A stretch of DNA of 34,508 bases, from positions 1 through 34,508 of the forward strand of contig JAKLFA010000003.1 in NCBI GenBank assembly GCA_022711395.1, given 5' to 3'. A model generated the notes under the pieces. The model ran no database searches and was not told where the DNA came from. It saw only the letters and a program-made list of their open reading frames with translations. Position 1 is the first letter of the stretch, and every line of letters starts with the position of its first letter. The translations under genes were made by a program, and so were the position numbers. Shown here piece by piece: positions 1 through 34,508 of the stretch. Source of the stretch: Candidatus Omnitrophota bacterium. Its GTDB lineage: Bacteria; Omnitrophota; Gorgyraeia; Zapsychrales; JANLHA01.

Positions 1-872
1 ATCGGAAGCTGGATGATCCGGTTCGAATAATAGATCGCTGAAATGCCACCTGCCCCTACGATACTCGCTAACGACGCGCAAAAAGTATCGACAAAGATCG
101 TCAACTGATAGACCCCGGCTCCTACCATCCGGGGGATCAAGAGCGTCCAGATCTGCTGAATGCCCGGATGGCGCCAGGAGACCGGCGACTGCAATTTAAA
201 GCCGATCCGGTAAAGCGGCCGCACCTGAACAGCCATCTGCAAAAACCCGCCGACCAGCATCCCCGCCGCGATCCCGTAGACCGGATCTTTCATGCACCAA
301 AAAGAGTAGACAGCACTAACAATGATCGCCAAGTTCAGAAGGCATGGACTAAAAGAGGGAACTGTAAAACGGCGGAACGTAAAAAGAACGGCCATACTGT
401 AAGCTGTTAACCCAATAAACAAAAGATAGGGGAACAGGATCCTGGTCAAAGAAACGGTCAACGCAAGCTTCTCAGGATTTTCCACAAAACCCGGAGCGAT
501 GAGCCGCACGATCAAAGGGGCCAAAAGAACCCCCAAAATGGACAAAGCCGTTAAAACAAAAATCGCCAGGACCAGGACACCGCTGACAAAACGCCAGAAG
601 CGCTCCCGTTCCTCCTTGACCAGATATTCCGAAAAGACCGGAACAACCGCGGAATTGGTCGCCCCTTCCCCCACGAAGTCCCTGAAAAGGTTAGGGATCC
701 GGAAGGCCACAAATAACGCATCCGCTTGGATCCCGGTACCTAAAAACTTAGCTAAAATGATGTCCCGGATAAATCCCAAAACCCTGGAGCTCAGGGTTCC
801 AAATGAAATGATGGACATTGATTTCACCAAAGAACGATGTGAATTCTGCCGTAAAAATTTTTCATTTGACAT
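1..872 (-). CDS. murJ: Lipid II flippase MurJ (MviN), C-terminus cut by the window edge
   Basis: MurJ moves the lipid II peptidoglycan precursor across the inner membrane. The frame starts at ATG 872 (MSNEKFLRQNSHRSL) and runs off the left edge, giving about 290 of the usual ~510 residues. The family N-terminus is plain: SRVLGFIRDIILAKFLG, then ADALFVAFRIPNLFRDF and GEGATNSAVVPVFSEYL, followed by alternating hydrophobic segments and basic loops. An AAAAGG sequence sits about 9 nt upstream of this ATG. The gene is divergent from rpsT, and its start codon lies inside the predicted rpsT promoter. Family assignment is firm; the start is likely, and the missing part is simply outside the window. 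Confidence 0.9.
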   Translation of the reverse strand, partial: MSNEKFLRQNSHRSLVKSMSIISFGTLSSRVLGFIRDIILAKFLGTGIQADALFVAFRIPNLFRDFVGEGATNSAVVPVFSEYLVKEERERFWRFVSGVLVLAIFVLTALSILGVLLAPLIVRLIAPGFVENPEKLALTVSLTRILFPYLLFIGLTAYSMAVLFTFRRFTVPSFSPCLLNLAIIVSAVYSFWCMKDPVYGIAAGMLVGGFLQMAVQVRPLYRIGFKLQSPVSWRHPGIQQIWTLLIPRMVGAGVYQLTIFVDTFCASLASIVGAGGISAIYYSNRIIQLP

Positions 873-894
873 CTTTTATGCCTTTTGATATATT
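866..894 (+). promoter_or_regulatory. Predicted sigma-70 promoter of rpsT
   Basis: TTGACA at 866-871, a 17-nt spacer, then TATATT at 889-894: a near-consensus promoter pointing at rpsT, with transcription expected to start near 901 and a leader of about 25 nt. The -35 box overlaps the start codon of the divergent murJ gene (870-872). Confidence 0.75.
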
Positions 895-925
895 ATTGCC
901 CTTTACCAGGAAAGGGGTGATTGCT

Positions 926-1189
926 GTGCCACAAAGACGATGCGCTATTAAAGAATTGCGAAAAAACCGCAAAAATCATTTACATAATCTTGATATCAAG
1001 ACCGATCTCAAAAAGACGATCAAGTCTTTCCGTACCAGCGTTTCCGCTCAAAAGAAGGATGAGGCGGCTGAACAGCTCAAGGATGTTTATAAAAAGATCG
1101 ATAAAGCGACCAAACGTAATTTACTTCACAAGAACACCGCTGCCCGCCGTAAATCTTCTTACAGCAAATTGCTGAAAAGTCTGAACTGA
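926..1189 (+). CDS. rpsT: 30S ribosomal protein S20
   Basis: S20 binds 16S rRNA in the body of the small subunit and is a primary assembly protein. The product is 87 residues, the normal length, very basic, with the C-terminal family motif LLHKNTAARRKSSYSKLLK. The GTG at 926 is chosen because AGGAAAGG lies about 10 nt upstream and the resulting N-terminus (PQRRCAIKELRKNRKNHLHN) matches the family. Longer in-frame starts would translate through the promoter. It has its own promoter and a strong terminator 85 nt downstream, so it looks monocistronic. Its TGA abuts the stop codon of the convergent holA gene with no gap. Confidence 0.93.
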   Translation: MPQRRCAIKELRKNRKNHLHNLDIKTDLKKTIKSFRTSVSAQKKDEAAEQLKDVYKKIDKATKRNLLHKNTAARRKSSYSKLLKSLN

Positions 1190-1840
1190 TCATTTCATCA
1201 ATAACGATAATTGGGTGACTAACACCTCAAGAGCATGGTCCGCTGACAAGCGGCTGCGCTTTAAACATAGATCGGCCTCCTGCAAATGCAGGAGGCCTTT
1301 TTTAAATTTTTCAGCATGGAGGCGCAGTCTTGCCTTATGCCCCCAAAACCAAACCAACCCACCCATCAACTGTAACGGATATTCACCCGCCTCCAGCAAT
1401 GATCTCAAGACTTTTAAAGCCGCAGCCGGCTGCCCGGATGAAATATAACGTGTGACTGAAAAAATCGTATCACGCTCTCCGGAGGCCGCGCCACTGATCG
1501 AAACATACTTCAGAATCTTTCTGACAAAAGGGTCCCCCTCCTGCCACTGTTCCGAATCAAGGACAAGGATCACGGCCGTTTGTTCTAAGGCAAAAAATTC
1601 ACAAATGATTTCCTTGTGCGGGGCTCCAAGCTTTTCCGCCTGGTGGATCACAACGATCCTTTGAGAGGCCACAGCTGGCAGGGCCATAAGGTTTTTTTTT
1701 AATTCGTCAGCGCCCAGCTTATGGCCATAAAGGGCATCGTAATCAAAATCCCACGCTTCTTTAGGAAGAATCTTGGATTTTAACGACTGAATGGTCTGGG
1801 TTTTGGATTTATGATCCTGCCCCAAAAGCAGAACATGCAT
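1190..1840 (-). CDS. holA: DNA polymerase III delta subunit (HolA-like), short
   Basis: Delta opens the beta sliding clamp within the clamp loader. The ATG at 1840 (MHVLLLGQDHKSKTQTIQ) lies 7 nt after the lptE stop and gives 216 residues, well under the ~330-345 usual for HolA. Visible parts fit the AAA+-like N-terminal domain (DYDALYGHKLGADELKKNLMA, then RIVVIHQAEKL and AVILVLDSEQW) and the helical collar (QLMGGLVWFWGHKARLR, SADHALEVLVTQLSLL). Context supports the call: lptE-holA is the enterobacterial order and holA-rpsT the Bacillus order. A longer frame to 1963 overlaps lptE by over 100 nt and lacks family sequence. The 3' end contains the rpsT terminator on the opposite strand. Confidence 0.75.
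   Translation of the reverse strand: MHVLLLGQDHKSKTQTIQSLKSKILPKEAWDFDYDALYGHKLGADELKKNLMALPAVASQRIVVIHQAEKLGAPHKEIICEFFALEQTAVILVLDSEQWQEGDPFVRKILKYVSISGAASGERDTIFSVTRYISSGQPAAALKVLRSLLEAGEYPLQLMGGLVWFWGHKARLRLHAEKFKKGLLHLQEADLCLKRSRLSADHALEVLVTQLSLLMK
1274..1303 (+). terminator. Rho-independent terminator of rpsT, inside holA
   Basis: Left arm GGCCTCCTGCA (1274-1284) pairs perfectly with 1287-1297 and is followed by TTTTTT (1298-1303) and more A/T. The U tract exists only in the plus-strand direction, so it serves rpsT (stop at 1189). The same bases encode holA residues KKGLLHLQEA on the minus strand. Confidence 0.88.
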
Positions 1841-1847
1841 AACAGCA

Positions 1848-2396
1848 TTACCAATTTTCAATGGTTTTCTCAACAATGCGACGGGCGAGATCTTCTGTCG
1901 CTTGACCGATCGCCGTATCTTCAGAAACGGCCCGCGGCCCTTGAAGAAAATAATCCTTCTCACCGATAAAACGGTTTGACGTCCATAATGGCTCGCCCGT
2001 GGTGGTATCGGTCATGGTCAATTTCATGACCAGCTGAAGCCGGTATTCCTGAACATCATCCTCATCGGTATAGCGCAGCGCGTAGCGGTTATATTCAACC
2101 AGTTCTCCACTTAAGATCAGATCGGCATCTTCTTTATTGGCGCTCACTTTTAAATTCCCATCAAACTGAAAACGGTTGATTACCGCCGTGCGAATATCAA
2201 CCTCTAAAAGCGGGATATAGGTCGTCTGCACCCGGGAAGCCGTTTCAAAATCAATATTATTCTTAAAATGTTCGACATAGATCGTTTGCAAATCGGATGA
2301 CAAAGCGGACGTTGTCGTATACCCGCATCCGGCAAGCCAAACACCGGTCATCCCCAGACAGGCGAATAGAACCGCAACAAAGACCCATTTTTTCAT
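1848..2396 (-). CDS. lptE: LPS-assembly lipoprotein LptE-like
   Basis: LptE plugs the LptD barrel and helps deliver lipopolysaccharide to the outer membrane surface. The 182-residue product has a signal peptide ending in LAGC (Cys24), followed directly by GYTTTS as in the family's CGY start. After that come a beta-strand rich domain with the typical IYVEHFKN strand, a VDIRTAVINRF segment and ADLILSGELVEYNRYALRY. The ATG overlaps the bamD stop by 4 nt (ATGA), and holA follows 7 nt downstream, so the three are likely co-translated. Sequence identity to model LptE is low in general, so the call rests on lipobox, strand pattern and the lptE-holA neighbourhood. Confidence 0.8.
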   Translation of the reverse strand: MKKWVFVAVLFACLGMTGVWLAGCGYTTTSALSSDLQTIYVEHFKNNIDFETASRVQTTYIPLLEVDIRTAVINRFQFDGNLKVSANKEDADLILSGELVEYNRYALRYTDEDDVQEYRLQLVMKLTMTDTTTGEPLWTSNRFIGEKDYFLQGPRAVSEDTAIGQATEDLARRIVEKTIENW

Positions 2397-3343
2397 TTCT
2401 GGACCTCCAGGCGTTGGAGCTTTTCAAGGGCCTTCTGGGCCCAAACCGTATTTTTGTAATTCTCGATGATCGCGGAATAATAGATCTTGGCTGAATCATA
2501 TTTTTTCTGCTTCTCATAAAATTCGGCAATAATAAAACTATTCTCCGCTTCCTTGTCGCGTAAAGTCTGAATGTGCTTTTTGGCATCCTGGGACAATTCC
2601 GCGTCCGGATATTCTTCGATGAGCCCTTTGAATTCCTCAATAGCAGATTCCGTGATCTTTTGGTCATAACCGGCAGCCGCTGAACGTTCCGAATCCGCCA
2701 ACGCGATCTGATATCGGGCGGCCTTTGCCCATTCGCTCATCGGATAATCATTGACCGTTTTTTCAAACGCGTCACGGGCCTCCTGCAGAAGCCCTTCTTC
2801 TTTCAGAAATAATCCGATCTTATATTGAGACGGAGCGGCGTATTCACCATAAGGCTGGTTCTTGATGACCGTTTCAAAAACCTCTACCGCATCAACCTTG
2901 CTCGCACCGATCTTATTCAAAAGGCCCTCTTTCTCCCTTTTGGCCTTATTATCTAACGCCTTTGTGCCGATCTCATATTGACGCTTGACGATCTCCGGCG
3001 CTCGATCACTAAAAGGATATTTTTTTATGACATCCTGATAGCTTTTGAACGCCTTGCCGAGCTCTCCCGTTTTTTCCTGAAATTCTCCGATATAAAATCT
3101 CGCGTCCGCCGCCTCCCGCGCCTTAGGATAGTATTTGATGAGCTTTTCCATTTCCTGAATGGCCTTTGCGTAATCCTCCGCTTTAGCGCACTCCAGCCCA
3201 AATTCCAGTTGCTGTTGCGGCGTCTCTTTGACGGAATACTTCGGGTTCACCCATTTTCCGCTCTCAGGCGTCCAAACCCAGAACGCGTTAGCCGGTGCCG
3301 CAGCGCAACATATCAAGAAAAGCACGCACACCAATCTTTTCAT
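2393..3343 (-). CDS. bamD: Outer membrane assembly factor BamD-like TPR protein
   Basis: BamD is the tetratricopeptide component of the machine that inserts beta-barrels in the outer membrane. The 316-residue product has an N-terminal signal sequence and then five or so TPR-like helical pairs, for example AKAIQEMEKLIKYYPKAREA with ADARFYIGEF, KAFKSYQDVIKKYPFS, and DSAKIYYSAIIENYKN near the C-terminus. It is longer than E. coli BamD (about 245). The signal peptide ends AAAPANA-FW and shows no clear lipobox; Cys12-Cys13 are the only cysteines near it and do not fit the motif. AAGGAG lies 5-6 nt before the ATG. It overlaps lptE by 4 nt. It could also be a YbgF/CpoB-like TPR protein. Confidence 0.75.
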   Translation of the reverse strand: MKRLVCVLFLICCAAAPANAFWVWTPESGKWVNPKYSVKETPQQQLEFGLECAKAEDYAKAIQEMEKLIKYYPKAREAADARFYIGEFQEKTGELGKAFKSYQDVIKKYPFSDRAPEIVKRQYEIGTKALDNKAKREKEGLLNKIGASKVDAVEVFETVIKNQPYGEYAAPSQYKIGLFLKEEGLLQEARDAFEKTVNDYPMSEWAKAARYQIALADSERSAAAGYDQKITESAIEEFKGLIEEYPDAELSQDAKKHIQTLRDKEAENSFIIAEFYEKQKKYDSAKIYYSAIIENYKNTVWAQKALEKLQRLEVQK

Positions 3344-3353
3344 AATTGCTCCT

Positions 3354-3374
3354 TATAATATTAGTAATATTATA
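3354..3374. repeat. Perfect A/T palindrome between comEC and bamD
   Basis: Two 10-nt arms (3354-3363 and 3365-3374) flank a single G at 3364. Each end reads TATAAT on one strand, so the minus-strand copy at 3374-3369 could be the -10 box of a bamD promoter. No good -35 lies 17 nt upstream. It sits just before the bamD ribosome binding site. Confidence 0.45.
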
Positions 3375-3389
3375 GAGTGTGCAGTCAAT

Positions 3390-4994
3390 TTAACACAGCC
3401 CTTTTTCTTTGTCAATTACGCCCCTCCCCCGAAATGCTCGCAATAGCAACCAGATCAGCCATAACGCACTATAGTATACACACATCCCCTTTAAAGAGAC
3501 ACCGGAAATTTTAAAAAATGTGTGCGGCACTTGGCTAGCCAAGGACGCCACCCAGACCATAAAACGAAGCACGGCCTGAAGCACGGCTGCCACTGCCCAA
3601 GCGGAAGATGAGGATGCCAATCCAGCGGCCAAAAGAAAGATCCCCAGCCCAAGTACAACCCCCACCAAAGGAACAATGATAATATTAGCGAACAATGCTG
3701 ACAACGAAATGTATTCAAAATAATACATAATGGCCCCTGTCACCCCCATCCATGCCGAAAACGAAACGATCCATGAATGCCAAACAGACTCCGCAAAAGA
3801 ATCCCTTCTAAAAAAACGCATCCCGCTTGCCCGGCGTTCAAGAAGCGGGAAAAAAAGAAGAATACTTAATACCGCCAGAAAAGACAGCTGAAAGCCGATA
3901 TCAAAAATACATAATGGGTCCATGATCATCAAGACTAGTCCTGCCAAACCTAAAGCATTAAGCCCACTGCCTTTACGTTCGAACACGAATGAACCAAGCA
4001 TGGACGCGGCCATCACGACCGCCCGAATAACAGACGGCCGGTTTCCGATCATGACCGCATAAGCAAAAATAAAGATACCGGTCAGCAGCGAACGCATCTT
4101 TAAGCCAACCGGGAAAAAGCTCAAGAGAACAAAAATGATCCCGATGACCATGCCGACATGCAGCCCGCTGATAGCCAAAATATGCGCCGTTCCCGTCTTT
4201 TCAAACACGGCCTGAACTTGCGAGGAAAGGCGGCTGCGCTCACCCAAAAGAAGAGCACCCATAAAATAGCTTTCTTCCGCTGAAAGGTATCGCTCAAAAA
4301 TGCCGAGTAGCTTCCGCCGAAAATCCTGCAGCCGGAAATAAATATCTTCGGCCGGCCGGGACAAAACCCACACAGGATTTTTACGGCCGATGCTTAAAAC
4401 ACAATGAATGCTCTTACGCTTCAAATACTCTCGGTAGGATGTCCTTGCGTTAAGGGAAAATTCAAAGGGAGCGTGGATCTTCCCGCTCAAAACGACCCGG
4501 CTCCCCCGCCGCACGTCCAATGGAGCGTACATGCGGACCAAAATTTTTCCGGAAACTTTGCGGCAAGCCGTTTCGTCTGAGAGGGACTCAAGGCCTAAAA
4601 TAAAACGCTGAAGTTTCGCTCTCGAACCGGCGTCCCGGGGTTGATCCAGGACCACGCCAGAAACTTCAATCACCTTTCCCTTAAGGTGCGCGGAGCGATG
4701 GGTTATATGGTCCGCCGGTTGAATCCCCCGGACCTGCACGTAAAAAATCCCGGCCAATAAACAAAAAGCAACCAGCGCCGCATCAGTTAAGACCTCACTT
4801 TTATTCCGCAAAACGAACACCGCCAAGGCTGCTAGGCATAACAACACCATCCAAAGCGGAACACCCCGCTGATATCCCAAAACGATCCCCGCCATAAACA
4901 CGACGCCAATGACCAGACATGGATATTTACTGGGACGCCTTTCGGATATAAAGCCGCGGCCTAAGGTTTTCAAACATTTGATCACTGATCCCAT
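3390..4994 (-). CDS. comEC: ComEC/Rec2-family DNA uptake channel, without the C-terminal hydrolase domain
   Basis: ComEC is the inner-membrane channel that passes single-stranded DNA during transformation. From ATG 4994 the product is 534 residues. It has two early membrane segments, then an OB-like soluble region (KGKVIEVSGVVLDQP and SGKILVRMYAPLDVRRGSRV). The polytopic Competence domain follows, with the hallmark HILAISGLHVGM, then IGNRPSVIRAVVMA and DIGFQLSFLAVLSIL. The protein ends soon after the last membrane helix, so the metallo-beta-lactamase-like domain of longer ComEC proteins is absent. The frame is open further upstream (a GTG at 5057), and the true start is unsure. Any start overlaps comEA (4994 gives 68 nt), which points to translational coupling. 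Confidence 0.85.
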   Translation of the reverse strand: MGSVIKCLKTLGRGFISERRPSKYPCLVIGVVFMAGIVLGYQRGVPLWMVLLCLAALAVFVLRNKSEVLTDAALVAFCLLAGIFYVQVRGIQPADHITHRSAHLKGKVIEVSGVVLDQPRDAGSRAKLQRFILGLESLSDETACRKVSGKILVRMYAPLDVRRGSRVVLSGKIHAPFEFSLNARTSYREYLKRKSIHCVLSIGRKNPVWVLSRPAEDIYFRLQDFRRKLLGIFERYLSAEESYFMGALLLGERSRLSSQVQAVFEKTGTAHILAISGLHVGMVIGIIFVLLSFFPVGLKMRSLLTGIFIFAYAVMIGNRPSVIRAVVMAASMLGSFVFERKGSGLNALGLAGLVLMIMDPLCIFDIGFQLSFLAVLSILLFFPLLERRASGMRFFRRDSFAESVWHSWIVSFSAWMGVTGAIMYYFEYISLSALFANIIIVPLVGVVLGLGIFLLAAGLASSSSAWAVAAVLQAVLRFMVWVASLASQVPHTFFKISGVSLKGMCVYYSALWLIWLLLRAFRGRGVIDKEKGLC

Positions 4995-5277
4995 AGACTT
5001 CTTTAAGCTGATCGACCCTTTTAAATCCGCCGATAAGACGGCGATATTTAACGACACGCTGAGCGATCGTTGGGCCGATCCCGGCAGCCGTTTCCAGTTC
5101 TTCGGCCGTCACAGTGTTCAGCTCGATCTTTGGCAGAAAGGCGTGCAGGTCAAGCACGTATAAAACACGCTCAACCTCAGGCAGAACCCTGCAGGCCATG
5201 ATCAGCAATGATCCGGCGGTCAGGATCCCTCCGCAAAGCAGGATCACGATCCGTTCTTGACGTGTAAAAAAGGTCAT
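4927..5277 (-). CDS. comEA: ComEA-type helix-hairpin-helix DNA-binding protein
   Basis: ComEA binds incoming double-stranded DNA in the periplasm and hands it to ComEC. The 116-residue product has one N-terminal membrane anchor (about residues 12-28). A short linker follows, and then the family domain: IELNTVTAEELETAAGIGPTIAQRVV and GGFKRVDQLKEVYGISDQMFENLRP, i.e. two helix-hairpin-helix motifs with the GIGP turn. The gene precedes and overlaps comEC, the standard order. No convincing ribosome binding site stands before the ATG. Pilus genes for transformation are not in this window. Confidence 0.88.
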   Translation of the reverse strand: MTFFTRQERIVILLCGGILTAGSLLIMACRVLPEVERVLYVLDLHAFLPKIELNTVTAEELETAAGIGPTIAQRVVKYRRLIGGFKRVDQLKEVYGISDQMFENLRPRLYIRKASQ

Positions 5278-5318
5278 CGTTGAAAAAAGGGGTATAAAAG
5301 GATGAGCTAAAAAACAAC

Positions 5319-6632
5319 CTAGGGGTTAACGACTTCGATCACTCGATTAAGCGTGCTGGCGTTTCCGTGATCATCATGCGCCAGGACATAGACCCGGTAC
5401 AATCCGGGTTTTTCCGGAGCGTTTATGAAGGTTTCAGCGCCCCCTGTTCGGACATCCAGCGGAAGTTCGTCGTTAGGGAATTCGACCAATCCTACCTCGT
5501 CACTGGAAGTGGAATAAAAATATTTAAAATGAATAACACCGTCATGTTCCCTTGCCAACTTGGGCATTATAGAAAATTGCTCTCCCGGTCTTAACCCAAC
5601 GGTTTTGCTGAGAACCAGGCTTCGAATGGAAGGAAGCGGATGCTCGCTTTTGATACCCGTGAGCATCTCTTTAACCGCCCAAAAGGACGGCTTTTTGAAC
5701 TGCTTGTAATTAATGTTCCACCATGTGGCACTGACCTGGGTCGTCTCTCCCAAATGAAAAACGAACGCGCCCAGGCAATAGCCTTTCAACATTTCGATCT
5801 CTTTCGTGTAGCGCTTGTAAAAATACACCTGTGATTCATCCGTTGGTTCGACCGGCTTGCCGAAACGGTCCTTGGGCTGGTCCCAGTTACCGGGTGGACC
5901 ATATTCGGTGATCAAATACGGGATATCCAACGAATCAATGATCTTCTCATGGGCGGATTTGATCCCGCCGTAGACGTTCACACCGAGGATATCAAGACTC
6001 GGCACGTATTTCTTAATATACGGCACGGCGGTGGTAAAAGACGTCGCGTAAACAACCGGATGGTCCGGGTCGATCGCGTGAATATCCTGGATCAAACTTT
6101 CCAAAAAGCGCGCAAAGGCGACCCTCTCCGTTTCAGACTCCGTCCAGTAGATCGTTTCATTGCCGATATTCCAGAGGATCACGGCCGGATGGTCTTTAAA
6201 CTCTTTAATATATTTTAACGTCCGCCGTCTGACCTTGGCGCAGTAACTCTTGTCACGATAACTGCCATGATAGCCTTTACGGACCGGATTCAGCCAAACG
6301 CCGGCATCCACATAAAGCCCGTAGGCGTGCGCCGTATCCAAATACTGCCGGTCCCCCTGAACGGTCCCCCAAGTCCGCACGGTATTGGCTCCCAAGTCCA
6401 CCGCCATGCTCAAATAGTCCACCGCTCCGTCACGGCTTTGACGCCGGCCCACACCGGCCCCTTTGATATCAAAACGCTTTCCGTTGACGGTCAAATACCA
6501 GTCGCCTTTCACGCCCTGGATCCGCACGCTATTGGCGACCGCTTTCGGATGAGACGCCGTGGAACAACCGGTCAAGGCCGCTGCCAGGAACATCATGACA
6601 ACAAAATATTTGAATTGGAAATAACGGTTCAT
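5319..6632 (-). CDS. Secreted GH2-like (TIM-barrel) glycoside hydrolase, lipoprotein
   Basis: A 437-residue lipoprotein (lipobox LTGC, Cys23) with the catalytic barrel of clan GH-A, most like the glycoside hydrolase family 2 catalytic domain. GANTVRTWGT starts an early strand. DHPAVILWNIGNE carries the predicted acid/base Glu159, and IPYLITEYGPPG carries the predicted nucleophile Glu243. The full GH2 sugar-binding and sandwich domains are missing at the N-terminus; about 50 residues (SVRIQGVKGDWYLTVNGKRF) precede the barrel. A C-terminal beta-rich domain follows (about 335-437). The barrel parallels that of the large enzyme at 22850-25267 motif by motif, so the two are paralogues. AAGGA lies 11 nt before the ATG. 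It sits between leuS and comEA, where no such gene is expected. Substrate unknown; beta-glycans are plausible. Confidence 0.75.
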   Translation of the reverse strand: MNRYFQFKYFVVMMFLAAALTGCSTASHPKAVANSVRIQGVKGDWYLTVNGKRFDIKGAGVGRRQSRDGAVDYLSMAVDLGANTVRTWGTVQGDRQYLDTAHAYGLYVDAGVWLNPVRKGYHGSYRDKSYCAKVRRRTLKYIKEFKDHPAVILWNIGNETIYWTESETERVAFARFLESLIQDIHAIDPDHPVVYATSFTTAVPYIKKYVPSLDILGVNVYGGIKSAHEKIIDSLDIPYLITEYGPPGNWDQPKDRFGKPVEPTDESQVYFYKRYTKEIEMLKGYCLGAFVFHLGETTQVSATWWNINYKQFKKPSFWAVKEMLTGIKSEHPLPSIRSLVLSKTVGLRPGEQFSIMPKLAREHDGVIHFKYFYSTSSDEVGLVEFPNDELPLDVRTGGAETFINAPEKPGLYRVYVLAHDDHGNASTLNRVIEVVNP

Positions 6633-6653
6633 GCCCAGTATCCTTAAAGGCGT

Positions 6654-6682
6654 GTCATAAATAATTCCAGCGCTCTAGACAA
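6654..6682 (-). promoter_or_regulatory. Possible weak promoter before the GH2-like lipoprotein
   Basis: On the minus strand TTGTCT (6682-6677), a 17-nt spacer and TATGAC (6659-6654) sit at the end of leuS. Each box matches consensus at four of six positions, so this is only a candidate; read-through from leuS could equally express the gene. Confidence 0.3.
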
Positions 6683-9149
6683 CGATCGATATCAAACGGT
6701 TAGGAACAACGATGAACTTGCGGATCTCCTTGCCGCTGACATAGCCGGCGATCTTTTCATTGGCCAAAACAAGGCTCCGCAAGACCTCCTCTGCAGCGTC
6801 AGCAGGAAGCTCGACCTTAGCCCGGACCTTACCGTTGACCTGAACAACGACCAGGGCCGTTCGTTGAAGAAGCGCCTGCTCATCAAAACATGGCCACTTC
6901 GCTTTCATGACCGAAGGCGAAAAACCCATTGTCTGCCAAAGCTCTTCACACAAATGCGGAACGATCGGCGCAAGAAGAAGGATCACCGTCTCGATCGCGC
7001 GGTTCAAAAGGGCCTGTTTGCCTTCATCACCGCAAGGATCGAATTTTTCCAGTCTGTTCATCAGGATCATGATCTGCGCGATCGCTGTATTGAATTTAAG
7101 GTCTTCGGAGAAATCGCTGGTGACTTTTCTGATCGCGGCATGAAGCTCCCGGTAAAGGCCCTGATCGTCCTGATCAAAATTCCGGGCATCAAAATCCCCT
7201 TTGACCGGACGATGGCGCTTCTGAGCCGCGTTATAAATGCGGGACAAAAATTTCCATGCCCCATCGATAGCCCCATCATTCCATTCCAACTGATCTTCAG
7301 GAGGCGCCGCAAAAAGGATAAACAGACGCAGCGTATCCGCGCCATAACGCTCAATGACCGACCCTGGATCGACGATGTTGCCGCGTGATTTGGACATGAC
7401 CTCGCCGTCCTTGAGGACCATGCCCTGCGTAAGAAGCCTGTCGAACGGCTCATCGATCTTCAGAAGTCCCAGGTCACGCAAAAATTTCGTGAAAAACCTC
7501 GAATACAAAAGATGCAGGATCGCGTGTTCTATTCCCCCTATATACTGATCCACCGGCATCCAGTAACGCGCCTTGTCTTCATCAAAGATCTTGTCGTGGT
7601 TATGAGCATCGCAGTACCTTAAATAATACCACGAAGAATCAAAAAATGTCGCCATGGTGTCTGTTTCCCGCCGGGCAGAAGCGCCGCATTTCGGGCAGCG
7701 CGCCTCCACAAAATCCTTGCACTGCGCCAAGGGGCTTCCTCCCTCGCCGGTGATCTGAATGTTTTTAGGCAGGACGACCGGCAGGTCTTGGTCCGGAACC
7801 GGGACAGTCCCGCAGGTCTTGCAATAGATCATCGGGATGGGCGTTCCCCAATACCGTTGTCGGGAGATCAACCAGTCGCGCAGGCGCCAATGCACTGTGA
7901 TCGTTCCTGTCTTCTGGCCTTCCATCCATTCCGCAATCTTGTGTTTCGCCCCTTCATTCTCCAGACCGTCGAACCGCTGAGAATGAACCAGCTTACCCGG
8001 ACCGACATAAGCCTCCGTCATCTTCTCCACCGTCAGATCCGGACGCTGCGGGTCCTGAATAACGATCCGCATCGGCAGGCTGTGCTCCCGGGCAAAAAGA
8101 AAATCCCGCTGGTCATGGGTCGGGACAGCCATGATCGCCCCGGTCCCGTATTCCATCAAAACATAATCCGCGATCCAGATCGGGACTTCCTCTCCATTGA
8201 CAGGATTGACCGCATAGGCACCCGTAAACACGCCCTCTTTACGCTGATCACCGGACATCCGCAAAGACTTGCTCAAATTTTTGGTCTTCTCGATAAAAAC
8301 CTTAACATCCGTTTCTCGTGAAGTTCCGTCCACCAGCCGTTCGACCAAGGGGTGCTCCGGCGCCAAAACAACATAGGTCGCCCCGAAGATCGTATCCGGA
8401 CGCGTCGTAAAGATCGGAATCGTTTCTCCGGTCTTGACCTCTTTAAAATACATCTCCACCCCGTAGCTTTTCCCGATCCAGTTTTCCTGCATGGCGCATA
8501 CGCGGAGTGGCCAATTTTTCAAAGTCCCGAGGTCCTGTAAAAGCTGCTCCGAATATTCCGTGATCTTTAAATACCACTGCTCAAGGTCCTTCTGCTCGAC
8601 TTCGTTCTTGCAACGCCAGCATTTATTCTCTATGACCTCTTCATTGGCTAACGTTGTCTCGCAACTCGGGCACCAGTTGACCGGCGAAGCCTTTTTATAA
8701 GCCAACCCTTTCTTGAACATCTGGATAAAGATCCATTGATTCCATTTATAATATTGTTCATCGCAGGTGGCGATCTCCCGGTCCCAATCGTAGGAAAATC
8801 CCATCTTGATAAAATCGGCGTGCATTTGTTCAATACAGCGGTAGGTCCATTTACCCGGATCGGTGCTGTTTTTGATCGCAGCGTTCTCCGCCGGCTGACC
8901 AAAGGCGTCATAACCGATCGGATGCAGTACATTATATCCCTGCATCATCTTAAAACGGGCTACCACATCAGCGATCGTATAATTCCGGACATGGCCCATA
9001 TGAATGCGTCCGGAGGGATAGGGGAACATCTCGAGACAATAAAATTTTTTCTTAGATGGGTCCGCTTCCGCCTGAAAGGTTTTCTGCTTTTGCCAAAACG
9101 CCTGCCATTTGGATTCAATCCGCTGAATTTCGTGTGTTGTGTAGGCCAT
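6675..9149 (-). CDS. leuS: Leucyl-tRNA synthetase
   Basis: Class I synthetase that charges tRNA-Leu and edits mischarged products. The length, 824 residues, is normal for the bacterial enzyme. The HIGH-type motif is HMGH (50-53) in FPYPSGRIHMGHVRNY. Zinc-type cysteine pairs lie at C160/C163 and C177/C180. The CP1 editing domain contains TTRPDTIFGATY (about 248-259). DWLISRQRYWG precedes a second cysteine cluster (C485/C488), and the KMSKS-type loop is VMSKS at 584-588. The C-terminal anticodon-binding region ends with VQVNGKVRAKVELP. A strong promoter lies 40-65 nt upstream, and I see no T-box or leader peptide in the short leader. Confidence 0.97.
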   Translation of the reverse strand: MAYTTHEIQRIESKWQAFWQKQKTFQAEADPSKKKFYCLEMFPYPSGRIHMGHVRNYTIADVVARFKMMQGYNVLHPIGYDAFGQPAENAAIKNSTDPGKWTYRCIEQMHADFIKMGFSYDWDREIATCDEQYYKWNQWIFIQMFKKGLAYKKASPVNWCPSCETTLANEEVIENKCWRCKNEVEQKDLEQWYLKITEYSEQLLQDLGTLKNWPLRVCAMQENWIGKSYGVEMYFKEVKTGETIPIFTTRPDTIFGATYVVLAPEHPLVERLVDGTSRETDVKVFIEKTKNLSKSLRMSGDQRKEGVFTGAYAVNPVNGEEVPIWIADYVLMEYGTGAIMAVPTHDQRDFLFAREHSLPMRIVIQDPQRPDLTVEKMTEAYVGPGKLVHSQRFDGLENEGAKHKIAEWMEGQKTGTITVHWRLRDWLISRQRYWGTPIPMIYCKTCGTVPVPDQDLPVVLPKNIQITGEGGSPLAQCKDFVEARCPKCGASARRETDTMATFFDSSWYYLRYCDAHNHDKIFDEDKARYWMPVDQYIGGIEHAILHLLYSRFFTKFLRDLGLLKIDEPFDRLLTQGMVLKDGEVMSKSRGNIVDPGSVIERYGADTLRLFILFAAPPEDQLEWNDGAIDGAWKFLSRIYNAAQKRHRPVKGDFDARNFDQDDQGLYRELHAAIRKVTSDFSEDLKFNTAIAQIMILMNRLEKFDPCGDEGKQALLNRAIETVILLLAPIVPHLCEELWQTMGFSPSVMKAKWPCFDEQALLQRTALVVVQVNGKVRAKVELPADAAEEVLRSLVLANEKIAGYVSGKEIRKFIVVPNRLISIVV

Positions 9150-9185
9150 AATTATTCCGCATTTTTATGAGTGAAAGGAAGTCAA

Positions 9186-9214
9186 ATTATAACAGAATAT
9201 TCAAAAAAAGGCAA
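9186..9214 (-). promoter_or_regulatory. Predicted promoter of leuS
   Basis: On the minus strand TTGCCT (9214-9209), 17 nt, TATAAT (9191-9186). The -10 box is perfect. Transcription should start near 9179, leaving a leader of about 30 nt. Confidence 0.65.
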
Positions 9215-9233
9215 AGATCCCCTATTCTTGAAC

Positions 9234-9851
9234 TTAAAAAAGGGTGTCTTGGTGCTGCGTGAACTTAAAACTGGGCTTTTGAACGCCAAATTCCCTTAGG
9301 ACATCTTGAAGTTTTGAGAACCCTTGTTCTTCCGCGATCATCAAAAGACGGTTAAAGACCTGAACGGTCAACTGCACATCGGCAAGGGCCCGGTGAGTCG
9401 TTCCGACCTTAAAACCCAGCGCCTTGGCCATCCCGCCTAAGCGGTAACTGGATAAATGCGGCAAGAAATATTTGGCCAGCTTGATCGTATCAAGAGCCGG
9501 CGTCTCTTCCCTTAATTTATAGCCGGCCAAAGACAGTTCATAACAGACAAAATCAAGATCGAATTTCACGTTCTGCCCGCAAAGGCAAGCTCCGCCGACA
9601 AAATCCACAAAACGGGGAAGGAATTCGGCGGATGTCGGGGCTTGAGCGACCATTTCAGGAGTGATCTTGTGGACCGCCTGAGCCTGGGAGGGGATCTCTC
9701 GTTTGGGATTGACAAAGGATTCCAGCGTTTCGATGATCTTTCCGCCCTTGACACGGGCTGCCGCGAGCTCCAGGATCCTGTCCCCCTCCAAAGGAGATAG
9801 GCCGGTGGTCTCCACATCAAAGATCACATATTCCGTTTCGCGCGCCAGCAC
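9234..9851 (-). CDS. DEDDh 3'-5' exonuclease, DNA polymerase III epsilon-like
   Basis: A 205-residue RNase T/DnaQ-fold exonuclease. All four metal/catalytic motifs are visible: FDVETTGL (first Asp and Glu, near residues 12-14), GQNVKFDLDF (second Asp), and HRALADV (catalytic His and last Asp). GTG 9851 is chosen because GGAAGGA stands 9 nt upstream; a TTG at 9872 would put that site inside the coding sequence. It could be the proofreading epsilon subunit, or the stand-alone exonuclease/PolC-type module found next to unrelated genes. No helicase or UvrC-like domain is fused. It is transcribed from its own promoter, divergent from thiS, and stops 20 nt before the leuS -35 box. Confidence 0.82.
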   Translation of the reverse strand: MLARETEYVIFDVETTGLSPLEGDRILELAAARVKGGKIIETLESFVNPKREIPSQAQAVHKITPEMVAQAPTSAEFLPRFVDFVGGACLCGQNVKFDLDFVCYELSLAGYKLREETPALDTIKLAKYFLPHLSSYRLGGMAKALGFKVGTTHRALADVQLTVQVFNRLLMIAEEQGFSKLQDVLREFGVQKPSFKFTQHQDTLF

Positions 9852-9896
9852 TGTGTTGTATCCTTCCGTCAAACGGTAATTTCAAAATTCCGTTGC

Positions 9897-9925
9897 ATCA
9901 TACACCGATAACGCCTGTTTGTCAA
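9897..9925 (-). promoter_or_regulatory. Predicted promoter of the exonuclease gene
   Basis: On the minus strand TTGACA (9925-9920), 17 nt, TATGAT (9902-9897): perfect -35, near-perfect -10. It lies back to back with the thiS promoter at 9937-9965, only 11 nt apart. Confidence 0.72.
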
Positions 9926-9936
9926 AATGGAATGAT

Positions 9937-9965
9937 TTGCAATTTCAAATGAATCGTAATATGAT
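9937..9965 (+). promoter_or_regulatory. Predicted promoter of thiSGH
   Basis: TTGCAA (9937-9942), 17 nt, TATGAT (9960-9965). The start of transcription would be near 9972, leaving about 28 nt before thiS. That is too short to hold a TPP riboswitch, and no such element is seen. Confidence 0.65.
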
Positions 9966-9999
9966 GATGTCCGACATTTAAAACCCAAGGATTTGCGCC

Positions 10000-10200
10000 A
10001 TGAAATTGACGCTTAACGGTAAATCAAAAGAGATTATGGACAGCTCAACGCTGGCCGCCGTGGTCCGCGACCACTGCCAGAACCCTGAACACGTGGTCGC
10101 AGAGCTCAACGGCTCCATCATCGGACGCGCTCTCTGGGAAAACACCGTCTTAAAAGAGAATGATCGCCTGGAGCTCGTCAGCTTTGTGGGAGGCGGATAA
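10000..10200 (+). CDS. thiS: Sulfur carrier protein ThiS
   Basis: ThiS carries sulfur as a C-terminal thiocarboxylate for the thiazole ring of thiamine. The 66-residue product has the ubiquitin-like pattern (MKLTLNGKSKEI, ALWENTVLKENDRLELV) and ends in the required diglycine (FVGGG). AAGGA lies about 9 nt before the ATG. It heads the thiS-thiG-thiH operon. The adenylylating enzyme ThiF is encoded 3.7 kb downstream. Confidence 0.95.
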   Translation: MKLTLNGKSKEIMDSSTLAAVVRDHCQNPEHVVAELNGSIIGRALWENTVLKENDRLELVSFVGGG

Positions 10201-10206
10201 CTCATT

Positions 10207-10989
10207 ATGATGACCGTTCAAAATGACAATCTGATTATCGCAGGAAAGACATTTACCAGCCGTTTTCTTTTAGGAACCGGTAAGTTCTCCAGCAAAACAG
10301 CCCTGGCTGAAAGCATCGCCGCTTCAAACTCGGAGATCGTTACCGTGGCCTTAAGACGCATTGATATCGACCGGCATGAAGAGAACATCATCCAATACAT
10401 CCCGAAAAACGTGACCCTTTTGGTCAACACCTCCGGAGCGCGCAATGCCAAAGAAGCCTTACGCATCGCCCATCTGGCGAGGGAAAGCGGCTGCGGAAAC
10501 TGGATCAAGGTCGAAGTGATCAATGACTCAAAATACCTTCTGCCTGACAATGCCGAGACGGTCAAAGCGACCGAGCTTCTGGTCAAGGAAGGCTTTATTG
10601 TTCTTCCGTATATGTCACCTGATCTTTACATCGCCCGGGAACTTGTCGCGGCCGGAGCTGCGACCATCATGCCTTTAGGCTCTCCGATCGGTTCGAACAA
10701 AGGCCTCAAGACCAAAGAACTTATTCAGATCCTGATCAACGAAATTGATATCCCGATCATTGTGGACGCCGGGCTAGGCGCTCCGTCACAGGCAGCGGAA
10801 GCCATGGAAATGGGAGCTGACGCAGTCTTGGTCAATACCGCCGTCGCGACCGCCGGAAAGCCGCAACTCATCGCCCAAGCTTTCGCTGAGGCCGTAAAAG
10901 CCGGCCGGCTGGCTTATTTAAGCGGCCTTCCTTTAGAAAAAATTTCTGCCGAAGCATCATCCCCCCTCACGGGATTTTTATATGAATAA
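10207..10989 (+). CDS. thiG: Thiazole synthase ThiG
   Basis: ThiG condenses 1-deoxy-D-xylulose 5-phosphate, dehydroglycine and ThiS thiocarboxylate into thiazole phosphate. The 260-residue TIM barrel is full length. Visible marks are [10 protein letters not shown] near the N-terminus, [16 protein letters not shown] with the Schiff-base Lys101 (Lys96 in B. subtilis), [12 protein letters not shown] in the phosphate-binding region, and [30 protein letters not shown] near the end. It begins 6 nt after the thiS stop at a double ATG. Its last 8 nt overlap a possible upstream start for thiH (ATG 10982). Confidence 0.96.
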
Positions 10990-11015
10990 AACACCCTTAC
11001 TTGAACGTTTCGCCC

Positions 11016-12035
11016 ATGCATTTTGATCTCGCAAACATTCAGGATATCCTTTCCAATCAGGACCCCCGGCTGACCGAGCGGTTGGCGCAGGAAGCCGCCC
11101 GCATCACGCGCCAATATTTCGGGCGGGCGATATCATTATACGCTCCGCTTTACATTTCCAATTATTGCTCATGCTTCTGCACTTATTGCGGCTTCAACAA
11201 TCACAACCATATCCCGCGCCTGAAACTCACTGCCGATCAGATCGAGCAGGAAATGCAGAAGATCGCGCAATCCGGAATCGAAAACATCCTGATCCTGACC
11301 GGTGAATCCTATCAAATGACCCCGTTGTCTTATTTAAAAGAAACCGTCCTGATCTCAAAAAAATATTTTTCAAGCACTGCGCTGGAGATCCACCCTCTTG
11401 AGGAAGAAGAATACAGGGAGCTTTACCTGGCCGGAGCCGATAGTGTCACCCTCTATCAGGAAACCTACAACCGCAGCCGTTACGCCGAAGTCCACCTGGC
11501 AGGAAAAAAGAAAGATTATGATTTCCGTTACCAAGCCCCCGAACGCATCGCGCGGGCGGGATTCCGTCAGATCTCATTAGGCATTCTCTTAGGAATTTCT
11601 GACCTGGCTGAAGACCTTTTCGCTCTATTCTCTCATTTGCGCCATATGGAACAAACATTTCCAGGAGTGGAATACAGCCTTTCATTCCCTCGACTGCGCC
11701 AGATCAAGGGAAAAGATCTTTCCCTGTCACGCATTGATGATATTTCCTTTATTAAAACGATCTGCCTGGCCCGCATCTCTTTTCCCAGGATCGGTATCAA
11801 CCTTTCAACCCGCGAGTCACCCACATTACGCGATCACGCCATTGAGCTTGGCGTTACCCGGATCTCCGCAGGTTCCAATACCTCTGTAGGGGGCTATTCG
11901 ACAGCTGATCCGGAGAGACAGAACCCGCAATTCGATATTGCGGACAGCCGCTCCGTGCCTGAAATGCTCCGCATGCTCAAAGACCGCCGCTTCGACCCCG
12001 TCCTAACGGACTGGCGACGGATCGACAATACTTAA
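11016..12035 (+). CDS. thiH: 2-iminoacetate synthase ThiH (radical SAM tyrosine lyase), N-terminus doubtful
   Basis: ThiH cleaves tyrosine to dehydroglycine and p-cresol using a 4Fe-4S cluster and S-adenosylmethionine, feeding ThiG without oxygen. The radical SAM motif is C51-x3-C55-x2-C58 (NYCSCFCTYCGF) with an extra Cys53. LYAPLYISN just before it and the later SLSFPRLR, NLSTRESP and SAGSNTSVGGY match the family. From ATG 11016 the product is 339 residues, about 30 short at the N-terminus, and no ribosome binding site precedes it. An ATG at 10982, overlapping the thiG stop, opens a 14-codon frame ending TTT TGA that would flow into thiH after a +1 shift (see findings). Confidence 0.93.
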   Translation: MHFDLANIQDILSNQDPRLTERLAQEAARITRQYFGRAISLYAPLYISNYCSCFCTYCGFNNHNHIPRLKLTADQIEQEMQKIAQSGIENILILTGESYQMTPLSYLKETVLISKKYFSSTALEIHPLEEEEYRELYLAGADSVTLYQETYNRSRYAEVHLAGKKKDYDFRYQAPERIARAGFRQISLGILLGISDLAEDLFALFSHLRHMEQTFPGVEYSLSFPRLRQIKGKDLSLSRIDDISFIKTICLARISFPRIGINLSTRESPTLRDHAIELGVTRISAGSNTSVGGYSTADPERQNPQFDIADSRSVPEMLRMLKDRRFDPVLTDWRRIDNT

Positions 12036-12052
12036 AACAGGATAAAATACGC

Positions 12053-12081
12053 TTTTTAAACCAAAATTTTTCCCTTATAAT
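12053..12081 (+). promoter_or_regulatory. Candidate promoter of the 74-residue membrane protein
   Basis: TTTTTA (12053-12058), 17 nt, TATAAT (12076-12081). The -10 box is perfect and the -35 is poor. It lies in the 75-nt gap after thiH. Confidence 0.4.
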
Positions 12082-12110
12082 ATTTTTGAACTTTGAAAAA
12101 AGGGGACGTT

Positions 12111-12335
12111 ATGCATCCACAAAATACCAAGGCTTTGGAATCCTTATCCCTGACCTGCCACTTGGTCGGCCTCATTAACACGTTCATCGGCTTAAGCATT
12201 TCATTCATGCTTCTCATCAAAAGGGAGTTCACCCAGATCCATTTTGGCATTTATATTTTTATCACCGGCTACGCCATGGTGAAGATCGCGCAAAAGATCT
12301 CCAATGTCGTGACCAGCGAACCAAACAATTCATAA
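12111..12335 (+). CDS. Small two-helix membrane protein, unknown function
   Basis: A 74-residue protein with two predicted membrane helices (about 17-36 and 43-60) separated by KREFTQ, and a short polar tail. The ATG at 12111 is preceded by AAGGGG about 6 nt upstream, so the extra upstream residues from TTG 12093 are unlikely. I do not recognise a family. It lies between the thiSGH operon and a secreted protein gene starting 6 nt after its stop, so those two are probably cotranscribed. Confidence 0.65.
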   Translation: MHPQNTKALESLSLTCHLVGLINTFIGLSISFMLLIKREFTQIHFGIYIFITGYAMVKIAQKISNVVTSEPNNS

Positions 12336-12341
12336 ACGCAC

Positions 12342-12797
12342 ATGCGCGCCTTAAGCACCTTTATAATCTGCCTTCTTTTCTGGACTCCGCCCCTCTCATC
12401 TGAGCCCGTGCTGCCGATGGGCAGTGTTTCCGTGATGATTCTAGATCGTGGCGCGGCTCTACGCCCCATTCCGGTCCGTTACGAAGAAAACAACCAGGCC
12501 GTCATCCGCAACCTCGAGCTGATTTTTTTGGAAACCGACCGTGAGACCAATAAAACAAACATCCTGCTTCTAAAAGGAGCGGTTCAAAACCGGCTGCCTC
12601 GCGATCTGGTCAACGCCCAGGTCAACATTTCTTTCTTGAATAAGGACGGAGAAACGATCCGTTCTGAACAAAGGGACATCCTTCCACGCCGCCTTGAAAA
12701 AGGCGATAACGGCGGGCGGTTCTTTGTAAAAACAGAATATTCAGAAGACATCGCTCTGATCGAAATCACTTTGGACTGGAAGGGAAAGACCCAATGA
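12342..12797 (+). CDS. Secreted protein with an FxLYD-like beta domain
   Basis: A 151-residue protein with an N-terminal signal sequence (about residues 1-20, cut near PLSS-EP). A stretch of about 70 residues follows in which LKGAVQNRLPRDLVNAQVNI and SFLNKDGETIRSEQ resemble the FxLYD pattern (a conserved N between strands, then a D-x-D-G turn). Such domains are small extracytoplasmic beta sandwiches of unknown role. It starts 6 nt after the preceding small membrane protein gene, with no clear ribosome binding site, so coupling is likely. The domain name is a by-eye match only. Confidence 0.6.
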   Translation: MRALSTFIICLLFWTPPLSSEPVLPMGSVSVMILDRGAALRPIPVRYEENNQAVIRNLELIFLETDRETNKTNILLLKGAVQNRLPRDLVNAQVNISFLNKDGETIRSEQRDILPRRLEKGDNGGRFFVKTEYSEDIALIEITLDWKGKTQ

Positions 12798-12798
12798 A

Positions 12799-12829
12799 AA
12801 AGCGGGGCCGCTTTTAAGCACCCCGCTTT
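12799..12829. terminator. Bidirectional terminator between convergent genes
   Basis: AAAGCGGGG (12799-12807) pairs with CCCCGCTTT (12821-12829) across a 13-nt loop. On the minus strand the stem runs into TTTTT, so it best serves the zf-TFIIB gene at 12852-13379. On the plus strand the tail is only TTT. Confidence 0.65.
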
Positions 12830-12851
12830 CAGTTGCATCCGGTTTAAAGCT

Positions 12852-13379
12852 CTAGAACGCTCCCCAATCCTGTTTTCCCGGAACATAATAGGTCGGACAG
12901 ATAAATTTGAACATCCTGGCGAACTTCTGGGCTTTGGCAAGGGACTCCTGAGATCTTTTGCGCTCTTCAGCCGTGGCTAAAGCGAATACATCATTAAAAT
13001 ATTGATCCGCCGCGGCTTCGCGGTCTTTTTCCGTCTTATAAAGGCCTCTGATATCGCGCAATTCACCGGCGTCCAGCCAGATCCCGCCACAGGAGGCGCA
13101 TTCATCAACTTCCACGTTCCGTTTCAAGCTGAAAAAATGTTTCATCATCTTGATCCCGCTGCAGCGCGGGCAAGAGCGTTTTTCTTCCGGACGAACCTTG
13201 GCCTTGGGATCACGCTCGACATCCAAAAGCGCCTCCCCGGCGTGTTCATGCTGTTCGTCGACTTTTTCAAGCTCAAAATTATCGAACCATACTCCGCCGC
13301 AGCCGCCCTGACAGACATCGACCTTAATATCGCCAGCTTTCATTTCGGTTAACACATGTTGACAGGCAGGACACTTCAT
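12852..13379 (-). CDS. Double zf-TFIIB zinc-binding protein
   Basis: A 175-residue soluble protein with two zinc-ribbon units of the zf-TFIIB type. The first has C3-x2-C6 and C23-x3-C27 followed by GGVWFDNFEL. The second has C70-x2-C73 and C94-x2-C97 followed by GGIWLDAGEL. The C-terminal third is charged and helical. ATG 13379 is chosen because GAGGAG stands 7 nt upstream; the frame is open 30 nt further. The family is widespread in bacteria with no settled function. It is divergent from the DoxX gene and has its own promoter. Confidence 0.82.
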   Translation of the reverse strand: MKCPACQHVLTEMKAGDIKVDVCQGGCGGVWFDNFELEKVDEQHEHAGEALLDVERDPKAKVRPEEKRSCPRCSGIKMMKHFFSLKRNVEVDECASCGGIWLDAGELRDIRGLYKTEKDREAAADQYFNDVFALATAEERKRSQESLAKAQKFARMFKFICPTYYVPGKQDWGAF

Positions 13380-13408
13380 ATTCAGACTCCTCTTGTTCCA
13401 TTTGTTCA

Positions 13409-13438
13409 ATTATAAACATATTCTAAGCCCGAAGGCAA
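13409..13438 (-). promoter_or_regulatory. Predicted promoter of the zf-TFIIB gene
   Basis: On the minus strand TTGCCT (13438-13433), 18 nt, TATAAT (13414-13409). It has the same -35 sequence as the leuS promoter. Confidence 0.55.
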
Positions 13439-13463
13439 CTCAAGAAAAATAAAATTTCAGCTG

Positions 13464-13492
13464 TGGATAACCGCTCCTTAAATGTGTACAAT
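13464..13492 (+). promoter_or_regulatory. Candidate promoter of doxX-thiF
   Basis: TGGATA (13464-13469), 17 nt, TACAAT (13487-13492), about 30 nt before the DoxX ATG. It is divergent from the zf-TFIIB promoter. Confidence 0.45.
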
Positions 13493-13522
13493 AAATTTAT
13501 CAAAATCAAAAAGGAGGGTGCC

Positions 13523-13957
13523 ATGTGTCTATGCCAAATCCCTGAGCGATGGAAGCCCATTGGATTTCTCATCCTGAGGGCCGGGATCGGAAGCATGTTC
13601 ATCTATCACGGAATGGGGAAATTTCTGGCCGGCCCAGATGTCCTGGCCAAGGTCGGAAGCGCGCTTTCCTTCCTTGGGATCCATTCAGGCCACTATTTTT
13701 TCGGGATCATGGCCGCCTTATCGGAAGTGGGCGGAGGCGCATGCCTTATTTTAGGGCTGTTCTTCCTTCCGGCTTCTTTTTTTCTGTTTTTCACGATGTG
13801 CGTGGCCTCAACCATGCATTTATTGAACGGAGATGGACTCAAGGTCGCTTCCCACGCCGTTGAGGCCGGGATCCTGTTTTTGAGCCTGATGTTCATCGGG
13901 CCAGGTCCGTTGGCCCTGGATAATATAATCCGTAAACACTGCCCATGCAAAAAATGA
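13523..13957 (+). CDS. DoxX-family membrane protein
   Basis: A 144-residue protein with four predicted membrane helices. LILRAGIGSMFIYHGMGKFL is the typical DoxX opening, and SEVGGGACLILGLF and SHAVEAGILFLSLMFIGPG mark the later helices. DoxX proteins are linked to thiol or redox systems and quinone-associated functions, but roles differ. ATG 13523 follows AAGGAGG by 5 nt, a strong site. Both ends carry Cys-x-Cys (C2-x-C4 and C140-x-C142). Its last bases overlap the start of thiF, so the two are probably coupled. Confidence 0.82.
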   Translation: MCLCQIPERWKPIGFLILRAGIGSMFIYHGMGKFLAGPDVLAKVGSALSFLGIHSGHYFFGIMAALSEVGGGACLILGLFFLPASFFLFFTMCVASTMHLLNGDGLKVASHAVEAGILFLSLMFIGPGPLALDNIIRKHCPCKK

Positions 13958-14586
13958 ACGCGTTCGAACAAGGACTTCTGACATATTTTTCGGCTCAAGA
14001 ACTTGAGATAATTCAAGAACAGCAGATCGGCATCGGGGGCGCCGGAGGGTTAGGATCGAATTCCGCGATCATGCTTGCCCGCTCAGGGTTCAAATATTTC
14101 AAGATCATTGATTTTGACGTCATCGAACCCTCAAACCTTAATCGTCAGCAATACATCCTGCAACAGATCGGGAAAAAAAAGGTCACATGCCTAGCGGAAT
14201 ATCTGACCAAGATCAACCCCGATATCTCTTGCAAGACCTTTGCCACGACATGGGTCCCGGATGAACAAAATGACCCCTTACTAGGCTGTAACGTGATCGT
14301 GGAGGCTTTTGACAAGGCCGCAGCGAAGGCGGAATTCGTGCGCTTCTATTCCCCTCGCGCGGAATACGTCATCTCCGGAAACGGGCTGGCCGGAAACAAC
14401 CCTTCCCAGCACCTTCCTGTTCAAAAAATCGGAAACATTTTTATCGTCGGAGATCAAAAAACCGAGGCCGGAAAGGCTTTTCCCCCTCTGGCCCCACGTG
14501 TCATCGCCTGTGCGTCTAAAATGTGCGAGATCATTCTGGAATTGGCGTTGAACGGTTCCCTGCAAGGCGGACGCGGCGTTTTCTGA
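13945..14586 (+). CDS. thiF: ThiS adenylyltransferase ThiF (short form)
   Basis: ThiF activates the ThiS C-terminus with ATP before sulfur transfer. The 213-residue product has the E1-like nucleotide-binding motif GIGGAGGLGSNSA (about 29-41), the acidic strand IIDFDVIEPSNLNRQ that binds ATP and metal, and QIGKKKVTCLAEYLTKINP. This matches the short ThiF of Clostridia and Desulfovibrio rather than the longer E. coli enzyme. No C-terminal Cys-x-x-Cys zinc pair is seen. The alternative start M4 at 13954 would overlap the DoxX stop as ATGA. It lies 1.9 kb from thiH on the same strand, and its 3' end overlaps the opposite gene by 56 nt. Confidence 0.87.
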   Translation: MQKMNAFEQGLLTYFSAQELEIIQEQQIGIGGAGGLGSNSAIMLARSGFKYFKIIDFDVIEPSNLNRQQYILQQIGKKKVTCLAEYLTKINPDISCKTFATTWVPDEQNDPLLGCNVIVEAFDKAAAKAEFVRFYSPRAEYVISGNGLAGNNPSQHLPVQKIGNIFIVGDQKTEAGKAFPPLAPRVIACASKMCEIILELALNGSLQGGRGVF

Positions 14587-15301
14587 TCTTATAACGGATG
14601 AAAAGCGCGGCAAAGAACAGAATGCCGGATAACGCGTAAACTTCCATGGCAATAAACAGGACCGGCCTGGTCATAAAATAATCCGTCATTTCAAAAACAA
14701 GCCCTATGGCCTTGGCTGGGTCCCGCGCCGAATTCAACCCGAATTTCATCATCAGGTCAATAAAATACTGGATGACGAACAGCCGGATCGGAGAAGCCAC
14801 CACCGAAACAGCGGCGTATTTAAAAAAAGATATCCTTGTCAGACCATAGCCCAGATCCAAGAACCGAAACGAAATGACCGGATAGAATTTCATGAAAAAG
14901 ATCATCGGGACACTGGTGTTGGAAACCGCCTCATCGATCTCTTTCATCCGGCCGCGTGCTTTTTCTTCGACGAAACCGCGGCCCAGTCTGCGGCTGAACC
15001 AAAAAAGCGTCACCATATTGAGCGTTTCGCCAATATAAACCAAGAGCGTGCTCCACCAGACGCCAAAAACAAGGACAGAGGCCACGCGCAACACATCTTT
15101 CGGTCCGAACCAGATCAGAAACGTCGAGACCACGTAAATAAAAATAAAAACAGCGCTCGACAAAAAAGGCGAGCGCTGTGCCAAGAAATCACGCCAATGT
15201 TCATAATGATCGAACAGATGGACCGAATGCCCGATCAAAATAAAAACGATCGTCAAAACAATAAAAACCAAAAAACTCCGTGTTCCGCTTGAGATGTTCA
15301 T
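14531..15301 (-). CDS. TVP38/TMEM64-family (VTT domain) membrane protein
   Basis: A 256-residue polytopic protein of the DedA/VTT superfamily. It has an N-terminal helix, then FLSSAVFIFIYVVSTFLIWF, a glycine/tryptophan-rich segment (LVFGVWWSTLLVYIGETLNM), FWFSRRLGRGFVEEKA and MKFYPVISFRFLDLGYGLTR, the typical re-entrant region. A basic C-terminal tail (KIRKRRVRLAG) follows. Bacterial relatives act in lipid carrier recycling or membrane homeostasis. No clear ribosome binding site precedes the ATG. A TATAAT lies on the minus strand at 15346-15341, just after cysK. The 3' end overlaps thiF on the opposite strand. Confidence 0.75.
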   Translation of the reverse strand: MNISSGTRSFLVFIVLTIVFILIGHSVHLFDHYEHWRDFLAQRSPFLSSAVFIFIYVVSTFLIWFGPKDVLRVASVLVFGVWWSTLLVYIGETLNMVTLFWFSRRLGRGFVEEKARGRMKEIDEAVSNTSVPMIFFMKFYPVISFRFLDLGYGLTRISFFKYAAVSVVASPIRLFVIQYFIDLMMKFGLNSARDPAKAIGLVFEMTDYFMTRPVLFIAMEVYALSGILFFAALFIRYKIRKRRVRLAGNRSTPIPE

Positions 15302-15348
15302 AGTTATCTGAAATCATCCGATCGTTTGACGGTTCAGTATATTATATC

Positions 15349-16284
15349 CTATGAACGGTAGGGCGCAAAGAGGTCCGTGCTTAAATACCTCTCTCCTGTC
15401 GAGCAGACAAACGTGACAATACGCTTCCCTTTATTCTCCGGCCGCTGCGCGACCTGAAGCGCTGCATACGTGTTAGCGCCCGATGAGATCCCCGCCAAAA
15501 TACCTTCTTCCCTCATCAAGCGCCTCGCGTATTCAAAGGCCTTCTCATTTTCGACCTGAATGATCTCGTCGATGACATCCGTATGGCAGTTTTGCGGAAT
15601 AAAACCGGCCCCGATCCCCTGGATCTTATGAGGGCCTGGCTGCCCACCGGAAAGAACAGGAGAATCTTTAGGTTCAACGGCAATGACTTTCAGGTCCGAT
15701 TTTCTTTTTTTCAATGTTTCACCGACACCTGTAATGGTGCCGCCCGTTCCGACTCCGGACACAATAATATCCACGTTTCCATCAAGGTCTTTCCAAATCT
15801 CTTCAGCGGTCGTTCGGCTGTGTACCGCGGGATTTGCGGGATTCTGGAACTGCTGCGGAATAAAATGATCGTTTTCGCCTTCCACCAGTTGTTTCGCTTT
15901 TGCCAACGCCCCTCTCATTCCTTCTGAACCTGGAGTCAGGATCAGCTCAGCACCAAACGCCCTCAATAAAGCGCGCCGTTCCAGGCTCATGGTGTCCGGC
16001 ATCACGATCTTCACTTTATAACCCTTAACAGCTGCAACAAGCGCTAAACCAATCCCTGTGTTCCCGGATGTCGGTTCCACAAGAGTGGTCTTTTCCGGAG
16101 AAATTTTTCCATCCTGTTCCGCTGCTTCGACCATGCTCAAGGCGATACGGTCTTTTACCGATCCCGCCGGATTGGAACTTTCCAACTTGATAAAAATTTC
16201 AGCCCCGGCTCCTTGAGTAATACGATTCAAACGAACAAGCGGAGTATCCCCGACCAAATCAAGAATTGAACGAGCTAAAGCCAT
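15349..16284 (-). CDS. cysK: Cysteine synthase A
   Basis: O-acetylserine sulfhydrylase: makes cysteine from O-acetylserine and sulfide with pyridoxal phosphate. Length is 311 residues, as usual. It shows [13 protein letters not shown], the PLP-lysine motif [11 protein letters not shown] (Lys near residue 44), [21 protein letters not shown] for the cofactor phosphate, and GISSGAN near the end. Two ATGs stand in tandem; the second (16284) has AGGAGG at the better 5-nt spacing. A candidate promoter overlaps the end of mnmG. No serine acetyltransferase gene lies next to it. Confidence 0.94.
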
Positions 16285-16346
16285 CATCCCCTCCTTAAAA
16301 GCTGTTTTGATTCCATCAACATTACTTAGTCGATAAAGATAGTAAT

Positions 16347-16375
16347 AATTTACACCTCTTTTTCTTTTCGGTCAA
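16347..16375 (-). promoter_or_regulatory. Candidate promoter of cysK
   Basis: On the minus strand TTGACC (16375-16370), 17 nt, TAAATT (16352-16347). It overlaps the mnmG stop codon. Confidence 0.45.
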
Positions 16376-18257
16376 GACTTCTTTTTTTTAAATACACCAT
16401 AAGAATGGATATCGCGGCAGGCGTTACACCAGAGATCCGATTGGCTTGACCTAATGTATTGGGAGAGAATAGCTTAAGTTTTTGCTGAATTTCTTTTGAT
16501 AATCCCTGTATGATGGAATAATCAATATCCGAGGGAATCTTGATATTTTCAATATGACGGAATCGATCCACTTCTTTTTTCTGGCGCTCAATAAACCCCT
16601 CATATTTTATCGCATATTCAACCTGCTCGATCTCAAGATGATCCTCTTCGGTAAACCGGGCGCCAAAATCCCTTAACATTGCGTAGCGCACTTGTGGCCG
16701 CTTCAGAAGGTCTTCCAATGAAGCCGGCTGAGACAGCGGCGCGCTCCCGGCATCGCTCAGAATCCGGCTCATATTTTTTCCGCCCTCACTTGCTGGATAA
16801 ATCTTGAGGCCCTTCATGTATTGAATCTCATCATTGATCCGCTGATATTTTTTCTGGATATGCTCGAACTGTTCCCGGATCATCAACCCAAATTTATAGG
16901 CATATGACGCCATTCTTTGGTCCGCATTATCCTCCCTCACCAATAAGCGGTATTCTACTCGGGACGTGAACATTCGATAAGGTTCTTCCGTGCCCTTGGT
17001 CGTCAAGTCATCCAGTAGAACGCCGATATACGCCTCATCCCGCCGCAAAATAAAAGGCTCTTGACCACGGACTGACAGCCCGGCGTTGATCCCCGCCATA
17101 ATGCCTTGAGCTGCCGCCTCTTCGTAACCGGTCGTTCCATTGATCTGCCCGGCTAAAAAAAGGCCCTTGATCGCCTTTGTTTCCAAATTTAATTTTGTCT
17201 GCGTGGGAGGAATGACCCCATGCTCGATCGAATACCCCGGACGGACCATTCGGGCGTTCTCAAGGCCGGGGATCGAATGGACCATCTCCAACTGAACATC
17301 CTCAGGCAGGCCCGTCGATATCCCATTGGGATAATATTCATCCGTATCAAGTCCCTCCGGCTCCAAAAAGACATGATGCATCAATTTATCCGGAAATTTT
17401 TTAAGTTTGTCCTCGATAGAAGGGCAATACCTTACCCCTGTGGCCTGGATCTGTCCAGAATACATCGGAGACAGATGGAAATTCGCACGGATAATCTCAT
17501 GCGTCCTTTCCGTGGTCTGCGTGATAAAGCATGGCAACAACTGTTGCTCTTTCGGAATGAATGGCGTGCGGAACGAAAACGGCACCGGCCGGAGATCGGA
17601 ATGCTGGATCTGCATCCTGGAAAAATCGATCGTCTTTCCATCGATACGGGGTGGGGTTCCGGTCTTGAAATATACGACTTTAAGTCCCAGATCAACAATA
17701 TTATCCGTCAAGCGGACAGACGCCGGCTCATGAACGCGGCCGCCTTCGATGATCTTTTGGCCAATGTGCATCCGCCCGCGTAAAAAGGTTCCAGCGGCGA
17801 TCACCACCGCAACAGCCCTAAGATGCAATCCCCGTTCCGTCTTGATGCCCGTCACCCTTCCGCTCTCAACACAGATCTCGGCGACCATATCTTCAATAAG
17901 CGTGAGGTTTTCCTGCCTTCCCACAACAGCCTGCATATATTCACGATAGCGTTTACGGTCTGACTGGCAGCGGGACGAGCGGACCGCCTGCCCCTTGGAG
18001 GCATTAAGTTGACGGAACTGGATCCCCGTGCGATCAGCTGCCAGGCCCATTTCCCCACCCAACGCGTCAAGTTCTCTGACCAACTGCCCTTTCCCAACGC
18101 CTCCGATCGCGGGGTTACAGCTCATCTGCCCGATAACCCCCTTAGATATCACGACCATTGCCGTGGAACAGCCCATGCGGGCGCAAGCCAACGCCGCTTC
18201 AACACCGGCGTGCCCGCCGCCGATCACAATGACCTGGAATTCATGATGGGACATCAT
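16350..18257 (-). CDS. mnmG: tRNA uridine-34 carboxymethylaminomethyl modification enzyme MnmG (GidA)
   Basis: MnmG, with MnmE, installs the carboxymethylaminomethyl group on wobble uridine 34 of certain tRNAs, using FAD and methylene-tetrahydrofolate. The 635-residue product is full length. [21 protein letters not shown] is the FAD dinucleotide fold, [22 protein letters not shown] is the GidA signature, and [13 protein letters not shown] and [16 protein letters not shown] lie further on. Tandem ATGs (18257 and 18254) make the start ambiguous by one codon. It lies 22 nt downstream of a 58-residue membrane protein gene. Its partner mnmE is at 30665-32077. Confidence 0.95.
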
Positions 18258-18279
18258 ATTCTTAAAATGGATAACGTGT

Positions 18280-18456
18280 TTATTTTTTGCGGTCCTGAAA
18301 GATGATAAAAAAGGAGTTGATCAGAGAAAAGACGAGAAAAACCAACGCAAAAAGATTTAGATCTTCATACTGAAAGTCGTTGAATGTCGCCGCCAAAATG
18401 AACGCGATCGTCAAAACCCAGAGCAAATACATCATGACCTTCACAAACATCCGCAT
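18280..18456 (-). CDS. 58-residue membrane protein upstream of mnmG
   Basis: A short frame ([20 protein letters not shown] at its start, IFQDRKK at its end) with two predicted membrane helices (about 7-24 and 34-53) joined by [16 protein letters not shown] lies 8 nt before the ATG, and a promoter with a perfect -35 stands about 55 nt upstream. The stop is 22 nt before mnmG. Start signal, promoter and clean membrane pattern together support a real gene. I do not recognise a family. Confidence 0.7.
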
Positions 18457-18511
18457 CTTAACAGCTCCTTCATTTCAATCCAATCCTTCAACCGCCCTTC
18501 CAAACGACCAT

Positions 18512-18540
18512 ACTCTAACGGCAAAACAATCTGTTGTCAA
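18512..18540 (-). promoter_or_regulatory. Predicted promoter for the 58-residue protein and mnmG
   Basis: On the minus strand TTGACA (18540-18535), 17 nt, TAGAGT (18517-18512). It lies just after the LacI-family gene, so it separates the mnmG unit from the carbohydrate locus. Confidence 0.6.
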
Positions 18541-18558
18541 TACCGTGCGAAATGGGGT

Positions 18559-19569
18559 TTATATCCGTTTAGGCGCCGCGCATGAGTCACGAACGACCAA
18601 CTCAGGAATGAGGACTTTTTGAAAGGGCTGTTTTTCTTTCTGCAGAACGATCGCGTTGAGCATGCGCACGGCCTCTTCCGCCATTTGAAACAACGGCTGA
18701 TGAATGGTGGTCAATGACACCTGCCCATAGAGCGAATCCGGATTATCATCAAACCCAATCACAGACATATCATCCGGGACCTTAATCCCCCGCTCGTTCA
18801 AAACTGCCAAGACCTCAAGGGCCATGTCATCGGATGAGGCGAAGATCGCGGTCGGAGGATTGGGCAATTCCAGTAATTTCTCTGTCGCAATGCGCGCACT
18901 GCGCCGCGAATAATCACCCTCCTGACACATCTCATCCGAAAGCTCGCCAAAAGAATCCAGGATCCTTCCACGAAAACCTTCCAGCCGGTGCTGGCCGGAT
19001 TGGGTCTGAAGATTCCCTGTGATAATGGCGATCCGTTTATGACCAAGCTGGATCAAATAATCCGCTGCCGTACGCCCCCCGGCAACATTATCGATCCCGA
19101 TATAGTTGATCATCATATCCGAGACGATATTATTGATCACCATGCAGGGAATCCCCGCGGCGGAAGCTGCTTCGATCTGGCGACGATTCTCAATAATATC
19201 GGCAAAAACGATCCCGCCCACGCTACTGGTGTTCAGGTCATTGAATCCGTTGGTAATATGAAAAACAAGGTCCAAACGCAGTGTTTCACAAGCATGCCCA
19301 ACGCCACGAATAAGCTCAACGGCATAAAAAGAATAAAAGATGCCGGGATAGCCCGGCATCACAAAACCAATCGCATTATTCAGACCTCGCGCCAAACGCT
19401 GCGCGTTGGCATCGGGCTCATAGTTTAAAGCTGCAATCGCCTCTTCAACTTTCGCCTGATTTCTTGGACTGACGGTAGGAACATGATTAATAACACGTGA
19501 AACGGTCGTGATCGAAACACCGGCCCGTTTCGCAACATCCTCAATACCGACTCTTCTCTTTTTGTTCAC
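18559..19569 (-). CDS. LacI/GalR-family transcriptional regulator
   Basis: A 336-residue repressor-type regulator. Residues 7-30 form the helix-turn-helix (IEDVAKRAGVSITTVSRVIN), followed by the hinge helix region with NYEPDANAQRLARG. The periplasmic-binding-like effector domain follows, with YIGIDNVAGGRTAADYLIQL, RIAIITGN, AIFASSDDMALEVLAVL and VIGFDDNPDSLYGQVSLTTI. The start is GTG with GGAG 7 nt upstream. It follows the coiled-coil gene by 20 nt. It lies at the downstream end of a carbohydrate uptake locus on the same strand, the likely target of its control; the effector sugar is unknown. Confidence 0.92.
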   Translation of the reverse strand: MNKKRRVGIEDVAKRAGVSITTVSRVINHVPTVSPRNQAKVEEAIAALNYEPDANAQRLARGLNNAIGFVMPGYPGIFYSFYAVELIRGVGHACETLRLDLVFHITNGFNDLNTSSVGGIVFADIIENRRQIEAASAAGIPCMVINNIVSDMMINYIGIDNVAGGRTAADYLIQLGHKRIAIITGNLQTQSGQHRLEGFRGRILDSFGELSDEMCQEGDYSRRSARIATEKLLELPNPPTAIFASSDDMALEVLAVLNERGIKVPDDMSVIGFDDNPDSLYGQVSLTTIHQPLFQMAEEAVRMLNAIVLQKEKQPFQKVLIPELVVRDSCAAPKRI

Positions 19570-19589
19570 GTCTTGGCTCCGATCACGCG

Positions 19590-20840
19590 TTAACGTACAG
19601 CATCGCCAACTTGAATATCCGTTACACGACTGATAATATCGGCGGCCGCAATGTCCTTGCGTACTTGGATGACCTCAAGACCGGCGATATATTCCGCCTC
19701 GCGGTAAACATTAAGGGTGTCGCCAGCTTTTATACCTGAATTCTCTCCGATATCAATAATAACGAAATTGTTCTCTTTATTGACGGAAACAATGTTTCCA
19801 TCGATCCCGGGCGCGTTCGGATTTTTTGCTTTTTCAAAATTCTGCGGGTTTTCCGCAGACGAAACCACGATAGGCGCCAGCTCCACACCGCTTCCGGCTT
19901 TAGCCCCAGGCTTAATGGTCTGGTCCAGGCTCTGTTTGATCTGCCAGATCTCATCAATACGGCCCTGAATGACGTTCTCAGTCTCCATCAATTTCTTCTC
20001 GACAGATTTCTTTTCATCCTGAATGCGGACGATGCTTTTTTCAAGGGCGATCTTCGTGGATGTCAATTGCTTGATCTGCTCGCGCAAGCCATTGTTTTCA
20101 TCATTGATCTTCATCAGTCGATCATTCAAAAATTTCTTGTCATTCTGCGCGCGCGCAAGCTCCAAAGACAAACTGTCGGAAAGGTCTTTGCCATATTTGA
20201 TTTCGCGCTCGATCTCTTCTTTCTGATGCACGAGCTGGCTCAACTCCAACTGAAGATCGGAATTCTTCTTTTTTAATTCCGTGACCGCCACTGTCCCTTC
20301 AGCAAGCTTGCCTTTTAATTTTTCGACCTCAAGCTCCAAAGCCGTTTTTTCCTTCAAGACCTGGGCCCAATAAAGATCCTCGCTGCCACTGACAACCGGA
20401 GCGGCGGCCGTTGTGGTCTGCTGCTCTTCCGGTTCAATATATTTATAAACGATCTTTTCCTTCGGCTTCTCTTCCAGTTTCACTAAAAGATCTTCACGCT
20501 CCTTTTTCAAAGACTCGACCTTGGCCTTCCAGTCATCCCTCTCTTTTTTAAGACCGTCCAACTGCGCGTTCAAACTGTCAAGATCAACACCTTCCAGGGC
20601 TTTCAGCTTTTCTTCGATCTCAGCCCTGGCCTTCTCCGCGGTGGCGAGCTGTTCTTTGATGGCGTTCGTATCGACGATATACTTTTTTTCTCGCTGGGCG
20701 TACTGTTCGATCTCCTGCTCCAAAGACACCTTGCTTTGAGCGATCTGCTGTTTTTGTATGCTGACAAATGCTCCATATGATAGAGTCAGAAAAAGGGCGC
20801 CACCTAAAAATATAATCATAAGTTTTGCGGCTTTTGACAT
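19590..20840 (-). CDS. Membrane-anchored long coiled-coil protein with a C-terminal beta domain
   Basis: A 416-residue protein. One N-terminal membrane helix (about 7-28) is followed by some 280 residues of nearly unbroken coiled coil rich in Lys, Glu, Gln and Leu, interrupted by a Thr/Ala/Pro-rich stretch near 135-150. A linker follows, then a compact beta-rich domain (about 350-416) with GNIVSVNKENNFVIIDIGEN and GIKAGDTLNVYRE, a pattern seen in FlgT-C-like or ribosome-barrel-like domains. The topology suggests an envelope-spanning structural or tethering protein. AGGAG lies about 11 nt before the ATG. It is likely cotranscribed with the LacI-family gene. Function unknown. Confidence 0.75.
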   Translation of the reverse strand: MSKAAKLMIIFLGGALFLTLSYGAFVSIQKQQIAQSKVSLEQEIEQYAQREKKYIVDTNAIKEQLATAEKARAEIEEKLKALEGVDLDSLNAQLDGLKKERDDWKAKVESLKKEREDLLVKLEEKPKEKIVYKYIEPEEQQTTTAAAPVVSGSEDLYWAQVLKEKTALELEVEKLKGKLAEGTVAVTELKKKNSDLQLELSQLVHQKEEIEREIKYGKDLSDSLSLELARAQNDKKFLNDRLMKINDENNGLREQIKQLTSTKIALEKSIVRIQDEKKSVEKKLMETENVIQGRIDEIWQIKQSLDQTIKPGAKAGSGVELAPIVVSSAENPQNFEKAKNPNAPGIDGNIVSVNKENNFVIIDIGENSGIKAGDTLNVYREAEYIAGLEVIQVRKDIAAADIISRVTDIQVGDAVR

Positions 20841-20892
20841 GTGCGATGATCTCCTTTTAGATAAAGCACTCGCATTTTAATCCACTTCAACT

Positions 20893-20909
20893 TTTTCTCG
20901 ACGAGAAAA
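20893..20909. repeat. Perfect palindrome in the leader of the coiled-coil gene
   Basis: TTTTCTCG (20893-20900), one central base, CGAGAAAA (20902-20909). It lies about 53 nt before the coiled-coil ATG. It could be an operator or a 7-bp RNA hairpin with a 3-nt loop. LacI-family operators usually have an even CG centre, which this lacks. Confidence 0.4.
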
Positions 20910-20954
20910 TGCCAAATTAGAGAATAGGATGACACATATTATGATACAATTATG

Positions 20955-20983
20955 AATATAACAAAGTTCAAAAAGCAATACAA
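20955..20983 (-). promoter_or_regulatory. Candidate promoter for the coiled-coil and lacI-type genes
   Basis: On the minus strand TTGTAT (20983-20978), 17 nt, TATATT (20960-20955). It would give a leader of about 105 nt containing the palindrome at 20893-20909. The region is A/T rich, so chance matches are easy. Confidence 0.35.
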
Positions 20984-21049
20984 GCAAAAAACAATAAAAT
21001 TATACGCTTCAATAAGTTGCGACCGAAACAGGCTCTTTCATTCCACAAA

Positions 21050-21087
21050 TAAAAAACCGCCCTTGAAGTTGCTCATTCAAGGGCGGT
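21050..21087 (-). terminator. Rho-independent terminator of the carbohydrate-binding lipoprotein gene
   Basis: A 12-bp stem (21056-21067 with 21076-21087) and an 8-nt loop. On the minus strand it runs into TTTTTT (21056-21051). It lies about 40 nt after the lipoprotein stop. Confidence 0.85.
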
Positions 21088-21125
21088 CAAAGATGCAATT
21101 GACCCGTAAATACAGTCAACCGTTA

Positions 21126-21770
21126 TCACTCGTATTGAATATTGTCCAAATAAAAAACACAGCTCTCAGGATTCACCTTTACACTGGTCGACCAAGAAAA
21201 ACCACCGCTAATATAAGAAAGGTCCTTCCCCCTCAGGTCAATCGTGTACTGGCGCCATTCATTGGTCAGGATCACTGGGCCGATCATGGCAGAATCCGAG
21301 TCTGGATAATCCCCTCCTGAGATCCCCCCGATCGTGACCTCCTCAATCCGTTCTCCCCCCTTTTCGCCTTTTGCCCAAAACGTCAGTTTCTGGGCACCCG
21401 TAAGATCGAAACCGCCTTTCCGGGACCCCCAGTTATTCGCTGGGTTCAACCAATAGATCCCAGCCCACTGCTGATCGTTGCGGGAGCATTCCACATCATA
21501 GACCACCTTGATGCAGGAACTGCCCTCATAACACCCCTCCTGCCAAGCATCATTAAACTCTAGGCACTTTCCATTCGGCATGAACCCAGAAGCAACATAG
21601 TGGTTGTCCCGAGTGCCTTTGTTATGATAGACAATGAACGGCTTAAACTTAGATTCTTCCTGAACGGCCGCAGCAGAAGGCGCTGCCGCCTGCTGTTCCG
21701 TTTTCGGCTTTCCGCAACCCGTGATAAACAAACCAAGCAAAAAACACACGAATACTTTTTTCGACACCAT
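21126..21770 (-). CDS. Lipoprotein with a putative carbohydrate-binding jelly-roll domain
   Basis: A 214-residue lipoprotein (lipobox ITGC, Cys19) with an Ala/Gln-rich linker. A single beta-sandwich-like domain follows (about 45-214). It contains QQWAGIYWLNPANNWGSRKG, LTGAQKLTFWAKGEKGGE, NEWRQYTIDLRGKDLSYISG and a final CVFYLDNIQYE. The Trp-rich middle, W-x-x-Y-T-I-D-L and the terminal FYLDNI strand are typical of galactose-binding-like carbohydrate-binding modules. ATG 21770 with GGGGGGA just upstream is preferred to TTG 21782. A terminator separates it from the preceding repeat-protein gene. Likely role: holding glycan at the cell surface; ligand unknown. Confidence 0.65.
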   Translation of the reverse strand: MVSKKVFVCFLLGLFITGCGKPKTEQQAAAPSAAAVQEESKFKPFIVYHNKGTRDNHYVASGFMPNGKCLEFNDAWQEGCYEGSSCIKVVYDVECSRNDQQWAGIYWLNPANNWGSRKGGFDLTGAQKLTFWAKGEKGGERIEEVTIGGISGGDYPDSDSAMIGPVILTNEWRQYTIDLRGKDLSYISGGFSWSTSVKVNPESCVFYLDNIQYE

Positions 21771-21803
21771 CTTTCCCCCCAAACATTTTGCATCGGATTA
21801 AAC

Positions 21804-21840
21804 AAAAAGGATCCTCAAGTTTTTCGGCTTGAGGATCCTT
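21804..21840 (-). terminator. Rho-independent terminator after the repeat-protein gene
   Basis: A 13-bp perfect stem (21807-21819 with 21828-21840) around an 8-nt loop, followed on the minus strand by TTTTT (21808-21804). It lies between the repeat-protein stop and the lipoprotein ATG, so downstream expression needs read-through or a separate promoter. Confidence 0.85.
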
Positions 21841-21870
21841 CGATAAGACTTCAATGACCAGACGGCCATC

Positions 21871-22734
21871 TTATTCAGACATCTCGGAAAGTTTCCCCTG
21901 AGCAGCATCCGCCGGTTTCCAGAACCAGCCTGTCGTGCCATCACCGGGATCCCAGCATTGGGCATAATAGAATTCATCAACCAAACGCTGAAAAGCCTCT
22001 TTGGCTTTTGCCATATCCCCGGCCCTAAAATACGCCTCTCCTAAAATGAACAACGACGCGCCAACATCATTGAGCGCCCAATAAGAAAAAATCTTCTCAT
22101 TGGATTCCCAAGGATATTCCGTCAAAGAGTTTTGCATCTCTTTGGCCTTCTCCTCATAAAGTTCCAGGTTCTTAGAAACATACGCTTTCACAGAATCCAG
22201 ATCTTCGGCCGCCAAGGCATCCCAGGCTTTGGTCGTCAGCGTCGATGATTTATAATCACCGTAATCAATTTGTGATCCGCTTTCGATCATCGCTAATTTT
22301 TCTTTGGCAGCTTCCGCCGGCTTCCAGAACCATCCACCGACATCCCAGCACTGGCCATAGCCAAATTCCTTAACCACTTTCTGATAAGCCGCTTTAGCCT
22401 CTTCCTTCATGCCGGCTTTTCGATAAGCCTCGCCCTGAATATAATAGCCGGTAGAAACATCATTCAATGCCCACATCTTAAAGATCTCGGCATTTTCTCC
22501 AGCCACATAATCCGTTAGCCCTTCCTGCATTTCCTTGGCCTTTTTTTCATACAATTCAAAACATTTTTTCGTATAGGCCATTACCGCATCCATATCTCCC
22601 GCTTCAAGCGCTTGCCATGCCTTGCTGATCAAAGTCGACGACTTGTAATCTCCGTAATTATAGGCATGCGCGGGTGTCGCCACCAAGGCAAAGCCTATAA
22701 TACAGGCAAGAGCTCCCATTAAAACTTTGTTCAT
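21871..22734 (-). CDS. Secreted protein of two tandem 131-residue Trp-rich helical repeats
   Basis: A 287-residue protein: a signal peptide (1-24, ATPAHA), then two copies of one unit, residues 27-157 and 158-287. Each opens YGDYKSSTL, has ELYE-x-KAKEMQ-x-x-LT, then WALNDV, GEAY and a TPR-like AKxA helix. Each closes with QCWD and a WFWKPA-x-AA-x-x-KL motif. By hand, 62 of 105 ungapped positions are identical; copy 2 has a 4-residue insertion (GDGT) before its WFWKPA. The unit contains one recognisable TPR-like helix pair, but the whole is not a known domain to me. AGGGAGG lies 8 nt before the ATG. It follows the GH2-like enzyme, which carries the same unit. Confidence 0.8.
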   Translation of the reverse strand: MNKVLMGALACIIGFALVATPAHAYNYGDYKSSTLISKAWQALEAGDMDAVMAYTKKCFELYEKKAKEMQEGLTDYVAGENAEIFKMWALNDVSTGYYIQGEAYRKAGMKEEAKAAYQKVVKEFGYGQCWDVGGWFWKPAEAAKEKLAMIESGSQIDYGDYKSSTLTTKAWDALAAEDLDSVKAYVSKNLELYEEKAKEMQNSLTEYPWESNEKIFSYWALNDVGASLFILGEAYFRAGDMAKAKEAFQRLVDEFYYAQCWDPGDGTTGWFWKPADAAQGKLSEMSE

Positions 22735-22797
22735 ACGATGTTCCTCCCTTTCGAGTTAATTTGATACCCAATGATTTACGGCAGGTTAGAATATTTT

Positions 22798-22816
22798 TAT
22801 AAGTATAACACTTATA
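22798..22816. repeat. Inverted repeat over the predicted promoter of the repeat-protein gene
   Basis: TATAAGT (22798-22804) and ACTTATA (22810-22816) with a 5-nt centre. It covers the -10 box of the minus-strand promoter at 22802-22831, a usual position for a repressor site. Confidence 0.45.
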
Positions 22817-22831
22817 GAGCCGTTTTTGCAA
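22802..22831 (-). promoter_or_regulatory. Candidate promoter of the repeat-protein gene
   Basis: On the minus strand TTGCAA (22831-22826), 18 nt, TATACT (22807-22802), inside the 115-nt gap after the GH2-like gene. An imperfect hairpin (GCCGT...ACGGC, about 22820-22844) lies just before it with no U tract. Confidence 0.45.
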
Positions 22832-22849
22832 ATTCAAAATACGGCCAAA

Positions 22850-25267
22850 CTACTTCTTAGACTGCCCCGTCCACATCTCTTGATAGGCGAAATAAGCTTC
22901 CCGTAACTGCCTTAAAAACGGACTATGCGTGCCATCGCCCTGCCCCATGATCCCGAACCATTCCTCAAAATAATACCCTCCCGGGAACGGGCCGATCGCG
23001 TCCGATTTACGATCATGATAAAACGGCTCATAATTCTTCCACCACTCATCGATCGACTGAAAGACGACCCCGCCCAAAGCGTTCCCGACCCCATCTTTAG
23101 TCCCGGCCAGATTAGCTTCAATGTCCATCCAGTTGCCACGATGATACAAAGCCTGCGCGTGCTCTGCCTCCTCCATGGTCATATGGCGGGCATACGCAGG
23201 CGATCCGAATTCTGTAATAAAAGCGGGCTTTCCGGTCGCATCCTGGACCTGCTCCCAGAAAGCGCCGAAGCCATAATTCCCCCGATAGACATTGGCCGCA
23301 TAAATATCCACATCCGGAGCGTGTTTCCCGACAAGGTCCAAATAAAGAGTGTCACCGTTACAGACCGCCACCGGATGGTCAGGATCAATGGATTTGATCA
23401 TTTTAGCCACCTCATTCACAAACTGATAATACGCTTCAGGTTTTTGGTCCGCGTTGGAGGCCACCCCATAATTATTCTCATTTCCAAGAAGCCAAAGCAA
23501 AATATACGGTTCGTCCTTGAATTCCTCAACCATCCGCCGGACAGAATCCATCATGTTCTTGCGATGTTCTTCCTTTTCATAATCCGTGCCCTCAAACCAA
23601 CTGGCCCCTGAACCCAAGGTGTATTTTCCAAGGAAGTCCCCTAAAATGACCATGAACCCATACTGCTCATGCATCTTTCGCAAAAGTTCTTTATTGGGCT
23701 GAAATGGCTGATGATACTCACGGATCGTGTTAACGCCCATTTCTTTCAGGATCTGAAAATCTCCGACCGTCGGCTCATCACCATCCTGAACATTATTCTT
23801 GTTTTTATCGACCCAAGCGTCGTAAGGCCCGTCCGCCAAACCGTTGCCATTGGTATCCTCATACATCCAAGACACGAGCGTCCCGTTATCAGGGCTCTGG
23901 CCGATCTTGGTCGGGGTATATGTGATCCCATGGATCACGTACGGCTTTCCGCCGACCAACAACTGCCAATGGCCGTTGGAATATTTATGCAGTTGGACAC
24001 GTCCCTGGCCGCGGACCTCAACCGGCTTTCCCAAATTTATATCTTTCTGGATCCATTGTTCAACGGCTTCCTTCATCTGATCCCACTTGGTCTTTTTATA
24101 GATCACTCCCGGATAGGTCACGATCACATCGTTACCAATATCATTATCGAAACCGTTCTTGACCTGTGATTTCATCCATTTGACGCCCAATCCAAGCTCC
24201 GGGTGAAACCGTATAAGATATTTGATCTTGCCGATAGCTGCCTGCGCAGGATACCACGGCGTATTCCAACTGGTCCAGGCGACAGCCTGAGGAAAATGGA
24301 CCACAATGGCGTGATACGCCTTGATGGCCTCATAATACATGCCGGCTTTTTCATAGATCATGGCGATATAAAAAAGCTTAACGCCCCACGGCTCCTTGGC
24401 GGTGATCCATTTAAAAAGCGCCGCCTCCAGATCATCGCTATGAACAGAATCCCAATGGGAGCCTTCCAGGCGGCCTTCATCCTTTGCCTTCCGATAAGCC
24501 GGGTTCTTGAAGACCGAATTCGTATCCGGATAGATCCCCTCTCCGACTGCGTCTTTCAATTCCTGCAAACGGTCGATCTTATATTGATAATCTTTGCTGC
24601 CGACATTCTGGAATTCGCCATACTTGCGATAATCCACGACCTGCTCTTTGCCCGGAAAAGCCAAAACCGGAAGCGTTCTCAGCCGCTCCGGATCAACATC
24701 ATGGTCCGGCTCCTCCACCTTACCAAGCATAACATCGATGCTTGCCTGACTTTTTTCTGCGATCGACCAATACCATCCCCGGGGATCCCAAGCCCTCGCG
24801 AACGGATAGTCCTTGATCAGATTTTCAAAAGCAGCCACCGCATCTTCCGTCCGCCCGTATTTCATCAGCGCTTCCGCCTGTATGAACAGCAGCGTCCCTA
24901 CATCATTCAAAATAATATATTCCTCATGCTGCGTGGTCGCCGGAAATTCACTGAGCGTCGCCTGCAGAGCCTTTGCTTTCTCCTCATAAAACGAAAGGGC
25001 TTCATCGACCAGAGCGTTCAGTTCCTCCAATTTGGCCTGACCGGAAAGCTCCCACGCCTGACGCACAAACTCTTTTGTTTCTTTGCCGGCGATCTGTTGA
25101 CTAAGCATGGCGTCCTTGATGACTTTTGTTTCTTCCGCCGGGGCCTCTTGCTTTTCGCTTTCCTGAACGGCCATCTCCGGAGCTTCCTGGGCCTGGGACA
25201 ACGGCAAAAACCCTACACCACACAAAAGAGCAACTGCTGATATGATCGATAGATTTTTAAATTTCAC
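22850..25267 (-). CDS. Large secreted GH2-like glycoside hydrolase with N-terminal Trp-rich helical repeats
   Basis: An 805-residue secreted enzyme. Signal peptide 1-26 and an acidic linker come first. Residues 67-180 are a copy of the repeat found in the neighbouring protein (LNDVG, AEAL, then AWDPRGWYWSIAEKS). A second, partial copy at about 296-348 ends AWTSWNTPWYPAQAA. The catalytic part begins near 420 (GRVQLHKYSNGHWQLLVGGK, YVIHGITYTPTKIG). DTNGNGLADG and DKNKNNVQDGDE (471-498) look like paired calcium loops. The barrel has LLWLLGNENNYG with predicted acid/base Glu597 and PAFITEFGSPAY with predicted nucleophile Glu686. The GTG start overlaps the permease stop (GTGA), tying it to sugar import. 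Family 2 is the best guess; substrate unknown. Confidence 0.78.
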   Translation of the reverse strand: MKFKNLSIISAVALLCGVGFLPLSQAQEAPEMAVQESEKQEAPAEETKVIKDAMLSQQIAGKETKEFVRQAWELSGQAKLEELNALVDEALSFYEEKAKALQATLSEFPATTQHEEYIILNDVGTLLFIQAEALMKYGRTEDAVAAFENLIKDYPFARAWDPRGWYWSIAEKSQASIDVMLGKVEEPDHDVDPERLRTLPVLAFPGKEQVVDYRKYGEFQNVGSKDYQYKIDRLQELKDAVGEGIYPDTNSVFKNPAYRKAKDEGRLEGSHWDSVHSDDLEAALFKWITAKEPWGVKLFYIAMIYEKAGMYYEAIKAYHAIVVHFPQAVAWTSWNTPWYPAQAAIGKIKYLIRFHPELGLGVKWMKSQVKNGFDNDIGNDVIVTYPGVIYKKTKWDQMKEAVEQWIQKDINLGKPVEVRGQGRVQLHKYSNGHWQLLVGGKPYVIHGITYTPTKIGQSPDNGTLVSWMYEDTNGNGLADGPYDAWVDKNKNNVQDGDEPTVGDFQILKEMGVNTIREYHQPFQPNKELLRKMHEQYGFMVILGDFLGKYTLGSGASWFEGTDYEKEEHRKNMMDSVRRMVEEFKDEPYILLWLLGNENNYGVASNADQKPEAYYQFVNEVAKMIKSIDPDHPVAVCNGDTLYLDLVGKHAPDVDIYAANVYRGNYGFGAFWEQVQDATGKPAFITEFGSPAYARHMTMEEAEHAQALYHRGNWMDIEANLAGTKDGVGNALGGVVFQSIDEWWKNYEPFYHDRKSDAIGPFPGGYYFEEWFGIMGQGDGTHSPFLRQLREAYFAYQEMWTGQSKK

Positions 25268-26163
25268 CTCGACAACCTTCCTTCCTTTAAAAGATCAATT
25301 TTTGACGGCTCTCCAACAGCAAGGATGTGTTTCTGCACAAAAAGATATACCAAAATGATCGGAACGGCTGCGATCGTTAAGCTCGCCATAAGAAGAGGAT
25401 ATTCGACATTATGCGTGTCCGCAAAGACCATTACACCTCGCTGTAACGGCATGATCGTAGGCTTTCCTGCAACATCGTTCAATAAAAGCCTGGCCAAAAG
25501 ATATTCATTCCAAACATTCAAGGCATTAAAGATCACAATGACCGCAATCGCCGGACGAGCCAAGGGCAGGGCCACATGCCTCCAAATGCCCATTTTATTA
25601 CAGCCGTCAATGCGCGCGGCGTCCTCAAGATCTGACGGCATTTGATCAAAAAACGTCTTTAAAAGAAACACGCTCAGCGGCAGCCCTACGTTGATCATGC
25701 ACAAAATATAGCCCAGCTGTCTGACCCATGAATACGGCGAATTGATAAACCCGATCTTCGTCATCAGGACCGTCAGCGGGACAAAGCTTCCCGGAAGCGG
25801 GATCATCACAGCTAAAATAAATAACACAAAAAACAGCTTCCTTCCAGGGAATTTCAATCTGGAGAACGCATAAGCCGCCCATGAAGAGATCACGACGATC
25901 CCGAAAACAACAATGGTGGTATAAACCACACTGTTTAAAAAATACCTCCCGAACTGCCCTTGCGTCCATGCCCTTACGTAATTACCGAAATGAAGCCGCG
26001 AAGGGATAATGGATTGGTCCACAAACACAGCGTCCTGGGTCATGAGCGATGAACGCACCATCCAAAACAAAGGAAACAGGCACGTAATCGTTACCGTGAT
26101 CAACAGCGCCTGAATAAGCACAAGCTTGGTCAGCCTTCGGATTTTATATGGATTCATTCCCAT
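25264..26163 (-). CDS. Sugar ABC transporter permease (MalG/UgpE type)
   Basis: A 299-residue inner-membrane permease with six predicted helices. The EAA loop that contacts the ATPase reads EDAARIDGCNKMGIWRHVAL from about residue 180. The family openings LFPLFWMVRSSL and FLNSVVYTTIVVFG are present. AAGG lies about 8 nt before the ATG. It follows the other permease by 21 nt and overlaps the GH2-like gene by 4 nt. No ATP-binding protein is encoded nearby, so it probably uses a shared MsmK/UgpC-type ATPase from elsewhere. Confidence 0.92.
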   Translation of the reverse strand: MGMNPYKIRRLTKLVLIQALLITVTITCLFPLFWMVRSSLMTQDAVFVDQSIIPSRLHFGNYVRAWTQGQFGRYFLNSVVYTTIVVFGIVVISSWAAYAFSRLKFPGRKLFFVLFILAVMIPLPGSFVPLTVLMTKIGFINSPYSWVRQLGYILCMINVGLPLSVFLLKTFFDQMPSDLEDAARIDGCNKMGIWRHVALPLARPAIAVIVIFNALNVWNEYLLARLLLNDVAGKPTIMPLQRGVMVFADTHNVEYPLLMASLTIAAVPIILVYLFVQKHILAVGEPSKIDLLKEGRLSR

Positions 26164-26184
26164 GCGTCAACCTTCTAACAAAAA

Positions 26185-27207
26185 TCAGATCCGCTTGATA
26201 CGGTTCTCCATCTTTTTAAGGGCGGCCGACAGTGCGATCAAGATCGCTCCGAATGTTACCCCCATCGCGCAGGCGTAACCGAACTCCTTGGTCCTCATCA
26301 TCGCCGCCAAAATGCGGGTCACAGGCACCTCCGTATGGTATCCCGGCCCGCCGTCCGTCATAGACAAAATCAGAACAAATGCCTGCATGGACCCCAGGAT
26401 CGTCAAGATCACGACAACGATGATCACCGGAAGCATCATGGGGACCGTGATATTCCAGAACGTTCGCCACGCCCCCGCCCCGTCGACCTTGGCCGCTTCA
26501 TAAAGTTCGCGATCAATGGTCTGAAGGCCGGCCAAGAACATCAAAAATCCCCAGCCGAACCCTTTCCAGCTATGCACGACCGCAATACAGGTCAAAGCGG
26601 TCTTCGGGTCCGACAGCCAGTCATTTACCAGATGATGCAGGCCGATCGCATCAAGACAATGGTTCAAAAGCCCATAATGCTGGCCGTTCTGCACGCCGCC
26701 TTCCAGGATCCATTTCCATATCAATCCGACGACGACCTCTGAAAGGACCGGCGGAATAAAAAAGACCGCCCTGTAAAAATGCTTTCCCCGGATCTCACGG
26801 TCGCAGGCCATGGCGAGCATGAACGCGAGGGCATTCTGAAATGTCAAAGCGACCAGCGTGATATAAGAGGCGTGCCACACCGACCTCCACCAAACCTCGT
26901 CATAATTCAGACTTAACGTTCCAGCTGCCAAAGATTTCAGCCAATAGATGACAGACTGCCACCAGGTCAGGTCAGCAGGCTGTTGTGAGGCCATTAAGCT
27001 CAAAATATCAGAAAAATTCCTGAAACCGACAAACAACTTGGCAGGGCCGATACCGTTCCAGTCCCTCAAAGACAGATTAAACGTTTCAAAAAACGGATAA
27101 ACATAAAACACGGCAAAGATCGTGGCGGCGGGAAGAATAAACAGAAAGCTGGACAGCCTGTCTTTGACCTCATACCATGAACGGTGTTTAAGATTGATCT
27201 TGGGCAT
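26185..27207 (-). CDS. Sugar ABC transporter permease (MalF/UgpA type)
   Basis: A 340-residue inner-membrane permease, partner of the next gene. LFILPAATIFAVFYVYPFFE is the first helix with the classic P-x-x-x-x-E-F-like end. NALAFMLAMACD and AVFFIPPVLSEVVVGLIWKW follow, and the EAA loop is YEAAKVDGAGAWRTFWNITV. The periplasmic loop after the first helix is longer than in many relatives (about 60 residues, IGPAKLFVGF to SLNYDEVWW). It lies 23 nt after the binding-protein gene, in the same operon. Confidence 0.92.
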   Translation of the reverse strand: MPKINLKHRSWYEVKDRLSSFLFILPAATIFAVFYVYPFFETFNLSLRDWNGIGPAKLFVGFRNFSDILSLMASQQPADLTWWQSVIYWLKSLAAGTLSLNYDEVWWRSVWHASYITLVALTFQNALAFMLAMACDREIRGKHFYRAVFFIPPVLSEVVVGLIWKWILEGGVQNGQHYGLLNHCLDAIGLHHLVNDWLSDPKTALTCIAVVHSWKGFGWGFLMFLAGLQTIDRELYEAAKVDGAGAWRTFWNITVPMMLPVIIVVVILTILGSMQAFVLILSMTDGGPGYHTEVPVTRILAAMMRTKEFGYACAMGVTFGAILIALSAALKKMENRIKRI

Positions 27208-27230
27208 TATTCTGTTCTAAACGTTCGGAT

Positions 27231-28529
27231 TTATTGCGCCCGACGAATCGCGCGCTCCATCTGCCTTTTCTTGATCTCCTGGACCTCCCGCGCGACCTCC
27301 TGCGGGGTTCGTTCGCCGATAATGATCGACTGCAGTCCCTTGGTGAACTTCTCCTTCACGACGGCATCCTCCTCGATCGGCCACACCGTCTGATGGGTCA
27401 CAACGTCCATGGCCTGTCCGAAATCAGCCAGCTCTTTCGGAAGATCGGCAAGCGCGTTTCGATTTGAAGGAAGATTGCGTGTCGCCTCAGAAAGAACAGC
27501 CTGCTGATCCTGGGCGGTCAGCCATTTGAGGAACGCGACCGCTTTTTCCTTTCGCGGAGATGTTTCATTGACCACCAGCGACCCGCCGGCCCCTCCCCAG
27601 ATCATCAAAGGATGACCATCACTGATCTTGGGAGGAAGCATGACGCCGTAATCCAGATCCGGATTCATTCCATGATAAACATTCACGCACCAGGACCCAT
27701 TAAAAGCGAATGCCGCGCGCTCTAATGCGAAATCCTGCTCGGCGAATTTATTAGACTTGGTCACGATCCCGGAAGCCAAGATGTTCTTCTGCGCCATGAC
27801 CGAAAAGATCTCAAAGACCTTGACCCAATCGGGATCGGTATACAGGACCTCCCCCCGATAAGTCGCCATGATCTTATCAATGCCCATGATATTGAACGCA
27901 TAATTCGAAGCAAAGCAATCTAGCAACCACAGCTCCGCCCAACCGGAAACGAACGGTGTAATACCGATCTTGTTCAACGCCTCAGCAGCTCTTAAAAATT
28001 CATCAAACGTTTTCGGAGGACTAACAACGCCGGCCTTCTCCAACAACTTTTTGTTATAGACCATTTGAATGTTCATAACATCCAATGGTGCCGCATAAAT
28101 CCCCTCGGCAACGCCGTACGCATTATTTGCGGAGAACCGGTTGCCTTCCAAGGCTTTCTCAAAAAAACTGTTTTCCCATTCGCGGCCGTTCTCTTCAAAA
28201 TACGGTTTGAGGTTCGCCACAAAACCGCCCTTAATAAAATCCGCGAACACGGACTTTTTATCTAAAATGCCGAAAATATCAGGAAGAATATGCGCTTGGG
28301 CCGCAGCAATGACTTTTTGAGAATAAATGTCGGAAGGTGCGAATAATTGAAAATCGACCGTAATCCCTGTTTGGGCTTTATATTGTTCAGCTAACTGAAC
28401 AAGGACATCGTGCCGGTCAGTCATCCAATGCCACACAGTGAGTGTGTTGGGGTCTTCAGGGGTTCCTGCGCATCCTGAATAAAGGAGAGCAAAACATAAA
28501 ACAATAAGACAAGCCAATCTCTTGCTCAT
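27231..28529 (-). CDS. Extracellular sugar-binding lipoprotein of the ABC transporter
   Basis: A 432-residue family 1 solute-binding protein. The signal peptide ends LYSGC (Cys20), so it is lipid-anchored. NTLTVWHWMTDRHDVLVQLA, GITVDFQLF, YSQKVIAAAQAHILPDIFGI and PLMIWGGAGGSLVVNETSP match the maltose/oligosaccharide-binding class (SBP_bac_1). AAGGATTT lies before the ATG, and a good promoter stands 46-74 nt upstream. It is the first gene of the transporter operon, as expected for the most abundant component. The ligand cannot be told from sequence; the downstream GH2-like enzyme suggests a beta-linked oligosaccharide. Confidence 0.92.
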   Translation of the reverse strand: MSKRLACLIVLCFALLYSGCAGTPEDPNTLTVWHWMTDRHDVLVQLAEQYKAQTGITVDFQLFAPSDIYSQKVIAAAQAHILPDIFGILDKKSVFADFIKGGFVANLKPYFEENGREWENSFFEKALEGNRFSANNAYGVAEGIYAAPLDVMNIQMVYNKKLLEKAGVVSPPKTFDEFLRAAEALNKIGITPFVSGWAELWLLDCFASNYAFNIMGIDKIMATYRGEVLYTDPDWVKVFEIFSVMAQKNILASGIVTKSNKFAEQDFALERAAFAFNGSWCVNVYHGMNPDLDYGVMLPPKISDGHPLMIWGGAGGSLVVNETSPRKEKAVAFLKWLTAQDQQAVLSEATRNLPSNRNALADLPKELADFGQAMDVVTHQTVWPIEEDAVVKEKFTKGLQSIIIGERTPQEVAREVQEIKKRQMERAIRRAQ

Positions 28530-28574
28530 GTTAAATCCTTATATCTATACTCTTTAAAGCTTAAATGAAGGTGT

Positions 28575-28603
28575 ATTCTAACATGGGGCATTTATATTGT
28601 AAA
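28575..28603 (-). promoter_or_regulatory. Predicted promoter of the ABC transporter / GH2 operon
   Basis: On the minus strand TTTACA (28603-28598), 17 nt, TAGAAT (28580-28575), each 5 of 6 to consensus. A 10-nt palindrome AGAATATTCT (28605-28614) abuts the -35 box and may be a regulator site. Confidence 0.62.
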
Positions 28604-28728
28604 CAGAATATTCTTTAAATGGAGACTATTGGGATGGGTTGCTAAAAGATCTACAACTCTTTAATTTTCAATGGTTTTCAGCGCAAAAGAAAAATGGAAA
28701 ATCCGCTTGAAGAACACCGGAAGATGCC

Positions 28729-29082
28729 TTAATTGTCATCCTGATCAGAAATGAGCTTGAAGATCCGTTGGGTTTGCATAAAATTCACCCGGTGGAATTC
28801 CATGCCGATATCCCACAGATTAGGCGCCTTCGATTTGAGCCACACAACACGACCGTTAAGAATTAACGGGCTTTTTCCATCGGGAAGGTCGACCATCAAT
28901 GAAACACTGTCATGCAAAAACATCCGTTTCGTAGTCGTGAAACGTGCCCCCTGCGCAGATGCATCCCTCAAGAAAACATCGCTCCCATAGTCCTCCCTGG
29001 AATAGCGGAACTTCACCGGAAATCGCGCATGGAACCGGTCAAAAAGCCTTTTATCTTTTTCTGTCATGGATTCTTGTTCAAT
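28729..29082 (-). CDS. PilZ-domain protein (second of a pair)
   Basis: A 117-residue single-domain PilZ protein, a class that often binds cyclic di-GMP. The N-terminal arginine motif is loose (KRLFDRFHARFPVKFRY), while the second motif is good (LRDASAQGARF, D-x-S-x-x-G). A later strand pair ends VVWLKSKAPNLWDIGMEF, typical of the fold. ATG 29082 has GGAG 6 nt upstream and overlaps the stop of the other PilZ gene by 5 nt. No effector domain is attached. Confidence 0.8.
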   Translation of the reverse strand: MEQESMTEKDKRLFDRFHARFPVKFRYSREDYGSDVFLRDASAQGARFTTTKRMFLHDSVSLMVDLPDGKSPLILNGRVVWLKSKAPNLWDIGMEFHRVNFMQTQRIFKLISDQDDN

Positions 29083-29404
29083 CATGACTTTCTCCAAAAA
29101 ACGTATTTAATTTTCCTCTCGATCCGGATGAAAGGACTTTAATAAATTTTACTCCTAAGCGGTAGGTCCCCGTCTCATAATTTCTACGCACCCAGCGAAC
29201 CTCCCCCATGACAAGGGCCGGATCTCCATCAGCGGTCAAATCCACTTCAACGGCAATCTGTTTATGGACCGGGACTTTTTTGGAAGAAACCAAACCCAAT
29301 CCGCCCTTTCCGATATCGAATGTGCACAAACCGTTGAACGAGCTCTGTGTATTCGCCTCAACAGGAACAAAGCATTGATGTCGAACCGCTTTCCTGTGTT
29401 CCAT
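29078..29404 (-). CDS. PilZ-domain protein (first of a pair)
   Basis: A 108-residue PilZ protein. HRKAVRHQCFVPVEA gives the R-x-x-x-R motif (read as RKAVR), and FDIGKGGLGLVS gives the D-x-G-x-x-G version of the second motif, with Gly where Ser is usual. VMGEVRWVRRNYETGTYRLG and VKFIKV finish the barrel. ATG 29404 is chosen because GAGGGG stands 7 nt upstream and the predicted promoter overlaps the longer start at 29449. It overlaps the next PilZ gene by 5 nt, so the two are translated together. Confidence 0.8.
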   Translation of the reverse strand: MEHRKAVRHQCFVPVEANTQSSFNGLCTFDIGKGGLGLVSSKKVPVHKQIAVEVDLTADGDPALVMGEVRWVRRNYETGTYRLGVKFIKVLSSGSRGKLNTFFGESHD

Positions 29405-29447
29405 CTCATGCCCCTCTAGTAATAGACTTACTTCAGTTCTCAATTTC

Positions 29448-29475
29448 ATTTTATACCCTGTTTTTTGAATTGCAA
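29448..29475 (-). promoter_or_regulatory. Candidate promoter of the PilZ pair
   Basis: On the minus strand TTGCAA (29475-29470), 16 nt, TAAAAT (29453-29448). It supports the shorter PilZ start at 29404. Confidence 0.45.
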
Positions 29476-29536
29476 ATTATTTATCATCTATTTATTTCGC
29501 AATCTCTTTGCGATATAAGCATTTGCATAAATCCTG

Positions 29537-29565
29537 TTGAAAAGCCCCTGTGCTGATGTTATAGT
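29537..29565 (+). promoter_or_regulatory. Predicted promoter of the small membrane protein and cvpA-like genes
   Basis: TTGAAA (29537-29542), 17 nt, TATAGT (29560-29565), about 31 nt before the ATG at 29597. Confidence 0.65.
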
Positions 29566-29596
29566 AAACTCGTTCATCCATCCCAAGGAGGGCGCG

Positions 29597-29920
29597 ATGC
29601 CAGAAGATCCCAATCAAGATCAACTTAAAGACGTTTACAAAAAACGTGGCTACCAGCAGCAGACGTTTAAACAATACATGGACATGAGGAAACAGGCCCG
29701 TGAACACAAAAACAAACCTCTTCCCCTGCCCGTCAAAATCCTTCTTTATACCCCACTCATTCTGCTGGCCTGCGCCGGTGTCATTTTTGTTCCCTACACC
29801 CTTTTCCAGATCTTCACGGCTCCTGAAGAGCCAAAAGATGATGAAAAGAAAGGGTCATGGAATCTCCAGGACCTTCAACAGGAAGATAAGTATAGCATAT
29901 CTTCGATCCAGAAAGTCTAG
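29597..29920 (+). CDS. Single-pass small membrane protein, unknown function
   Basis: A 107-residue protein: a charged N-terminal part (DQLKDVYKKRGYQQQTFKQY), one predicted membrane helix (about 47-72, starting VKILLYTPLILLACAGV), and an acidic/polar tail. ATG 29597 follows AGGAGG by 6 nt. Upstream residues from 29537 would be translated from the promoter itself and are rejected. The CvpA-like gene starts 2 nt after its stop, so they form an operon. I recognise no family. Confidence 0.7.
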   Translation: MPEDPNQDQLKDVYKKRGYQQQTFKQYMDMRKQAREHKNKPLPLPVKILLYTPLILLACAGVIFVPYTLFQIFTAPEEPKDDEKKGSWNLQDLQQEDKYSISSIQKV

Positions 29921-29922
29921 CC

Positions 29923-30657
29923 ATGGTCACATTTGACACTATTTTTTTAAGTATTTTAGCCGTCTTTTTCTTAATGGGATGGCATTTGGGGTTCCTGCGC
30001 AATCTGATCGGGCCGATGTCGTTCGGCTTATGCCTTCTTTTTGCGGTCATCAATTATGATCTTAACTCAAACCTTTTACACTCCATCGCCATTGCCGTTC
30101 TAGGAACGATCATTTTGTCCTTCACGATCAATCTGACGATCATGATCAGCCGGCACACCGTTTCGAAAAAATACCGCTCCTATGTTTTCTGGGGAAGCCG
30201 CCTGTTAGGCGGGGCCTTAAGCGTTCTGTGGCGCGGAACGATCACCGCCGGACTCGTCCTTTTGATCATGACACTTCCGAACGATGCCTTCCAATTAAAA
30301 GATATTCAGGCCAATATTGAAGGATCAAAAACATACAGCCATATCCAGACCTATCTGGTCCCGCGCTTTCCGATCCTTCAAAACACGTTCACAACCCTTT
30401 CGGTCTTCAGCCATCCGGAACAGTTCACGATGGTCGACGATTCTCCTCAATACGCGGACTTCTTCAACAATCCTCATGTAAAGGACATCCTCTCCGACCC
30501 GGAAATCGCTAATGATATCCGGAATAACAACATCAAAAATCTGATCACAAATAAAAAGATCCAAGCCCTGCTCAAGGACCAGAAATCATTAAAGACGATC
30601 GAACAGCTCAGCAAAGAAATTTACCGCCGGAAGGTGGAAGAAACAAGCCAGAAATAA
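29923..30657 (+). CDS. CvpA-family membrane protein
   Basis: A 244-residue protein with four predicted N-terminal membrane helices. DTIFLSILAVFFLMGWHLGF is the CvpA-type first helix with the D-x-x-x-x-x-x-x-x-x-x-G-x-x-x-G-F pattern, followed by LIGPMSFGLCLLFA, LGTIILSFTINLTIM and RLLGGALSVLWRGTITAGLV. A soluble tail of about 130 residues with helical, Asn/Lys-rich sequence (HVKDILSDPEIANDIRNNNI) is longer than in standard CvpA. Relatives are linked to colicin V production and envelope stress. Its stop is 7 nt from the end of the convergent mnmE gene, with no hairpin between. Confidence 0.75.
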   Translation: MVTFDTIFLSILAVFFLMGWHLGFLRNLIGPMSFGLCLLFAVINYDLNSNLLHSIAIAVLGTIILSFTINLTIMISRHTVSKKYRSYVFWGSRLLGGALSVLWRGTITAGLVLLIMTLPNDAFQLKDIQANIEGSKTYSHIQTYLVPRFPILQNTFTTLSVFSHPEQFTMVDDSPQYADFFNNPHVKDILSDPEIANDIRNNNIKNLITNKKIQALLKDQKSLKTIEQLSKEIYRRKVEETSQK

Positions 30658-30664
30658 CGCCCGC

Positions 30665-32077
30665 TCATTTCCCGATACAAAATTCTGAAAAGATATGGTC
30701 TAAAAGGTCGCTGTCCGCGCTGCGGCCGGTGATCCGGTCAAGTTCATCAACAGCAAAACGGATCCGCTCAGAAATAAATTCCAAACTCAGGCCACGGTCA
30801 CATTCCTCAACAGCCCGGTTCACCTCAAACAAAGCCTTGCGCAAAGCTTGGATATGCCGAATATTGGTCAGCAACAGTCCTTTAGACTGAAATGTCTGCC
30901 CGTGCAGGGCCTTCTTAAGAATCGCGCCTTTGAGATCATCAATCCCCTGTTGATGCAACAGGGAGATCGCAACAATTTCCTCCTCGGCCCTGAAAAGCGC
31001 CCGGGCATCCGCCAAAGCAAACGACGGTTTCAGGTCCATCTTGTTTATGACCAGAACTTTGTCGATCCCCTGAAGGCTTTCAGCCAATTTCTTGTCCTGT
31101 TCATCCACCGGCATGGATGCGTCGATCATAAAAAGGACCAGGTCCGCCTGCTGGATGTGCAGATGGCTGCGACGAATAGCCTCTTCTTCGATCATGTCCC
31201 TGGGCTCCAGGATGCCAGCGGTATCAACGATCTGAAAAGGAACACCTTTGATTTGAGCGGACTCCTCGATCGTGTCGCGCGTTGTCCCTTCGATCGGTGA
31301 GACGATCGCCCGCTCCTGGCCTAGCAGAACGTTCAACAGCGACGATTTTCCGACATTGGGCCGTCCGCAGATCACCAGTTTGATCCCTTCCCGAAGGATC
31401 CGCCCCTGGTCAGCGCCGGCAAGCAACCGTTCAATGGAAATGCACGCTTCTCTCAATCGCGCGGAAACGCTCCTTTTTCCATCCTGTTCCCCCGCATCAT
31501 CCGGAAAATTCACCACCGCTTCAAGATCGCCATAACAACCCATGAGCCGCCGCCGAATGTCATCCAAAAAAGAACGAAGCTCGCCCTTAAGCTGATGCTC
31601 GAAGACGCGCAACCCCGCCTGGGTCTTGGCCCGCACAATATCCAGAACAGCCTCGGCCTGCGTCAGGTCAATCCGTCCATTCAAGAACGCCCTTTTAGTG
31701 AACTCTCCCGGCTCTGCCAGCCTCGCCCCGTTCTCCAGCGCCAACGCAAGCACGGCGTTCACGGCCGTCATCCCGCCATGACAACTGATCTCAACCACAT
31801 CCTCACACGTATAACTTTTCGGAGCCCGCATCACCGTCAATAATGCCTCATCGACCACTTCCCGCGCATCGCCCTCTTTACGGACAACGTGGCCATAATG
31901 CAACGTATACGTTTTAAAATCGGACGGACGCCCCTGCCGGCAGGAGAACACACGATCCGCGATCAGAAGCGCCTGCGGGCCGCTTAACCGAACGATCCCG
32001 ACGCTGCCAGGGCCGATCGATGTTGCGATCGCAGCAATAGTATCATCTATGCTGTTCAATTTGGAAATTTCTGACAT
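30665..32077 (-). CDS. mnmE: tRNA modification GTPase MnmE (TrmE)
   Basis: MnmE is the GTPase partner of MnmG in wobble-uridine modification. The 470-residue product is full length: N-terminal folate-binding domain (DDTIAAIATSIGPGSVGIVR, GEFTKRAFLNGRIDLTQAEA), G domain with Walker A GRPNVGKSS (238-246), EGTTRDTI, DTAG (285-288) and NKMD, and the C-terminal FCIGK with the conserved cysteine at 467. AGGG lies about 9 nt before the ATG. Its first 22 nt overlap the end of folC. mnmG is encoded about 12 kb away on the same strand. Confidence 0.97.
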   Translation of the reverse strand: MSEISKLNSIDDTIAAIATSIGPGSVGIVRLSGPQALLIADRVFSCRQGRPSDFKTYTLHYGHVVRKEGDAREVVDEALLTVMRAPKSYTCEDVVEISCHGGMTAVNAVLALALENGARLAEPGEFTKRAFLNGRIDLTQAEAVLDIVRAKTQAGLRVFEHQLKGELRSFLDDIRRRLMGCYGDLEAVVNFPDDAGEQDGKRSVSARLREACISIERLLAGADQGRILREGIKLVICGRPNVGKSSLLNVLLGQERAIVSPIEGTTRDTIEESAQIKGVPFQIVDTAGILEPRDMIEEEAIRRSHLHIQQADLVLFMIDASMPVDEQDKKLAESLQGIDKVLVINKMDLKPSFALADARALFRAEEEIVAISLLHQQGIDDLKGAILKKALHGQTFQSKGLLLTNIRHIQALRKALFEVNRAVEECDRGLSLEFISERIRFAVDELDRITGRSADSDLLDHIFSEFCIGK

Positions 32078-33411
32078 ACAATGGCCCTCGCCTCTGAAGC
32101 AAGGTAAACAGACCCCGCGACCAAGACTGCCCCTCCCCGCTCACGGGCTTCATCAACCGCCTGGCGCAACGCATCAGAAAGGTCTGCAACCGGATTTACC
32201 TGAGCTTTTGAAAAAAACCTTTGGTCCTCTTCCTTCCAAATATGCGCCCGCGGGTGCTGCGCCTGCGTTAAAAAGACAACCCGCCCTTCCCTGTCCAACT
32301 GCGCGCACAAACCCTCAATATCCTTGTCTTTTGAAGCCCCAAAAACCACGACACACGGTTGATCGGGGAACATGTTATGGAGCGTTCGCATGGATTTCTT
32401 CAAGGAATCAACCGTATGGGCAGAATCCACAATAATGTGGGGATCCTTTGCCACGATCTCAAAACGGCACGGCCAAAAAGCATGTTTGAATCCCAAGGCA
32501 ATATGTTCGTCTTCTATTGGAAATCCAAAATTCTTAAGGACCATCGCTAGCCCGAACGCCACCGCCGCATTCTCAGCCTGGACTTCTCCCAGCAAAGACG
32601 TTTCAAAGGCATGACCTTTTTCCTCATAGCAGATCACGAACCTGGTCCCGCCATCAGTTTGTTCAACATCTTCGACCTCAAGTTGTTCTCCGACGGAAAT
32701 GACCTGAGAATTATTGACCCAGCAAACCTGTTCCAGGATCGAATATGCCTCAGGAAGCTGCCGGCTCAGCACAACGTGACCACATGTCCGCTTGATGATC
32801 CCCGACTTTTCCCTGGCGATCGCAGAAAGAGTGTGTCCTAAAACGTTCTGGTGGTCCCAACCGATCGGCGTGATCGCGCAGACCAAAGGATCGACCACAT
32901 TCGTCGCGTCAAACCTTCCTCCCAGGCCGCATTCCAGGACCACAACATCGATCGAATTTTGAATGAACTGCAAGAAGGCTACCGCGGTCAAAACCTCAAA
33001 ATACGTCAGATCAAGATCGGGGTGCGCGGAAAGGACTTCACGGATCCGCCCCAAGCATTCAGCAAGGTCCTCATCACAGATCATATCCGAAAACAGGCTC
33101 TCTTTGCCACGCGAGGTTTCCCCGGGCTCCAAAATGCGGATCCTTTCACGGACATCATAAAGATGGGGCGATGTGAACAGCCCGACCCTGAGACCCGCCT
33201 GCCTTAAAATTTCAGCGATAAACACGCAAGTTGAACCTTTTCCTTTGGTCCCGGCGACATGAACATACTTCAAATGATGGTGAGGATTTCCCAAATGACG
33301 AAGCAGGGCACGCAAACCATCGAGCCTGAAGTCATTTGGTTTTACCTGATGCAAAAAAACCTCGTGATTCGTGAACTGCTGAAGGTATGATTGTATTTCT
33401 CGCGGGTCCAT
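32056..33411 (-). CDS. folC: Folylpolyglutamate synthase / dihydrofolate synthase
   Basis: FolC adds glutamate to folates (and often to dihydropteroate), an ATP-dependent Mur-ligase-type reaction. The 451-residue product has the P-loop GTKGKGSTCVF (54-64), the folate-site region LFTSPHLYDVRERIRI, TYFEVLTAVAFLQF, ECGLGGRFDATNVV, TPIGWDHQNVLGHT and the C-terminal IIVDSAHTVDSLKKSM. No strong ribosome binding site precedes the ATG. It lies 26 nt after purH and overlaps mnmE. Folate and purine steps are thus next to each other: PurH uses formyl-tetrahydrofolate and MnmE/G use methylene-tetrahydrofolate. Confidence 0.95.
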   Translation of the reverse strand: MDPREIQSYLQQFTNHEVFLHQVKPNDFRLDGLRALLRHLGNPHHHLKYVHVAGTKGKGSTCVFIAEILRQAGLRVGLFTSPHLYDVRERIRILEPGETSRGKESLFSDMICDEDLAECLGRIREVLSAHPDLDLTYFEVLTAVAFLQFIQNSIDVVVLECGLGGRFDATNVVDPLVCAITPIGWDHQNVLGHTLSAIAREKSGIIKRTCGHVVLSRQLPEAYSILEQVCWVNNSQVISVGEQLEVEDVEQTDGGTRFVICYEEKGHAFETSLLGEVQAENAAVAFGLAMVLKNFGFPIEDEHIALGFKHAFWPCRFEIVAKDPHIIVDSAHTVDSLKKSMRTLHNMFPDQPCVVVFGASKDKDIEGLCAQLDREGRVVFLTQAQHPRAHIWKEEDQRFFSKAQVNPVADLSDALRQAVDEARERGGAVLVAGSVYLASEARAIVCQKFPN

Positions 33412-33437
33412 GTGCTGAAATTCCGTTGCCGTCCCGA

Positions 33438-34508
33438 TTAATGTTTGAAATGACGAACACCGGTCATGATCATCGCGATCTTTTTCTTGTCAGCCTCACG
33501 GACCACATCCCCGTCGGCAACCGATCCACCGGTCTGAATGATCAGTTTGACCCCTGCCGCGGCCGCAACCTGGACGTTATCAATATGCGGCAAGAACGCA
33601 TCCGACACCATGATCGAACCCTTGGCGTTCTTTCCAGCCTTCTCGATCGCCAAACGGGCGCTGCCGACGCGGCTTGTCTGTCCGCAACCGATGCCCACAA
33701 CACGCTTACCCTTGACCAGGATCACCGCGTTCGACCGGATATGCCTGACCACCTTCCAGCCGAATAACGCGCTCTCGACCTGGGATGCGGTCGGCTTTTT
33801 TTGAGTCGGAAAAGTCAGGTCCTTTTCAACGATATTTTTATGATCATGCTCCTGCAGGAGGAACCCACCCTCCACCTGTTTAAGCTGATAAGGACTTTTA
33901 TCCAGGTCCCTGAAATTCAACTGGATCACCCTGAGATTTTTTTTCTGGGAAAGGACCTTCAGAGCCGCGCGGTCATAGGCCGGAGCAATCACGCATTCCA
34001 TAAACCCGCTTTCACTGATCGCGGCAGCCGTCTTTTCATCCACAGCCTTGTTCAGACCGATGATCCCGCCGAAGGCTGACAGAGGGTCCGCCGCATGGGC
34101 GAAACGGTAGGCCTGATAAAGCGTCTCCGCTTCAGCGACCCCGGTCGGATTATTGTGCTTGATGATGACCGCGGCAGGGTCTTTAAATCCCTTCACGACC
34201 TCCAAAGCCGCGTTAAGGTCCAGCAAATTATTAAACGACAGTTCTTTTCCGTTCAGCTGCTTCATCTTGCCAAGACCGCACAGTTTGCCGTCTTCATAAC
34301 TGTAAAACGCCGCCTTCTGATGAGGGTTCTCGCCATAGCGCAGATCGCGATTCTTAACGAGCTCGACCCCCACGGTTTTAGGAAGATCGTCAAAACTCTC
34401 ATCCAAACGCCTGGACTTTAAAAAATTAAAGATCATCTCATCATAATGTGCCGTATGGCCGAACGTTTCTACGGCCAGCGTGGACAGGATTGAATCCGGA
34501 AGCATGCC
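33438..34508 (-). CDS. purH: Bifunctional AICAR formyltransferase / IMP cyclohydrolase PurH, N-terminus cut by the window edge
   Basis: PurH does the last two steps of IMP synthesis. The frame is open through the right edge, so the N-terminal IMP cyclohydrolase domain is mostly outside. The first visible residues (ILSTLAVETFGHTAHYDEMI) are the end of that domain. The formyltransferase domain is complete: NRDLRYGENPHQKAAFY, IIKHNNPTGVAEAETL with the conserved KHNNP, DPLSAFGGIIGLN, SNAVILVKGKRVVGIGCGQTSRV, SDAFLPHIDNV and the C-terminal MTGVRHFKH. A methionine at 34505 is internal, not a start. folC follows after 26 nt. Confidence 0.96.
   Translation of the reverse strand, partial: GMLPDSILSTLAVETFGHTAHYDEMIFNFLKSRRLDESFDDLPKTVGVELVKNRDLRYGENPHQKAAFYSYEDGKLCGLGKMKQLNGKELSFNNLLDLNAALEVVKGFKDPAAVIIKHNNPTGVAEAETLYQAYRFAHAADPLSAFGGIIGLNKAVDEKTAAAISESGFMECVIAPAYDRAALKVLSQKKNLRVIQLNFRDLDKSPYQLKQVEGGFLLQEHDHKNIVEKDLTFPTQKKPTASQVESALFGWKVVRHIRSNAVILVKGKRVVGIGCGQTSRVGSARLAIEKAGKNAKGSIMVSDAFLPHIDNVQVAAAAGVKLIIQTGGSVADGDVVREADKKKIAMIMTGVRHFKH

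Follow-up and report, generated by a model that had tools for sequence, protein, structure and literature searches.

The exported glycosidase encoded at 22850..25267 and its neighbour, a free exported protein of 287 aa (21871..22734), were found to contain the same repeat unit, which is a TPR variant rather than an unknown fold and is marked by a Q.WD..GW[FY]W β-hairpin that is conserved. With evenly balanced confidence, we read this unit as an accessory coupling module for the uptake of β-glucan oligosaccharides, acting together with the enzyme and an ABC importer encoded in the same operon. The window, meaning the whole stretch of DNA analysed, comprises 34,508 nucleotides of contig JAKLFA010000003.1 from a Candidatus Omnitrophota bacterium, and all features given here lie on its minus strand unless stated otherwise.

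The enzyme (805 aa) is a glycosidase of clan GH-A that carries TPR modules at its N-terminus. Its open reading frame begins with GTG and overlaps a permease stop by 4 bp, and its Pfam matches were to the GH2_C TIM barrel (E 9.6e-13) and to TPR_6 (E 1.4e-8). A complete TPR/Trp-hairpin unit, U3, occupies residues 62-181 (24725..25084; hhalign, unit HMM 163 bits) and is followed by a middle region (residues 190-423; 23999..24700) that is also present in relatives lacking U3, whose alignment to the enzyme starts at around residue 185-205. This middle region includes U4, a partial and divergent unit made up of a TPR hairpin and a Trp motif (residues 294-354; 24206..24388; hhalign, HMM), and the catalytic TIM barrel extends over residues 424-800 (22868..23998). 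On the plus strand opposite the enzyme, long open frames of 228, 166 and 345 aa between 22925 and 25240 look like shadow ORFs. The free protein (TPR_6, E 3.5e-12; AF2) consists of two units, U1 (22285..22662) and U2 (21886..22269).

The initial annotation had proposed that residues 67-180 of the enzyme follow the repeat of its neighbour. In line with this, U3 was homologous end to end to U1 and U2, and the enzyme motifs it had listed were all found within a residue or two of where it had placed them, namely AW at 71-72, YEEKAKALQ at 94-102, LNDVG at 120-124, AEAL at 131-134, AWDPRGWYWSIAEKS at 159-173, AYHAIVVHFP at 317-326 and AWTSWNTPWYPAQAA at 330-344. Smith-Waterman alignment of enzyme residues 50-182 with both repeats gave z = 27-30, a score reached by none of 500 shuffles, and hhalign returned a probability of 100 over 116-118 columns for both U1/U3 (E 1.9e-43) and U2/U3 (E 3.8e-44). 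When the unit HMM was run against the whole genome, the only strong matches were U1 (181.7 bits), U2 (176.4 bits) and U3 (163 bits); those that came next after U4, at E 0.05 and 0.25, resembled generic TPRs, and other TPRs scored at most 14.5 bits. Chance or composition as the source of the likeness among U1-U3 was thus ruled out by the shuffles and the whole-genome search.

A second, partial copy had been placed at residues 296-348, and it was recovered as U4 in a weak, divergent and partial form. Here, Smith-Waterman alignment with the repeats gave z = 8-9, hhalign a probability of 93-95 across only about 57 columns, corresponding to the Trp motif plus the final TPR hairpin, and the unit HMM an E of 7.4e-4 in the whole-genome search; in paralogous enzymes, U4 scored up to 24 bits. 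It is possible that, for U4, the sharing is limited to the TPR hairpin. As for the four Trp closing motifs reported within 3.4 kb, the span held, whereas the fourth motif (TSWNTPWYP) is divergent and lacks the WD.

The fold of the unit was then considered from structure predictions, with AlphaFold2 (AF2) run on alignments of window and fetched-locus sequences. The free protein was modelled as a helix-turn-helix fold (mean pLDDT 92.6), in which the first unit comprises a helix (32-44), a long helix (48-71), a short helix, a TPR pair (88-106/110-123), a two-strand hairpin (129-137) bearing WD..GWFW and a helix (139-152), the whole order then being repeated. A corresponding order was predicted for U3 in the enzyme, with helices at 64-76, 80-103, 111-136 and 140-153, a hairpin at 158-168 and a helix at 169-180. 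Different folds for the two proteins would have spoken against the proposed kinship; since a common fold was predicted for enzyme residues 64-180 and the free protein, the claim survives. TPR_6 matched both proteins above its curated cut-off of 26.3 (35.3 and 46.5 bits), a TPR Pfam match was present in all 72 relatives of the free protein, and the best Foldseek matches of the latter were TPR or TPR-like helical repeats only, and weak (E 3e-3 at best). No family model other than generic TPR ones covers the unit. Across 85 units, A66, D131 and W137 were invariant, and W40, N91, Q128, G134 and W130 nearly so.

Both genes belong to a conserved locus, in which the usual order is solute-binding protein (SBP), two permeases (permF, permG), enzyme, free TPR protein, lipoprotein, coiled-coil protein, LacI regulator and gidA. 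In the window, these correspond to a sugar ABC solute-binding lipoprotein (27231..28529; SBP_bac_1, E 2.6e-34; synteny), a MalF/UgpA-like sugar ABC permease (26185..27207) and a MalG/UgpE-like one (25264..26163; both NCBIfam and synteny), a β-sandwich/CBM-like lipoprotein, usually next in the operon (21126..21782), and a LacI-family regulator (18559..19569; LacI and Peripla_BP_3 Pfam, synteny). The lipoprotein had no Pfam match, and its relatives matched CBM_4_9/CBM60 below threshold. A coiled-coil protein with an FlgT_C-like tail (19590-20840) is kept between lipoprotein and regulator. Two overlapping PilZ-domain genes lie upstream of the SBP gene (28729-29097 and 29078-29449; Pfam E 3e-10 and 2e-9), as they do in many relatives, and a c-di-GMP link to the operon is possible. 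The transport link predicted by the initial annotation is borne out by the importer genes of the operon.

Enzyme and free protein were encoded on the same strand in 62 of 80 loci fetched across the order, the remaining loci being free paralogues elsewhere or contig ends. Each of the two queries was matched in 52 of 54 related genomes of the order and unmatched in the same two, some of the repeat-protein matches being fragments or just the unit within the enzyme itself (G052). Almost all relatives with a name were Candidatus Omnitrophota, Ca. Aceula and Ca. Zapsychrus among them; in MAGs labelled Candidatus Auribacterota (L134, L139), free proteins have as many as four units in tandem.

In the phylum, the unit was present in 162 of 285 genomes. 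Among the matches listed outside the order, it was mostly a single copy in a frame of 750-850 aa, that is, the enzyme; there, the module is usually fused without a free copy. A survey of 117 genomes of the class (cut-off E <= 1e-60) found the enzyme in 69: 42 enzymes were fused to U3 (one in two pieces), 25 started at around residue 190-205 and two were fragmentary. Among the loci whose enzyme starts after U3, L161-L167 have a separate one-unit TPR gene that abuts or overlaps the enzyme gene, with lipobox-like signals on both split proteins in L162-L164, and L144, L145, L147 and L148 have a free protein of two to three units beside a two-domain enzyme; the others had no module gene nearby. In these last-named four loci, the frames of about 1200-1260 aa join a short and a long glycosidase copy. 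The enzyme tree placed all fused forms and the split f13 loci in one group (94), and in a short-alignment unit tree (126 columns) the U3 units of the order made up a single clade (95), with the free proteins of several units also grouping together (91). One fusion of adjacent genes, with the tandem free copy added later, fits these trees, although the unit tree does not resolve the order and number of fusions and fissions. Taken together, the single sequence family, the predicted fold, the shared operon and the exchange between fused and split forms uphold the view that enzyme and free protein have a dedicated module in common. By contrast, the expectation that an HMM of the unit would find further secreted hydrolases failed, as what it found were orthologues of the enzyme, the partner protein from the operon and paralogues of the free type, and no unrelated hydrolase family with the unit was among the matches listed in the profile search of the 285 phylum genomes.

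Concerning the catalytic domain, the label 'GH2-like' given earlier had to be revised, since GH158 endo-β-1,3-glucanases were nearer by both sequence and fold. Searches of PDB sequences (phmmer/hmmsearch; 9oro, 6pal) ranked GH158 first, at 5e-12 with one sequence and 5e-15 with a profile, followed by GH2, and the top six Foldseek chains were GH158, with GH72 glucanosyltransferases soon after. The best GH158 match, at E 5e-12, covers the barrel at only about 20% identity, and the closest Pfam model is GH2_C. GH2 as the best label was nevertheless rejected, given that the N-terminal sugar-binding and Ig-like domains are absent, TPR lies upstream, and only the PF02836 barrel was matched. The clan GH-A barrel carries Glu residues matching the acid/base and nucleophile of BuGH158: N596-E597 (23477..23482), the predicted general acid/base pair, aligns with N136/E137, and E686 (23210..23212), the predicted nucleophile, with E220. 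All three residues were invariant in 56 orthologues, and mutation of their BuGH158 counterparts abolished activity (PMC7157763). The enzyme also has Asp/Asn-rich loops (DTNGNGLADGPYD...DKNKNNVQDGDE; residues 471-498; 23774..23857), a sequence pattern that may form Ca2+ sites; D471, D479, G480, D487, N489, N491 and D495 were invariant in an alignment of 17 sequences. A second GH2_C-barrel protein (437 aa; 5319-6632), distantly related to the catalytic domain, is encoded in the window.

Operon neighbourhoods of relatives contain a GH94 phosphorylase (L148, L165, L179) or GH116 (L171, L176), and L165 a distant GH149-like protein (103 bits vs. a family cut-off of 1150); elsewhere in the genome of the window there are a weak GH149-like frame of 1092 aa and a GH94-like frame. 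Based on the likeness to GH158, the catalytic residues and these further GH genes, we infer that the substrate would be a β-glucan, probably β-1,3-linked.

In the reading that we prefer, the enzyme would act as an exported endo-type β-glucanase, probably on β-1,3-linked glucan, and its products would feed the ABC oligosaccharide importer of its own operon. The TPR/Trp-hairpin unit would hold the enzyme, the chain or the product, and the binding protein of the importer together, allowing fragments to pass straight from enzyme to importer, and the free protein would be a tandem pair of the U3-type module, supplied separately. The module was judged to have this coupling role because it is exported with the enzyme, is fused to it or free beside it, and accompanies the importer; its exchange among fused, separate and combined forms across relatives further suggests a working partner of the enzyme. 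Among 50 enzyme loci, module and importer occurred together in 26, neither in 20, the importer only in four (L169, L171, L176, L177) and the module only in none. As these loci were picked via unit or enzyme matches, not at random, and the tree holds about three changes of each trait, too few for a statistical test, the tally is suggestive rather than proof. Loci without the module mostly lacked the ABC importer too, and in four such loci of family f36 a GPH-type sugar symporter-like gene takes the importer's place, two being confirmed as MFS_2/GPH by Pfam/NCBIfam and the others recognized by length and N-terminal likeness only. Against the coupling role, we counted the four importer loci without module, the free paralogues far from any related glycosidase (none adjoined those inspected away from the operon), and the many family enzymes without the module, which also imply that catalysis does not depend on it. 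The weaker part of our inference is docking of partners by the module, as opposed to its holding glycan alone.

It is conceivable, at a lower level of confidence, that the TPR scaffold presents the Trp-rich hairpin as a carbohydrate site, with U3 serving as a CBM and the free protein as a binder in a SusD-like role. Conservation across the 85 units was strongest at residues that are in part outside the TPR consensus, aromatic and polar ones among them (W40, N91, Q128, W130, D131, G134, W137), sugar uptake is the operon's purpose, and TPR-based glycan binding has precedents in SusD-family proteins (PMC2954216) and in PgaA, whose TPR domain binds the PNAG polymer and makes the enzyme PgaB more active (PMC9384988). 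However, the conserved W, N, D and Q residues could just lock the hairpin onto the helices, and the operon already holds a CBM-like lipoprotein. Further, neither sequence families nor the 50 best fold matches included SusD: the free repeat protein did not match the SusD Pfam families, which were also absent from the listed 25 families that its 71 relatives matched most, and membership of SusD/RagB was rejected. As PgaA illustrates, a single TPR domain can serve for docking and for glycan holding alike.

We consider it rather improbable that U3 and U4 merely pack on the middle region and barrel for stability or folding, with the free protein serving an unrelated function. U4 does sit within a middle region that all relatives retain, but U3 is absent or separate in many of them, the separate form being encoded next to the enzyme, and a tandem free copy is maintained beside the enzyme across an order. 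Least of all do we credit an ordinary resemblance between independent TPRs, alike through convergence or composition, which for U1-U3 is refuted: TPRs are common and degenerate, and Pfam gives essentially TPR models alone, yet the homologous stretch is about 120 residues long and takes in the hairpin and helices outside the TPR (hhalign E 1e-43), and the rest of the genome's TPRs score at most 14.5 bits vs. 163-182.

To our knowledge, no member of the Omnitrophota has been obtained as an isolate, and little is known of what they use as carbon sources. An order-wide locus that ties a glucanase, a TPR module and an importer together offers a concrete, testable guess at their diet, and the natural exchange between fused and split forms makes enzyme-importer coupling by the module testable with small soluble proteins. 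A literature search on Omnitrophota glycoside hydrolases with tetratricopeptide found nothing on this system. We tentatively propose that the Trp-hairpin TPR unit could be an undescribed glycan-handling module of the Omnitrophota, fused on a GH158-like glucanase and supplied as a separate tandem binder, passing oligosaccharides to an ABC importer.

Several known systems resemble parts of this one. With Pfam TPR_6, every unit shares one hairpin of that type, but the unit is about 125 aa long, with extra helices and the conserved Trp hairpin. With GH158 (BuGH158, PDB 6pal; GH158(Pro), PDB 9oro), the enzyme shares the clan GH-A barrel and the N/E and E catalytic residues, and it differs in its low barrel identity, its N-terminal TPR and middle regions and its DxN-rich insert; the C-terminal Ig-like domain of BuGH158 had no counterpart in the predicted secondary structure, whose last helix is at 790-800. 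The GH72 β-1,3-glucanosyltransferases Gel4 and Gas2 are structural neighbours acting on β-1,3-glucan, but they are eukaryotic, 12-15% identical and matched by Foldseek only. SusD/RagB proteins likewise combine a TPR scaffold with added elements and are encoded with glycosidases in uptake loci; the module described here has no sequence or fold match to them, and its partner is an ABC importer where theirs is SusC. In the PgaA/PgaB pair, encoded in a single operon, a periplasmic TPR domain not only binds a polysaccharide but also contacts an enzyme that has a glycoside hydrolase domain, and stimulates it (PMC9384988). PgaA, however, belongs to an outer-membrane porin that exports a polymer made by the cell itself, while the module studied here occurs in an importer context, fused or free, and with a Trp hairpin.
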